Notes under the pieces: generated by a model
Databases searched by the model: none
What the model was told of the DNA's origin: nothing
Seen by the model: only the letters and a program-made list of their open reading frames with translations
Part shown: positions 1 to 64,000 of the stretch, one piece after another
Layout of the letters: every line of letters begins with the position of its first letter
Position numbering within the stretch: position 1 is the first letter of the stretch
Program-made: the position numbers and the translations under genes
Source of the DNA: Pseudomonas asplenii
Lineage (GTDB): Bacteria; Pseudomonadota; Gammaproteobacteria; Pseudomonadales; Pseudomonadaceae
Length of the DNA: 64,000 nt
Direction: 5' to 3'
Assembly (NCBI RefSeq): GCF_001293465.1
Contig: NZ_JSYZ01000002.1
Coordinates: forward strand, 91,328 to 155,327

Positions 1-462
1 CAGGGTGACTTCCCCGCCGCCGGCCTGGGCCGTCGCCTGGCAGCGATGTTCTATGACGCCCTGCTGTGCACCGCCCTGCTGATCGTGACCGGCTTCATCT
101 ACAAGCTGGCGCAGATGGCAATCATCGGCGAGCAGCGCCTCAAGACCCTGGCCGACTCCGGCGCCCTGGACGGCGACCCCTTGTTCTCGACCGTGGTGTT
201 CTGCGTACTGTTCGGCTTCTTCGCCAAATTCTGGACCTACAAGGGCCAGACCCTGGGCATGCAGGTGTGGGGCATTCGCGTACAGAACGCCGATGGTTCT
301 GCCATCAGCCTCTGGCAGGCCCTGCTGCGCTTTCTCATCGCCATCGTTTCCATGCTCTTCGCTGGCCTGGGCTTCATCTGGGTACTGCTGGACAAGCAGA
401 AACGCAGCTGGCACGACATCTATTCCGACAGTCGGCTGGTACGCATCCCCAAGCAGCGCTGA
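1..462 (+). CDS. RDD family membrane protein, 5'-truncated by the window edge
   Basis: The frame is open from base 1, so the true start lies upstream; 153 residues are visible. The first visible residues contain the conserved Arg and Asp of an RDD domain (GRRLAAMFYDALL), followed by hydrophobic segments around visible residues 20-32, 62-77 and 103-124. The C-terminus ends in a WHDIYSDSRLV motif, the usual position of the second conserved Asp. RDD proteins are small inner-membrane proteins, and some act as Na+(Li+)/H+ antiporters, but most have no assigned substrate. The gene converges on mucD, with a shared bidirectional terminator between them. The family call is firm; the transport role is only family knowledge. 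Confidence 0.85.
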   Translation, partial: QGDFPAAGLGRRLAAMFYDALLCTALLIVTGFIYKLAQMAIIGEQRLKTLADSGALDGDPLFSTVVFCVLFGFFAKFWTYKGQTLGMQVWGIRVQNADGSAISLWQALLRFLIAIVSMLFAGLGFIWVLLDKQKRSWHDIYSDSRLVRIPKQR

Positions 463-482
463 GACTTTCCGCCCGCCCATGA

Positions 483-513
483 AAAAGCCCGCCTCATTTC
501 AAGGCGGGCTTTT
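483..513. terminator. Bidirectional intrinsic terminator between the RDD gene and mucD
   Basis: AAAAGCCCGCC at 483-493 pairs with GGCGGGCTTTT at 503-513 around a 9-base loop. The A-run before and T-run after the GC stem make it a terminator on both strands, suiting the two converging genes. Confidence 0.9.
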
Positions 514-539
514 CTACATCCAGTCACCAACCGGCTGGT

Positions 540-1970
540 TTACTCGGCCAGCTTGAAGGTGATGAAGCTCGCACGTCCCTGACGCAGGACACGCATCGAC
601 ACCGAACGATTCTTCGGCAGGGCCTTGGCGATTTCGGTGAACTGCTTGGCATCGGTGATCGCCTGGTTGTTCAGGTGAGTGATCACATCGCCCGGCTGCA
701 GGCCGATCAGCGCCGCAGGACCATCCTGGACTTCCTTGATGACCACGCCGCCCTTGACCAGGTCGTTGGCCTTCTTCTGCTCATCGCTCAGGTCGGCAAC
801 GGAAACGCCCAGACGGTTGCTGCTGCGCTCGGCACCGGCCGACTTGCCGCTGTCCATTTCCTTGCCTTCGTCCGGAATTGCCCCGACGGTCAACTCGATG
901 GTCTTGCGCTGGCCTTCACGAACCACTTCCAGCTTGGCCTTCTCGCCCGCCTTCAGCGCACCGACCAGGTGCGGCAGGTCGGCGGACATCTCGATAGGCT
1001 GGCCGTTCATGCTGAGGATCACGTCACCCACCTGCAGGCCACCCTTGGCCGCCGGGCCGTCATCCTGCACCTGGGCGACCAGGGCACCGGCCGGCTTGTC
1101 CAGGCCGAACGATTCGGCCAGGTCCTTGTTGACCTCCTGGATGACCACGCCCAGCCAGCCCCGGCTGACCTTGCCACCGGCTTTCAACTGGTTGGAAACG
1201 TCCATGGCCACGTCGATCGGGATGGCGAAGGAGACGCCCATGAAGCCACCGGAACGGGTGTAGATCTGCGAGTTGATACCGACCACTTCACCGTTGAGGT
1301 TGAACAGCGGACCACCGGAGTTGCCCGGGTTGATCGGCACGTCGGTCTGGATGAACGGTACATAGTTCTCGTTCGGCAGGCTGCGGCCCACGGCGCTGAC
1401 GATACCCTGGGTCACGGTGTGGTCGAAGCCGAACGGCGAACCGATGGCGACGACCCACTGGCCAGGTTTCAGGTCCTTGGACTTGCCGAGCTTGAGGGTC
1501 GGCAGGTTCTTGCCGTCGATCTTCAGCAGGGCCACGTCGGAACGCGGATCGGTGCCGACCAGCTTGGCCTTGAGCTCGCTACGGTCGGCCAGGCGCACGA
1601 GGATCTCGTCCGCATCGGCGACCACATGGTTGTTGGTCAGGATATAGCCGTCATTGGAAATGATGAACCCCGAGCCCAGCGACTGGGCTTCACGCTGCCG
1701 ACCGCCGCCGCCCCCTTTCGGGCCGCGCGGTTGCGGGAAGCCGCGGAAGAACTGCTGGATCTCCGGGGGCAGGCCTTCCAGCCCCTGGATATCCGAAACC
1801 TTGCGGTCCGGCAGCTTCTGGGTGGTACTGATGTTCACCACCGCCGGCGAGGCCTGCTCCACCAACTGGGTGAAATCGGGCAGCTCCGCGGCCTGGGCCG
1901 CCACCGCCTGCCCAAGAAGCAGGACCGTGGCGAAAATGGACAGATAGGATTTCAAGCTTGGTATCGACAT
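540..1970 (-). CDS. mucD: Periplasmic serine endoprotease MucD (DegP/HtrA family)
   Basis: A 476-residue HtrA protease that degrades misfolded envelope proteins and so dampens the signal that activates AlgU. The signal peptide covers about residues 1-28 and ends in AQAAE. The trypsin-like domain carries the catalytic triad His115 (TNNHVV), Asp145 (SDVALLK) and Ser218 (GNSGG). Two PDZ domains follow at about 270-360 and 385-470. A Gly/Arg-rich loop lies at residues 80-95. The frame runs open to 2060, but the ATG at 1970 has a GGGAG Shine-Dalgarno about 6 bases upstream and gives a clean signal peptide, so it is chosen. The gene lies 245 bases after mucB; that gap holds a sigma-70-like promoter and no mucC. 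Confidence 0.96.
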   Translation of the reverse strand: MSIPSLKSYLSIFATVLLLGQAVAAQAAELPDFTQLVEQASPAVVNISTTQKLPDRKVSDIQGLEGLPPEIQQFFRGFPQPRGPKGGGGGRQREAQSLGSGFIISNDGYILTNNHVVADADEILVRLADRSELKAKLVGTDPRSDVALLKIDGKNLPTLKLGKSKDLKPGQWVVAIGSPFGFDHTVTQGIVSAVGRSLPNENYVPFIQTDVPINPGNSGGPLFNLNGEVVGINSQIYTRSGGFMGVSFAIPIDVAMDVSNQLKAGGKVSRGWLGVVIQEVNKDLAESFGLDKPAGALVAQVQDDGPAAKGGLQVGDVILSMNGQPIEMSADLPHLVGALKAGEKAKLEVVREGQRKTIELTVGAIPDEGKEMDSGKSAGAERSSNRLGVSVADLSDEQKKANDLVKGGVVIKEVQDGPAALIGLQPGDVITHLNNQAITDAKQFTEIAKALPKNRSVSMRVLRQGRASFITFKLAE

Positions 1971-2087
1971 ACGGCTCCCGTGAATAACGAGCATGGTTAA
2001 GCGACAGGTACCATAAAACCCAAAGACGATTAAGCCTGGATTACGGACCGGGAACAACACACAAGGCCAGGGCCGAGAGGGTCCTGA

Positions 2088-2116
2088 CCTATAGGAAAAT
2101 TCCGATTGGTTTGCAA
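2088..2116 (-). promoter_or_regulatory. Candidate sigma-70 promoter for mucD
   Basis: On the minus strand TTGCAA (2116-2111) and TATAGG (2093-2088) are separated by 17 bases, each matching the consensus hexamer at four positions. Transcription would start near 2081, about 110 bases before the mucD ATG. A separate mucD promoter is known in P. aeruginosa; the match here is by eye. Confidence 0.45.
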
Positions 2117-2215
2117 GGGAAAATAATCACCAGACATTTCGGCATCTCGATCCCGCTGCCAGACAGCGTGCAGGTGGGCGCAGGATCGAGGCGACAGACG
2201 TCATGGTTCAGTCTC

Positions 2216-3178
2216 TCACTGCCGGGCAGCCTGCGCATCGCCGGTGCGCATCGACAGGGCGATACGTTCGGCGGTCCCGATGGGAATTTCGCCCACGACC
2301 GTGACCATGATCTCCCCGGTCGGCGTGGTCAGGCGCCGGGAGACGGCAACGGTCGGGCCGAGTTGGGTGCGGGTATCGGCGATGTTGGCGCCGTGGAGGG
2401 GCTCGAGGAACACCGAGAATCGCGCCAGGCCATCGTCATACATCAGGCTGCTGACCTGGGTTTTGGTCTGCGGATCGACACGCGCCGAACTGTTCACCAG
2501 CTCGAAACCCGGCGGTAGCCAATCGGAATGCCATTGCTGGGCCACCTTGCTGGCCTGGGCCTGGTTGCCGGCCTGGGTCACCGGCTTGCATTCGGCACCG
2601 CCCTGCAATTGGCTGTCCTGAGGGATATCGGTGGTATTGAGTTCGGTGAACTGGAAGCGTTCGAGCAACTGGCCCTTGTCGTTGATCAGCAACGACTTCA
2701 GGGGCAAGCCGGTCTGGCGGTCCAGATGCAGTTCGAAGCCATAGCGATGCTGATCGCGAGGCGTCAGGGAGACGATCACCGCAGGGCGACCGGCGACGCG
2801 GGACTTGCCAACGATCGCGAGGTCATACCAGGACTTGAGTTTCTGTGGATCAAGCGCGCGGGCATGGGCATCAGGCGATTGGCCGAGCCCCGCTACCAAC
2901 GTGCCGCTGACGCATTCGGTGCGTCCATCGACCCGTACCACCTCTTGTGCCGACCCATCGAGCTGCAGCAGGCGTTCGCGAACCTGACCGTTCTGGACCA
3001 GATGCCAGATACTGTGGGTCGAGAAACTGCCATTGCGTTCGTAGACGAAGGTGCCCTGGAAGCTTTGCTGCTGCTCGGCTTGCCCAAGACGGTTCAGCCA
3101 GTCCTGGGCTTCGTCGGCCTGGGCGGCGAGAGCGAATCCGCCGGCCAGGGCAAGCGTGAAAAGAGGTAGTGCGCGCAT
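2216..3178 (-). CDS. mucB: MucB, periplasmic negative regulator of AlgU (RseB homologue)
   Basis: A 320-residue exported protein. MucB binds the periplasmic part of MucA and shields it from cleavage; lipid and LPS signals release it. The signal peptide is about residues 1-21, ending AQA before DEAQDW. The N-terminal LolA/RseB-like domain (GTFVYERNG near residue 40) and the smaller C-terminal domain (WLPPGFELV onward) match the MucB/RseB architecture and length. The frame is open to 3301, but ATG 3178 gives the exported N-terminus and lies 8 bases downstream of the mucA stop. It is co-transcribed with algU and mucA. Confidence 0.96.
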   Translation of the reverse strand: MRALPLFTLALAGGFALAAQADEAQDWLNRLGQAEQQQSFQGTFVYERNGSFSTHSIWHLVQNGQVRERLLQLDGSAQEVVRVDGRTECVSGTLVAGLGQSPDAHARALDPQKLKSWYDLAIVGKSRVAGRPAVIVSLTPRDQHRYGFELHLDRQTGLPLKSLLINDKGQLLERFQFTELNTTDIPQDSQLQGGAECKPVTQAGNQAQASKVAQQWHSDWLPPGFELVNSSARVDPQTKTQVSSLMYDDGLARFSVFLEPLHGANIADTRTQLGPTVAVSRRLTTPTGEIMVTVVGEIPIGTAERIALSMRTGDAQAARQ

Positions 3179-3186
3179 GATCCTCC

Positions 3187-3777
3187 TTACTTGGCGGTTT
3201 CCAGGCTGGCTGCACGTGCGTAGGGCAGCGCGCTCTCGGTGCCTTTCAGGGCAGCTTGCTGGGCATGCTGGCGCAGGTAGCCTGGCAGACGCTGGTCCCA
3301 ACCGGCCTGGCCTTGTTGCAGCACACCGTTGGCCATCGGCCCGGTAGGCTCGGAGCCTTCAGTATAGCCGGCCAATACCGCAGGGCCCTTCGCCGTTGGC
3401 GCGGCCAGACCCGGCTGATTGGATTGCTGGGCCAGTTGGGCGCCGGCAATCTCGTCCTGGTTGTAGAACCGCACGCCGGCCAGCACCGCCATGGTCACCG
3501 AAGCGGCCACCGCCAGGCGACCGAGGGTGCGCCACGGACCACGGGTGTTCCTGGCTGGCACATCTTCGCCAGCCAGCGCCGCCGATACAGCCGATGCGAT
3601 ATCCAGGCGCGGGTCCAACAGATCCTTGTGCATCACAGCCCGGGCAACCTGATAACGCGACCAGGTGGCACGAGTGTCGGCATCGTCGAGGGCATTGAGC
3701 ACTCGACGCAATTCCAATTCGTCCGCTTCGTTATCCATCACCGCGGACAGCGATTCCTGCAGGGCTTCACGACTCAT
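3187..3777 (-). CDS. mucA: MucA anti-sigma factor
   Basis: A 196-residue single-pass inner-membrane protein that holds AlgU inactive. The cytoplasmic anti-sigma domain is residues 1-80 (MSREALQESLSAVMDNEADE), the transmembrane helix is about 86-103 and the rest is periplasmic, where MucB binds and where the site-1 protease AlgW would cut. The length equals the usual 194-196 residues, so there is no sign of the truncating mucA mutations found in mucoid isolates. The frame extends to 3921, but ATG 3777 has a GAGAGGAAC ribosome-binding site and the family start. It sits 31 bases after algU in the same operon. Confidence 0.97.
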   Translation of the reverse strand: MSREALQESLSAVMDNEADELELRRVLNALDDADTRATWSRYQVARAVMHKDLLDPRLDIASAVSAALAGEDVPARNTRGPWRTLGRLAVAASVTMAVLAGVRFYNQDEIAGAQLAQQSNQPGLAAPTAKGPAVLAGYTEGSEPTGPMANGVLQQGQAGWDQRLPGYLRQHAQQAALKGTESALPYARAASLETAK

Positions 3778-3808
3778 GACGGTTCCTCTCTTGGCTGTCG
3801 CCGCTGTC

Positions 3809-4390
3809 TCAGGTTTCCTGCAACAACGGTTGCAGGGCTTTATCGATGGCCTCCCGAGCGCGGAAAATCCGGGAGCGCACGGTGCCCACCGGACATTGCA
3901 TGACGGCTGCAATGTCCTCATAACTCAGACCGTCGAATTCACGTAAAGTTAACGCTGTACGCAAATCTTCCGGCAGTTGCTGAATGGTTCGATGGACGGT
4001 GCCTTCGATCTCATCCCGGAGCAACGCACGCTCCGGCGATTCGAGATCCTTGAGGCCATGATCGCCATCGTAGAACTCGGCATCTTCGGAACTCACATCG
4101 CTGTCTGGAGGCCTGCGACCGCGGGACACCAGATAGTTTTTCGCCGTGTTGATGGCGATGCGGTACAGCCAGGTATAGAACGCACTGTCACCGCGAAAAT
4201 TTCCCAGCGCACGGTAGGCTTTGATAAACGCTTCCTGTGCCACATCCTGGGCTTCATGGGTGTCGTGCACAAAGCGCACGATCAACCCGAGAATTTTGTG
4301 CTGGTATTTCAGCACTAGCAGATCGAAAGCCCGCCGATCGCCGCGTTGCACGCGTTCGACCAGCTGCTGATCCTCTTCCTGGGTTAGCAT
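3809..4390 (-). CDS. algU: AlgU, extracytoplasmic-function sigma factor (sigma-22, RpoE type)
   Basis: A 193-residue ECF sigma factor that directs RNA polymerase to GAACTT-type promoters for alginate, envelope-stress and osmotic-stress genes. Region 2 (FDLLVLKYQHKILGLI, then DVAQEAFIKAYRAL) and region 4 (LREFDGLSYEDIAAVMQCPVG, with the helix-turn-helix ending VRSRIFRARE) are intact. The length is exactly that of P. aeruginosa AlgU. AGGAG lies about 5 bases before the ATG. It is the first gene of algU-mucA-mucB. Two candidate AlgU-type promoters upstream imply autoregulation. Confidence 0.98.
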   Translation of the reverse strand: MLTQEEDQQLVERVQRGDRRAFDLLVLKYQHKILGLIVRFVHDTHEAQDVAQEAFIKAYRALGNFRGDSAFYTWLYRIAINTAKNYLVSRGRRPPDSDVSSEDAEFYDGDHGLKDLESPERALLRDEIEGTVHRTIQQLPEDLRTALTLREFDGLSYEDIAAVMQCPVGTVRSRIFRAREAIDKALQPLLQET

Positions 4391-4449
4391 GAATGCTCCT
4401 CATTGGACTTGAAGGAGGCTGCCATTGCTAATCGATCAGGCTTGCAAAC

Positions 4450-4476
4450 ATAGACTCGGACTGTCGGCAAAAGTTC
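4450..4476 (-). promoter_or_regulatory. AlgU-dependent promoter of algU, proximal
   Basis: Minus strand: GAACTT at 4476-4471, a 16-base spacer, then TCTAT at 4454-4450. This fits the AlgU consensus GAACTT-N16/17-TCtgA. Transcription would start near 4444, about 55 bases before the algU ATG. Confidence 0.8.
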
Positions 4477-4642
4477 TCCCCCTTCAAGCAAGTTTCCTGC
4501 GACCCTTCAAACGGGCCCACACGAAAAACGCAGCACGGCCCTGGCCGGCTGCGTGAATGATCTTGTCGTCGAATCCGCTGGCGTATCCTTCGTCAGGCTA
4601 CGCAGACAACCGACGCTGTCCCCTTCTCTCTGGCACCTGCCT

Positions 4643-4669
4643 ATGGAGCCCGGGGCGTTTTAAAAGTTC
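4643..4669 (-). promoter_or_regulatory. Second candidate AlgU-dependent promoter of algU, distal
   Basis: Minus strand: GAACTT at 4669-4664, a 16-base spacer, then TCCAT at 4647-4643. The spacing is identical to the proximal site and the -10 is one base different. Two AlgU-dependent algU promoters are known in P. aeruginosa, so a tandem pair is expected. Confidence 0.55.
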
Positions 4670-4954
4670 CCGGACACCCCAGCAAGTAATAGCATTGTGC
4701 CGTTCCCTCGGGCAAAGGCGGCATGAGCCTCGTTATAGCCGAAAAATCATCGTCTTACCGTGCAAAACCATATGCACGAGAGCCCGGAGTGGCGCACACT
4801 TCCCGCCCGCAGTAATTTCACAATGCCACGAAGGCCCGGCTATTGTGCCGATCCCCCCCAGCAGTTACCAGTGGGCCGTGTGGCGAGTTCCGAGCCCTGA
4901 CTTGACCGGGCCCAACGCACCGTTGACCCGGTGCTTATTTTCGGATTGATTGAG

Positions 4955-6571
4955 ATGAGCCAACATTTTCAACACGATGTGCTGGTGATTGGCAGCGGTG
5001 CCGCCGGCCTGAGCCTGGCGCTGACCCTGCCGGGCCATCTGCGCATCGCCGTGCTGAGCAAGGGCGACCTGGCCAACGGTTCGACCTTCTGGGCCCAGGG
5101 AGGGGTCGCGGCGGTACTGGACGATACCGACACGGTGCAATCCCATGTCGAGGATACCCTCAACGCCGGCGGCGGCCTGTGCCATGAGGACGCGGTGCGT
5201 TTCACCGTCGAGCACAGCCGCGAGGCCATTCAATGGCTGATCGACCAGGGAGTGCCGTTCACCCGCGATGAAGAGGCCAATGTCGACGACGGCGGTTTCG
5301 AGTTCCACCTGACCCGCGAGGGCGGCCACAGCCATCGGCGCATCATCCATGCCGCCGATGCCACCGGCGCGGCGATCTTCAGGACCTTGCTGGAACAGGC
5401 CCGCCAGCGTCCGAACATCGAACTGCTGGAACAGCGCGTGGCCGTCGACCTGATCACCGAGAAACGCCTGGGCCTGGACGGCGAGCGTTGCCTGGGTGCC
5501 TACGTGCTCGATCGCGGCACCGGCGAGGTCGATACCTACGGTGCACGCTTCACCATTCTGGCCTCGGGCGGCGCGGCCAAGGTCTACCTCTATACCAGCA
5601 ACCCCGACGGCGCCTGTGGCGACGGTATCGCCATGGCCTGGCGCTCGGGCTGCCGGGTGGCGAACCTGGAGTTCAACCAGTTCCACCCCACCTGCCTGTA
5701 TCACCCCCAGGCCAAGAGCTTCCTGATCACCGAGGCCCTGCGCGGCGAAGGTGCGCACCTCAAGCTGCCCAATGGCGAACGCTTCATGCCGCGCTTCGAC
5801 CCCAGGGCGGAGCTGGCGCCACGGGATATCGTCGCCCGGGCCATCGACCACGAGATGAAGCGCCTGGGTATCGACTGCGTCTACCTGGACATCAGCCACA
5901 AGCCCGAAGCCTTCATCAAGGCGCACTTCCCGACGGTGTACGAGCGCTGCCTGGCGTTCTCCATCGACATCACCCGCCAGCCGATCCCGGTAGTGCCCGC
6001 CGCGCACTACACCTGTGGCGGCATCCTCGTCGACCAGCAGGGCCGCACCGACGTTCCCGGCCTGTATGCGATCGGCGAAACCAGCTTCACCGGCCTGCAC
6101 GGCGCCAACCGCATGGCCAGCAACTCGCTGCTCGAATGTTTCGTCTATGCCCGCTCGGCCGCCGCCGACATCCTCCGGGAACTTCCGCAGGTCGCCCAGC
6201 CAGCGGCCCTGCCGAGCTGGGACGCCAGCCAGGTGACCGACTCCGACGAGGACGTGATCATTGCCCACAACTGGGACGAGCTCCGGCGGTTCATGTGGGA
6301 CTACGTGGGCATCGTACGCACCAACAAGCGCCTGCAACGGGCCCAGCACCGGGTGCGCCTGCTGCTGGACGAGATCGACGAGTTCTACAGCAACTACAAG
6401 GTCAGTCGCGACCTGATCGAGCTGCGCAATCTGGCCCAGGTGGCCGAATTGATGATCCGCTCGGCCATGGAACGCAAGGAAAGCCGCGGCCTGCACTACA
6501 CCCTCGACTACCCGGGCCAGTTGCCCGAGGCCCTCGACACTATCCTGGTGCCGCCCACCTACGCCGGCTGA
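4955..6571 (+). CDS. nadB: L-aspartate oxidase
   Basis: A 538-residue FAD enzyme that oxidises L-aspartate to iminoaspartate, the first step of de novo NAD synthesis; NadA then uses the product. The N-terminal dinucleotide-binding motif is [12 protein letters not shown] (residues 12-23). The substrate region has [12 protein letters not shown], and [15 protein letters not shown] and [15 protein letters not shown] are all present, as in the succinate dehydrogenase/fumarate reductase flavoprotein family. The frame opens at 4931, but ATG 4955 gives the family N-terminus [13 protein letters not shown]. The 3' end overlaps the convergent ygfX by 32 bases. The match to the Pseudomonas NadB length is exact. 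Confidence 0.97.
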
Positions 6572-6992
6572 ACCTGAGCCGTACGCGCAGGCGCCGGTGG
6601 TCATCGTGCGCCAGCGCGTCGCGAGGTACGCAGAGCGAGCGCGGCAGCCAATTGCCAGGCTGGCGGAAGCGCAGTACCACCAGCCAGGGCAAGGCCAGGC
6701 TGTCGCGGCACAACCGCACCGGCTGCCAGCCACCGGCCCGGCTCCACAACTGCCAGCCCTGCTCGTCCCGGCGCAGCCCGGTAAAAGCCGCAGAATGGCT
6801 CAGCAGGATCTGTCGCGGCAGCACCCAGGCCGCGTGCAACAGGCAGGCGAAAGCCCCGGACAGGCTTGCCCAGAGCGAAACATCCAGGAAGAACAACGAC
6901 AGCAGCGCGAACCCGAGGGCCGCGAGATACGCCGCCAGCAGCAGCCGTGAGGCCCGCCAGCGGCATTCGAAGCGATTACTTGGGCTGAACAC
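6540..6992 (-). CDS. ygfX: YgfX family inner-membrane protein (CptA-like)
   Basis: A 150-residue protein with two close transmembrane helices at about residues 16-36 and 40-58, then a basic cytoplasmic tail. The start is a GTG at 6992, giving the family N-terminus [17 protein letters not shown]; it overlaps the 3' end of sdhE by 17 bases, the usual arrangement. In E. coli YgfX is paired with SdhE; a toxin role against FtsZ/MreB was proposed and later disputed, and a link to the flavinylation protein is the safer reading. The C-terminus, rich in Arg, overlaps nadB antisense by 32 bases. Confidence 0.85.
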
Positions 6993-7230
6993 GATCCAGG
7001 ATCATGCGCACCATGCGCTGCAGTTCCGGATCCGGCGACTCGGAACGCTCCATGAACCAGCCGAACATGTCCTGGTCCTCGCACTCGAGCAGATTGCGAT
7101 AGCACGCGCGGTCGGCGTCATTCAGATGCGGGTACACCTCCTTGACGAACGGTGCCAGCAGCACGTCCAGCTCCAGCATGCCGCGGCGGCTGTGCCAATA
7201 GAGGCGATTGAGTTCTACATCTTCGACCAT
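6976..7230 (-). CDS. sdhE: SdhE, FAD assembly factor for succinate dehydrogenase
   Basis: An 84-residue protein (usual length 80-90) that helps attach FAD covalently to SdhA. It carries the diagnostic RRGMLELD motif (residues 15-22, the RGxxE core of the family) and the acidic [11 protein letters not shown] segment at 50-60. The frame is open to 7488, but ATG 7230 starts the family N-terminus [12 protein letters not shown], with GGAGCG just upstream. It is the first gene of an sdhE-ygfX pair, transcribed divergently from ygfZ across a 151-base gap. Confidence 0.93.
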
Positions 7231-7381
7231 GGAACGCTCCTCGAATTTGGCCGCAAGTATACAGGCCTGATCGACGTCGCACAGTCGGCTTTGGTCGGCA
7301 TGAGCCGGCGTTTTGCGAACTATCCATTTCCAGGGCACCCCTCTATGATGTGTACCAGACTTTTTCATGCTGCGAAGACTC

Positions 7382-8323
7382 ATGGCCGATTCCGCTTTTT
7401 TCTGCACCCTGTCCCACGAAGGCGTCCTCGCTGTCCGCGGCGCCGAAGCCAGCAAGTTCCTGCAAGGCCAGTTGACCTGCAACCTCAATTACCTCAGCGA
7501 CAGCCATGCCAGCCTCGGCGCGCGCTGCACGCAGAAAGGCCGCATGCAATCGAGCTTCCGCATCCTGCTCGAAGGTGACGGAGCCTTGCTGGCCATGGCC
7601 GGCGAGCTGCTTGAGCCGCAACTGGCGGACCTGAAGAAGTACGCCGTGTTCTCCAAGGCCAGGCTCACCGACGAAAGCGCCGGCTGGGTCCGTTTCGGCC
7701 TCGGCGAAGCCGATACCTGCCTGGCCGGCCTGGGCCTGCCATTGCCCGCCGACAGCGACAGCGTAGTGCGTGCCGATGGCCTGATCGCCGTGCGTGTGTC
7801 GCCGGGTCGCAGCGAACTCTGGGTACCGGCGCAGCAGGCCGAAAGCGTGCGTGCCCGCTTGGCCAGCCAACTGCGTGAGGCCGATCTCAACACCTGGCTG
7901 CTCGGCCAGGTGCGTGCCGGCATCGGCCAGGTCATGCCACAGACCCGCGAACTGTTCATCCCGCAGATGCTCAACCTGCAGGCCGTAGGCGGCGTCAGTT
8001 TCAAGAAAGGCTGCTATACCGGCCAGGAAATCGTCGCGCGCATGCAGTACCTGGGCAAGCTCAAGCGTCGCCTGTACCGCCTGGCGCTGGACGGCGAACA
8101 CCTGCCGCAACCGGGCAGCGAGCTGTTCTCACCGTCCCACAACAGCTCGGTCGGCGAAGTGGTGATCGCGGCCAAGGCCGAGGACAGCATCGAACTGCTG
8201 GCCGTCCTGCAGGCCGAAGCGGCCGAGGAAGGCACGGTCCACCTGGGCGATCTGCAAGGTCCGCTGTTGACACTGCTGGATCTGCCCTATCAACTGGACC
8301 GCGACCGCGAAATCCAGCGTTAA
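7382..8323 (+). CDS. ygfZ: YgfZ, folate-binding Fe-S cluster repair/assembly protein
   Basis: A 313-residue protein related to the T-protein of glycine cleavage (GcvT). It binds tetrahydrofolate and supports certain Fe-S enzymes such as MiaB. The family signature KGCYTGQE is intact at residues 209-216, with the essential Cys211. ATG 7382 is preferred over ATG 7367 because homologues start near [10 protein letters not shown], though the ribosome-binding site is weak for both. The gene is divergent from sdhE, another redox-cofactor assembly gene. Confidence 0.92.
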
Positions 8324-8346
8324 CTGCACCGCTGTAGAGAGCACGA

Positions 8347-9168
8347 ATGAACAAGCTGGCGGAAAAGGTCCAACAGGACTTGGTGGCGGCCATCGATAAC
8401 GATGACCTGGTTCTGCCCACGCTGCCGGAGGTCGCCCTGAAGATTCGCGAGGCGGCCGAGGATCCGGAGATCAGCGTCAGTACCCTGAGCAAGGTGATCG
8501 GTGTCGACACCGCGCTGTCGGCGCGCCTGATCAAGGTGGTCAACAGCCCACTGCTGCGGGCCAGCCACGAAGTGACCGACCTGTATACCGCCATCACCCG
8601 ACTGGGAGTGAACTACAGCAGCAACCTGGCGGTCGGCCTGGTGATGGAGCAGATCTTCCATGCCCGCTCCGAGGTGGTGGAACAGAAGATGCGTGAGGTC
8701 TGGCGCAAAAGCCTGGAAATTGCCGGGATCTGCTACGTACTGTGCCGCGATTTCACCCAACTCAAGCCGGACCAGGCGGCGCTCGGCGGGCTGGTGCACC
8801 AGATCGGCGTGCTGCCGATCCTCACCTATGCCGAGGATCATTACGAACTGCTGGCCGACCCGCTGAGCCTGGACCATGTGATCGACAGCATCCACCCGAT
8901 GCTGGGCGACAAGCTGCTGCGGGTGTGGGACTTCCCGGAGCGGCTGATCAGGTTGCCGGGCCAGTACCTGGACCTGCGCCGGAACAGCGCGACCACCGAC
9001 TACGTGGACCTGGTGCAGATCGCCACGGTGTTCTGCCACCAGGGCACGACGCAGTCCTTTGCCCATATCGACCCGACCAGCCTGCCGGCCTTCCGGAAGC
9101 TGGGGCTGGCCCCGGACAATGTGGCCTGGGTCGAACAGCTCAATGATGCACGGATGATGCTCAACTAG
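8347..9168 (+). CDS. HDOD domain protein
   Basis: A 273-residue cytoplasmic protein made of one HDOD domain (about residues 18-215), with LPTLPEVALKIREAAEDPEIS at its start and SKVIGVDTALSARLIKVVNSPL. HDOD domains are related to HD hydrolases but usually lack the metal-binding residues; they occur in signalling proteins tied to c-di-GMP or stress responses. No second domain is present. It begins 23 bases after ygfZ on the same strand and is probably co-transcribed. The specific role is unknown. Confidence 0.85.
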   Translation: MNKLAEKVQQDLVAAIDNDDLVLPTLPEVALKIREAAEDPEISVSTLSKVIGVDTALSARLIKVVNSPLLRASHEVTDLYTAITRLGVNYSSNLAVGLVMEQIFHARSEVVEQKMREVWRKSLEIAGICYVLCRDFTQLKPDQAALGGLVHQIGVLPILTYAEDHYELLADPLSLDHVIDSIHPMLGDKLLRVWDFPERLIRLPGQYLDLRRNSATTDYVDLVQIATVFCHQGTTQSFAHIDPTSLPAFRKLGLAPDNVAWVEQLNDARMMLN

Positions 9169-9182
9169 GGTCTTTTGGTGCT

Positions 9183-9208
9183 CCGTTCGCGGATGAGTCC
9201 GCAAACGG
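9183..9208. other. Imperfect hairpin after the HDOD gene
   Basis: CCGTT-C-GCGGA (9183-9193) pairs with TCCGC-A-AACGG (9198-9208) with one mismatch and a 4-base loop. There is no U-run, and the core TTCGCGGATGAGTCCGC resembles one arm of the REPIN at 17756-17834. It may be a decayed REP or a weak terminator between convergent genes. Confidence 0.45.
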
Positions 9209-9226
9209 GCCACCGCAGGCACCCAC

Positions 9227-10612
9227 TCAACCGGCGATAAAACTCACCCGCACCTTCAGCCCCCGCTGTTCGCCATCATGCAGGCTGATCTGCGCCAGAT
9301 GCGCCCGACAGATCTCGCCGACGATCGCCAGGCCCAGCCCCGAACCCACGCCCTGCTGGTTGCGCCGATAGAAGCGCTCGAACACCCGGTCGCGCTCCTC
9401 CAGCGGAATACCCGGCCCATCGTCCTCCACCTCCAGCACCGCCGGAGCACTGACCCGCAGGATCACGTTGCCGCCGGCCGGGGTATGGGCCAGGGCGTTG
9501 TCCACCAGGTTGCTCAGCAGCTCATTGAGCAGGGTCGGTTCGCCACGCAGCCACACCGGCTCATCCGCCTCCAGCGCCAGTGCCACGCCTCGGGCATGGG
9601 CCAGGGGTGCCATGGCCATGCCCAGCTCCCGGGCCAGTTGGCTCAGGTCGAGCAACTGCGCACCGCCCTCGGCAATCGCCCGGGCGCCATTCTCCACCCG
9701 TGCCATCGACAGCAACTGATTGGCCAGATGGGTCAAGCGATCGGTGCCCTGGGCCGCCGTTTCCAGGGTACTGCGCCAGGTGTTGGCATCCGAGGCCCGC
9801 AGCCCCAGTTCCAGGCGTGCCTTCAGGGCCGCCAGGGGAGTACGCAGTTCATGGGCAGCATCGGCGATGAACTGTTCCTGGCGCTCGAACTGCCGGCGCA
9901 GACGCTCGGTGAAATGGTTGAGAGCACGGACCAGGGGCCACAACTCGCGCTGCACCTCGACCAGCGGCAGGGGCCGCAGGTCATCCGACTGACGCTCTTC
10001 CACCGCCGTGCGCAAGCGCTCCAGCGGGCGCAGCGCGGCACTCACGGCGAACCACACCAGCAGCAGCGCGCCCCCCGCCAGCATACCCAGGCGCAACAAC
10101 GTGTCGGCCATCAGGCTACGGGCCATGTTGACCCGGGCCTCATCGGTCTCGGCCACCCGGATTTCCGCCATGCCATTCATGTTCGGCTCGCTGACCGCCT
10201 TGAGCAGGCTCACCACCCGTACCGGCTGGCCTCGGTACTGGGCATCGTAGAACCGCGCCAGGGCCGGGTAGTCGTCGGTACGTGGCGTGCCGGGCGGTGG
10301 CGGCGGGAGATTCTCGTAGCCGGAAATCGGTTGCTGGTGAATGTCGTTGACCTGGTAGTAGATCCGTCCGGCACTGTCGTAGGCGAAGGTGTCGAGGGCG
10401 ACATAGGGCACATCGGCGCTGAGGGTCCCGTCGCGCTGCGACAGCCCGGCGGCGATGGTTCGTGCCGAGGCCAGCAGGGTTCGGTCATAGGCAGTGTCGG
10501 CAGCCTCGCGGCCGTTCCAGTAGGCACTCCAGCCACTGGCGAGCATCAGCACCACCAGCAACAGCGCGAGGTTCCACAACAAGCGCCAACGCAGGCTGCC
10601 CGGCTTATGCAT
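9227..10612 (-). CDS. tctE: TctE-like sensor histidine kinase
   Basis: A 461-residue membrane kinase. Transmembrane helices lie at about residues 12-28 and 172-193, with a periplasmic sensing segment of the two-component sensor N-terminal type between them. HAMP-like linker 194-245 follows, then the H-box AAHELRTPLA with phospho-accepting His254. The ATPase part has NLVDNALAHTP (N box), DDGPGIP and GSGLGLAIV (G boxes). The frame extends to 10732, but ATG 10612 fits the N-terminal membrane anchor and overlaps tctD by 8 bases. It lies beside tctCBA, so tricarboxylate sensing (citrate-like) is inferred, not seen. Confidence 0.9.
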   Translation of the reverse strand: MHKPGSLRWRLLWNLALLLVVLMLASGWSAYWNGREAADTAYDRTLLASARTIAAGLSQRDGTLSADVPYVALDTFAYDSAGRIYYQVNDIHQQPISGYENLPPPPPGTPRTDDYPALARFYDAQYRGQPVRVVSLLKAVSEPNMNGMAEIRVAETDEARVNMARSLMADTLLRLGMLAGGALLLVWFAVSAALRPLERLRTAVEERQSDDLRPLPLVEVQRELWPLVRALNHFTERLRRQFERQEQFIADAAHELRTPLAALKARLELGLRASDANTWRSTLETAAQGTDRLTHLANQLLSMARVENGARAIAEGGAQLLDLSQLARELGMAMAPLAHARGVALALEADEPVWLRGEPTLLNELLSNLVDNALAHTPAGGNVILRVSAPAVLEVEDDGPGIPLEERDRVFERFYRRNQQGVGSGLGLAIVGEICRAHLAQISLHDGEQRGLKVRVSFIAG

Positions 10613-11276
10613 CACGGGCTTCCAGCAGGTAGCCGAGGCCGCGGAAAGTGACAATGGCCACCGCATGGCCATCGAGTTTCTTGCGCAGGCGATGCACGTA
10701 GATCTCGATGGCATCGGCGCTGGCTTCCTCATCCAGGCCGAACACCTGGGACGCCAGTTGCTCCTTGCTCATCACCCGGCCCGGGCGGGCGACCAGGGCC
10801 TCGAGCACCGCCTGCTCGCGGGAAGTCAGGGTCAGCAACTGGTCACCGAGAGTGAAACGGCGGGTATCGAGGTCATAGACCAGTTCCCCGCAGCGCTGCT
10901 GTCGTTCGCCACCCAGCACGCTGCGGCGCAACAGCGCCTTGACCCGCGCCTCCAGTTCCGTGAGTTCGAAGGGCTTGGCCAGGTAGTCGTCGGCTCCCAG
11001 GTTCAGGCCATGCACCCGATCCTTCACATCGCTGCGGGCGGTCAGCATCAGCACCGGAAGGTTCTTGCCACGTGCGCGCAACCGCGCCAGCACTTCGAAA
11101 CCATCCATGCGCGGCAGGCCCACATCGAGGATCGCCGCCGCGTAGTCCTCGCTGCCCAGGGCCAGGTCCGCCGCCACCCCGTCATGCAGCACATCCACGG
11201 TCAACCCCGTACTCTTGAGCGCCTGGGCGACACTTTCGGCCAACTGCAGATGATCTTCGACCAAGAGTACACGCAT
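10605..11276 (-). CDS. tctD: TctD-like response regulator (OmpR/PhoB family)
   Basis: A 223-residue regulator. The receiver domain has the acidic pocket Glu7-Asp8, phospho-acceptor Asp51 (AAILDVGLPRMDG) and the conserved Lys in LAKPFEL near residue 101. The C-terminal winged helix (about 125-220) ends with VHRLRKKLDGHAV and TFRGLGYLLEA. ATG 11276 is chosen over the longer frame to 11306 because MRVLLVEDH is the family start. It is co-transcribed with tctE and divergent from tctCBA, and should activate that transporter. Confidence 0.93.
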   Translation of the reverse strand: MRVLLVEDHLQLAESVAQALKSTGLTVDVLHDGVAADLALGSEDYAAAILDVGLPRMDGFEVLARLRARGKNLPVLMLTARSDVKDRVHGLNLGADDYLAKPFELTELEARVKALLRRSVLGGERQQRCGELVYDLDTRRFTLGDQLLTLTSREQAVLEALVARPGRVMSKEQLASQVFGLDEEASADAIEIYVHRLRKKLDGHAVAIVTFRGLGYLLEARDA

Positions 11277-11711
11277 GAATTTTCCACCTCTGACTGGGGC
11301 GGCCAAACGCCCTTTCGAGCACGGAGTTTACCCAATAAACGTAGCGCCGCTAGCCGGCCAGACCCATGTTTGTCGGGCCCTGGCGGATGAAAGGTTGGTG
11401 AAAGGTTCGCTCGTTACAGTCTTTTCACGGACAGTTGCGCCCAGCGCTGCCAGCAGCGCATGGCTGTCCGAAAAATGGCAATGCCGAGAAAAACGCCACG
11501 ATGCGTTTTCATCAAGAACAAGAACAAAAACGGAGTCCGACACGATGCTGCCTCTACAGCTTCAGGCTTTCACGCCTGCCCGTTCTTTTGGTTCCCCTCC
11601 TCCCGATCGACCTCTCGCCACACGCTGACGACTGCGCGCGCCCGCTCGCACGCCACGCTATTGCCCCGTGGAAACCGTACGCCCATAACAACAACTCCCC
11701 TGGAGAGAACA
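11277..11711. other. 435-base divergent control region between tctD and tctC
   Basis: No gene is visible. It holds a 7-bp hairpin (AAAACGC 11490-11496 with GCGTTTT 11503-11509), an A-rich run with AAGAACAA near 11515-11530, and a second A-rich motif next to the tctC ribosome-binding site (listed separately). TctD would be expected to bind here, but I cannot pick a reliable operator. Confidence 0.5.
11687..11694 (+). promoter_or_regulatory. Candidate Hfq/Crc catabolite-repression motif before tctC
   Basis: AACAACAA matches the AANAANAA element bound by Hfq with Crc in pseudomonads. It lies 8 bases before the GGAGAG Shine-Dalgarno of tctC, where binding would block translation. The motif is short, so chance is possible. 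Confidence 0.4.
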
Positions 11712-12692
11712 ATGGACCTGTCGCTACGTAAACTCGCCCTCGCCGCCAGCCTCGCCCTGCTGGCCGGCCAGACCTTCGCCGCCGAACCCAAGCGCCCGGA
11801 ATGCATCGCCCCGGCCTCCCCTGGTGGTGGCTTCGACCTGACCTGCAAGCTGGCGCAAAGCGCCCTGGTCAACGAGAAAGTGCTGAGCAAGCCGATGCGC
11901 GTCACCTACATGCCCGGCGGAGTGGGTGCCGTCGCCTACAACGCCGTGGTCGCCCAGCGTCCGGCCGATGCCGGTACCCTGGTAGCCTGGTCCAGCGGCT
12001 CGCTGCTGAACCTGGCCCAGGGCAAGTTCGGCCGCTTCGATGAAAGCGCGGTGCGCTGGCTGGCCGCCGTCGGCACCAGCTACGGCGCCATCGCGGTGAA
12101 AAGCGACTCGCCTTACAAGAGCCTCGACGACCTGGTCAAGGCCCTGAAGAAAGACCCCGGCAGCGTGGTGATCGGCTCCGGCGGCACCGTCGGCAGCCAG
12201 GACTGGATGCAGACCGCCCTGATCGCCAAGGCCGCCGGCATCAACCCGCGCGACCTGCGCTACGTGGCCCTCGAGGGCGGCGGCGAAATCGCCACGGCCC
12301 TGCTCGGCGGACATATCCAGGTCGGCAGCACCGACATCTCCGACTCCATGCCACACATCCTCAGCGGCGACATGCGCCTGCTCGCGGTGTTCTCCGAACA
12401 GCGCCTGGACGAGCCGGAAATGAAGAATATCCCCACCGCCCGCGAGCAGGGCTACGACATCGTCTGGCCGGTAGTGCGCGGCTTCTACCTCGGGCCGAAG
12501 GTCAGCGATGAAGACTACGCCTGGTGGAAAGAGTCGTTCGACAAGCTGCTGGCCTCCGAGGAGTTCGCCAAGCTGCGCGACCAGCGCGAACTCTTCCCCT
12601 TCGCCATGACCGGCCCGGAGCTGGACACCTACGTGAAGAAGCAGGTCGCCCAGTACAAGGTGCTGGCCAAGGAATTCGGCCTGATCCAGTGA
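11712..12692 (+). CDS. tctC: TctC, periplasmic tricarboxylate-binding protein
   Basis: A 326-residue substrate-binding protein of the tripartite tricarboxylate transporter. The signal peptide is residues 1-24 (cleavage after TFAA). The mature part has the family hallmark APASPGGGFD (residues 33-42), VTYMPGGVGAVAYN and a C-terminal VKKQVAQYKVLAKEFGL. The frame is open to 11460, but ATG 11712 has GGAGAG 4-5 bases upstream and starts the signal peptide. The ligand, citrate or a related acid, is inferred from the family. First gene of tctCBA; translation may be repressed through the A-rich motif just before it. Confidence 0.93.
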   Translation: MDLSLRKLALAASLALLAGQTFAAEPKRPECIAPASPGGGFDLTCKLAQSALVNEKVLSKPMRVTYMPGGVGAVAYNAVVAQRPADAGTLVAWSSGSLLNLAQGKFGRFDESAVRWLAAVGTSYGAIAVKSDSPYKSLDDLVKALKKDPGSVVIGSGGTVGSQDWMQTALIAKAAGINPRDLRYVALEGGGEIATALLGGHIQVGSTDISDSMPHILSGDMRLLAVFSEQRLDEPEMKNIPTAREQGYDIVWPVVRGFYLGPKVSDEDYAWWKESFDKLLASEEFAKLRDQRELFPFAMTGPELDTYVKKQVAQYKVLAKEFGLIQ

Positions 12693-12754
12693 CCACCGCC
12701 CTCTAGTCGCAGCCACGTACCCCGTGCGACGGGGGCGTGGCCCAGGAGTCGCTC

Positions 12755-13213
12755 ATGCTCTTGCAACGTCTCTTCGCCTTCGCGCTGCTGCTGGCCTGTG
12801 CCGGCCTGGCGCTGATGGCCTGGCCTTACCAGGCCGCCTTTTCCTACGAACCGGTGGGGCCGCGCGCCTACCCGCTGCTGATGCTCGGCCTGATGGGCCT
12901 GGCCCTGCTGTACATGCTGTTTCGCCCGGCCCCACTCAAGCACAGCGAGGACGAGCCGCCGCTGGATCGCGAAACTCTGACCAAGATCGCCCTCTGCGTC
13001 GGCCTGCTGCTGGTGTTCGCCGGCACCTTCGAACCGCTGGGCTTCATTCTCAGCAGCATCCTCGTCGGCATCCCGATGGCGCGCCTGTACGGCGGCCGCT
13101 GGCTGCCCAGCGCGGTGATCATCAGCCTGATGAGCATTGGCCTCTACCTGCTGTTCGACAAGGCCATGGATGTACCGCTGCCCCTTGGACTGCTCGACGT
13201 TCTGGAGAACTGA
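12755..13213 (+). CDS. tctB: TctB, small membrane subunit of the tricarboxylate transporter
   Basis: A 152-residue protein with four predicted membrane helices (about residues 4-22, 39-57, 77-95 and 115-135). It is the small subunit that works with TctA. The frame also opens at a GTG at 12737, but ATG 12755 has AGGAG six bases upstream and is preferred. It sits 62 bases after tctC and one base before tctA. TctB is poorly conserved; the call rests on size, topology, the FEPLGFILSSILVG segment and position. Confidence 0.88.
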   Translation: MLLQRLFAFALLLACAGLALMAWPYQAAFSYEPVGPRAYPLLMLGLMGLALLYMLFRPAPLKHSEDEPPLDRETLTKIALCVGLLLVFAGTFEPLGFILSSILVGIPMARLYGGRWLPSAVIISLMSIGLYLLFDKAMDVPLPLGLLDVLEN

Positions 13214-13214
13214 C

Positions 13215-14729
13215 ATGGATACTTTCAGCTACCTGGGCCAGGGCTTCGGCGTCGCGCTCAGCCCCTACAACCTGGTCACCGCCCTCAGTGGCACCCTGAT
13301 CGGCACCATCGTCGGCCTGCTGCCCGGCCTCGGCCCGATCAACGGCGTCGCCCTGCTGATCCCGATCGCCTTCGCCCTCGGCCTGCCACCGGAGTCGGCG
13401 CTGATCCTGCTGGCGGCGGTCTACCTGGGCTGCGAGTACGGCGGGCGGATCAGCTCGATCCTGCTCAACATTCCCGGCGAAGCCTCCACGGTGATGACCA
13501 CCCTCGACGGCTATCCGATGGCCCGCCAGGGCCTGGCGGGCGTTGCCCTGTCGCTGTCGGCCTGGAGTTCGTTCATCGGCGCCTTCATCGCCACCTGCGG
13601 CATGGTGCTGTTCGCCCCGCTGCTGGCGAAATGGGCGATCGCCTTCGGTCCGGCGGAGTACTTCGTACTGATGGTGTTCGCCATCGTCTGCCTCGGTGGC
13701 ATGGCTGGCGATCGTCCGCTCAAGACCTTCATCGCGGCGCTGATCGGGCTGTTCCTGTCGAGTGTCGGGATCGACGCCAACAGCGGCGTCTACCGTTTCA
13801 CCGGCGATAACGTACACCTGACCGACGGCATCCAGTTCGTCGTCCTGGTGCTGGGCCTGTTTTCCATCAGCGAGATCCTCCTGCTGCTGGAGAAAACCCA
13901 CCACGGCCAGGAAGCGGTGAAAGCCACCGGCCGGATGATGTTCAACCTCAAGGAAGCGGCCTCGGTGTTCGTGGTCAACATCCGCTGCGGCCTGCTGGGT
14001 TTCATCATGGGCGTACTGCCCGGCGCCGGGGCGACCCTGGCCAGTGCCGTGTCCTACATGGCCGAAAAGCGCCTGGCCGGCAGCAGCGGCAAGTTCGGCC
14101 AGGGCGACAAGCGTGGCCTGGCCGCGCCGGAAACCGCCATCGGCGCCTCGGCCTGCGGCGCCCTGGTGCCGATGCTGACCCTCGGCGTACCCGGTTCGGG
14201 CACCACCGCGGTGATGATCGGCGCCCTGACGCTGTACAACATCACCCCCGGCCCGCTGCTGTTCGAACAGCAGCCGGACATCGTCTGGGGCCTGATCGCC
14301 TCGCTGTTCATCGCCAACGTCATGCTGGTGATCCTCAACATCCCGATGATCCGTATCTTCACCCGCATCCTCGCGGTGCCGAACTGGGCGCTGGTGCCGG
14401 TGATCGCGATCATTACCGCGATCGGTGTCTACGCGGTGCACGCCACCACTTTCGACCTGTTCCTGATGATCGGCATCGGCATCTTCGGCTATATCCTGCG
14501 CAAGCTCGATTTCCCACTGTCGCCAGTGTTGCTGGGCTTCATCCTCGGCGGGCTGATGGAGTCGAACCTGCGCCGGGCGCTGTCGATCTCCAACGGTGCA
14601 TTGGAGATTCTCTGGGCCAGCCCGATCAGCATCGGGGTCTGGGTGCTGACCGTGATCATGCTGGCGATGCCGCTGCTGCGCATCTGGCGCAAGCGCTCCA
14701 CCCAGCGCCGTGACCTGGCCAATGCCTGA
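13215..14729 (+). CDS. tctA: TctA, large membrane subunit of the tricarboxylate transporter
   Basis: A 504-residue protein with 10-12 membrane helices. The N-terminal family motif GLLPGLGPINGVALLIP (about residues 35-51) and its internal repeat MGVLPGAGATLASAVSY are both visible, as expected for the two-fold repeat of TctA. GLAAPETAIGASACGALVP follows the second repeat. ATG 13215 has GGAGAAC upstream and lies one base after tctB; the longer frame from 13137 overlaps tctB and is rejected. It imports tricarboxylates with TctC and TctB, driven by an ion gradient. Confidence 0.95.
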   Translation: MDTFSYLGQGFGVALSPYNLVTALSGTLIGTIVGLLPGLGPINGVALLIPIAFALGLPPESALILLAAVYLGCEYGGRISSILLNIPGEASTVMTTLDGYPMARQGLAGVALSLSAWSSFIGAFIATCGMVLFAPLLAKWAIAFGPAEYFVLMVFAIVCLGGMAGDRPLKTFIAALIGLFLSSVGIDANSGVYRFTGDNVHLTDGIQFVVLVLGLFSISEILLLLEKTHHGQEAVKATGRMMFNLKEAASVFVVNIRCGLLGFIMGVLPGAGATLASAVSYMAEKRLAGSSGKFGQGDKRGLAAPETAIGASACGALVPMLTLGVPGSGTTAVMIGALTLYNITPGPLLFEQQPDIVWGLIASLFIANVMLVILNIPMIRIFTRILAVPNWALVPVIAIITAIGVYAVHATTFDLFLMIGIGIFGYILRKLDFPLSPVLLGFILGGLMESNLRRALSISNGALEILWASPISIGVWVLTVIMLAMPLLRIWRKRSTQRRDLANA

Positions 14730-15750
14730 TCGAGCTTTTCGTCACTGGTGGGGAACCCCGCTGGTCGGCCTGGCTGGCGGCTACCTCGCCAGCCAGGTCG
14801 GCTGGCCACTGCCCTGGATGGTCGGCTCGCTGCTGGCGATCATTCTGGTGCGCTGCCTGACGCCCTGGCAGCTCAAGGAGATTCCCGGTGGACGCAAGAC
14901 CGGCCAGTGGGTGGTGGGCATCGGTATCGGCCTGCATTTCACGCCGCAGGTGATGGAACAGGTAATGGCGCATTTCGGCCTGATCCTGTTCGGCGCGCTG
15001 GTCACCAGCCTGTCCAGCGTGCTCGGGGTGTGGCTGCTACGGCGCACCGGTGAGGACCGCGCCACGGCGTTCTTCTCCAGTATGCCGGGCGGCTCCGGGG
15101 AGATGGTCAACCTCGGCGCGCGCAACGGCGCGGTACTCAGCCGGGTCGCCGCCGGCCAGAGCCTGCGGGTGCTGGTGGTGGTGCTGTGTGTGCCGGCGGC
15201 GTTCAAGTATCTGCTGGGTGAAGGTGTGCCGATTCAAGGTTCCAGTGTCGTCGATTGGCACTGGCTGGCCGTGCTGTTTCCCCTCGGCGCCCTGCTCGCC
15301 TGGCTCTGGCAGCGACTGCGCCAACCCAATCCATGGTTGTTCGGCCCCTTGCTGGTGAGCGCAACGGTGAGCATCGCCTGGGACCTGCACATCGGCCTGC
15401 CCAACGGCGCCAGCCAGATCGGCCAGTGGCTGATCGGCAGCGGCCTGGGTTGTCATTTCAATCGTGAGTTCTTCCGCCGGGCACCATCATTCATGGGCCG
15501 CACCCTGGTCGGCACGGCGTTGACCATGCTGATCGCCAGCCTGTCGGCCTGGGCCCTGAGCGCGCTGAGCCATCTCGACCTGCGCTCGCTGACCCTGGGC
15601 ATGATGCCCGGTGGCATCGCCGAGATGAGCCTCACCGCCGAGACCCTGCAACTGTCGGTCCCGCTGGTGACCGCCATGCAGGTGATGCGATTGCTGTTCG
15701 TGCTGTTCATGGCCGAGCCGTTGTTCCGCCACTGGAACAGACCCGCCTGA
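14722..15750 (+). CDS. AbrB family membrane protein
   Basis: A 342-residue integral membrane protein with about ten helices, built from two similar halves: SSMPGGSGEMVNLGARNGA in the first and GMMPGGIAEMSLTAETLQL in the second, each with a P-G-G-x-x-E-M core. This is the AbrB/putative ammonia monooxygenase family (PF05145); the second name is historical and not supported by chemistry. ATG 14722 overlaps the tctA stop by 8 bases, so translation is probably coupled. Its position as the fourth gene of tctCBA suggests an accessory transport role, which is inference. Confidence 0.85.
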   Translation: MPDRAFRHWWGTPLVGLAGGYLASQVGWPLPWMVGSLLAIILVRCLTPWQLKEIPGGRKTGQWVVGIGIGLHFTPQVMEQVMAHFGLILFGALVTSLSSVLGVWLLRRTGEDRATAFFSSMPGGSGEMVNLGARNGAVLSRVAAGQSLRVLVVVLCVPAAFKYLLGEGVPIQGSSVVDWHWLAVLFPLGALLAWLWQRLRQPNPWLFGPLLVSATVSIAWDLHIGLPNGASQIGQWLIGSGLGCHFNREFFRRAPSFMGRTLVGTALTMLIASLSAWALSALSHLDLRSLTLGMMPGGIAEMSLTAETLQLSVPLVTAMQVMRLLFVLFMAEPLFRHWNRPA

Positions 15751-15754
15751 AGTC

Positions 15755-15775
15755 GCCGCGCCCCAGGAGCGCGGC
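15755..15775. terminator. GC hairpin between the AbrB gene and ung
   Basis: GCCGCGC (15755-15761) pairs with GCGCGGC (15769-15775) around a 7-base loop in the 32-base gap between convergent genes. There is no U-run, so termination strength is uncertain. Confidence 0.45.
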
Positions 15776-15782
15776 ACCCAGG

Positions 15783-16475
15783 TTACAGCGGTGGCAAGGC
15801 CCACTGGATCGGCGTCAGGCCGTTCTGTTCGAGGAACTTGTTGGTCCGGCTGAAGTGCCCGCAACCGAGGAAGCCGCGATAGGCCGACAGCGGCGACGGA
15901 TGCACCGACTTCAGCACCAGGTGCTTGGTCGAGTCGATCAGCTTCTGCTTGCTCTGGGCATGGGAACCCCACAGCAGGAACACCAGCTTGTCCTGGCGCT
16001 CGCTGACCACCTCGATGATCCTATCGGTAAAGAACTGCCAGCCGCGGTTGGCATGGGACGCCGCATTGCCCCGCTCCACGGTCATGGTGGTGTTGAGCAG
16101 CAACACGCCCTGCTCGGCCCAACTCTGCAGGTAGCCGTGATTGGGGATGTCGATGTTCAGGTCGCGCTGCAATTCCTTGTAGATGTTCACCAGCGACGGC
16201 GGCGTCGGCACGCCCGGCTGCACCGAGAAGCACAGACCATGGGCCTGGCCGGGGCCGTGATAGGGGTCCTGGCCGAGGATGACCACCTTGACCTGGTCCA
16301 GCGGCGTGGTGTTCAGCGCGTTGAAGATCAGCGGACCTGGCGGATAGATCTGCTTGCCGGCGGCATGCTCCTGGCGCAGGAACTCGCGCAACTCGGCCAT
16401 GTAGGGCTTGTCGAATTCTTCGCGCAGCGCCTGCTTCCAGCTGGGTTCGAGTTTGATACGGTCGTCGTCGGTCAT
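15783..16475 (-). CDS. ung: Uracil-DNA glycosylase, family 1
   Basis: A 230-residue enzyme that removes uracil from DNA to start base-excision repair. All family 1 motifs are present: the water-activating loop GQDPYHG with catalytic Asp70, the [10 protein letters not shown] segment with the uracil-recognising Asn128, and the minor-groove loop [11 protein letters not shown] with His192. [11 protein letters not shown] is also typical. The length matches E. coli Ung (229). It is a single gene between convergent and divergent neighbours. Confidence 0.97.
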
Positions 16476-16607
16476 GGCGGGGTCCGGAAATCACAATGGG
16501 GCGGACACTAGGGATGCCTACCACGCTTGTCAATTGATCCGACGCATTACCGGCAGTTTCCCACACAAGGATCATACTGAGGATTCAACCCGCAGTCAGA
16601 GGTCGCG

Positions 16608-17720
16608 ATGAACCTGCTTTTCGAAGAACTCATCGGCAGCAATGGCGCCCGGATCGGTATCGCCAGCCTGAATGCCGAACACAGCCTCAACGCCCTGTCC
16701 CTGCCGATGATCAACGGTCTGCATGAACGGCTCGATGCCTGGTCCAGGGATCCTCATGTGGCCTGTGTCCTGTTGCGCGGCAATGGCGCCAAGGCCTTCT
16801 GCGCCGGCGGTGAAGTGCGCAGCCTGGCCGAGGCCTGCCGTGCCCGGCCCGGGGAAGTGCCGGCCTTGGCGGCGGATTTTTTCGCCGCGGAATATCGTCT
16901 CGATCATGCCCTGCACACCTACCCCAAGCCGCTGATCTGCTGGGGCCACGGCTATGTGCTGGGCGGCGGGATGGGCCTGCTGCAAGGCGCCAGCATCCGG
17001 ATCGTCACCCCCGGCAGCCAACTGGCGATGCCGGAAATCGGCATCGGCCTGTATCCGGACGTCGGTGGCAGTTGGTTTCTCTCCCGCCTGCCGGGCAAGC
17101 TGGGGCTGTTCCTCGGCCTGACCGGCGCCCGGATGAATGCCCGCGATGCGATCGACCTTGGCCTGGCCGACCGCATCCTGCGTGACGACCAGCAGGACGA
17201 ACTGATCGACGGCCTGCTGCAGCTCAACTGGCAGGAACATGCCGCGCTGCAGCTCAACAGCCTGCTCAAGGCCCTGGAACACCAGGCCCGCGAACGGCAT
17301 CCCCCAGCGCAGTGGTTGCCACGCCGGGAACGGATCGATGCGCTGCTGGATGTCGCCGATGTGAGTTGTGCCTGGAAGGTGCTGGCCCAGCACACCGAGG
17401 ACAGCGACAGCCTGCTGGCGCAGGCGGCGAAGAACCTCAGGGACGGCTGCCCGCTGACCGCCCATCTGGTCTGGGAACAGATCGCCCGGGCGCCCCACCT
17501 GTCGCTGGCCGAGGTGTTCCAGATGGAGTACACCCTGAGCCTGAATTGCTGCCGCCACCCGGAATTCGGCGAAGGCGTGCGCGCCCGGCTGATCGACAAG
17601 GACCAACAGCCCCGCTGGCACTGGCCGAACGTGGCGAACGTGCCGCGGGCAGTGGTCGAGGCGCATTTCCACAAGGCCTGGGAAGGGCGGCACCCATTGG
17701 CGGACTTGTCGGGCTACTGA
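16608..17720 (+). CDS. Enoyl-CoA hydratase/isomerase family, 3-hydroxyisobutyryl-CoA hydrolase-like
   Basis: A 370-residue crotonase-fold protein. The CoA/oxyanion-hole segments LRGNGAKAFCAGGEVRSL (about residues 56-73) and GHGYVLGGGMGLLQGAS (about 110-126) are clear. AMPEIGIGLYPDVGGSWFLSR, with its Glu and Asp in the usual places, and the length of 360-390 point to the 3-hydroxyisobutyryl-CoA hydrolase subgroup of valine degradation rather than a simple hydratase (about 260 residues). Substrate remains inferred. No valine-pathway neighbours are present. Confidence 0.85.
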   Translation: MNLLFEELIGSNGARIGIASLNAEHSLNALSLPMINGLHERLDAWSRDPHVACVLLRGNGAKAFCAGGEVRSLAEACRARPGEVPALAADFFAAEYRLDHALHTYPKPLICWGHGYVLGGGMGLLQGASIRIVTPGSQLAMPEIGIGLYPDVGGSWFLSRLPGKLGLFLGLTGARMNARDAIDLGLADRILRDDQQDELIDGLLQLNWQEHAALQLNSLLKALEHQARERHPPAQWLPRRERIDALLDVADVSCAWKVLAQHTEDSDSLLAQAAKNLRDGCPLTAHLVWEQIARAPHLSLAEVFQMEYTLSLNCCRHPEFGEGVRARLIDKDQQPRWHWPNVANVPRAVVEAHFHKAWEGRHPLADLSGY

Positions 17721-17755
17721 AGCGCTGGTGCCCAGGGCTGTCTTGCAAGGCCTCC

Positions 17756-17834
17756 TTCGCGGATGAATCCGACTCTGGCGCCCATGAGTCTCATGGGCGA
17801 CACAAAACCTGTGGGAGCCGGATTCATCCGCGAA
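17756..17834. repeat. REPIN-like inverted doublet 1
   Basis: TTCGCGGATGAATCCG (17756-17771) is the perfect inverse of CGGATTCATCCGCGAA (17819-17834), 16 bases each. The element lies in the short gap between convergent genes and ends with the GTGGGAGCCGG flank shared with other REP arms. Confidence 0.85.
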
Positions 17835-17857
17835 CAACACCCGCTCCAACTGGCGGC

Positions 17858-18205
17858 CTAGTGCCCGCGCCCGCCATGGCCGCGTCCACCGTGATCATGG
17901 TCGCCACGCCCGCCGCCATGGTCGCCCCAGCCCTGGTAAGGGTATCCCCAGCCGCGGTTCGGATAAGGCCGCGGCGACGGGACGTAGTAACGCGGTGCCG
18001 AGTAGTAGCGTGGCTGTGGCGCGTAATAGCGAGGTTGCGGGGCATAGTAATAGTCCCGACGGTAGTAGGAACCGCCACCGTAGTAGACCGGCGCGGGTGA
18101 CGTATAGACATCGGAACGGTAGTAGCTCGCGCCGTCCTCGTAGTAAGGCACACACGCAGAAAGGGTCAAAGCCAGGCTTGCCGTGAGAAGAAGTCGAAGA
18201 TGCAT
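17858..18205 (-). CDS. Tyr-rich, His/Gly-tailed small lipoprotein, unknown function
   Basis: A 115-residue predicted lipoprotein with signal peptide and lipobox LSAC (Cys18). The mature chain is low-complexity: it is rich in YY pairs, contains a tandem YYAPQPR repeat at about 54-67, and passes into a tail of His, Asp and Gly (residues 95-115) with seven histidines between residues 96 and 115 that could bind metal. I do not recognise a domain. Similar Tyr/Pro-rich lipoproteins are common as hypothetical genes in pseudomonads. It converges on the upstream crotonase gene across a REPIN. Confidence 0.7.
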   Translation of the reverse strand: MHLRLLLTASLALTLSACVPYYEDGASYYRSDVYTSPAPVYYGGGSYYRRDYYYAPQPRYYAPQPRYYSAPRYYVPSPRPYPNRGWGYPYQGWGDHGGGRGDHDHGGRGHGGRGH

Positions 18206-18401
18206 GGCGGCCTCCCGGACCGCGAAGAAGCCGGGCCAGCGACGCTGGTCGGCATACGCCGACAGGAACGCCGACGCATACTTCTAAGACCGTGAAACCC
18301 TGATGAAGTGCCGTTTGGCAATATTTGGAAACACGCTTCCAGGACGGGTGGCAACGGCTCAAGCAGCCGCTACACAGACAGCACCGTCCTGGACTGCCCC
18401 C

Positions 18402-19241
18402 TCAAGGACGCGCGTTGATCTGCTGCTGCAGATTCTGGATCTGGCTCTGCAGGGTATTGATGTTGCGGGTGACCTGTCCTCGGAAGGCGTCGAACTCCGC
18501 CGTACTCGCGCCCTGGCCACCCGCCGCCTGGCGATTGTCCTGCTCGCTCTTGAGCACGATCATGTCCTGCTCCAGGCGCTCCAGGGCTGCACTCGGATTG
18601 CCCTGCTTCTTCAGCGCAGCGATATCCGCCGCATGGCTCTTGAGTTCGGCATCGTACTTGCCGCTGTCGGGCTGGGCCGCCTTCAGCGCCGCCAGGTCGC
18701 TCGCCAGGCTCTTGAGCTGAGCCTGCAATTGAGCGTTGGCCGTCTGCAGGTCCGCGGTCTGTGCGTTCATTTTCTGCAGACGCTGGTCCAGTCCGGTCTG
18801 CTGGCCGGCAACCCCCTGCTGCTGGCGATCCTGCTCCTGCAACTTGCCCTCGAGCTGCCGGACCTGCAGTTTCAACGCCTCGGTATCGCTGTTGGCACTC
18901 GACTCGCTGGAAGCCACCTTGCCGGAGATCGCCTGCAGGCGCCCCGCCGCTTCCTCGCTGATCCGCGCAAAGCTCTCCTGGGTGGCCACCAGTTGCTGCT
19001 CCATCAGCGAGATCTGCTGGAAGCTCCACCAGGCCAGCCCGGCGAAGGCGAAGAACAGCGCCCCCACCAGCGCCCACAAGGGACCTGTGCTCGCCGCCCT
19101 GACCTTGACCACCGGCGTGCTGCGCGAAGCCACCCGGGTGCGCTCACGGGCGGCGGGGCTGAGCGGAAACTCGTCGTCATCCTCCACATCGGCCCGCAGG
19201 CTCGGTACATCATCGAAATCGTCGTTGGCATCGTTACGCAT
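18402..19241 (-). CDS. Single-pass inner-membrane coiled-coil protein, unknown function
   Basis: A 279-residue protein: an acidic then basic cytoplasmic N-terminus (1-52), one transmembrane helix at about 54-72, and a long periplasmic region (73-275) rich in Gln, Glu, Ala and Leu with heptad-like spacing, predicted as coiled coil. It ends in LQSQIQNLQQQINARP. The frame is open to 19340; ATG 19241, preceded by GGTTCTTTC and AAAGG-type sequence, gives the cleaner topology. Annotators often call such proteins ATPases without a P-loop; none is present here. Its role is unknown; an envelope or cell-division scaffold is possible. Confidence 0.7.
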   Translation of the reverse strand: MRNDANDDFDDVPSLRADVEDDDEFPLSPAARERTRVASRSTPVVKVRAASTGPLWALVGALFFAFAGLAWWSFQQISLMEQQLVATQESFARISEEAAGRLQAISGKVASSESSANSDTEALKLQVRQLEGKLQEQDRQQQGVAGQQTGLDQRLQKMNAQTADLQTANAQLQAQLKSLASDLAALKAAQPDSGKYDAELKSHAADIAALKKQGNPSAALERLEQDMIVLKSEQDNRQAAGGQGASTAEFDAFRGQVTRNINTLQSQIQNLQQQINARP

Positions 19242-19355
19242 GAAAGAACCTTTCCGAACCAGGTTGATGGCGAAATGCCCGAGTATAAACCCGTTGTCCG
19301 CCGCTCTGATCGACTCCGAACCGGGCGTTCGGTTCAGCATTGGTTATCGAATGTT

Positions 19356-20354
19356 TCAGCGGACAGTCGATTCCTGGGCCTGCCACCAGTGGCAGAACTC
19401 ATCCAGCGCCGCCCACAGGCTGACCTTGGGCTCGTAGCCCAGATAATGCCGTGCGCGGCTGATGTCCAGGGTGAAATCCTTGTTCATCACCTGCGTTCCC
19501 AGTCGCGACAGGGTCGGCTCCGGGCGCCCGGGCCATAGCGCGCAGGCCGCCTCATTGAGCGCCGCGACGCTGTAGGCCAGGCCGTAGGAACGGTAGCGTG
19601 TCACCTGCGGCACCTGCATCTGGCGCATCACGTAGTTGACCACGTCCCACAACGGCACCGGCGTACCGTTGCTGATGTTGTAGACCTTGCCCAGCGCCGA
19701 GCCGCTGACCTGCAGGCAACTCAGCAGCGCGTCGTTGAGGTTCTGCATGCTGGTGAAGTCGACCTTGTTCAAGCCATTGCCGACGATCGCCAGACGGCCC
19801 TTGCGCTGCATCTTCAACAACCGCGGGAAGATACTCGTGTCGCCGGCACCAGTGACGAAGCGCGGCCGCAGGGCGAGCACCTCCAGGCCGAACTCCTGGG
19901 CGCCGAAGACCTTCTGTTCAGCCAGGAACTTGGTTGCCGCGTAGGGATGCCGGAAGCGCCCGGGCACCTGTTCCTCGGTCAACCCCAGGTGCGAGCGGCC
20001 ATCGAAATACACCGACGGCGAGGACAGGTGGACCAGGCGCCGCACCTGCTCCTTCAGGCACGCCTCGACGACATTCTCGGTGACCAGCACATTGCCCTGG
20101 TGAAACGCCTGGTAACGGCCCCACAGGCCGACCGCACCGGCGCAGTGCACCACCGCCTCGACGTCACGGCACAGCTCGCGGACCAACTGCGGATCGCTCA
20201 GATCGCCCTGGACGAACTCGGCTCCGCGACGCACCAGATGCTCGACACCTTCGGCCCGGCGGCCATTGACCCGCACCGTATAGCCCTGCTCCAGGGCACA
20301 GCGCGCAAAGCGCCCGCCAATGAAGCCGCTCGCGCCGGTGACCAGAATTTTCAT
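19356..20354 (-). CDS. NAD(P)-dependent extended SDR (epimerase/3beta-HSD-like)
   Basis: A 332-residue oxidoreductase of the extended short-chain dehydrogenase class. The nucleotide-binding motif GASGFIGG is at residues 7-14; the catalytic pair is Tyr138 and Lys142 (YAATK), with Ser112-113 nearby (HLSSPSVYF). GDLSD at 50-54 is the usual Asp-containing second motif. The C-terminal half resembles 3beta-hydroxysteroid dehydrogenase/isomerase-like enzymes of bacteria. The substrate is not predictable from sequence. It stands alone, 51 bases upstream of argP's stop on the same strand. Confidence 0.85.
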   Translation of the reverse strand: MKILVTGASGFIGGRFARCALEQGYTVRVNGRRAEGVEHLVRRGAEFVQGDLSDPQLVRELCRDVEAVVHCAGAVGLWGRYQAFHQGNVLVTENVVEACLKEQVRRLVHLSSPSVYFDGRSHLGLTEEQVPGRFRHPYAATKFLAEQKVFGAQEFGLEVLALRPRFVTGAGDTSIFPRLLKMQRKGRLAIVGNGLNKVDFTSMQNLNDALLSCLQVSGSALGKVYNISNGTPVPLWDVVNYVMRQMQVPQVTRYRSYGLAYSVAALNEAACALWPGRPEPTLSRLGTQVMNKDFTLDISRARHYLGYEPKVSLWAALDEFCHWWQAQESTVR

Positions 20355-20405
20355 GTCGTCTCCAAATACCTTGATTCGTGTTGCCTGCTACTTAAACGCT
20401 GCCGA

Positions 20406-21299
20406 TCACGCCAGAGGCACCAACCATTGCCCGGCCGAGCGTGCCAGATGCTCGGTGAGGCGGCCAAGCAACTGGCCCCCGTTGCGCCAATGATGCCAGT
20501 ACAGCGGCACATCGACCGGTCTATCGGGTATCAACTCCACCAGTCGCCCCCGCGCCAACTGCTCCTGCGCCTGCAACTCGGGCACCAGCCCCCAGCCCAG
20601 CCCAGCTTCACTCATGCGCAGAAAGCCTTCGGCCGAAGGGCATAGATGGTGCTCGAAGCCGCCCTCCACACCCAGCGCGGCGAGGTAGCGATGTTGCAGC
20701 AGATCGTCCGGGCCGAACACCAGCGCCGGCGCCCGCGTCAGCGAATGGACATCGACCCCCTCGGGAAAATGCCGGGCCATGAACGCCGGCGTGACCAGCG
20801 CCCGGTAGCGCATGGCGCCGAGCGGCAGGCTGCGGGCACCGGCGACCGGACGTTCGCTGGCACAGACGCAGGCCGCCACCTCGCCGGCGCGCATGCGCTT
20901 GAGACCGACGGTCTGGTCTTCCACCACCAAGTCCAGCAGCAGGTGGTTGGCGACGCAGAAATCCCCAATCGCCTGGGCCCACCAGGTCGCCAGGCTGTCG
21001 GCATTCAGCGCGATACGCAGGCGCTCCGGCTGGCCTTCCTCATCCAGCGCCGGCACCTGCCCCTGCAGATCGCGTTCGAGCAGGCGCACCTGCTGCACAT
21101 GGTTGAGCAGGCGCCGGCCGATCTCAGTCGGGCTGGGCGGCGTGGCCCGCACCAGCACCGGCTGGCCGACCCGCGCCTCGAGCAGCTTGATCCGCTGGGA
21201 AACCGCCGACTGCGACAGCCCCAGCACCTGCGCCGCGCGATCGAAACCGGCCTGCTCGACCACGGCGGCCAGGGCGGAAAGCAGTTTGTAGTCGAACAT
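20406..21299 (-). CDS. argP: ArgP (IciA)-like LysR regulator
   Basis: A 297-residue LysR-type regulator. The winged helix-turn-helix is residues 3-60 (LSALAAVVEQAGFDRAAQVLGLSQSAVSQRIKLLE), followed by the effector domain from about 90. ArgP activates the arginine exporter gene and senses Arg/Lys. The frame opens at 21437, but ATG 21299 gives the family start MFDYKLLSALAAVVE. It is divergent from an ACT protein and a LysE exporter, the arrangement expected for ArgP. A 12-base palindrome between the two start sites is a likely operator. Confidence 0.87.
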   Translation of the reverse strand: MFDYKLLSALAAVVEQAGFDRAAQVLGLSQSAVSQRIKLLEARVGQPVLVRATPPSPTEIGRRLLNHVQQVRLLERDLQGQVPALDEEGQPERLRIALNADSLATWWAQAIGDFCVANHLLLDLVVEDQTVGLKRMRAGEVAACVCASERPVAGARSLPLGAMRYRALVTPAFMARHFPEGVDVHSLTRAPALVFGPDDLLQHRYLAALGVEGGFEHHLCPSAEGFLRMSEAGLGWGLVPELQAQEQLARGRLVELIPDRPVDVPLYWHHWRNGGQLLGRLTEHLARSAGQWLVPLA

Positions 21300-21320
21300 C
21301 AGTTTTCCTAATGAGCGATC

Positions 21321-21332
21321 ACCAATATTGGT
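21321..21332. promoter_or_regulatory. Candidate ArgP operator palindrome
   Basis: ACCAATATTGGT is a perfect 12-base palindrome 22 bases upstream of the argP ATG and 65 bases before the ACT gene. AT-rich dyads in divergent promoters are typical LysR sites. A -10-like CTTATAC follows at 21337-21343. Confidence 0.5.
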
Positions 21333-21396
21333 TTTTCTTATACAGGATCGCGCTGGAAAATACCCGCCAGCACTCTTCGAATACAAGGATACCGGC

Positions 21397-21798
21397 ATGG
21401 CTGGCGAAACCTCCCTGGCAACCCTGCTGCGCAGCATGAGCCCACAACTGAACGACGGCGACTACGTGTTCTGCTCCATCGCCAACAGCAGCCTGCTGCA
21501 GGGCCGCGAAGTGCTCGGCAGCTTTCGCGAACGCGAAGGCCTGACAGTGATCCTCAAGCGTGAGGACGCCGAGGCGCTGGGCCTGCTTTTCGACTACTGC
21601 GCCGCCTGGATCACCCTGAACGTGCATTCGGCGCTGCAGGCCGTCGGCCTCACCGCCGCTTTCGCCGGCGCCCTGGGCAAGGCCGGAATCAGCTGCAACG
21701 TGATCGCCGGCTACTACCACGACCACTTGTTCGTCGGTCGCGATGACGCCGGGCGCGCCATGGCGGTACTGCACGATCTGACCCGCACAGGAGCCTGA
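21397..21798 (+). CDS. ACT domain protein
   Basis: A 133-residue cytoplasmic protein of the stand-alone ACT (ACT_3 type) family: MAGETSLATLLRSMSP, then NDGDYVFCSI, then the ACT fold with LNVHSALQAVGLTAAFAGALGKAGISCNVIAGYYHDHLFV (about 78-117). ACT domains bind amino acids. The longer frame to 21328 lacks a ribosome-binding site. It ends 5 bases before the LysE exporter, so the two are one transcript. It may sense the same amino acid as ArgP; that is inference. Confidence 0.87.
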   Translation: MAGETSLATLLRSMSPQLNDGDYVFCSIANSSLLQGREVLGSFREREGLTVILKREDAEALGLLFDYCAAWITLNVHSALQAVGLTAAFAGALGKAGISCNVIAGYYHDHLFVGRDDAGRAMAVLHDLTRTGA

Positions 21799-21803
21799 AC
21801 AGC

Positions 21804-22406
21804 ATGTGGCAGAGTTATGTCAACGGCCTGCTGGTCGCCGCCGGGCTGATCATGGCGATCGGCACCCAGAACGCCTTTGTCCTGGCGCAGAGCCTGCGCC
21901 GCGAACACCATCTACCGGTTGCCGCGCTGTGCGTCGCCTGCGACGCGATCCTGGTGGCAGCCGGCGTGTTCGGCCTGGCCACCGTGCTGGCCCATAACCC
22001 GACGCTGCTGGCCGTCGCCCGCTGGGGCGGGGCCGCGTTCCTGATCTGGTACGGCAGCCAGGCCCTGCGCCGCGCCTGCTCGCGGCAGAGCCTTCAGCAG
22101 GGCGAGGGCCAGACCGTACGCTCGTTGCGCGCCGTCCTGCTCAGCGCACTGGCGGTGACCCTGCTCAACCCGCACGTCTACCTCGACACGGTGCTGCTGA
22201 TCGGCTCCCTCGGTGCCCAGCAGAGCGAACCCGGAGCCTACGTCGTCGGTGCCGCCAGCGCCTCGCTGCTGTGGTTCTTCACCCTGGCACTGGGGGCCGC
22301 ATGGCTGGCTCCCTGGCTGGCCAGGCCGGCGACCTGGCGCGTCCTCGACCTGCTGGTGGCGGCGATGATGTTCGGCGTGGCGGCGCAACTGATTGCGGCC
22401 GGGTGA
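21804..22406 (+). CDS. argO: LysE/ArgO family amino-acid exporter
   Basis: A 200-residue membrane protein with about six helices. The signature [22 protein letters not shown] (about residues 14-35) and [13 protein letters not shown] are those of arginine/lysine exporters of the LysE family. It removes excess basic amino acids, for example after uptake of peptides or toxic analogues such as canavanine. It is downstream of the ACT gene and divergent from argP, which normally activates it. ArgO versus LysE specificity cannot be read from the sequence. Confidence 0.88.
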
Positions 22407-22470
22407 GGGGACAAAAGGCTCTGGAACCTTTATCCCACACAGTTGTTGCGTGGTTAAGCCGCTACCCCGG

Positions 22471-22479
22471 TGCTATGAT
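22471..22479 (+). promoter_or_regulatory. Extended -10 promoter candidate for sodB
   Basis: TGCTATGAT contains TG-N-TATGAT, an extended -10 element five of six matched to TATAAT. No good -35 lies 17 bases upstream, which is common for extended -10 promoters. Transcription would start near 22486, leaving about 96 bases of leader. Confidence 0.45.
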
Positions 22480-22581
22480 CGGAAACCTGCGCCGCAAGGG
22501 GTACAAACTCCACGGCGCATTGTCGGGCCGCCCGTGATCGGCCTTGCGCTCCCCGCAACTGACCTGATTAGGAGAATAACC

Positions 22582-23178
22582 ATGGCTTTCGAATTGCCGC
22601 CGCTGCCCTACGCACACGATGCCCTGCAGCCGCACATCTCCAAGGAAACCCTGGAGTTCCACCACGACAAGCACCACAACACCTATGTCGTGAACCTGAA
22701 CAACCTGGTGCCAGGCACCGAGTTCGAAGGCAAGACTCTGGAAGAAATCGTCAAGACTTCGTCGGGTGGCATCTTCAACAACGCCGCTCAAGTCTGGAAC
22801 CACACTTTCTACTGGAACTGCCTGGCGCCAAACGCCGGCGGCCAGCCTACCGGTGCCCTGGCCGAGGCGATCAACGCCGCCTTCGGTTCGTTCGACAAGT
22901 TCAAGGAAGAGTTCACCAAGACTTCCGTCGGCACCTTCGGTTCCGGCTGGGGCTGGCTGGTGAAGAAGGCTGACGGCTCCCTGGCCCTGGCCAGCACCAT
23001 CGGCGCCGGCAACCCGCTGACCAGCGGCGACACCCCGCTGCTGACCTGCGACGTCTGGGAACACGCCTACTACATCGACTACCGCAACGTGCGTCCAAAG
23101 TATGTCGAGGCGTTCTGGAACCTGGTGAACTGGAAATTCGTCGCCGAGCAGTTCGAAGGCAAGACCTTCACCGCTTGA
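22582..23178 (+). CDS. sodB: Superoxide dismutase [Fe]
   Basis: A 198-residue cytoplasmic enzyme that converts superoxide to O2 and H2O2. The four metal ligands are all present: His27, His74, Asp157 and His161 (DVWEHAYY). [14 protein letters not shown] and the Gln70 in that segment mark an iron rather than manganese enzyme. ATG 22582 follows AGGAGAA and gives [15 protein letters not shown], the standard start; the longer frame to 22393 is rejected. A double hairpin ends the transcript. Confidence 0.98.
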
Positions 23179-23594
23179 GACTGAAGCCCGCCTTCAGAAA
23201 AAACCCGGCCCTGCCGGGTTTTTTTATGCCTGGACAGAACTGGCTGCCGGACCGGCGGGCGACCTTGGGGAGGATTGCGCGGACCAGTCCGGCGCCTGCA
23301 GGTCATGGGCCTGCGCAGGGAGCGGGCCTGCCGACCAAAGGCCCTCGCCCTCTCCCTTATCGCTGAAACGAATGAGCCGGGGCCCGCCAAGTCAGCTAAA
23401 TTGAAGGAGGTACCCTCAAGTTAGGCCACTCCCCTACCGACACAGTACCTGATGAACCGAAGGGACGGAAACCGCGTTCGGGTCGAGCAAACGTACCGAT
23501 CATCCCCAGTCGCATTGTCCCTTTGACTGCCGGAGCCGGATTGCCAATACTCATGGCAACTTGATGCTACCCGCACGGAACAAGGAATAGCCCT
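23179..23594. other. 416-base region between sodB and bifA
   Basis: Apart from the sodB terminator I see no gene here. AAGGAGG at 23404-23410 looks like a ribosome-binding site but no credible frame follows it; the region should hold the bifA promoter, which I cannot place. The real bifA ribosome-binding site is AAGGA at 23582-23586. Confidence 0.5.
23181..23225 (+). terminator. Intrinsic terminator of sodB
   Basis: Two hairpins in tandem: CTGAAG-CCCGC-CTTCAG (23181-23197) and AACCCGGC-CCT-GCCGGGTT (23202-23220), the second followed by TTTTT (23221-23225). Confidence 0.92.
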
Positions 23595-25649
23595 TTGAAG
23601 CTGGAACTCAAGCACAGCTTGTCGGTGAAGTTGCTCCGGGTCGTGCTGTTGTCGGCATTGATTGTCGGCGTGGTACTGAGCTGCGCGCAAATCGTGTTCG
23701 ACGCCTACAAGACCCGCCAGGCGGTTGCCAGCGACGCCCAGCGGATCCTCGACATGTTTCGCGACCCCTCGACCCAGGCCGTCTACAGCCTCGACCGGGA
23801 AATGGGCATGCAGGTAATCGAAGGCCTGTTCCAGGACCAATCCGTGCGCATGGCCTCCATCGGCCACCCCAACGAAACCATGCTCGCGGAGAAATCCCGC
23901 GATCTGCAGACCTCCTCCAGCCGCTGGCTCACCGACCTGATCCTCGGCCAGGAACGCACCTTCACCACGCAACTGGTTGGTCGCGGCCCCTACAGCGAGT
24001 ACTACGGTGACCTGAGCATCACCCTCGACACCGCCACCTATGGCCAGAGCTTCATCGTCAGCTCGGTGATCATCTTCATCTCCGGCGTACTGCGGGCGCT
24101 GTTGATGGCCCTGGTGCTGTACCTGGTCTACCACTGGCTATTGACCAAGCCGCTGTCGCGCATCATCGATCACCTGAGCAATATCAACCCGGATCGCCCG
24201 GCGGCGAATCAACTGCCGCTGCTCAAGGGTCACGAAACCAACGAGCTGGGGATCTGGATCAATACCGCCAACCAGTTGCTGGCCTCGATCGAACGCAACA
24301 CCCATCTGCGCCACGAGGCGGAAAACAGCCTGCTGCGCATGTCCCAGTACGATTTCCTCACCGGTCTGCCCAACCGCCTGCAACTGCAACAACAACTGGA
24401 CAAGATCCTGGTCGACGCCGGACGCCTGCAGCGGCGGGTCGCGGTGCTGGTGGTCGGGCTGGACGACTTCAAGGGCATCAACGAACAGTTCGGCTACCAG
24501 ACCGGCGACCAGTTGCTGCTCGCCCTGGCTGACCGTCTGCGCGCCCACAGCGGCCGTCTCGGCGCCCTGGCCCGCCTGGGCGGCGACCAGTTCGCCCTGG
24601 TCCAGGCCGATATCGAGCAGCCCTACGAGGCCGCCGAGCTGGCGCAGAGCATTCTCGACGACCTGGAAGCGCCCTTCGCCCTCGATCATCAGGAAATCCG
24701 CCTGCGCGCGACCATCGGCATCACCCTGTTCCCGGAGGATGGCGACAGCACCGAGAAGCTGCTGCAGAAGGCCGAGCAGACCATGACCCTGGCCAAGAGC
24801 CGCTCACGCAACCGCTATCAGTTCTATATCGCCAGCGTCGACAGCGAAATGCGCCGCCGCCGCGAGCTGGAAAAGGATCTGCGCGAAGCCCTCAACCGCA
24901 ATCAGTTCTATCTGGTCTACCAGCCCCAGATCAGCTACCGCGACCACCGGGTGGTCGGCGTCGAAGCGCTGATCCGCTGGCAGCATCCGGAACACGGGCT
25001 GGTGCCACCGGACCTGTTCATTCCGCTGGCCGAACAGAACGGCACGATCATCGCCATCGGCGAATGGGTACTGGACCAGGCCTGCCGACAGTTGCGCGAA
25101 TGGCACGACCTGGGCTTCACCGACCTGCGCATGGCGGTCAACCTGTCCACCGTGCAACTGCACCACGCCGAACTGCCGCGGGTGGTCAACAACCTGCTGC
25201 AGATGTACCGCCTGCCACCACGCAGCCTGGAGCTGGAAGTCACCGAAACCGGCCTGATGGAAGACATCAGCACCGCCGCCCAGCACCTGTTGAGCCTGCG
25301 CCGCTCCGGTGCACTGATCGCCATCGACGATTTCGGCACCGGCTACTCGTCGCTGAGCTATCTCAAGAGCCTGCCACTGGACAAGATCAAGATCGACAAG
25401 AGCTTCGTCCAGGACCTGCTGGAGGACGACGACGACGCGACCATCGTCCGGGCGATCATCCAGCTGGGCAAGAGCCTCGGCATGCAGGTGATCGCCGAAG
25501 GCGTGGAAACCGTCGAGCAGGAGGCCTACATCATTTCCGAAGGCTGTCATGAGGGCCAGGGCTATTACTACAGCAAGCCACTGCCGGCCCGCGAACTGGG
25601 CGCCTATCTCAAGCAGGCCCAGCGCAGTAACGCGGCAATGCTCCAGTAA
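23595..25649 (+). CDS. bifA: BifA, c-di-GMP phosphodiesterase with GGDEF-like and EAL domains
   Basis: A 684-residue inner-membrane protein. Transmembrane helices lie at about 11-34 and 152-183 with a periplasmic domain between. A GGDEF-like domain (252-410) has GGDQF at 329-333, so diguanylate cyclase activity is unlikely. The EAL domain (425-680) keeps EALIR at 457-461, the DDFGTGYSSL loop and GVETVEQ, so it should hydrolyse c-di-GMP. This architecture and the sodB neighbour match P. aeruginosa BifA (PA4367), which lowers c-di-GMP and favours swarming over biofilm. The start is TTG with AAGGA eight bases upstream; no better ATG is nearby. Confidence 0.95.
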   Translation: MKLELKHSLSVKLLRVVLLSALIVGVVLSCAQIVFDAYKTRQAVASDAQRILDMFRDPSTQAVYSLDREMGMQVIEGLFQDQSVRMASIGHPNETMLAEKSRDLQTSSSRWLTDLILGQERTFTTQLVGRGPYSEYYGDLSITLDTATYGQSFIVSSVIIFISGVLRALLMALVLYLVYHWLLTKPLSRIIDHLSNINPDRPAANQLPLLKGHETNELGIWINTANQLLASIERNTHLRHEAENSLLRMSQYDFLTGLPNRLQLQQQLDKILVDAGRLQRRVAVLVVGLDDFKGINEQFGYQTGDQLLLALADRLRAHSGRLGALARLGGDQFALVQADIEQPYEAAELAQSILDDLEAPFALDHQEIRLRATIGITLFPEDGDSTEKLLQKAEQTMTLAKSRSRNRYQFYIASVDSEMRRRRELEKDLREALNRNQFYLVYQPQISYRDHRVVGVEALIRWQHPEHGLVPPDLFIPLAEQNGTIIAIGEWVLDQACRQLREWHDLGFTDLRMAVNLSTVQLHHAELPRVVNNLLQMYRLPPRSLELEVTETGLMEDISTAAQHLLSLRRSGALIAIDDFGTGYSSLSYLKSLPLDKIKIDKSFVQDLLEDDDDATIVRAIIQLGKSLGMQVIAEGVETVEQEAYIISEGCHEGQGYYYSKPLPARELGAYLKQAQRSNAAMLQ

Positions 25650-25729
25650 GCGGAGCGGTACGCATATACCGATCCGTAATCAAGCAGCAGATTATTAGTA
25701 AATATTTCAAAGACTAATCCTTTACACAA

Positions 25730-25748
25730 AATGCATATCTTTCGCATT
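25730..25748. promoter_or_regulatory. Candidate Fur box before the imelysin cassette
   Basis: AATGCATATCTTTCGCATT is a 19-base element with AATGC/GCATT arms. It matches the Pseudomonas-style Fur consensus (AATGA-N9-TCATT type) at 13 of 19 positions by eye. It lies 62 bases before the imelysin start. Confidence 0.4.
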
Positions 25749-25810
25749 ATGTGTCGGTTTTGCGCGTCCCCGCGCGCACTCGTCCAACCTCTCGAAGCAG
25801 GATACCCGCC

Positions 25811-27154
25811 ATGATTCGCATGCCTCTGGCCACCGCCAGCCTGTTGGCCCTTGCCATCGCCCTCGCCGGCTGTGGCGACAAGGACAAGGAAAAAACCGCA
25901 GCCGCCGCGCCGACACCGGCCGCCAGTGCTCCGGCCACACCTGCCAGCGACGCTGCCGGCAAGGTCGACGAGGCTGCCGGCAAGGCGGTGGTCGCGCACT
26001 ACGCCGACATGGTCTTCGCCGTGTACAGCGATGCCGAATCCACCGCGAAGACGCTGCAGCAGGCCATCGACGCCTTCCTCGCCAAGCCGAACGACGACAC
26101 CCTCAAGGCCGCCAAGGCCGCCTGGGTAGCCGCACGCGTACCTTACCTGCAGAGCGAAGTGTTCCGCTTCGGCAATACCATCATCGACGACTGGGAAGGC
26201 CAGGTGAACGCCTGGCCGCTGGACGAAGGCCTGATCGACTACGTCGACGCCTCCTACGAGCACGCCCTGGGCAACCCGGGCGCCAGCGCCAACATCATCG
26301 CCAACAAGCAGATCCAGGTTGGCGAGGACAAGGTCGATGTGACCGAGATCACGCCGGAAAAACTCGCCAGCCTGAACGAGCTGGGCGGCTCCGAGGCCAA
26401 CGTCGCCACCGGTTACCACGCCATCGAGTTCCTGCTGTGGGGCCAGGACCTCAACGGCACCGGCCCGGGCGCCGGCAACCGTCCGGCCTCGGACTATCTC
26501 GAAGGTGCCGGCGCCACCGGTGGCCACAACGATCGGCGGCGTGCCTACCTGAAGGCCGTGACCCAACTGCTGGTCAACGACCTGGAAGAAATGGTCGGCA
26601 ACTGGAAACCGAACGTGGCCGACAACTATCGCGCCAGCCTGGAAGCCGAGCCGGCCGAAAGCGGCCTGCGCAAGATGCTGTTCGGCATGGGCAGCCTGTC
26701 CCTCGGCGAACTGGCGGGCGAGCGGATGAAGGTATCCCTGGAAGCCAACTCCCCGGAAGACGAACAGGACTGCTTCAGCGACAACACCCACAACTCGCAT
26801 TTCTACGACGCCAAGGGCATCCGCAACGTCTACCTGGGTGAATATACCCGCGTCGACGGCACCAAACTGACCGGCCCGAGCCTGTCGTCGTTGGTGGCGA
26901 AGGCCGATCCGGCCGCCGATACCGCGCTCAAGGGCGACCTGGAAAGCACCGAAGCGAAGATCCAGGTCATGGTTGACCATGCCAACAAGGGTGAGCATTA
27001 CGACCAGTTGATCGCCGCCGGCAACGACGCGGGCAACAAGATCGTGCGCGACGCCATCGCCGCCCTGGTCAAGCAGACCGGTTCGATCGAACAGGCCGCC
27101 GCCAAGCTGGGCATCAGCGACCTGAACCCGGACAATGCCGATCACGAGTTCTGA
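25811..27154 (+). CDS. icmP: Imelysin-family lipoprotein (ICMP-like)
   Basis: A 447-residue lipoprotein; lipobox LAGC with Cys21, then an Ala/Pro/Thr-rich linker to residue 55 and an imelysin domain (about 58-430). The imelysin motif GxHxxE is intact as GYHAIE at 201-206. P. aeruginosa ICMP (PA4370) was described as an insulin-cleaving outer-membrane metalloprotease, but the family is now thought to bind iron or haem-related ligands, as in EfeO/IrpA. ATG 25811 fits the signal peptide; the frame from 25751 does not. It heads a set of exported genes and has a Fur-like palindrome upstream. Confidence 0.87.
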   Translation: MIRMPLATASLLALAIALAGCGDKDKEKTAAAAPTPAASAPATPASDAAGKVDEAAGKAVVAHYADMVFAVYSDAESTAKTLQQAIDAFLAKPNDDTLKAAKAAWVAARVPYLQSEVFRFGNTIIDDWEGQVNAWPLDEGLIDYVDASYEHALGNPGASANIIANKQIQVGEDKVDVTEITPEKLASLNELGGSEANVATGYHAIEFLLWGQDLNGTGPGAGNRPASDYLEGAGATGGHNDRRRAYLKAVTQLLVNDLEEMVGNWKPNVADNYRASLEAEPAESGLRKMLFGMGSLSLGELAGERMKVSLEANSPEDEQDCFSDNTHNSHFYDAKGIRNVYLGEYTRVDGTKLTGPSLSSLVAKADPAADTALKGDLESTEAKIQVMVDHANKGEHYDQLIAAGNDAGNKIVRDAIAALVKQTGSIEQAAAKLGISDLNPDNADHEF

Positions 27155-27169
27155 TCGGTAGCCTGGCCG

Positions 27170-27188
27170 CCCCCTCCCATGGAGGGGG
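27170..27188. other. GC-rich hairpin after the imelysin gene
   Basis: CCCCCTCC (27170-27177) pairs with GGAGGGGG (27181-27188) around a 3-base loop, 16 bases after the stop. There is no T-run, so it may partly terminate or only stabilise the transcript. Confidence 0.5.
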
Positions 27189-27268
27189 TAGTCCTGCGCT
27201 GAACGATACCCTTGTGGCGAGTTCGCCCGTCACAGAGAAACGGATAGCTCACCACACGAATGACTGAT

Positions 27269-27288
27269 CTGGGCAAACGCTTGCCCAG
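27269..27288. other. Perfect hairpin upstream of the di-heme gene
   Basis: CTGGGCAA (27269-27276) and TTGCCCAG (27281-27288) form an 8-bp stem with a 4-base loop, 44 bases before the next start. It could be an operator or a leader structure. Confidence 0.4.
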
Positions 27289-27332
27289 TCCCGACCCGAT
27301 AAGATTCGCGCCCTGTCCCGAACCCTGTGTCC

Positions 27333-28760
27333 ATGCCCATGCCTTCGTTACCTGTTCGCCTGTCGTCGTTGCTGCTGGCCCTGGGCCTGAGTGCCTGCGA
27401 TGACGCCGCGCGCTTCAACGCGCCCGAGCCCGGCGAGGCACGCGCCGGCGGCGGGACCACCGTGGACAGGAGCGATCGCAACAGTTTTTCCCTGCCGTCG
27501 GCCAACCTGTCGCCGGAGCGCCGCCTGGACTTCAGTGTCGGCAACAGTTTCTTTCGCAGCCCCTGGGTGATCGCTCCGTCGACCACCACTGCCCGCGACG
27601 GCCTGGGCCCGCTGTTCAACACCAACGCCTGTCAGAACTGCCATATCAGGGACGGTCGCGGCCATCCTCCAGAAGCCGGCTCGGACAACGCCGTCTCGAT
27701 GCTGGTGCGCCTGTCGATCCCCAATGCGCCAGCCTACGCGAAGCTGATCGAGCAACAGGGCGTGGTGCCCGAGCCGGTCTATGGCGGTCAGTTGCAGGAC
27801 ATGGCCATCCCCGGCGTCATACCGGAAGGCAAGGTACGGGTCGAGTACGACCCGCTGCCGGTGCGCTTCAAGGACGGCACCGAAGTCGAACTGCGCAGGC
27901 CACGCCTGCTCATCAGCCAGCTGGGCTACGGCCCGATGCACCCGGACACGCGCTTTTCCGCGCGGGTAGCGCCGCCCATGATCGGCCTGGGCCTGCTGGA
28001 GGCGATCCCCGAAGAGGCGATCCTCGCCAACGCGAAAGCGCAGCAGCGCGACGGCATCGCCGGTCGGCCGAACCGGGTCTGGGACGACGCCCAGGGCAAG
28101 ACCGTGCTGGGGCGCTTCGGCTGGAAAGCCGGGCAGCCCAATCTCAACCAACAAAACGTTCACGCGTTTTCCGGCGACATGGGCCTCACCACGACCCTGC
28201 GGCCCTTCGATGATTGCACCGCGACCCAGAGCGCCTGTCGCAATGCCCCCAACGGCAATGGCGCCGACGGCGAACAGGAGGTCAGCGACAACATCCTGCG
28301 CCTGGTGCTGTTCTACACCCGCAACCTGGCGGTCCCGGCTCGTCGGGACGTCGGCGCAGAACAGGTACTGGCCGGCAAGCGCCTGTTCCACCAGGCCGGC
28401 TGCCAGAACTGCCATACCCCACAATTCACTACTGCGGCCACTGCCGCCGAGCCGGAGCTGGCCGGCCAGGTGATCCGCCCCTACAGTGACCTGTTGCTGC
28501 ATGACATGGGCCCTGGGCTGGCGGACAACCGCACCGAGTTCCTTGCCAGCGGCAGCGACTGGCGCACGCCCCCCCTGTGGGGTATCGGCCTGACCGGGAC
28601 GGTCAGCGGCCACACCCGATTCCTGCATGACGGCCGCGCCCGCAGTCTGCTCGAAGCCGTGCTCTGGCATGGCGGCGAAGCCTTGCCGGCACAGCAGCGC
28701 GTTCTGTCGTTCAATGCCGAGCAGCGCGCCGCGTTGCTGGCTTTCCTGAATTCGCTATAA
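27333..28760 (+). CDS. Di-heme oxidoreductase (DHOR family, COG3488), probable lipoprotein
   Basis: A 475-residue exported c-type cytochrome. The signal peptide ends in LSAC (Cys22), so it is probably lipid-anchored. Two haem c sites, both CQNCH, are at residues 100-104 and 357-361. The family is called di-heme oxidoreductase/putative peroxidase and often occurs beside imelysin genes. The start is uncertain between GTG 27327, ATG 27333 and ATG 27339; the signal peptide is the same in each. It lies between two imelysin genes, which suggests electron transfer linked to iron uptake; that is inference. Confidence 0.85.
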   Translation: MPMPSLPVRLSSLLLALGLSACDDAARFNAPEPGEARAGGGTTVDRSDRNSFSLPSANLSPERRLDFSVGNSFFRSPWVIAPSTTTARDGLGPLFNTNACQNCHIRDGRGHPPEAGSDNAVSMLVRLSIPNAPAYAKLIEQQGVVPEPVYGGQLQDMAIPGVIPEGKVRVEYDPLPVRFKDGTEVELRRPRLLISQLGYGPMHPDTRFSARVAPPMIGLGLLEAIPEEAILANAKAQQRDGIAGRPNRVWDDAQGKTVLGRFGWKAGQPNLNQQNVHAFSGDMGLTTTLRPFDDCTATQSACRNAPNGNGADGEQEVSDNILRLVLFYTRNLAVPARRDVGAEQVLAGKRLFHQAGCQNCHTPQFTTAATAAEPELAGQVIRPYSDLLLHDMGPGLADNRTEFLASGSDWRTPPLWGIGLTGTVSGHTRFLHDGRARSLLEAVLWHGGEALPAQQRVLSFNAEQRAALLAFLNSL

Positions 28761-28786
28761 GAAATCCTTAATCAGAGGACCTGGAC

Positions 28787-29851
28787 ATGTTCCGCCCCAA
28801 ACTGTTGTTCACCAGCCTCGCCGCACTCGCCATCGGAGCCTGCTCGCCGCAGGATCCACAGGCCCTCACTTCGGCAGCGATCGCCAAGCAGGTGATCCTG
28901 CCGACCTACAGCCGCTGGGTCGAGGCCGATCGCCAACTGGCGATCAGCGCCCTGGCCTTCTGCGAAGGCAAGGCCAGCCTGGACACCGCCCGTGCCGACT
29001 TCCTCCACGCCCAGAAAGCCTGGGCCGAACTGCAGCCGTTGCTGATCGGGCCACTGGCCGAGGGCAACCGCTCCTGGCAGGTTCAGTTCTGGCCGGACAA
29101 GAAGAACCTGGTCGGCCGCCAGGTCGAGCAACTGGTCAGCGCCCAGCCGCAGATCGATGCCGCCACCCTGGCCAAATCCAGTGTGGTCGTCCAGGGCTTG
29201 TCGGCCTACGAATACATTCTGTTCGACAGTCGGATCGACATGGCCGACAGTGCGCAGAAAGCCCGCTACTGCCCGCTGCTGACCGCCATCGGCGAACGCC
29301 AGAAGACCCTGGCCGAAGAGATCCTGTCGCGCTGGAACAGCAACGACGGCATGCTCGCGCAGATGAGCAAGTTCCCGAACCAGCGCTACGCCGACTCCCA
29401 CGAGGCCATCGCTGACCTGCTACGGGTCCAGGTCACCGCGCTGGACACCCTGAAGAAGAAACTCGGCACGCCGATGGGCCGTCAGGCCAAGGGTATTGCC
29501 CAACCGTTCCAGGCCGATGCCTGGCGCAGCCAGTCTTCGCTGCAGGGCCTGGAAGCCAGCCTGGCGGCGGCCCGCACCGTCTGGGTCGGGGTCGACAACA
29601 AGGGCCTGCGCGGCCTGCTGCCGGCCGAGCAGAAGCCGTTGGCCGACAAGATCGATGCCGCCTACGCCGCATCGCTGAAGCTGTTCGCCAGCAACCAGCG
29701 CTCGCTGACCGAGATGCTCGGCGACGACGCCGGTCGCCAGCAGCTCAACGACCTCTATGACAGCCTCAACGTCGTCCATCGCCTGCATGAAGGTGAACTG
29801 GCCAAGGCGCTGGGTATCCAACTGGGCTTCAATGCCAACGACGGTGACTGA
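28787..29851 (+). CDS. Imelysin-like lipoprotein, second copy with degenerate motif
   Basis: A 354-residue lipoprotein with lipobox IGAC (Cys19) and an imelysin-type helical domain. The region aligned to GxHxxE reads GLSAYE at 137-142, so the His is replaced by Ser while Gly and Glu remain. It differs strongly from the 447-residue imelysin upstream and belongs to a different branch. GAGGAC about 8 bases before the ATG supports the start. Its stop overlaps the next gene's ATG by one base, so the two are translated together. Function is inferred to be iron-related binding in the periplasm or at the outer membrane. Confidence 0.83.
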   Translation: MFRPKLLFTSLAALAIGACSPQDPQALTSAAIAKQVILPTYSRWVEADRQLAISALAFCEGKASLDTARADFLHAQKAWAELQPLLIGPLAEGNRSWQVQFWPDKKNLVGRQVEQLVSAQPQIDAATLAKSSVVVQGLSAYEYILFDSRIDMADSAQKARYCPLLTAIGERQKTLAEEILSRWNSNDGMLAQMSKFPNQRYADSHEAIADLLRVQVTALDTLKKKLGTPMGRQAKGIAQPFQADAWRSQSSLQGLEASLAAARTVWVGVDNKGLRGLLPAEQKPLADKIDAAYAASLKLFASNQRSLTEMLGDDAGRQQLNDLYDSLNVVHRLHEGELAKALGIQLGFNANDGD

Positions 29852-30951
29852 TGATGCTGCGACGCCAGGCCCTGACCCTGGGTAGCCTGCTGCTCGGCGC
29901 GATCACGCTGGGCGGCTGGACCCTGTTCCGCCAGAAAGGCAAAAGCCCGCTCCTGCTTTCGGCCCGCGACGACGGCGAGGGCGCACACTATGCCGTGGGT
30001 TATCGACTGGATGGCCAGCAGGTCTTCGCGACCCGGGTCAGCCAGCGTTGCCACGACATCATCCACCACCCCACGTTGCCCCTGGCGGTGTTCGTCGCCC
30101 GCCGCCCCGGCACGCAGAGCTACCTGATCGACCTGCGCGACGGGCGCCTGCTGCAGACCCTGGTCTCGCAGCCGAACCGGCACTTCTACGGCCATGCGGT
30201 GATCCACAAGAGTGGCGACTGGCTGTACGCCACCGAAAACGACACCAGCGATCCGGGGCGCGGCCTGCTCGGAGTCTATCGGTTCGAAGGTGAGCGCCTG
30301 GTCCATGCCGGCGAGGTCCCCACCCACGGCATCGGCCCGCACCAGGTCTCGTGGATGCCCGATGGCGAAACCCTGATCGTCGCCAACGGCGGTATCCGTA
30401 CCGAGGCCGAAAGCCGGGTGGACATGAACCTCGATGCGATGGAGCCGAGCCTGGTGCTGATGCAGCGCGACGGCACCCTGCTGAGCAAGGAGGCCCTGGC
30501 CCAGCAGATGAACAGTGTTCGCCACCTGGGCGTGGCCGCCGACGGCACCATTGTCGCCGGCCAGCAGTTCATGGGGCCGTCCCACGAGTCGTCCGAGTTG
30601 CTGGCGATCAAGCGTCCCGGGCAACCGTTCGTGGCCTTCCCGGTGGCCGAACAGCAGTTGCAGGCAATGGGGCACTACACCGCCAGCGTCGCGGTGCACA
30701 GCGATCTGCGCCTGGTGGCCTTGACCGCGCCACGGGGCAACCGGTTCTTCATCTGGGAGCTGGACAGCGGCCAACTGCGCCTGGATGCCCACCTGCCCGA
30801 CTGTGCCGGCGTAGGCGCGGTGGCCGACGGCTTCGTGGTCACTTCCGGCCAGGGCCGCTGCCGTTTCTATGATTGCCGCCAGAAGGAGCTGACAGCAAAA
30901 CCCCTGGATCTGCCTGCGGGGCTCTGGGACAACCACCTGCATCTGGTGTAA
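29851..30951 (+). CDS. DUF1513 family exported protein
   Basis: A 366-residue protein with an N-terminal LRRQALTLGSLLLGAITLGG stretch: paired arginines then a hydrophobic segment, compatible with a twin-arginine signal. The body has repeated short strands (GDWLYATENDTSDPGRGLLGVYRF, HGIGPHQVSWMPDGETLIVANGG) like a beta-propeller, as in DUF1513. The family is regularly found with imelysin and di-heme proteins and has no established activity. It starts within the stop of the preceding gene (TGATG). It is the last gene of the cassette, followed by a REPIN. Confidence 0.83.
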   Translation: MMLRRQALTLGSLLLGAITLGGWTLFRQKGKSPLLLSARDDGEGAHYAVGYRLDGQQVFATRVSQRCHDIIHHPTLPLAVFVARRPGTQSYLIDLRDGRLLQTLVSQPNRHFYGHAVIHKSGDWLYATENDTSDPGRGLLGVYRFEGERLVHAGEVPTHGIGPHQVSWMPDGETLIVANGGIRTEAESRVDMNLDAMEPSLVLMQRDGTLLSKEALAQQMNSVRHLGVAADGTIVAGQQFMGPSHESSELLAIKRPGQPFVAFPVAEQQLQAMGHYTASVAVHSDLRLVALTAPRGNRFFIWELDSGQLRLDAHLPDCAGVGAVADGFVVTSGQGRCRFYDCRQKELTAKPLDLPAGLWDNHLHLV

Positions 30952-30966
30952 GACACACGGGCCCTG

Positions 30967-31055
30967 TTCGCGGGCAAGCCTGGTTCCTACAGGGAGGAAG
31001 GATACGATGAGCGTCAGTGTGACCTCGTCGTGCAGGAGCCGGGCTTGCCCGCGAA
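30967..31055. repeat. REPIN-like inverted doublet 2
   Basis: TTCGCGGGCAAGCC at 30967-30980 (continuing TGGTTCCTACAG to 30992) faces GGGCTTGCCCGCGAA at 31041-31055 (preceded by TGCAGGAGCC). The arms match closely with a few substitutions. Confidence 0.85.
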
Positions 31056-31213
31056 TGCTATCGCGCCAAAGCCCTCGAACGCCCCCCTTCTCAAGTCACG
31101 CCATTGGCGTAATATCTGCTGACAAGTAGCTTCAAGGCGACGCCTGGGTGCGGGGTTATCGTGCAGGGCGGTTGTTCGACCTTCCGTTAGCCTCGTCTCC
31201 AAGGAACTGGAAT

Positions 31214-32362
31214 ATGCTGCGTCGCCGCATGCTGATCATGCTGGGTCTCGTCCTTCTCGTCGTGCTGGCGCTCGCCGGCTACAAGGCTTTCTCGATCTAC
31301 AAACAGATCCAGGTCTACTCCGCTCCCAAGCCGGCCATTCATGTCGCGGCGGTGACCGCCAATGCCCGCCCCTGGCAGGAGCGTCTGCCCACCGTGGGCA
31401 CGCTCAAGGCCCTGCAGGGCGTCAACCTGAGCCTGGAAATCGCCGGCACGGTCAAGGCCGTGCAATTCGAGTCCGGGCAGAAGGTCAAGGCCGGACAGCC
31501 GCTGCTGCAACTCGACAGCGATGTCGAAAGCGCCCTGCTGGAAACCGCCCAGGCCGACCTGGGCCTCGCCGAGCTGGACTACGGCCGGGGCGCCAAGCTG
31601 GTCGGTAGCCAGGCGATCTCCCGCGGTGAATTCGACCGGCTCTCGGCGGTGCGGCAAAAGAACCGGGCCACGGTCAACCAGCTCAAGGCCGCCCTGGCCA
31701 AGAAGAAGATCCTTGCGCCATTCAGCGGCACCATCGGTATCCGCCAGGTGGATGTCGGCGACTATCTCGCCAGCGGTACGGTGATCGCCACCCTGCAGGA
31801 CCTGAGCAGCCTCTATGTGGATTTCTACCTGCCCGAGCAGTTCATCCCCAAGCTGGCGGTCGGGCAACCGGTGCAACTGAGCGTCGCCGCCTATGGGCAG
31901 GAAGTCTTCCCGGGCCTGCTCAGCGCCATCAACCCCAAGGTCGATGAAACCACCCGCAACGTGCTGGTGCGTGCCACCCTGGCCAATCCCGCTGGCAAGC
32001 TGCTGCCGGGCATGTTCGCCAACCTCCAGGTGCTGCTGCCGGACCCGCAGCCCTATGTGGTGATACCGGAAAGCGCCGTCACCTACACCCTCTACGGCAA
32101 CTCGGTGTATGTCGTGACCCAGAAAAAGGCCGAGGACGGCAGCGTGCTGAAGGAAACCGACGGCCAGCCGCAACTGATGGCGCAGCGGCGCTTCATCAAG
32201 ACCGCCGAACGGCGTGACGGGCTGGTCAAGGTCATCGAGGGCCTCAAGGACGGTGAGCAGGTGGTCAGCGGCGGGCAGTTGAAGCTGGACAATGGCGCGC
32301 ACATCGCCATCAGCCCGGACAAGATGGCGCCCGCCACGACCACCGCCCCTCAGGCGAACTGA
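31214..32362 (+). CDS. RND efflux periplasmic adaptor (MexV-like)
   Basis: A 382-residue membrane fusion protein with one N-terminal anchor helix (about residues 7-24). The lipoyl/hairpin halves are GTVKAVQFESGQKVKAGQPLLQLD (about 80-103) and KKILAPFSGTIGIRQVDVGDYL; the beta-barrel and membrane-proximal parts follow. It bridges an inner-membrane RND pump and an outer-membrane channel. ATG 31214 has AAGGA about 8 bases upstream; the longer frame from 31148 is rejected. It is followed 14 bases later by the pump gene. The gene position matches P. aeruginosa mexV; substrates are not known here. Confidence 0.88.
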   Translation: MLRRRMLIMLGLVLLVVLALAGYKAFSIYKQIQVYSAPKPAIHVAAVTANARPWQERLPTVGTLKALQGVNLSLEIAGTVKAVQFESGQKVKAGQPLLQLDSDVESALLETAQADLGLAELDYGRGAKLVGSQAISRGEFDRLSAVRQKNRATVNQLKAALAKKKILAPFSGTIGIRQVDVGDYLASGTVIATLQDLSSLYVDFYLPEQFIPKLAVGQPVQLSVAAYGQEVFPGLLSAINPKVDETTRNVLVRATLANPAGKLLPGMFANLQVLLPDPQPYVVIPESAVTYTLYGNSVYVVTQKKAEDGSVLKETDGQPQLMAQRRFIKTAERRDGLVKVIEGLKDGEQVVSGGQLKLDNGAHIAISPDKMAPATTTAPQAN

Positions 32363-32376
32363 TCAGGGAGTCGATC

Positions 32377-35300
32377 ATGGCCTTTACCGATCCGTTCATC
32401 CGCCGTCCGGTGCTTGCCTGCGTGGTCAGCCTGCTGATCGTCCTGCTGGGTTTCCAGGCCTATAGCAAGCTGCCGCTGCGCCAGTACCCACAAATGGAGA
32501 ACGCCCTGATCACGGTGACCACCGCCTACCCCGGGGCCAACGCCGAAACCATCCAGGGCTACATCACCCAGCCGCTGCAACAGAGCCTGGCGAGTGCGGA
32601 GGGCATCGACTACATGACCTCGGTCAGCCGACAGAACTTCTCGGTGATCTCGATCTATGCCCGGATCGGCGCCAACAGCGACCGGCTGTTCACCGAGTTG
32701 CTGGCCAAGGCCAACGAGGTGAAGAACAAGCTGCCGCAGGACGCCGAGGACCCGGTGTTGAGCAAGGAGGCCGCGGATGCCTCGGCGCTCATGTACATCA
32801 GCTTTTTCAGCGACCAGTTGAGCAACCCGCAGATCACCGACTACCTGTCGCGGGTGATCCAGCCCAAGCTGGCGACCCTGCCGGGCATGGCCGAGGCGGA
32901 GATTCTCGGCAACCAGGTGTTTGCCATGCGCCTGTGGCTGGACCCGGTGAAGCTGGCCGGCTTCGGCCTCAGCGCAGCCGACGTGACCAATGCGGTACGC
33001 CACTACAACTTCCTGTCCGCCGCCGGCGAGGTCAAGGGCGAGTACGTGGTCACCAGCATCAACGCCAGCACCGAGCTGAAGTCCGCCGAGGCCTTCGCGG
33101 CGATCCCGCTCAAGACCGCCGGCGACAGCCGCGTGCTGCTCGGTGACGTGGCACGGGTCGAGATGGGCGCGGAGAACTACGACACCATCAGCTCCTTCGG
33201 TGGTACGCCCTCGGTCTACATCGGCATCAAGGCCACGCCGGGCGCCAACCCGCTGGATGTGATCAAGGAAGTGCGCAAGATCATGCCGGAACTGGAAGCC
33301 CAGTTGCCGACCAATCTCAAGGCGGAAATCGCCTACGACGCGACCCTGTTCATCCAGGCCTCGATCAACGAGGTGGTCAAGACCCTCTTCGAGGCGGTGC
33401 TGATCGTCATCGTGGTGGTGTTCCTGTTCCTCGGCGCCCTGCGCTCGGTGGTGATTCCGGTGATCACCATTCCGCTGTCGATGGTCGGCGTGCTGTTCTT
33501 CATGCAGTTGATGGGCTACTCGATCAATCTCCTCACCCTGCTGGCGATGGTGCTGGCGATCGGGCTGGTGGTGGACGATGCGATCGTCGTGGTGGAAAAC
33601 ATCCACCGGCATATCGAGGAAGGCAAGACCCCGCTGGAGGCCGCCCTCGAAGGCGCACGGGAAATCGCCCTGCCGGTGGTGTCGATGACCATCACCCTGG
33701 CCGCGGTATACGCCCCCATCGGCTTCCTGCAGGGCCTGACCGGCGCGCTGTTCAAGGAGTTCGCCCTGACCCTGGCCGGTGCGGTGGTGATCTCCGGCGT
33801 GGTCGCCCTGACCCTGTCACCGATGATGTGCGCCCTGCTGTTGCGCCACGACGGCAACACCACGGGGCTGGCGCACCGCCTCGACCAGATGTTCGAAAGC
33901 CTCAAGCAGCGCTACCGCAAACTGTTGCACACCACCCTCGATACGCGCCCGGTGGTGGTGGTGTTCGCGGTGATCATCCTCGGGTTGATTCCGGTACTGC
34001 TGAAATTCACTCATTCGGAGCTGGCGCCCGACGAGGACCAGGGCATCATCTTCATGATGGCGACCGCACCGCAGCCGACCAACCTGAACTACCTGAACCA
34101 ATACACCGACGAATTCATCACTATCTTCAAGGAATTCCCGGAATACTACTCATCGTTCCAGATCAATGGCTTCAATGGCGTGCAGTCGGGGATCGGCGGC
34201 TTCCTGCTCAAGCCCTGGAACGAACGCCGGCGCACGCAGATGCAGATCCTGCCCGAAGTCCAGGGCAAGCTGGCGAGCATTGGCGGGCTGCAGGTCTTCG
34301 GTTTCAACCTGCCGTCACTGCCGGGTACTGGCGAGGGGTTGCCGTTCCAGTACGTGCTCAACACCCCGAACGACTACAGCGCGCTGCTGGACGTCGCCGA
34401 CCGGATCAAGAAACGCGCACTGGAGTCCGGCAAGTTCGCCTTCCTCGATATCGACCTGGCCTTCGACAAGCCCGAGGTGGTGGTGGATATCGACCGCGCC
34501 AAGGCCGCGCAGATGGGGGTGTCGATGCAGGACCTGGGCGCGACCCTGGCGACCCTGCTCGGTGAGGCGGAAATCAACCGGTTTACCCTCGAGGGTCGCA
34601 GCTACAAGGTAATCGCCCAGGTGGAGCGCGCCTACCGGGACAATCCCGACTGGCTCAACAACTACTACGTGAAGAACAGCGAGGGCAGGCTGCTGCCCCT
34701 GTCGACGCTGATCAAGGTTTCCGACCGTGCCCGTCCCCGGCAGTTGAACCAGTTCCAGCAGTTGAACTCGGCAATCATTTCCGGAGTACCGCTTGTCAGC
34801 ATGGGAGAAGCCATCGAGACCATTCGCCAGATCTCCGCCGAGGAAGCGCCGACAGGATTTGCCAGCGACTATGCCGGCGCCTCGCGACAGTACGTCCAGG
34901 AGGGTAATGCGCTGTGGGTGACCTTCGGCCTGGCCCTGGCGATCATCTTCCTGGTGCTGGCGGCGCAGTTCGAGAGTTTCCGTGATCCGCTGGTGATCCT
35001 GGTGACGGTGCCACTGTCGATCTGCGGGGCGCTGGTTCCGCTGTTCCTCGGCTGGTCGAGCATGAACATCTATACCCAGGTGGGCCTGGTGACGCTGATC
35101 GGGCTGATCAGCAAGCACGGGATCCTGATCGTCGAATTCGCCAACCAGTTGCGTCAGGACAAGGGACTGTCGGCGCGGGAAGCCGTGGAGGAGGCAGCGG
35201 CGATTCGCCTGCGGCCGGTGCTGATGACCACGGCGGCGATGGTATTCGGCATGGTGCCATTGATTCTCGCCAGCGGCGCGGGGGCGGTGAGTCGCTTCGA

Positions 35301-35409
35301 TATCGGCACGGTGATCGCCACCGGGATGTCGGTGGGGACGCTGTTTACGCTGTTCGTGCTGCCGTGCATCTACAGCCTGCTGGCGCGGAAGGACAAACCC
35401 GTGGCTTGA
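32377..35409 (+). CDS. RND multidrug efflux pump (MexW-like)
   Basis: A 1010-residue inner-membrane transporter of the HAE-1 RND type, which expels drugs using the proton gradient. The N-terminus PFIRRPVLACVVSLLI and PLRQYPQ are family signatures, as is the proton-relay segment AIGLVVDDAIVVVENIHRHIEE with its Asp pair in TM4. PISMVGVL-like and LIGLISKHGILIVEFANQLR (TM10-11) complete the fold, with two large periplasmic loops. GGGAG precedes the ATG by about 10 bases. No outer-membrane channel gene follows, so it presumably uses a shared OprM-type channel. Confidence 0.93.
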   Translation: MAFTDPFIRRPVLACVVSLLIVLLGFQAYSKLPLRQYPQMENALITVTTAYPGANAETIQGYITQPLQQSLASAEGIDYMTSVSRQNFSVISIYARIGANSDRLFTELLAKANEVKNKLPQDAEDPVLSKEAADASALMYISFFSDQLSNPQITDYLSRVIQPKLATLPGMAEAEILGNQVFAMRLWLDPVKLAGFGLSAADVTNAVRHYNFLSAAGEVKGEYVVTSINASTELKSAEAFAAIPLKTAGDSRVLLGDVARVEMGAENYDTISSFGGTPSVYIGIKATPGANPLDVIKEVRKIMPELEAQLPTNLKAEIAYDATLFIQASINEVVKTLFEAVLIVIVVVFLFLGALRSVVIPVITIPLSMVGVLFFMQLMGYSINLLTLLAMVLAIGLVVDDAIVVVENIHRHIEEGKTPLEAALEGAREIALPVVSMTITLAAVYAPIGFLQGLTGALFKEFALTLAGAVVISGVVALTLSPMMCALLLRHDGNTTGLAHRLDQMFESLKQRYRKLLHTTLDTRPVVVVFAVIILGLIPVLLKFTHSELAPDEDQGIIFMMATAPQPTNLNYLNQYTDEFITIFKEFPEYYSSFQINGFNGVQSGIGGFLLKPWNERRRTQMQILPEVQGKLASIGGLQVFGFNLPSLPGTGEGLPFQYVLNTPNDYSALLDVADRIKKRALESGKFAFLDIDLAFDKPEVVVDIDRAKAAQMGVSMQDLGATLATLLGEAEINRFTLEGRSYKVIAQVERAYRDNPDWLNNYYVKNSEGRLLPLSTLIKVSDRARPRQLNQFQQLNSAIISGVPLVSMGEAIETIRQISAEEAPTGFASDYAGASRQYVQEGNALWVTFGLALAIIFLVLAAQFESFRDPLVILVTVPLSICGALVPLFLGWSSMNIYTQVGLVTLIGLISKHGILIVEFANQLRQDKGLSAREAVEEAAAIRLRPVLMTTAAMVFGMVPLILASGAGAVSRFDIGTVIATGMSVGTLFTLFVLPCIYSLLARKDKPVA

Positions 35410-35414
35410 ATCCT

Positions 35415-35489
35415 TGTGGGAGCGGGCCTGCCCGCGAAGAGGGCCTTGGGGGCACCGCAAAAGGCTTCGCGGGCAAGCCCGCTCCCACA
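35415..35489. repeat. REPIN-like inverted doublet 3
   Basis: TGTGGGAGCGGGCCTGCCCG (35415-35434, continuing CGAA to 35438) is inverted as TTCGCGGGCAAGCCCGCTCC (35466-35485, continuing CACA to 35489). The arms differ at one base. Confidence 0.9.
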
Positions 35490-35515
35490 GCAAGCCTGCT
35501 TCCACCGGCATGCAC

Positions 35516-35539
35516 AAAAAGCCGCTTCCAAAGCGGCTG
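35516..35539 (-). terminator. Intrinsic terminator of rpoS
   Basis: On the minus strand AGCCGCTT pairs with AAGCGGCT around a 3-base loop (35521-35539) and TTTT follows (35520-35517). It lies 19 bases after the rpoS stop. Confidence 0.9.
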
Positions 35540-35557
35540 GCTATGACCCACCTGTCG

Positions 35558-36562
35558 TCACTGGAACAGCGATTCGCTCGACAGGCCGTTCTTCTCCAGG
35601 ATCTCGCGCAAGCGTTTGAGGCCCTCGACCTGAATCTGCCGTACCCGTTCACGGGTCAGGCCGATTTCCAGGCCAACGTCCTCCAACGTGCTGCTCTCAT
35701 GACCGCGCAGGCCGAAACGCCGCACCACCACCTCACGTTGCTTGTCGGTCAACTCCGATAGCCACTGGTCGATGCTCTGGGAGAGGTCGTCGTCCTGCAG
35801 CAACTCGCAGGGATCGGTCGGCCGATCATCCGTCAGCGTGTCGAGCAGGGTCTTGTCCGAGTCCGGGCCGAGGGAAACGTCCACCGAAGACACCCGCTCG
35901 TTCAGGCCGAGCATGCGCTTGACCTCCCCGACCGGCTTTTCCAGCAGGTTGGCGATTTCCTCGGGAGAAGGCTCGTGGTCGAGCTTCTGCGTCAACTCGC
36001 GGGCTGCCCGCAGGTAGACGTTGAGTTCCTTGACCACATGGATCGGCAGACGGATGGTACGGGTCTGATTCATGATCGCCCGTTCGATCGTCTGGCGAAT
36101 CCACCAGGTGGCATAGGTCGAAAAGCGGAAACCGCGCTCCGGGTCGAATTTCTCGACCGCCCTGATCAACCCGAGATTGCCCTCCTCGATCAGGTCCAGC
36201 AGCGAAAGCCCACGGTTGACGTAACGTCGGGCAATTTTCACCACCAGACGCAAGTTGCTTTCAATCATGCGTTTGCGGCCCGCCGGATCGCCGCTTTGCG
36301 ACAGCCGCGCAAAATGGACTTCTTCTTCCGGGGACAACAAGGGGGAAAAACCGATTTCATTGAGATACAACTGGGTCGCATCCAGGGCCCGGGTGTAGTC
36401 AATGTATTTGTGCTGCTTGAGTGCAGCAGCATTTTTGGTCTTGGCACGAACTGGGGGTGGAGAACTATCGTCCTCCGGCATCATATCCATGACAATGTCG
36501 GAGTCCATAAGGAGCACCTCATCGTCGATGTCAAACCCCGGCGCTTCTTTACTGAGAGCCAT
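35558..36562 (-). CDS. rpoS: RpoS, stationary-phase sigma factor (sigma-38)
   Basis: A 334-residue sigma-70-family factor controlling stationary-phase and stress genes. Regions are clear: 1.2 ([21 protein letters not shown]), 2 ([40 protein letters not shown], then [17 protein letters not shown]), 3 and 4 ([28 protein letters not shown]). The length equals that of Pseudomonas RpoS. The leader between nlpD and rpoS is 107 bases and includes a hairpin. In related bacteria the main rpoS promoter lies inside nlpD; I cannot confirm it here. Confidence 0.98.
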
Positions 36563-36629
36563 TGTTATAGTCCTTTGGTGAGTTCGACCTCAGGCTCAAG
36601 CGGCGCCTTTATCCCTGGCAACGCTGGAA

Positions 36630-36657
36630 CCTGTTCCCACTACGTCATGAGAACAGG
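36630..36657 (-). other. Hairpin in the rpoS leader
   Basis: CCTGTTC (36630-36636) and GAACAGG (36651-36657) can pair across 14 bases, about 70 bases before the rpoS ATG. It lies in the transcript leader if transcription starts in nlpD. Confidence 0.4.
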
Positions 36658-36669
36658 CTGGAAAACGGA

Positions 36670-37521
36670 TCAACGACGCGGCAGGAATTGCAATGGGTCT
36701 ACGGGTTTGCCCTGGCGGCGAATCTCAAAGTGCAGTTTCACCCGGTCTGTACCAGTTGATCCCATCTCGGCAATTGTCTGTCCGACTTTGACCTGCTGCC
36801 CCTCCCGAACCAACAGCCTGCGGTTGTGACCGTAGGCACTGACGTAGGTATCGCTGTGTTTGATGATGACAAGTTCGCCGTAGCCCCGTAACCCACTTCC
36901 GGCGTATACAACCGAACCATCAGACGCAGCTAAAACAGGCTGTCCCAAATCTCCGGCGATATCAATACCTTTATTCAAACTACCGTTTGAAGCAAATTTT
37001 CCAATTAAAATACCGTTTGCCGGCCACGCCCAGCCCTTCGGCGCGGGCCCCGCAGGCGGGGTCGCAGTCGCCGCACCGGTCGGGGCCGGTGTCGCTGCCG
37101 CAGTCGTGGCAGGCGCTCCGGCGGCAGTCGCCGGACGCCTCGTGACGGTGATCTTGCTCGACGACGAGGATGACGAACTGGTGGTCGAAGTCGCTACGGC
37201 CGGCGTTGAATTTGAACGGCTGTCGAAGCGAATCGCCTGACCGACATGGATGGTATACGGCTCCTGGATATTGTTGCGCGCGGCCAGGGCTTTCCAGTCC
37301 CAGCCGTAGCGAAAGGCAATCGAGAACAATGTATCGCCGCGGACAACAACATGTTGACCAGTGGTGGTCATCGGTCGTTGCGGGGCGGAGCTGACGGAAT
37401 TAGTTACATTGCCATTGCGATCGACGACGCGCACGCCGTTCTTGGGAGCACTGGAGCAACCAGCCAGTAAAGCACTGAGGGCAAGACCGATCATCAGGCG
37501 CTGAACGCTTGTTTTACCCAT
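36670..37521 (-). CDS. nlpD: NlpD lipoprotein, amidase activator
   Basis: A 283-residue outer-membrane lipoprotein that activates a cell-wall amidase at division. The lipobox is LAGC (Cys22). A LysM domain (about 57-99) binds peptidoglycan. A Ser/Ala/Thr/Pro-rich linker (100-165) follows, then a LytM domain (170-280). The LytM metal site is degenerate: the position of the first His is Asn183 (LNKGID) and the HxH motif reads KLH, so it should not cut peptidoglycan itself, as for other NlpD proteins. The frame extends to 37614, but ATG 37521 begins the lipoprotein signal. It is upstream of rpoS. Confidence 0.95.
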   Translation of the reverse strand: MGKTSVQRLMIGLALSALLAGCSSAPKNGVRVVDRNGNVTNSVSSAPQRPMTTTGQHVVVRGDTLFSIAFRYGWDWKALAARNNIQEPYTIHVGQAIRFDSRSNSTPAVATSTTSSSSSSSSKITVTRRPATAAGAPATTAAATPAPTGAATATPPAGPAPKGWAWPANGILIGKFASNGSLNKGIDIAGDLGQPVLAASDGSVVYAGSGLRGYGELVIIKHSDTYVSAYGHNRRLLVREGQQVKVGQTIAEMGSTGTDRVKLHFEIRRQGKPVDPLQFLPRR

Positions 37522-37788
37522 ACGCTGCCGAATGACTGTGAGATGCACCCGCCGCTCCCTTTGTGTTGTCTGAAATGAATATGGAGTGCCCATACAGGCG
37601 CCAGTGTGACGCAAGTATAACTGGCCGTTGGAGTTTTACGGACAGCAAAGCTGTCATGGGCGAGCAGCTTGTACAGTTCGACAGCGAAAGTCGACACACT
37701 TTAAACAGGCGCTGCTCGCAAGTTCCGACACTAGGACCGATAACACTCAACAGAATTCAGCGCACTTGTTGAACAAATAAAGCCGGGT

Positions 37789-39199
<1,411 letters not shown>

Positions 39200-39212
<13 letters not shown>

Positions 39213-40258
39213 GAGCTGTCCGTCTGTCCCACCGGCACCAGATCAACGAGCTCGCGCACCAGAACAGTGGCGAAGCATCCGGCCGGCAGGACGAATTCCA
39301 GTTGCAGAATGTCCAGCGATGGATAATGCCACGTCAGCCCGCCAATGGGCAGCCGCAGGATGCGACGTTCGTGCTCCATTCCCGCCTTGGCCAGCCATTG
39401 GCACAATTGCGGCTCACCCGCGGCAACGGCCTGCTCCAGTTCGAAGGTCGCGGCGGCCGCCGGGGAAGGCCCCTGCCCCCACTGCGGGCCGGTCGGATGC
39501 AGGTCGAGAATCGCCAGGCGCGGGTCATGGCATTCGGCTTCGTTGGCCGGGAAAAAACTGCGGCTGTCGGTAAAGGCCAGCAGGTCGCCCACCTGGGCGC
39601 GGTTCCAGCTGCCATCGGCGACCCGCGCCGCCAGCACCTGGTTGAACAGATAGCTGCGGGCGCTGGAAAGCAGCCGCGAACGCACATTGCGCTGCTCCGG
39701 CAGGGCCTGGCGCGCCGCATAGTCACGGGCCTCGCCGAGATTGCCGCCCTGGTGGCCGAAGCGCTGGGTACCAAAGTAATTCGGAATGCCCAGCCGGCTG
39801 ATCTGTTCCAGGCGTTGCTCCAGCCCCTGCCGATCCGCCGCCAGTTGGCTCAGGCGCAGGGTGAAACCGTTGGCCGAGTGGGCGCCGCGCTGCAGCTTGC
39901 GCTTGTGCCGGACACTCTTGAGGATTCGCAGCGTGTCGTTCTGCGCGGCGGTCATGTCCGGATCGGCCTTGCCCGGCAACTGGATGCTGAACCATTGCCG
40001 GGTCAGCGCCTGGCGGTCCTTCAGCCCGGCGTAGCTGACGGTGCGCAAGGGCACGCCGGCGGCCCGGGCAAGACGGCGGGCCGCTTCCTCGGTGTTCAGG
40101 CCGCGTTTCTCCACCCACAGCCACAGGTGTTCGCCATCGCCGGACAGGGGAATGTCGAGCACTTCATCGACCTGGAAATCTTCCGCGGTGGCCTTGAGCA
40201 CCGCGCTGCCCAGCGCCTCGCCATGGGCGCGGGGGCCCAGCAGTTCCAGTTCCGTCAT
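39200..40258 (-). CDS. truD: tRNA pseudouridine synthase TruD
   Basis: A 352-residue enzyme making pseudouridine 13 in tRNA. The catalytic Asp is Asp81 in [37 protein letters not shown], with [14 protein letters not shown], is the TruD core. The ATG overlaps the ispF stop by 4 bases (ATGA), so the genes are coupled. Confidence 0.96.
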
Positions 40259-40728
40259 GCGCGCAGCAACAAGGCGACGGAATGCACCGCGATGCCTTCC
40301 TCACGCCCGGTAAAGCCGAGCTTTTCGGTGGTGGTGGCTTTTACGTTCACTTGGTCCAGCTCAACTTCAAGGTCCTCGGCGATCAACGCGCGCATCGACT
40401 CGATATACGGTGCCATTTTCGGTGCCTGGGCAACGATGGTGTTGTCGACGTTGCCGACCCGCCAGCCGCGCTCCTTGAGCAACGACATCACGTGACGCAA
40501 CAGCACGCGGCTGTCGGCGCCCTTGTAGGTCGGGTCGGTGTCGGGAAAATGCTTGCCGATGTCGCCCAATGCCGCCGCACCCAGCAATGCGTCACTCAGG
40601 GCATGCAGCAGTACGTCGCCGTCGGAATGAGCCAGCAGCCCACGGTGGTGCGCGATCCGCACGCCACCCAGAGTGATGAATTCGCCTTCGGCGAAACGGT
40701 GAACATCATAGCCGTGGCCAATACGCAT
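40255..40728 (-). CDS. ispF: 2-C-methyl-D-erythritol 2,4-cyclodiphosphate synthase
   Basis: A 157-residue enzyme of the MEP isoprenoid pathway; it closes the cyclodiphosphate ring after IspD and IspE. The zinc ligands are Asp8, His10 and His42 ([18 protein letters not shown]). [19 protein letters not shown] and [18 protein letters not shown] are conserved. The ATG follows a run of seven T's on its own strand, the tail of the fghA terminator, leaving no Shine-Dalgarno; see findings. ispD lies 3.2 kb away on the same strand. Confidence 0.96.
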
Positions 40729-40757
40729 AAAAAAACGCCCCGATTTAGTCAGGGCGT
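40729..40757 (-). terminator. Intrinsic terminator of fghA, ending at the ispF start codon
   Basis: Minus strand: ACGCCC (40757-40752) pairs with GGGCGT (40740-40735), then TTTTTTT down to 40729. The loop is 11 bases. The U-tract runs straight into the ispF ATG at 40728. Confidence 0.85.
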
Positions 40758-40780
40758 GATTCTACCTGCTTTGTCCGACA

Positions 40781-41626
40781 TTAGCCGCTAAGAGCTTCGC
40801 TGTGATGCTTCAAATGATCATCGATGAAGCTGGCGATGAAAAAGTAGCTGTGGTCGTAGCCCGGCTGCAGGCGCAGGGTCAGCGGATGCCCGGCCTGCCT
40901 GGCCGCCTGCTGCAAGGCCTCGGGCTTGAGCTGATTGGCCAGGAAGTCGTCGCGGTCGCCCTGATCCACCAGGATCGGCAGCTTCTCGCTCGCCTCGCTG
41001 ATCAGCGCGCAGGCATCCCATTCGCGCCAGCGTGCACGCTCCTCGCCCAGGTAACGCGAGAACGCCTTCTGCCCCCACGGGCAATCCATCGGGTTGCTGA
41101 TCGGCGCGAAGGCCGACAGCGACTGGTAACGCCCCGGATTGCGCAAGGCGCACACCAGCGCGCCATGGCCGCCCATGGAGTGGCCACTGATTCCGCGCTT
41201 GTCGGAGGCCGGGAAATGCGCCTCGATCAGGGCCGGCAGCTCGTGCACCACATAGTCGTGCATCCGGTAGTGGCGGGCCCAGGGCTGTTGCGTCGCATTC
41301 AGGTAGAAACCGGCGCCGAGGCCAAAATCCCAGGCATTCTCGGGATCGCCGGGCACTTCCGGACCACGCGGACTGGTATCCGGGGCAACGATGATCAACC
41401 CCAGTTGCGCGGCCATGCGCTGGGCGCCGGCCTTTTGCATGAAGTTTTCATCGGTACAGGTCAGCCCGGACAGCCAGTACAGCACCGGCAGCTTGACACC
41501 CTGCTCGGCCTGCGGCGGCAGGTAGACGGCAAACACCATGTCGCAACCGAGCACATCGGAATGATGTTTATAGCGTTTATGCCAGCCGCCGAAGCTCTTC
41601 TGGCAAGAGAGGTTTTCCAGGGACAT
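40781..41626 (-). CDS. fghA: S-formylglutathione hydrolase
   Basis: A 281-residue serine esterase that releases formate and glutathione from S-formylglutathione, the second step of glutathione-dependent formaldehyde detoxification. The nucleophile elbow [10 protein letters not shown] has Ser150; [11 protein letters not shown] (about 52-62) is the oxyanion region. The frame is open to 41674, but ATG 41626 begins the family start [15 protein letters not shown]. It is downstream of adhC with a strong hairpin between them, and ends in a terminator. Confidence 0.96.
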
Positions 41627-41642
41627 AAGCACAACTCCACAC

Positions 41643-41673
41643 TGCAGGGGCCGGCTGACGGCTGGCCCCTGCA
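41643..41673. other. Strong hairpin between adhC and fghA
   Basis: TGCAGGGGCC (41643-41652) pairs perfectly with GGCCCCTGCA (41664-41673) around an 11-base loop. There is no U-run. It may tune the adhC:fghA ratio or protect the upstream message. Confidence 0.7.
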
Positions 41674-41679
41674 AGGTAA

Positions 41680-43796
<2,117 letters not shown>

Positions 43797-43822
43797 AGAT
43801 CGGCGGCGCCGGGCCTGGTGCT

Positions 43823-43900
43823 TTCGCGGGCAAGCCCGGCTCCTACAGATCCGCGTCGTATAAAAGAGGATGAGCTGTAGGAGCCGGGCTTGCCCGCGAA
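43823..43900. repeat. REPIN-like inverted doublet 4
   Basis: TTCGCGGGCAAGCCCGGCTC (43823-43842, continuing CTACAG to 43848) is the exact inverse of CTGTAG-GAGCCGGGCTTGCC-CGCGAA at 43875-43900. The arms are 26 bases and perfect. Confidence 0.92.
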
Positions 43901-43911
43901 CAGCAACCGCC

Positions 43912-44622
43912 TCAGCGGCGATTGGCCCAGCGCAGGCGCAGCCACTCCAGGTCCTCGGGACGGGTGACCTTGATGTTGTCCGAACGTCCCTCGATCAGGC
44001 GCGGCGCCTGGCCGGCCCACTCCATCGCCGAAGCTTCGTCGGTGATGGTCGCGTCAGCCACCAGGCTGTCGGCCAGGGCTCGATGCAGGGCGCCCAGGCG
44101 GAACATCTGTGGCGTATAGGCCTGCCAGATCAGCGCCCGATCGACGGTTTCCAGCACCCGCCCCTGTTTGTCCACCCGCTTGAGCGTATCCCGCGCCGGT
44201 ACGGCCAGCAGGCCACCCACCGGGTCGTCCGCCAGTTCGGCGAGCAAGGCATCGAGGTCGTCGCGGGACAGATTCGGCCGGGCCGCATCGTGAACCAGCA
44301 CCCAGTCGTCATCCGCCGCCCCCAGGGCATGCAGATGCAACAAGGCATTGAGTACCGAGTCGGCACGCTCGGCGCCACCGTCGACACGCCGGATACGCGA
44401 ATCGCCTGCACAGGCCAGGGTCGGCCAGTAGGGATCATCGGGTGCCAGGCTCAGCACCAGCCCCTTGAGGCCCGGATGATCGAGAAAACAGCCGAGGCTG
44501 TGTTCGAGAATGGTTCGTCCGCCCAGTTGCAGATACTGCTTGGGACGGTCGGCCGCCATACGGGCACCCACACCCGCGGCAGGAATCACGGCCCAGAAGG
44601 CCGGTAGCGATGAGTCAGTCAT
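43912..44622 (-). CDS. ispD: 2-C-methyl-D-erythritol 4-phosphate cytidylyltransferase
   Basis: A 236-residue enzyme that joins CTP and MEP in isoprenoid synthesis. The nucleotide-binding signature PAAGVGARMAADRPKQYL (about 14-31) and the later VHDAARPNLS and TDEASAME motifs are complete. The start overlaps the ftsB stop by 4 bases (ATGA), the common ftsB-ispD arrangement. IspF is encoded about 3 kb away, so the two steps are not in one operon here. Confidence 0.97.
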   Translation of the reverse strand: MTDSSLPAFWAVIPAAGVGARMAADRPKQYLQLGGRTILEHSLGCFLDHPGLKGLVLSLAPDDPYWPTLACAGDSRIRRVDGGAERADSVLNALLHLHALGAADDDWVLVHDAARPNLSRDDLDALLAELADDPVGGLLAVPARDTLKRVDKQGRVLETVDRALIWQAYTPQMFRLGALHRALADSLVADATITDEASAMEWAGQAPRLIEGRSDNIKVTRPEDLEWLRLRWANRR

Positions 44623-44897
44623 TGTGCCAGCTGATAAAGGGTTTCGCCGTCCTTGACCATGCCCAGCTCATGGCGAGCACGCTCTTCAACGGTCTCCATG
44701 CCTTTCTTCAGTTCAAGGACTTCCGCATCGAGGACACGGTTGCGCTCCAGCAGCCGCTCGTTCTCGGCATGCTGTTCGGCAATCTGTTGGGTCAGGTCGG
44801 CTACCTGTGCCAGGCTCCCGTTACCCACCCAAAGGCGGTACTGCAGGCCAGCCAGCAGCAGGAGCAGGACAAGGAACAACCAGTTGGGACTGCGCAT
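44619..44897 (-). CDS. ftsB: FtsB, divisome protein
   Basis: A 92-residue bitopic division protein that forms the FtsQBL complex. The transmembrane helix is about residues 4-20, and a coiled coil (about 27-68) contains ENERLLERNRVLDAEVLELK. The C-terminus EERARHELGMVKDGETLYQ is diagnostic. The frame is open to 44942, but ATG 44897 gives the family start MRSPNWLFL. It lies 166 bases downstream of eno and is coupled to ispD. Confidence 0.96.
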   Translation of the reverse strand: MRSPNWLFLVLLLLLAGLQYRLWVGNGSLAQVADLTQQIAEQHAENERLLERNRVLDAEVLELKKGMETVEERARHELGMVKDGETLYQLAQ

Positions 44898-45063
44898 CGA
44901 ATTTCGTTTACCCAGTGAAAAGACAGCCAAGCCGACGTCCATATACCAACAGCAAGAGCCTGGATATACCCAGGCCCGTGCTTGTCAGCCATCAGATTAG
45001 TTGCGAAAAAACCGTTATAGCGACTTTTCCGACACAATCCGGTGTCTTTTTACCATCTACGGC

Positions 45064-46471
<1,408 letters not shown>

Positions 46472-46534
46472 AAAGCAATGCGGCCGGCAGGCCAGAGCGA
46501 AAAATTGTGTGGCAGTTTACCGGAGAAATGAGGA

Positions 46535-49038
<2,504 letters not shown>

Positions 49039-49291
49039 TTAAAGCGGTCCGAGCCGCCCGGGAAAGCGAAGGAAGGCCGAAGCCCCCGATCACCAGCATT
49101 AATCACAGTGCATCTTTCAAAAAAACCGCCGCGTTGGGACAGACCGGAAGTGACAACACCGGTACGTTGCTCGCTACACATTTTTTGGAATCGCCCAGCA
49201 AAGACTGCTTGGTAATCGGCAACTGCTGTCATTCAGGCGAATCAACAGAAGTTGTATCAAGAAGGGAGCGTAGTCTACCGGAAAGCGGCTT

Positions 49292-50620
49292 TCAGCTCAA
49301 ACCTTGATCGCTCGAAGGTGGCTGCCACTGCAAATGCCAGTCGCCGAACGCCCGCCCGTCGAGCCCGGCCAGGTTGGCCACGGCCAGCAACTGGCCGTCC
49401 CGGTAGACCAGTGGCAAGCGGCCACGGACGAACCAGGGCACCCCGCTTTCATTGAGCAGCCGCTTGAGATCGCGATGCCCGCGATCCGGCAGGTGCAGCA
49501 CCTCGCCTCCCTGGCGATAGCGCACCTGCAACGGACCGGAGGGTGCCTCGCCGACGATCAGCAACTCGCCATTGTCCGGCAATTCCAGGCCACGCCGCGG
49601 GTCGCGCCAGTCGATATCCGCCCGCGGCTGGCGCAACCAGGAACCACTCAGCCACCACAGGTGCTCGTCGGCCCGGTGCAACTCGCCCTCGGCCAGGCGC
49701 CACTTGGGCCGGGCATCATGCCCGGCATCGCGCAGGTCCTCCCAGCCGGCCCAATGGTCGCTGTCCGGCAATTGCGTCAGCGGTTCCAGCCAGTGGCGCA
49801 ACAGGTTGCGCTGGCGTGCCTCGGACAACTCGGCGAGCGCATCCAGGGCCAGTGACGGCATGCCCAGCCAGTCATAGCGGGAATGGGCCTGGGCGTTGTC
49901 CAGGTCGATTTCGGCCAGGTCATCCAGCAACTCCTGGGCCTCGCGCAGATGGGCCGCGCTGCGCACCATGCTGCCGACCGCCTGCGGCCAGCGCTCGGCC
50001 AGCCCAGGAAACACCCGGTGACGCAGGTAATTGCGGGAGAACTGCTGGTCGGCGTTGGACGGATCCTCGATCCAGTTCAGACCATGCTCGCGGGCGTATC
50101 GCTCGAGCTCTGCGCGCGAAACATCGAGCAATGGCCGAACCAGATAGCCGCCCCCCACTTCCCGCTCGCTCGGCATCGCCGCCAGGCCACGGACCCCTGC
50201 CCCCCGCAACAGGCGAAACAGCAACGTTTCGGCCTGATCGTCACGGTGCTGGGCGGTGAGCAGGACATCATTCAACTGAGTCACCCCGGCGAACGCCAGG
50301 TAGCGGGCATCCCGCGCGGCGCGCTCGAGACTGGTGCCCAGCTGGACGCTCACCCGCACTACCTGCAACGGCACGCCCAGCGAATCGCAGATGGCCTGGC
50401 AATGCTCGGGCCAGCTGTCGGCAGCGATCTGCAGGCCATGGTGGATATGCAGGGCCCGAAGCTCGGGCAGGGATTCGGTCTTGCCCAGGCGGGCCAGCAG
50501 GTGCAGGAGGACGGTGGAGTCGAGGCCACCGGAGAAGGCCAGGCGCCAAGTGGAGGCATTGCGCCAGGGTGCCAGGGCTTGAAGCACCCTGGAGGGCAAA
50601 TCGATATCTGACTGACGCAT
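49292..50620 (-). CDS. tilS: tRNA(Ile)-lysidine synthase
   Basis: A 442-residue enzyme that makes lysidine at the wobble base of tRNA-Ile(CAU). The PP-loop is SGGLDS at residues 30-35; ALHIHHGLQ and DVLLTAQHRDDQAET complete the N-type ATP pyrophosphatase fold. The C-terminal TilS domain runs from about 290. The frame is open to 50725, but ATG 50620 gives the family-like start. It lies between pyrG and accA, separated from accA by a REPIN. Confidence 0.95.
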   Translation of the reverse strand: MRQSDIDLPSRVLQALAPWRNASTWRLAFSGGLDSTVLLHLLARLGKTESLPELRALHIHHGLQIAADSWPEHCQAICDSLGVPLQVVRVSVQLGTSLERAARDARYLAFAGVTQLNDVLLTAQHRDDQAETLLFRLLRGAGVRGLAAMPSEREVGGGYLVRPLLDVSRAELERYAREHGLNWIEDPSNADQQFSRNYLRHRVFPGLAERWPQAVGSMVRSAAHLREAQELLDDLAEIDLDNAQAHSRYDWLGMPSLALDALAELSEARQRNLLRHWLEPLTQLPDSDHWAGWEDLRDAGHDARPKWRLAEGELHRADEHLWWLSGSWLRQPRADIDWRDPRRGLELPDNGELLIVGEAPSGPLQVRYRQGGEVLHLPDRGHRDLKRLLNESGVPWFVRGRLPLVYRDGQLLAVANLAGLDGRAFGDWHLQWQPPSSDQGLS

Positions 50621-50640
50621 GAATTGAGACGCCCTAGATC

Positions 50641-50739
50641 CTGTAGGAGCAGAGCTGGCTCGCGAAGGCGACTTCACCCATGAGGCGAACCCACTGGATG
50701 GCCGCCTGCGGCGGTTCGCGAGCAAGCTCGGCTCCTACC
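50641..50739. repeat. REPIN-like inverted doublet 6
   Basis: CTGTAGGAGCAGAGCTGGCT (50641-50660, continuing CGCGAA to 50666) faces TTCGCGAGCAAGCTCGGCTC (50715-50734, continuing CTACCG to 50740 area). Arms match well with a few differences. The core is GAGCTnGCTCGCGAA. Confidence 0.85.
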
Positions 50740-50784
50740 GTCATGCGCAGGAGCGAAGCAAGCCCGCTACCAAGGTAGCTCTAC

Positions 50785-51732
50785 TTAGAGACCATAGCTC
50801 ATCAGACGCTCATAGCGACGAGCCAGCAGCGTTTCGTTGTCGAGCTTCTTCAGCATCGCCAGTTGCGAACTCAGTTCTGCACGGATCAGCGCCGAAGCGG
50901 CCGCCGGATCACGGTGCGCGCCGCCCAGTGGCTCGGCGATGACCTTGTCGACGATGCCCAGGCCTTTCAGGCGCTCGGCGGTGATGCCCATGGCCTCGGC
51001 GGCGTCCGCAGCCTTCTCGGCGGTTTTCCAGAGAATCGAGGCGCAACCTTCCGGCGAGATCACCGCATAGGTCGAGTACTGCAGCATGTTCAACTGGTCG
51101 CATACGCCAATCGCCAGTGCGCCGCCGGAACCACCCTCACCGATCACGGTGGCGATGATCGGGGTCTTCAGGCGCGACATGACGCGCAGGTTCCAGGCGA
51201 TCGCCTCGCTCTGGTTGCGCTCTTCGGCGTCGATCCCCGGGTAGGCACCCGGTGTATCGATGAAGGTCAGGATCGGCATCTTGAAGCGTTCGGCCATTTC
51301 CATCAGACGGCAGGCCTTGCGATAGCCTTCCGGACGCGGCATGCCGAAGTTGCGACGCACCTTCTCACGCACTTCGCGGCCTTTCTGGTGGCCGATGACC
51401 ATTACCGGCTGGTCGTCCAGGCGGGCGATACCACCGACGATCGCAGCGTCGTCGGCGAAGTGGCGATCGCCGTGCAACTCATCGAACTCGGTGAAGATGT
51501 GTTCGATGTAGTCCAGGGTGTAAGGGCGACGCGGGTGACGCGCCAGACGAGCAATCTGCCAGCTGGTCAGTTTGCCGAAAATATCTTCTGTCAGCGTGCT
51601 GCTCTTTTCCTGCAGTCGGGAGATCTCATCGCCGATGTTCAGCGAGTTGTCATTACCGACCAAGCGCAGTTCTTCGATCTTGGCTTGCAGGTCAGCGATC
51701 GGCTGTTCGAAATCAAGAAAATTCGGGTTCAT
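50785..51732 (-). CDS. accA: Acetyl-CoA carboxylase carboxyltransferase, alpha subunit
   Basis: A 315-residue subunit that, with AccD, transfers the carboxyl group from biotin to acetyl-CoA in fatty acid synthesis. [44 protein letters not shown] and [22 protein letters not shown] are diagnostic. ATG 51732 gives the family start [15 protein letters not shown]. The gene follows dnaE, as is common in proteobacteria. Confidence 0.98.
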
Positions 51733-51881
51733 AAGCGTCCGTCTTGGGTCGAGCACAGTAGTTTTTACACAGCCTGGCCGGCCGATTGATCTGTATCGCG
51801 CCCTACATTACGGGATATGGCGCGTTCAGGTCGAGATTAAAAGTAAGTTCAAGGTCGGGGCGCACCGATGGCGCCACCACC

Positions 51882-55406
<3,525 letters not shown>

Positions 55407-55436
55407 AGTGATCCTGTCCAAATCTTTGAAAACAAC

Positions 55437-55460
55437 AAGGCCCGGATTGTACCGGGCCTT
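55437..55460 (-). terminator. Strong hairpin between rnhB and dnaE
   Basis: AAGGCCCGG (55437-55445) pairs with CCGGGCCTT (55452-55460) around a 6-base loop. On the minus strand TTGTTGTTTTC follows, a broken T-run, so partial termination is likely 18 bases after rnhB and 31 bases before dnaE. Confidence 0.65.
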
Positions 55461-55478
55461 GGCTAAAACATCAGTAGG

Positions 55479-56111
55479 CTAGCGCCCTTCGCGGGCCTCC
55501 CAGGCCAGCCGCACGGGCGCGAACGAACGCCGGTGGATCGGCGTCGGGCCCAGGCGGATCAGGGCATCCAGGTGCACCGGCGTCGGGTAGCCCTTGTGCC
55601 CGCCGATACCGTAGCCGGGATAGATTTTTTCGAAAGCACTCATTTCACGGTCGCGGCTGACCTTGGCCAGGATCGACGCGGCAGCAATCGCCGGCACCTT
55701 GCTATCACCCTTGACCACCGCCTCCGCCGGCATCGCCAGCCTAGGGCAACGGTTGCCGTCGATCATTGCCAGGCGGGGCTGGATATGCAGCCCCTCGACC
55801 GCCCGCTGCATGGCGAGCATGGTCGCGTGGAGGATATTCAGTTCGTCGATTTCCTCGACCTCGGCCCGGGCGATGCACCAACTCAAGGCCTTTTCCTGAA
55901 TCTCGTCGAAGAGTTTTTCGCGCCGGGCCTCGGTCAGCTTCTTCGAGTCATTCAACCCGAGGATCGGGCGACCCGGATCGAGGATCACCGCGGCCGTCAC
56001 CACCGCACCACAAAGCGGACCACGACCGACCTCATCGACACCGGCTACCAGCTCTCCGGCATCGGCCACCAGGGAAAAATCCAGTCCCATCTGCATCTTG
56101 GCATTACTCAT
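55479..56111 (-). CDS. rnhB: Ribonuclease HII
   Basis: A 210-residue endonuclease that cuts RNA in RNA-DNA hybrids and at single ribonucleotides. The catalytic site is Asp26-Glu27 in [11 protein letters not shown]; further acidic residues are in [17 protein letters not shown]. The start overlaps the lpxB stop by 4 bases (ATGA), which couples DNA repair to lipid A synthesis only by operon position. Confidence 0.96.
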
Positions 56112-57238
56112 ACGGGTTTTGCGATCAACGCCAGCACCGCCTCGGCGGCCTGGTTCGAAGCATCCAGACGCAAGGTCCGGTGGATCTCGTCGAAACTGCG
56201 GGTCTGCTCCTCGCCACCCTCGATCAGCGGCGACAGGGTTTTCGCCAACGCCTCGGGCGTGGCGTCATCCTGCAGCAACTCGGGCACCAACAGGCGCTGG
56301 GCCAGCAGGTTGGGCAAGGAAATATAGGGGCTTTTCACCAGACGCTTGAGAATCCAGAAGGTCAACGACGCCAGGCGATAGGCAACCACCATCGGCCGCT
56401 TGTACAGCAGCGCCTCCAGGGTCGCGGTACCGGACGCGATCAACACCGCGTTACAAGCCGCCAGGGCCTTGTGGGACTGGCCGTCGAGCAGGGTCAACGG
56501 CAAGTCGCGTCCGACCAGCAACGCCTCGACCTGGGTACGCCGTTGCGGGCTGGCACAGGGCATGACAAAGCGGATACCGGGATCAGTGGCGCGCAAACGC
56601 TCGGCCGCATCGAGGAACAAGGCGCCAAGCCGTCCGACCTCACCGCCACGGCTGCCGGGCATCAGCGCCACCAGCGGGCCATCCGGCAAACCGAGCTCGG
56701 CACGGGCAGCCGCGCGATCGGCCTCCAACGGAATCGTATCGGCCAGGGGGTGGCCGACGAATCGTACCGGCACACCCTTCTCTTCATAGAAGCGCGCTTC
56801 GAACGGTAGCAGCGTCAGCATCAGGTCGCAGCCTTCGCGGATCTTCAGCACCCGCTTCTGACGCCAGGCCCAGACGGACGGACTGACATAGTGCACGGTT
56901 CTGATCCCGGCACGGCGCAGCTTGAGTTCGATATTGAGGGTGAAGTCGGGGGCATCGATACCGATGAACACATCCGGCTGCTCGGCGATCAGCGTCCGGA
57001 TCAGCAGCTTGCGCCGCTTCAGCAGCTCCGGCAGGCGTCCGAGCACTTCGACCAGCCCCATCACCGACAGGCGTTCCATGGGGAAATAGGAAACCAGCCC
57101 TTCAGCCTCCATCAATGGCCCACCCACCCCGATGAATTCGGCATCGGGATGACGGGCCTTGAGTGCACGCATGAGGCCGGAGCCGAGAATGTCGCCGGAC
57201 GCTTCGCCGGCGACCAGCGCAATACGCAGACCGGCCAT
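56108..57238 (-). CDS. lpxB: Lipid A disaccharide synthase
   Basis: A 376-residue peripheral membrane glycosyltransferase that joins UDP-2,3-diacylglucosamine and lipid [35 protein letters not shown] is the family N-terminus; [34 protein letters not shown] is the conserved C-terminal segment. It starts 2 bases after the lpxA stop and overlaps rnhB by 4. Confidence 0.97.
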
Positions 57239-57240
57239 GA

Positions 57241-58017
57241 TCAGCGGGTGATGCCGCGGGTCGAGGACTGGATCGATTCGAGAAACACCGCCACTTCAGG
57301 ATACTGAGCGGCAGGCTCGACCAGCTCGGCAATCGCCTGCTCCACGGTCAGGCCCTGGCGATAGACCACCTTGTAGGCACGGCGCAGCGCATGGATCGCC
57401 TCCTCGCTGAAACCACGACGGCGCATGCCCTCGAAGTTCATGCTGCGGGCCTCGGCCGGGTTGCCGAACACCGTGACATAGGCGGGAACGTCCTTGCCGA
57501 TGGCGGTGCCCATCCCGGAAAAGCTGTGGGCACCGATATGGCAGAACTGGTGCACGAGGGTGTAGCCGGAAAGGATCGCCCAGTCGTCGACGTGCACATG
57601 CCCGGCCAACGCGGTGTTGTTGACCAGGATGCAATGGTTGCCGATCACGCTGTCATGGCCGATATGGGCATAGGCCATGATCAGGTTGTGGTCGCCCAGG
57701 GTGGTTTCCGAACGGTCCTGGACGGTGCCCCGATGAATCGTCACGCCTTCGCGGATGACGTTGTGGTCACCAATGACCAGGCGAGTCGCCTCGCCCTTGT
57801 ATTTCAGATCCGGGGTATCTTCGCCTACCGAGGAAAACTGGTAGATGCGGTTGTGCTTGCCGATCCGGGTCGGGCCCTTGAGGATCACATGCGGCCCGAT
57901 CACTGTCCCCTCGCCGATTTCCACACCTGCGCCGATGATCGACCAGGGGCCGACCTCGACACCTTCGGCCAGAACGGCCGTCGGATCGATGATTGCACGA
58001 GGGTCAATCAGACTCAT
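57241..58017 (-). CDS. lpxA: UDP-N-acetylglucosamine O-acyltransferase
   Basis: A 258-residue left-handed beta-helix enzyme that makes the first acylation in lipid A synthesis. Hexapeptide repeats run over about 1-185 (for example [21 protein letters not shown]), with the catalytic His in [15 protein letters not shown]. The C-terminal helical part follows. Its start overlaps the fabZ stop by 4 bases. Confidence 0.97.
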
Positions 58018-58454
58018 ACTGCCCGTTCCGCACAGGTAATCTCGGCCGAGCAGACTGGCTTGCCATCAACCAGCGCGCGGCATTCGAACTTCCAGATAGT
58101 GCTCTTGCGGCTGGAGAACTTGGCTTCGAGAACCAGTTTGTCTCCCGGCACCACAGGCTGGCGGAAGCGCAGCTTGTCGGAACCGACGAAGTAGTACAGG
58201 GTGCCGTCGGCAGGCTTCGCTCCCAGCATCTTGAAACCCAGGATACCGGCAGCCTGAGCCATGGCTTCGATGATCAGCACGCCCGGCATGATCGGATGCG
58301 CCGGGAAGTGACCATTGAAGAACGGCTCGTTGATGCTGACATTCTTGTAGGCACGAATGCTCTTGGCCTCGAAATCCAGTTCCTCCACCCGGTCCACCAG
58401 CAGGAACGGGTAACGGTGAGGCAGATATTCGCGAATCTCGTTGATGTCCATCAT
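58014..58454 (-). CDS. fabZ: 3-hydroxyacyl-ACP dehydratase FabZ
   Basis: A 146-residue hotdog-fold dehydratase that removes water from beta-hydroxyacyl-ACP during fatty acid synthesis; it competes with LpxA for 3-hydroxyacyl-ACP. The active-site pair is His49 (NGHFPAHP) and Glu63 ([10 protein letters not shown]). The frame extends to 58517 but the family start is [16 protein letters not shown] at 58454. It is coupled to lpxA. Confidence 0.97.
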
Positions 58455-58559
58455 TTCGTGGGGAAGCCTGTAGTAAAGATGGGGAGCACACCCCGGCAGG
58501 GTGAGCTCCTCTAGCAAATCAAGGAGGCAGTCTAACGACTACTTGATATGGAAATGGTA

Positions 58560-59615
58560 TCAGCCTTCAGATGAAGCATGCGCGTCCGGGGTCACGTTCC
58601 CGACACGTTTTTCCAACTGCCGCAGCCGCCGAGACATGTCGTCGAGCTGACGAATGCGGGCCGCACTCTTGCGCCATTCGGCCGCTGGCTGCATCGCCGT
58701 GCCGGAAGAATAGGCACCTGGCTCGGTAATCGAGTGGGTCACCATGGTCATCCCGGTCAGGAACACGTTGTCGCAAATCTCGATATGCCCCACCAGCCCG
58801 ACACCGCCGGCGAGCATGCAGTGCTTGCCGATCTTGGTGCTGCCGGAAATGCCGCAGCAGGCGGCCATGGCGGTGTGATCCCCCACTTGAACGTTATGGG
58901 CGATCTGGATCTGGTTATCGAGCTTGACGCCGTTGCCCAGGATCGTATCGGCCAATGCGCCACGGTCGATGGCGGTATTCACGCCGATCTCCACATCGTC
59001 GCCGACCAGCACACCGCCGATCTGGGCGATCTTGTTCCAGACACCCTTTTCATTGGCGAAACCGAAACCTTCGCCACCGAGCACGGCGCCCGACTGGATG
59101 ACCACGCGCTTGCCGATGCGCACATCGTGATACAGGGTCACCCGTGGAGCCAGCCAGCCACCCTCGCCGATCTCGCAACGCGCACCGATGAAGCAGTGGG
59201 CGCCGATGGTGACGCCCGCGCCGATGCGCGCACCGCTCTCGATCACCACGAAGGCGGCAATGCTCGCCGTCGGGTCGACCGTTGCATCCTCGGCCACCAC
59301 GGCGCTCGGGTGAATACCGGCAGCCGCCTTGGGTTTCGGATCGAACAGGTGCGAAATTCGCGCATAGGCCAGGTAGGGATCAGCCACCACCAGGGCATCG
59401 CCGGCATAGCCTTCGGCATCAGCGGCCTTGAGCAGAACCGCGCCAGCCCGGCTGTCCAGGAGGTACTTGCGGTATTGGGGGTTTGCCAGGAAGCTCAATT
59501 GAGCTGGGCCGGCCTCCTGCAAGGTGGCCAGCCCAGTGATTTCCTTCTCCTCGGAACCACGCAGGGTGGCACCGAGGATCTCGGCCAGCTGGCCGAGCTT
59601 GATAGTCGCAGTCAT
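58560..59615 (-). CDS. lpxD: UDP-3-O-acylglucosamine N-acyltransferase
   Basis: A 351-residue left-handed beta-helix enzyme that adds the second acyl chain in lipid A synthesis. The N-terminal uridine-binding domain is about 1-100 and the hexapeptide repeats are about 100-290 (for example [20 protein letters not shown]). The catalytic His lies in [13 protein letters not shown]. The C-terminal helix (320-351) is present. It begins 3 bases after the skp stop. Confidence 0.97.
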
Positions 59616-59618
59616 GGG

Positions 59619-60122
59619 TTACTTCAGCTGGTTCATGCGCTCGATGACTTGGCGAGTGATGTCGTACTGAGGTTTGACATCGATCACCGCGCCACGCTCG
59701 AACACCAGGTCGTAGGCACCTTTCTTGATGACTTCTTCCACGGCGCTGTCCAGCTTCGGCTTGAGTTGCTTGAGCATGTCGCGATCGGCAACGGCCTTGG
59801 CTTCGTTCAGTTCCTTGGACTGGAACTGGAAGTCACGGGCCTTTTGCTTGAACTCGAGCTCCAGACGCTCACGCTCGCCTTGCTGCATCTTGTCGCCACC
59901 GCTGACCAGACGATCCTGGATACCCTTGGCGCTGCTTTCCAGAGCCTTGAGCTTGGTCAGTTGCGGGCCGAATTTCTTCTCGGCATCCACGGCGTACTTC
60001 TTGGCCGCATCGGATTCCAGCAGGGCCATCTGATAGTTCAGCACGGCGATTTTCATTTCGGCAAAGGCCGGGGTCGCTACCAGAACGCTTGCCAGCAGCA
60101 CCAGTTGGGTCAACTTACGCAC
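59619..60122 (-). CDS. skp: Skp/OmpH periplasmic chaperone
   Basis: A 167-residue chaperone that holds unfolded outer-membrane proteins for the BAM machine. The signal peptide is residues 1-21 (ends AFA before EMKIAVLN). The mature part is long amphipathic helices, forming the tentacles of a trimer. It lies between bamA and lpxD, the standard order. Confidence 0.96.
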   Translation of the reverse strand: MRKLTQLVLLASVLVATPAFAEMKIAVLNYQMALLESDAAKKYAVDAEKKFGPQLTKLKALESSAKGIQDRLVSGGDKMQQGERERLELEFKQKARDFQFQSKELNEAKAVADRDMLKQLKPKLDSAVEEVIKKGAYDLVFERGAVIDVKPQYDITRQVIERMNQLK

Positions 60123-60167
60123 GATAAACTCCTACAAAATCCATTGTCATTAGCTGGGGGCAGAACC

Positions 60168-62555
60168 TTAGAAGGTCTGACCGAGGGAGAACTGGAACAC
60201 CTGAGTTTCGGCGTTGTCCGGCTTCTTCACGGGCATCGCCAGGGCAAAACTCAACGGACCCAGCGCTGTGACCCAGGTCACCCCAACACCCACGGAGCTG
60301 GCCAGGTTGCTGAAACTGATGTCGTTGCACTGCGTCTGCGACAGCGTGCCGTTGGTGTTCTTGACCTGTTCGCACTTGGAGTCGAACACGTTACCCACGT
60401 CCCAGAACAGCGAGGTCCGCAGGGAACGCTGGTCCTTGACGAACGGCAGCGGGAACAGCAACTCGGCACCACCCTGGATCAGCACGTTGCCACCGAACGG
60501 CAGCGGATCGTTGTCCGAGTCGGCGATGGTACCCACGTTACCGGTCACGCCCACGCCACGGCTCGGCGTACCGCGCGGACCGAGGGTGCTGTCCTTGAAG
60601 CCACGGACCGAGTTGAAACCACCAGCATAGTAGTTCTCGTAGAACGGCAGGCCATGGGTGGAGCCATAACCGTCGCCATACCCCAGCTCGCTATGGAAGC
60701 GCATGGTGTAGGTGTCGGTCAGGGGCGTAAACACCTGGCCACGATAGTCGAGCTTGAAGAACGACAGGTCGCTACCCGGCGTTGTGGTTTCCAGGGTCAG
60801 GCTCTGGGAGTGACCACGGGTTGCCAGTACGCCCTTGTTCAAGGTCGACTCGGACCAACCGGCCGATGCCTTGAAGTTCAGGTAGTTGCTGCCGTTCTCG
60901 TTGACGAAGTTGAAGATCTCGTCGACGGTGTACAGACCGGTCTTGATCTTGTCCTGCTGTGCGGTCAGGCCGAAGGTCAGACGGGAAGTCTCGCTGATCG
61001 GGTAGCCCACGCTCACACCGGCACCCAGGCTGTCCACCGCATAGCTCGCTACGTCGACGTCGAGGTCCTTGTAGTCGGTGGTGCGGTAGAACACGTTGTA
61101 GCCCAGGCTGACGCCATCGGCGGTCCAGTAGGGGTCAACGTAGCCGAAGTTGTAGCGGCTCTGGTATTCGCTGCGGGTCAGGCCGATGCTGACCTTGTTA
61201 CCGGTACCGAGGAAGTTGTTCTGGGTGATCGAACCACCGAGGATCAGACCGGCGCTCTGGGCGAAACCGACGCTGGCGGTGATCGAACCGGAGGCCTGCT
61301 CTTCCACGGCGTAGTTCACATCGACCTGGTCATCGACACCCGGCACGGCTGGCGTCTCGACGTTGACTTCCTTGAAGAAGCCCTGGCGCTCCAGACGGGT
61401 CTTGGACTGGTCGATCAGGTAGGTCGAAGCCCAGCCGCCTTCCATCTGGCGCATTTCCCGACGCAGCACTTCGTCCTCGGACTTGGTGTTGCCACGGAAG
61501 TTGATACGGTTCACGTAGGCACGCTTGCCCGGATCGACCACGAAGGTGATGTCGACGGTGTGGTCATCGTCGTGCGGCGTCGGTACACCGTTGACGTTGG
61601 CGAAGGTGTAGCCGTCGTTACCCAGGCGGCGGGTGATCAGTTCGGAGGTGGTGGTCATCAGCTTGCGCGAGAACACCTGGCCCGGCTCGACCAGCAGCAG
61701 GGACTTGACCTGGTCCTCAGGCACCTTCAGGTCACCGCTGAGCTTGACGTCGCGGACCTTGTACTTCTGGCCTTCGGTGATGTTGACGGTGATATAGACG
61801 CTCTTCTTGTCCGGCGTGATCGACACCTGGGTCGAGGCGATATCCATGTTGATATAGCCGCGGTCCAGGTAATAGGAACGCAGGCGCTCCAGGTCACCGG
61901 AAAGTTTCTCACGGGCGTACTTGTCGTCGTTCTTGAAGAACGACAGCCAGTTGGTGGTCTTGAGTTCGAACAGGTCGGTCAGGTCGTCGTCCGGGAATAC
62001 CGTGTTACCCACCACGTTGATGTGCTGGATCGCGGCAACGGTACCTTCGTTGATCTTGATCTTCAGGCCGACGCGGTTACGGGGTTGTGGCACCACTTCG
62101 GTCTCGACCTCGGCCGAGTAGCGGCCCTGGGCGACGTACTGACGCTGCAGTTCGTTACGCACGCCTTCGAGGGTGGCGCGCTGGAAGATCTCGCCTTCGG
62201 CCAGGCCGGACTGCTTCAGCCCCTTCATCAGGTCGTCAGTCGAAATTGCCTTGTTGCCTTCGATATCGATGCTGGCCACGGAAGGTCGCTCGACCACCGT
62301 GATGACCAGGACGTTACCGTCGCGCCCCAGCTGGATATCCTGGAAGAAACCGGTTTTGAACAGCGCACGGGTGGACTCCACCAGGCGACGGTCATCCGCT
62401 TGATCCCCGACGTTCAACGGCAACGCACCGAACACGCTACCGGCGGATACCCGCTGGAGGCCGTTGACACGGATATCGGAGATAGTGAAGGACTCGGCGT
62501 GAACTTCGGCGATCATCAATACGGTGAGAACCGCAGTTAGCAGCAGACGTTTCAT
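60168..62555 (-). CDS. bamA: BamA, outer-membrane beta-barrel assembly protein
   Basis: A 795-residue Omp85 protein that folds and inserts outer-membrane proteins. The signal peptide is residues 1-20 (ends VHA). Five POTRA domains cover about 21-425. The C-terminal beta-barrel follows, with the VRGF motif (NSVRGFKDS) of loop 6 and the terminal aromatic F (QFSLGQTF). The frame is open to 62582, but ATG 62555 gives the signal peptide. A hairpin with a T-rich tail separates it from rseP. Confidence 0.98.
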   Translation of the reverse strand: MKRLLLTAVLTVLMIAEVHAESFTISDIRVNGLQRVSAGSVFGALPLNVGDQADDRRLVESTRALFKTGFFQDIQLGRDGNVLVITVVERPSVASIDIEGNKAISTDDLMKGLKQSGLAEGEIFQRATLEGVRNELQRQYVAQGRYSAEVETEVVPQPRNRVGLKIKINEGTVAAIQHINVVGNTVFPDDDLTDLFELKTTNWLSFFKNDDKYAREKLSGDLERLRSYYLDRGYINMDIASTQVSITPDKKSVYITVNITEGQKYKVRDVKLSGDLKVPEDQVKSLLLVEPGQVFSRKLMTTTSELITRRLGNDGYTFANVNGVPTPHDDDHTVDITFVVDPGKRAYVNRINFRGNTKSEDEVLRREMRQMEGGWASTYLIDQSKTRLERQGFFKEVNVETPAVPGVDDQVDVNYAVEEQASGSITASVGFAQSAGLILGGSITQNNFLGTGNKVSIGLTRSEYQSRYNFGYVDPYWTADGVSLGYNVFYRTTDYKDLDVDVASYAVDSLGAGVSVGYPISETSRLTFGLTAQQDKIKTGLYTVDEIFNFVNENGSNYLNFKASAGWSESTLNKGVLATRGHSQSLTLETTTPGSDLSFFKLDYRGQVFTPLTDTYTMRFHSELGYGDGYGSTHGLPFYENYYAGGFNSVRGFKDSTLGPRGTPSRGVGVTGNVGTIADSDNDPLPFGGNVLIQGGAELLFPLPFVKDQRSLRTSLFWDVGNVFDSKCEQVKNTNGTLSQTQCNDISFSNLASSVGVGVTWVTALGPLSFALAMPVKKPDNAETQVFQFSLGQTF

Positions 62556-62580
62556 GAAGTCCTTTCTTATTCCAACTGGC

Positions 62581-62609
62581 AATAAACAAACTGCCGCAAG
62601 ATGCGGCAG
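62581..62609 (-). terminator. Hairpin with T-rich tail between rseP and bamA
   Basis: Minus strand: CTGCCGC (62609-62603) pairs with GCGGCAG (62597-62591) around a 5-base loop, then TTTGTTTATT follows. It lies 21 bases after the rseP stop and may act as a partial terminator or attenuator ahead of bamA. Confidence 0.65.
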
Positions 62610-62630
62610 ATTCGCAATTTTAGCGACGCG

Positions 62631-63983
62631 TTACAGTCGACCCAGATCGTTGACCAGGGCAAGCAGCATGACCCCGACCACCAAACTGATACCGATCTGT
62701 ACCCCCCAACCTTGTACTCGCTCCGACAAGGGGCGACCACGTGCCCACTCGATCAGATAAAACAGCAAGTGTCCCCCATCCAGTACCGGGATGGGCAACA
62801 GATTCAGAACCCCCAGGCTGATGCTCAGATAAGCAAGGAAATTCAGGAAATCAGCGACGCCCGACTGGGCTGAAGCGCCCGCCACTTTAGCAATGGTTAT
62901 CGGTCCGCTCAAGTTTTTTACCGAGAGCTCGCCGAACAGCATTTTCTTCAGGGAATCCAGGGTCAGGACACTCATGGTCCAGGTACGCCTGGCACCCTCG
63001 CCGATCGCCGCAACGGGCCCGTAGCTGACTTCGCGAAGCATCTGCGGCGGCCAATCCGCGGCCTTGACGCCCGCCCCCAGGTAACCGGTGGCGGCCTTGC
63101 CTTCACCGCGGGACGCCAGGGTTACGGGGAGGTCGATTTGAGCACCATCGCGCTCGACATGCAGCACAATTTTGGTATCAGGGCGTATACGCACCCAGTC
63201 CACCACCTGCTGCCAGTCATTGACCGCCTCGCCATCCAGCGACAGCAGACGGTCACCGGTCTTCAGGCCGGCGGCCTGGGCCGGACCTTTCGGGTCGAGT
63301 TCTGCCAGCAGCGGCGGCAGGGCCGGACGCCACGGGCGGATCCCCAGGGACTTGATCGGATCCGGCTCATCGGCGCCCTGCAGCCAGCGATCCAGCGCCA
63401 GCTCACGCGTAGAGTCGACATCCGAGCCCGCCTCGCGGACCTGCAACCGCAACGTACCGCTCTCACCCAGGCGACGCACGAGTTGCAGGTTGACGGCAGA
63501 CCAGCCGGCGGTTGGCTCACCGTCGATCGAGACGATTTCCTGGCCTGCGGCCAGACCGGCCTTCGCGGCGATACTGCCGGCCTCGACAGCGCCGATGACC
63601 GGACGGACCTGCTGGCTGCCGAGCATCGCCAGCACCCAGAAGAAGCTGATAGCCAGGAGGAAGTTGGCAATCGGACCGGCGGCAACGATAGCGATGCGCT
63701 GACGTACCGTCTTGCGATTGAACGCCTGGTCCAGCTCGTGCGGCGCGACAGGCGCCTCGCGCTCGTCGAGCATCTTCACGTAGCCGCCCAGCGGAATGGC
63801 CGCCACGACGAACTCGGTTCCCTGGCGATCATGCCAGCGCAACAGCGGCGTACCGAAGCCCACGGAAAAACGCAGCACCTTGACGCCGCAACGGCGTGCC
63901 ACCCAGAAGTGACCGAATTCATGGAAAGTGACCAGCACCCCCAATGCCACCAGGGTGCCGACGATCATATAGAGTGCGCTCAT
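62631..63983 (-). CDS. rseP: RseP, site-2 intramembrane zinc metalloprotease
   Basis: A 450-residue protease of regulated intramembrane proteolysis; it cuts MucA within the membrane after the first cut and so frees AlgU. The zinc site is H21-E22-x-x-H25 (FHEFGHFWVAR). Two PDZ domains lie between about 110 and 300 (GLAAGQEIVSIDGEP, GLKTGDRLLSLDGEA), and the second metal motif NLLPIPVLDGGHLLFYLIE is near residue 400. Length matches the family. It lies at the window end; its upstream neighbour is not in view. Confidence 0.97.
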   Translation of the reverse strand: MSALYMIVGTLVALGVLVTFHEFGHFWVARRCGVKVLRFSVGFGTPLLRWHDRQGTEFVVAAIPLGGYVKMLDEREAPVAPHELDQAFNRKTVRQRIAIVAAGPIANFLLAISFFWVLAMLGSQQVRPVIGAVEAGSIAAKAGLAAGQEIVSIDGEPTAGWSAVNLQLVRRLGESGTLRLQVREAGSDVDSTRELALDRWLQGADEPDPIKSLGIRPWRPALPPLLAELDPKGPAQAAGLKTGDRLLSLDGEAVNDWQQVVDWVRIRPDTKIVLHVERDGAQIDLPVTLASRGEGKAATGYLGAGVKAADWPPQMLREVSYGPVAAIGEGARRTWTMSVLTLDSLKKMLFGELSVKNLSGPITIAKVAGASAQSGVADFLNFLAYLSISLGVLNLLPIPVLDGGHLLFYLIEWARGRPLSERVQGWGVQIGISLVVGVMLLALVNDLGRL

Positions 63984-64000
63984 CTACTTTCTCCGCAATC

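Follow-up and report, generated by a model that had tools for sequence, protein, structure and literature searches.

A paper of 2011 described the PA4370-PA4373 genes of Pseudomonas aeruginosa as an imelysin operon under Fur regulation and likened them to EfeUOB without EfeU (PMC3143127). Regulation by iron or Fur is stated for the P. aeruginosa and V. cholerae orthologues (PMC3143127, PMC5816637), and regulation by iron for irpA of R. sphaeroides (PMC4176601, PMC4618611), a gene that PMC4176601 groups with those of ferric uptake. In R. sphaeroides irpA belongs to a hemP-irpA-bfd-bfr-RSP_1545-1543 transcript, for which control by IscR is reported (PMC4618611). VC1264 and VC1265 appear with fold changes in PMC7600106, which are not counted as evidence here. 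The two imelysin structures solved in PMC3143127 are described there as distinct from the known metallopeptidases and from the known iron-binding proteins, and the same paper mentions a description of the P. aeruginosa icmP protein as a peptidase that cleaves insulin. Binding of copper, iron and zinc is reported for EfeM of P. syringae, an M75-only protein (PMC9174327). The literature passages searched contained no assigned chemistry for the gene set and no mention of DUF1513 or PF07433, and PMC12284477 mentions none of PA4370, PA4371, PA4373 and imelysin. A single paper in that literature named at least two of PA4370-PA4373 together, and PA4370 also occurs in PMC7044273 and PMC8966770.

A cassette orthologous to PA4370-PA4373

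The window (the whole stretch of 64,000 nucleotides that was analyzed) carries four same-strand genes for exported proteins, in the order M75, DHOR, M75 and DUF1513 (Table 1). The open reading frames and the family searches agree on this point with the earlier note. The cassette is orthologous to the imelysin operon PA4370-PA4373 of P. aeruginosa, in which PA4373 is the DUF1513 gene. The cassette is thus already known as an operon, and DUF1513 is the part worth experiment. The earlier note had ranked the cassette as the best candidate for undescribed biology; that label is not supported, because a 2011 publication already presents the operon and compares it with Efe in the same way (PMC3143127). 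The one-base overlap between the second M75 gene and the DUF1513 gene exists only with the start at 29851. Scans of the window with Rfam (gathering scores) and for tRNAs gave no match.

Table 1. Features of the cassette and of its upstream region, in window positions.
Feature	Position	Strand	Basis or remark
Candidate icmP promoter TTTACA, 18 nt, CATTAT	25721..25750	+	promoter scan
Candidate Fur box AATGCATATCTTTCGCATT	25730..25748	.	pattern match, conservation; sits in -35/-10 spacer, overlaps -10
M75 imelysin lipoprotein icmP (PA4370-type), Peptidase_M75	25811..27154	+	ORF and family search
icmP-DHOR gap, 178 nt	27155..27332	+	possible unit boundary
DHOR (DUF1111), PA4371-type di-haem oxidoreductase	27333..28760, or from GTG 27327	+	Pfam family
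Second M75 lipoprotein, PA4372/IPPA-type	28787..29851	+	ORF and family search
DUF1513 gene (PA4373 position)	29851..30951, ATG 29851 or 29854	+	Pfam family

Both M75 proteins look like lipoproteins, as previously proposed, and the DHOR adds a lipobox-like LSAC, which makes three of the four products lipoprotein-like. The two imelysins contain PF09375 only, without a cupredoxin domain. The icmP protein, which matches PDB 7xrx (E 5.2e-194 in a sequence search), has the motif GYHAIE, an instance of GxHxxE whose G201, H203 and E206 are each kept in 52/52 aligned sequences. In the second M75 protein (PDB 3pf0, E 1.3e-18) the motif is GLSAYE, a GxxxxE variant in which the histidine is lost and E142 is retained in 44 of 45 sequences; the HxxE metal motif of the M75 metallopeptidases is therefore kept in icmP only. 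The DHOR (PF06537, named by Pfam as a putative peroxidase) has the two CQNCH haem sites that had been pointed out, C100-C103-H104 and C357-C360-H361, with each residue present in 58/58 sequences. Its AlphaFold model, built on a shallow Pseudomonas alignment, reached a pLDDT of 32 and is the basis for no conclusion, and a PDB sequence search with it returned nothing convincing.

The co-occurrence of these families, noted before, proved to be strong. Full-length DUF1513 was found in 79 of 398 sampled Pseudomonadota genomes, about one fifth, the initial 86 having been reduced by seven with short weak matches only (G166, G178, G187, G223, G258, G346, G374); the DHOR genomes were similarly reduced from 105 to 99 by removal of six with weak partial matches only. 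Every one of the 79 genomes with DUF1513 encodes a DHOR, which in 78 of them lies within 6 kb, and also a strong M75 protein (one row per genome, at ~210 bits or more), which lies within 10 kb in 72 among the matches listed. Conversely, DHOR was present in 88/88 genomes with a strong M75 row, these being the 88 of 111 genomes among the matches listed. All four genes were held by 37 of the 60 fetched loci, and they had the same order and strand in all 37. In L039, L075 and L076 the "IPPA" assignment is weak.

Fur-type box and transcription units

The textbook Fur consensus is GATAATGATAATCATTATC. The palindrome upstream of icmP agrees with it at 11 of 19 positions, a score close to that of shuffled sequences (mean 10.1, maximum 14), and we set the classical consensus aside as a test of the site, for which a Pseudomonas-type pattern was required. 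Against such a pattern, AATGMRAATNATTYKCATT, the palindrome has 2 mismatches, a fit that is partly circular because the pattern was composed after viewing the site. The genome-wide result is not circular: at up to 3 mismatches, AATGMRAATNATTYKCATT had 27 matches in the 7.14 Mb genome versus 1 for the reversed control, and both PrrF loci have sites among them. Fifteen of the 27 came with loci (10 chosen by us for a gene scan, 1 the window's own) and 2 are those of PrrF; near the 10 chosen sites, 8 genes are iron or metal related, 1 encodes a cytochrome b561 and 1 a phage-type repressor. An Nramp gene of this genome, a further potential route for Fe(II), stands at a Fur-like site, and the FecR gene of L185 lies ~0.8 kb from its own.

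Of 55 Pseudomonas loci, 51 retain a site with up to 3 mismatches in front of icmP, versus 0/275 shuffles (one of the 56 icmP loci begins too close to a contig end for use). The box begins 3 bases past the -35 element (25721-25726) and overlaps the -10 (25745-25750), in a promoter prediction that is weak when taken alone (1 found versus a shuffle mean of 0.7). Among 51 relatives with icmP, 27 showed no significant Fur-type box; by kinship labels, 22 of these are outside the window's class and 5 within it, including one that belongs to the same family. The site pointed out in the earlier note is a real palindrome and a credible Fur-type box, conserved in Pseudomonas in front of icmP, and Fur is a candidate regulator of the cassette.

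The same note had placed all four genes behind this one palindrome. In Pseudomonas, a terminator-like hairpin follows icmP in 46 of 56 loci, 20 of 76 loci yielded no icmP, and DHOR, M75 and DUF1513 are tightly packed. In the window, the gap after icmP contains a GC-rich hairpin without a T run and a GATAAG -10-like element close to the DHOR start. In this genus icmP and DHOR-M75-DUF1513 are probably separable units, icmP mostly standing by itself, and the picture of four genes behind a single box does not hold. Small ORFs are present between icmP and DHOR in L051, L053 and L096.

A predicted histidine ring in DUF1513

The DUF1513 domain occupies residues 61-364 of the 365-residue protein. The structural model (pLDDT 79, pTM 0.81) has 27 strands of at least 3 residues, and with the blades assigned by us it predicts a propeller of seven blades. 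Five histidines (H67, H114, H163, H224 and H361, numbered from ATG 29854) are all invariant in 46/46 sequences, and in the model each is located on a different innermost strand. Four of the ring histidines sit 9-10 residues ahead of strand B in blades I-IV, a position that no other among the 15 histidines before residue 357 occupies, and H361 is on the closing innermost strand of the propeller. This five-histidine ring is, on the model, a candidate metal centre that is new here. The N terminus has a twin arginine (R4 in 46/46, R3 in 45/46). With E values of up to 1 allowed, Pfam TAT_signal recognized 7 of the 31 members; it did not recognize the window protein, which is without the usual F after RRx.

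A PDB sequence search with DUF1513 gave nothing convincing, the best rows being short and chance-like; the thiocyanate dehydrogenase rows (E 0.55-1.1) were rejected as too weak. A pattern search of viral contigs did not find a DUF1513 relative.

Possible roles and comparison with known systems

We lean, on balance, towards the cassette being an envelope module of the PA4370-PA4373 type that is switched on by iron starvation, and it probably captures iron when the metal is scarce. The earlier view of a periplasmic, iron-linked set gains from the Fur-type box, from the strong co-occurrence, and from the iron or Fur regulation of orthologues in the papers. The two membrane-tethered M75 proteins would hold iron in the periplasm. 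The di-haem DHOR would move electrons or use peroxide, and so alter the oxidation state of the iron or release it from a ligand. DUF1513, presumably exported in folded form via Tat, would carry a metal centre at its histidine ring and would work only together with DHOR, possibly as a ferroxidase or as the redox partner of DHOR. Iron, more likely as Fe(III), would then pass to an available importer (FbpABC-like, EfeU, siderophore or haem routes), with no single dedicated permease. Counting against this reading are the imelysin structures, distinct from known iron-binding proteins (PMC3143127), the negative profile comparison of DUF1513 with NosZ, and the relatives without a significant Fur-type box.

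Distinctly more tentative is the fuller reading of the chemistry of DHOR and DUF1513, which we regard as possible: Tat-exported DUF1513 may be an unrecognized metalloprotein with an iron or copper centre in its central channel, held by five histidines that come from the innermost strands of five different blades, and may form with DHOR a periplasmic iron-redox pair (ferroxidase or ferric-release) that hands iron from the imelysins to any available importer. If true, this would add a third class of envelope iron oxidoreductase to the multicopper oxidases and DyP-type EfeB.

The earlier proposal was that the cassette could supply Fe(II) like EfeO/EfeB systems, without the EfeU permease. Spelled out, it would be an EfeUOB-like system that lacks its own permease and feeds EfeU, with DHOR in place of EfeB and the imelysins in place of EfeO. 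The Efe analogy is argued in PMC3143127 and draws on the shared M75 domains, on the presence in this genome of EfeU and of another FTR1 protein that has a CxxCH stretch, and on the FTR1 gene adjoining icmP in one relative (G162/L077). Against it, FTR1 is under-represented among the 79 DUF1513 genomes, being absent from 61 (odds ratio 0.39, p 0.001, an optimistic value for related genomes); 18 have FTR1, 22 have FeoB and 44 have neither. FTR1 is also absent from the cassette; the genome's FTR1 matches are on C3 and C7, and its full EfeU-EfeO-EfeB-EfeM set, elsewhere in the genome on C3, keeps its own DyP-type EfeB (PF04261/PF20628), cupredoxin (PF13473)-M75 EfeO and EfeM. The genes linked to the cassette in relatives appear to point as much to Fe(III). 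Upstream of icmP-DHOR in G306/L078 is an ABC importer. Its ATPase scores above the cut-off of the ferric-transporter model NF008513, and the best matches of its binding protein and permease are to aminoethylphosphonate models, at scores under the cut-off. Between icmP and DHOR lie a ferritin-like gene in G325/L055 and a multicopper oxidase gene in G008/L073. The Fe(III) direction is drawn from one or two relatives each and from the absence of the known Fe(II) permeases surveyed, FTR1 and FeoB. The Fe(II) reading is weakened because 44 of 79 carriers lack both permeases, because of the separate Efe set, and because of these linked genes, and we now consider it unlikely.

Less probable still is that DHOR and DUF1513 free iron from haem or ferric chelates by acting on the ligand or the haem itself, with the imelysins catching the iron. 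The R. sphaeroides hemP-irpA-bfd-bfr-RSP_1545-1543 transcript (PMC4618611) is consistent with this, as are the TonB receptor genes that neighbour the cassette in several relatives (L047, L052, L061, L079), but a non-systematic scan of the neighbours showed no haem-uptake gene. We are more doubtful of peroxide detoxification during iron starvation, in which DHOR would guard the envelope as a di-haem peroxidase while the other proteins supply or shield iron. The Pfam name of DHOR argues for this role, together with a nearby Fe-type SOD gene (22582-23178) and the CCP_MauG peroxidase genes downstream in G204 and G162, with members of the same blast cluster following DUF1513 in L043 and L060; however, peroxide removal leaves the co-occurrence of M75 and DUF1513 unexplained, and PMC4176601 places irpA among ferric uptake genes. 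Finally, a proteolytic cassette of surface or periplasmic M75 metallopeptidases under incidental iron control, for which the icmP GxHxxE motif and the reported insulin cleavage speak (PMC3143127), is very unlikely given the histidine missing from the second M75, the constant di-haem and propeller partners, and a fold unlike that of known metallopeptidases (PMC3143127).

The favored reading, of an iron-starvation envelope module, concerns a set found in about one in five of the sampled Pseudomonadota, with orthologues reported as iron-responsive in several model species. The candidate DUF1513 metal site and the constant pairing with DHOR make the role of IrpA-type operons testable.

Among the known systems, PA4370-PA4373 and VC1264-VC1266 resemble the cassette in the order M75, DUF1111/DHOR, M75, with GxHxxE in the first imelysin and GxxxxE in the second; the icmP protein of the cassette matches 7xrx, and their Fur-type control has a counterpart in the candidate Fur box in front of icmP. 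The cassette differs from them in the 178 nt between icmP and DHOR and in that the Fur-like element before DHOR, seen in most Pseudomonas loci, is not recognizable (8 mismatches). The R. sphaeroides transcript is similar in having irpA iron-regulated with three further genes, RSP_1545-1543, which we infer to be DHOR, M75 and DUF1513; it differs by the inserted bacterioferritin genes and by the reported control by IscR instead of Fur.

The CuZ centre of NosZ (nitrous oxide reductase) has seven ligands. By fold, the propellers of NosZ and thiocyanate dehydrogenase match the DUF1513 model (VIA Z 28.2 and 26.4), as do lactonase-type propellers equally well (Z up to 29.6), and the seven-bladed propeller is common to the model, NosZ and many families. 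The conserved histidines of DUF1513 are at positions like those in NosZ, but they number five, and the C-terminal CuA cupredoxin domain of NosZ is absent. A negative profile comparison (hhalign, 12% probability) lends no support to membership of DUF1513 in the NosZ family. Like EfeUOB and EfeUOB-M, the cassette combines periplasmic iron proteins that contain M75 domains with a haem protein; it differs from EfeUOB in being without a permease and a cupredoxin domain, in having DHOR in place of the DyP peroxidase, and in the addition of DUF1513.

Gene content and linkage of the cassette

The ORF and family assignments agree with the coordinates and families that the earlier note had given for the four cassette genes (see table), which lie in a 7.14 Mb genome of Pseudomonas type. 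Among the 80 relatives kept, P. gingeri (93%) and P. agarici (91%) have the closest DUF1513 proteins. The N-terminus of the di-haem protein DHOR carries a lipobox-like LSAC, the Cys of which is invariant in the Pseudomonas alignment of 39 sequences, so three of the four proteins look membrane-tethered from their sequences. The GGDEF/EAL protein on the upstream flank is presumably BifA-like, and the sigma-70 family factor adjoining the RND pump genes we take to be RpoS-like.

Features in and around the cassette, with one locus elsewhere in the same genome (window positions unless a contig is named)
Feature	Position	Strand or setting
Fe/Mn-type superoxide dismutase gene, SodB-like	22582-23178	two genes upstream of cassette
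GGDEF/EAL protein gene	23595-25649	upstream flank of cassette
Candidate Fur box	25730-25748	upstream of icmP
M75 imelysin lipoprotein gene (icmP)	25811-27154	+
DHOR di-haem protein gene	27333-28760	+
Second M75 lipoprotein gene	28787-29851	+
DUF1513 gene	29851 or 29854 to 30951	+
RND efflux adaptor and pump genes	31214-35409	downstream flank of cassette
Sigma-70 family factor, regions 1.2 to 4	35558-36562	-
631-aa CxxCH-FTR1 protein	G000:C7:248830-249432 (L036:1339-3234)	-

The earlier note had named a survey of co-occurrence as a means of proving it wrong, and the four families clearly do occur together. Full-length DUF1513 was found in 79 of 398 Pseudomonadota genomes, all 79 of which have DHOR (within 6 kb in 78) and a strong M75 row (within 10 kb in 72). 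The 2x2 table of DUF1513 and DHOR reads 79, 0, 20, 299, so within this sample DUF1513 never occurs without DHOR; the genomes are related, and a p value from the table is not to be taken literally. DHOR is present in every one of the 88 genomes that have a strong M75 row, and DUF1513 is absent from 9 of them. The four genes are all present in 37/60 fetched loci, with order and strand kept in 37/37.

Three loci (L076, L077 and L078, from genomes G204, G162 and G306) hold a variant that lacks DUF1513. Its icmP and DHOR are accompanied by an M75-like protein that has diverged (in L077 it matches no Pfam family), by a membrane protein (FA_hydroxylase in L076; assigned by blast cluster or sequence start in L077 and L078) and by a CCP_MauG peroxidase (Pfam-based in L076 and L077). 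A tandem pair of DHOR genes lies between the two imelysins in L063 (G007) and L067 (G342).

Candidate Fur box and probable transcriptional units

The palindrome that the earlier note had called Fur-like is credible. Against GATAATGATAATCATTATC, the site AATGCATATCTTTCGCATT scores 11/19, with a shuffle average of 10.1. It has two mismatches to the Pseudomonas-type pattern AATGMRAATNATTYKCATT, a fit that is not independent evidence since the pattern was composed after inspection of the site. At ≤3 mismatches, however, AATGMRAATNATTYKCATT gives 27 matches in the genome versus 1 for the reversed control, and seven of these matches, the one in the window included, have ≤2. Both PrrF loci, which we assume to be known Fur targets, carry sites among the 27, and 8/10 scanned genes near matches encode TonB receptors, an ECF sigma factor, FecR, Nramp or a binding protein. 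Upstream of icmP the site is kept (≤3 mismatches) in 51/55 named Pseudomonas loci versus 0/275 shuffles. Among 51 icmP loci of the Pseudomonadota sample, a Fur-type site was found at p ≤0.05 in 24 and not found at that level in 27. The window site occupies most of the spacer of a candidate promoter, TTTACA-18-CATTAT, and overlaps its -10. Despite its near-shuffle score against GATAATGATAATCATTATC, it appears to be a good Pseudomonas-type candidate Fur box.

The single unit that had been drawn behind the candidate box needs correction, as icmP is probably a separable unit in Pseudomonas. There DHOR, the second M75 gene and DUF1513 are tightly packed (first gap ≤60 nt in 79/80 loci, second gap ≤30 nt in 80/80). 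Over the 56 Pseudomonas loci with icmP, the icmP-DHOR gap has a median of 246 nt, and a terminator-like hairpin lies 3' of icmP in 46/56 (shuffles 2/56). The gap exceeds 700 nt in 13/56 (L099, L104, L109, L113, L139, L143, L148, L154, L160, L165, L171, L172 and L176), a pattern suggestive of insertions or rearrangements that have struck this junction more than once. No icmP was found in 24/80 Pseudomonas loci, 20 of which include at least 5 kb of upstream sequence; in the broader sample it lies >10 kb from DUF1513 in 7/79 genomes. Outside Pseudomonas, icmP and DHOR often lie close together (median gap 66 nt, n=35 mixed loci).

A weaker Fur-like match before DHOR (≤5 mismatches, typically AACGATAATTCCTCTTATT), followed by a -10-like element, is present in 53/56 Pseudomonas loci with linked icmP (shuffles 4/280) and in 24/24 with unlinked icmP (shuffles 5/120); among stand-alone cases, p was 0.01-0.02 in three and not significant in five. 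This element is not recognisable before the window DHOR (8 mismatches), and the hairpin in the icmP-DHOR gap of the window is GC-rich and lacks a T run (z -1.8), so transcription from the icmP promoter may possibly read through into DHOR here.

The predicted DUF1513 propeller and its histidines

Numbered from ATG 29854, the residues invariant in 46 diverse DUF1513 sequences are R65, H67, R83, P85, G113, H114, H163, G179, G180, S221, H224, Q238, Y275, D359 and H361; in the RR motif R4 is invariant and R3 is present in 45. The strands of the AlphaFold model (46-sequence Pseudomonas alignment; pLDDT 79, pTM 0.81) fit a seven-bladed arrangement that the C-terminal strand closes, the blades being assigned by inspection. 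In this model H67, H114, H163 and H224 would each occupy an innermost strand in blades I-IV, 9-10 residues ahead of strand B, and H361 would sit on the innermost strand closing blade VII. Of the 15 histidines that precede residue 357, no other is placed 9-10 residues ahead of a strand B, in a test set after the pattern had been seen.

By fold the model matches lactonases at Z 29.6, hydrazine synthase at 28.6, nitrous oxide reductase at 28.2 and thiocyanate dehydrogenase at 26.4. Nitrous oxide reductase has conserved His in like positions (PHGxNTSPDG against PHxxxxMPDG), which we take to be its CuZ ligands. We claim no relationship between the two proteins, because profile comparison gives 12%. 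Our literature search found no paper naming DUF1513 or PF07433. The candidate histidine ring is the part of the cassette that could be new biology.

Possible iron delivery and known systems

The earlier note had proposed Fe(II) supply of the EfeO/EfeB kind without EfeU, and this needs correction. The same genome has a separate EfeU-EfeO(cupredoxin+M75)-EfeB(DyP)-EfeM set on contig C3. FTR1 occurs in 18/79 DUF1513 genomes versus 137/319 others, FeoB in 22 of the 79 that its search covered, and neither in 44/79; the cassette therefore cannot generally depend on either. For this reason, and because PMC4176601 reports stronger induction of R. sphaeroides irpA by iron limitation under oxic conditions and places it among ferric uptake genes, we lean, with modest confidence, towards delivery of Fe(III). 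Contig C7 encodes another FTR1 protein, in which a CxxCH stretch precedes the permease part; FTR1 ORFs of similar length (about 625-713 aa) turn up repeatedly among the genomes sampled from this genus and family.

Neighbours in relatives are each linked in single or few cases. Directly upstream of icmP-DHOR, G306 (L078) has a binding protein and a two-domain permease, both scoring highest against aminoethylphosphonate models, below cut-off, and a ferric-type ABC ATPase (NF008513 at 631 bits, cut-off 496). FTR1 adjoins icmP in G162 (L077), a ferritin-like gene separates icmP from DHOR in G325 (L055), and G226 (L095) has a ferritin-fold gene, presumably Dps-like, on the opposite strand. A multicopper oxidase gene occurs at the G008 locus (L073), TonB receptors lie near the cassette in L047, L052, L061 and L079, and CCP_MauG genes lie downstream in L076 and L077.

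The cassette had also been put forward as the best candidate for undescribed biology; it is a real and ordinary example of an operon that has been published before. PMC3143127 describes the imelysin operon of P. aeruginosa with its V. cholerae counterpart and likens it to EfeUOB lacking EfeU. VC1264 and VC1266 are counted within the iron regulon in extracts of PMC5816637, as is R. sphaeroides irpA in those of PMC4618611 and PMC4176601. Three defining features of EfeUOB are missing from the window cassette, which has the testable sequence features of the P. aeruginosa operon as PMC3143127 presents it.
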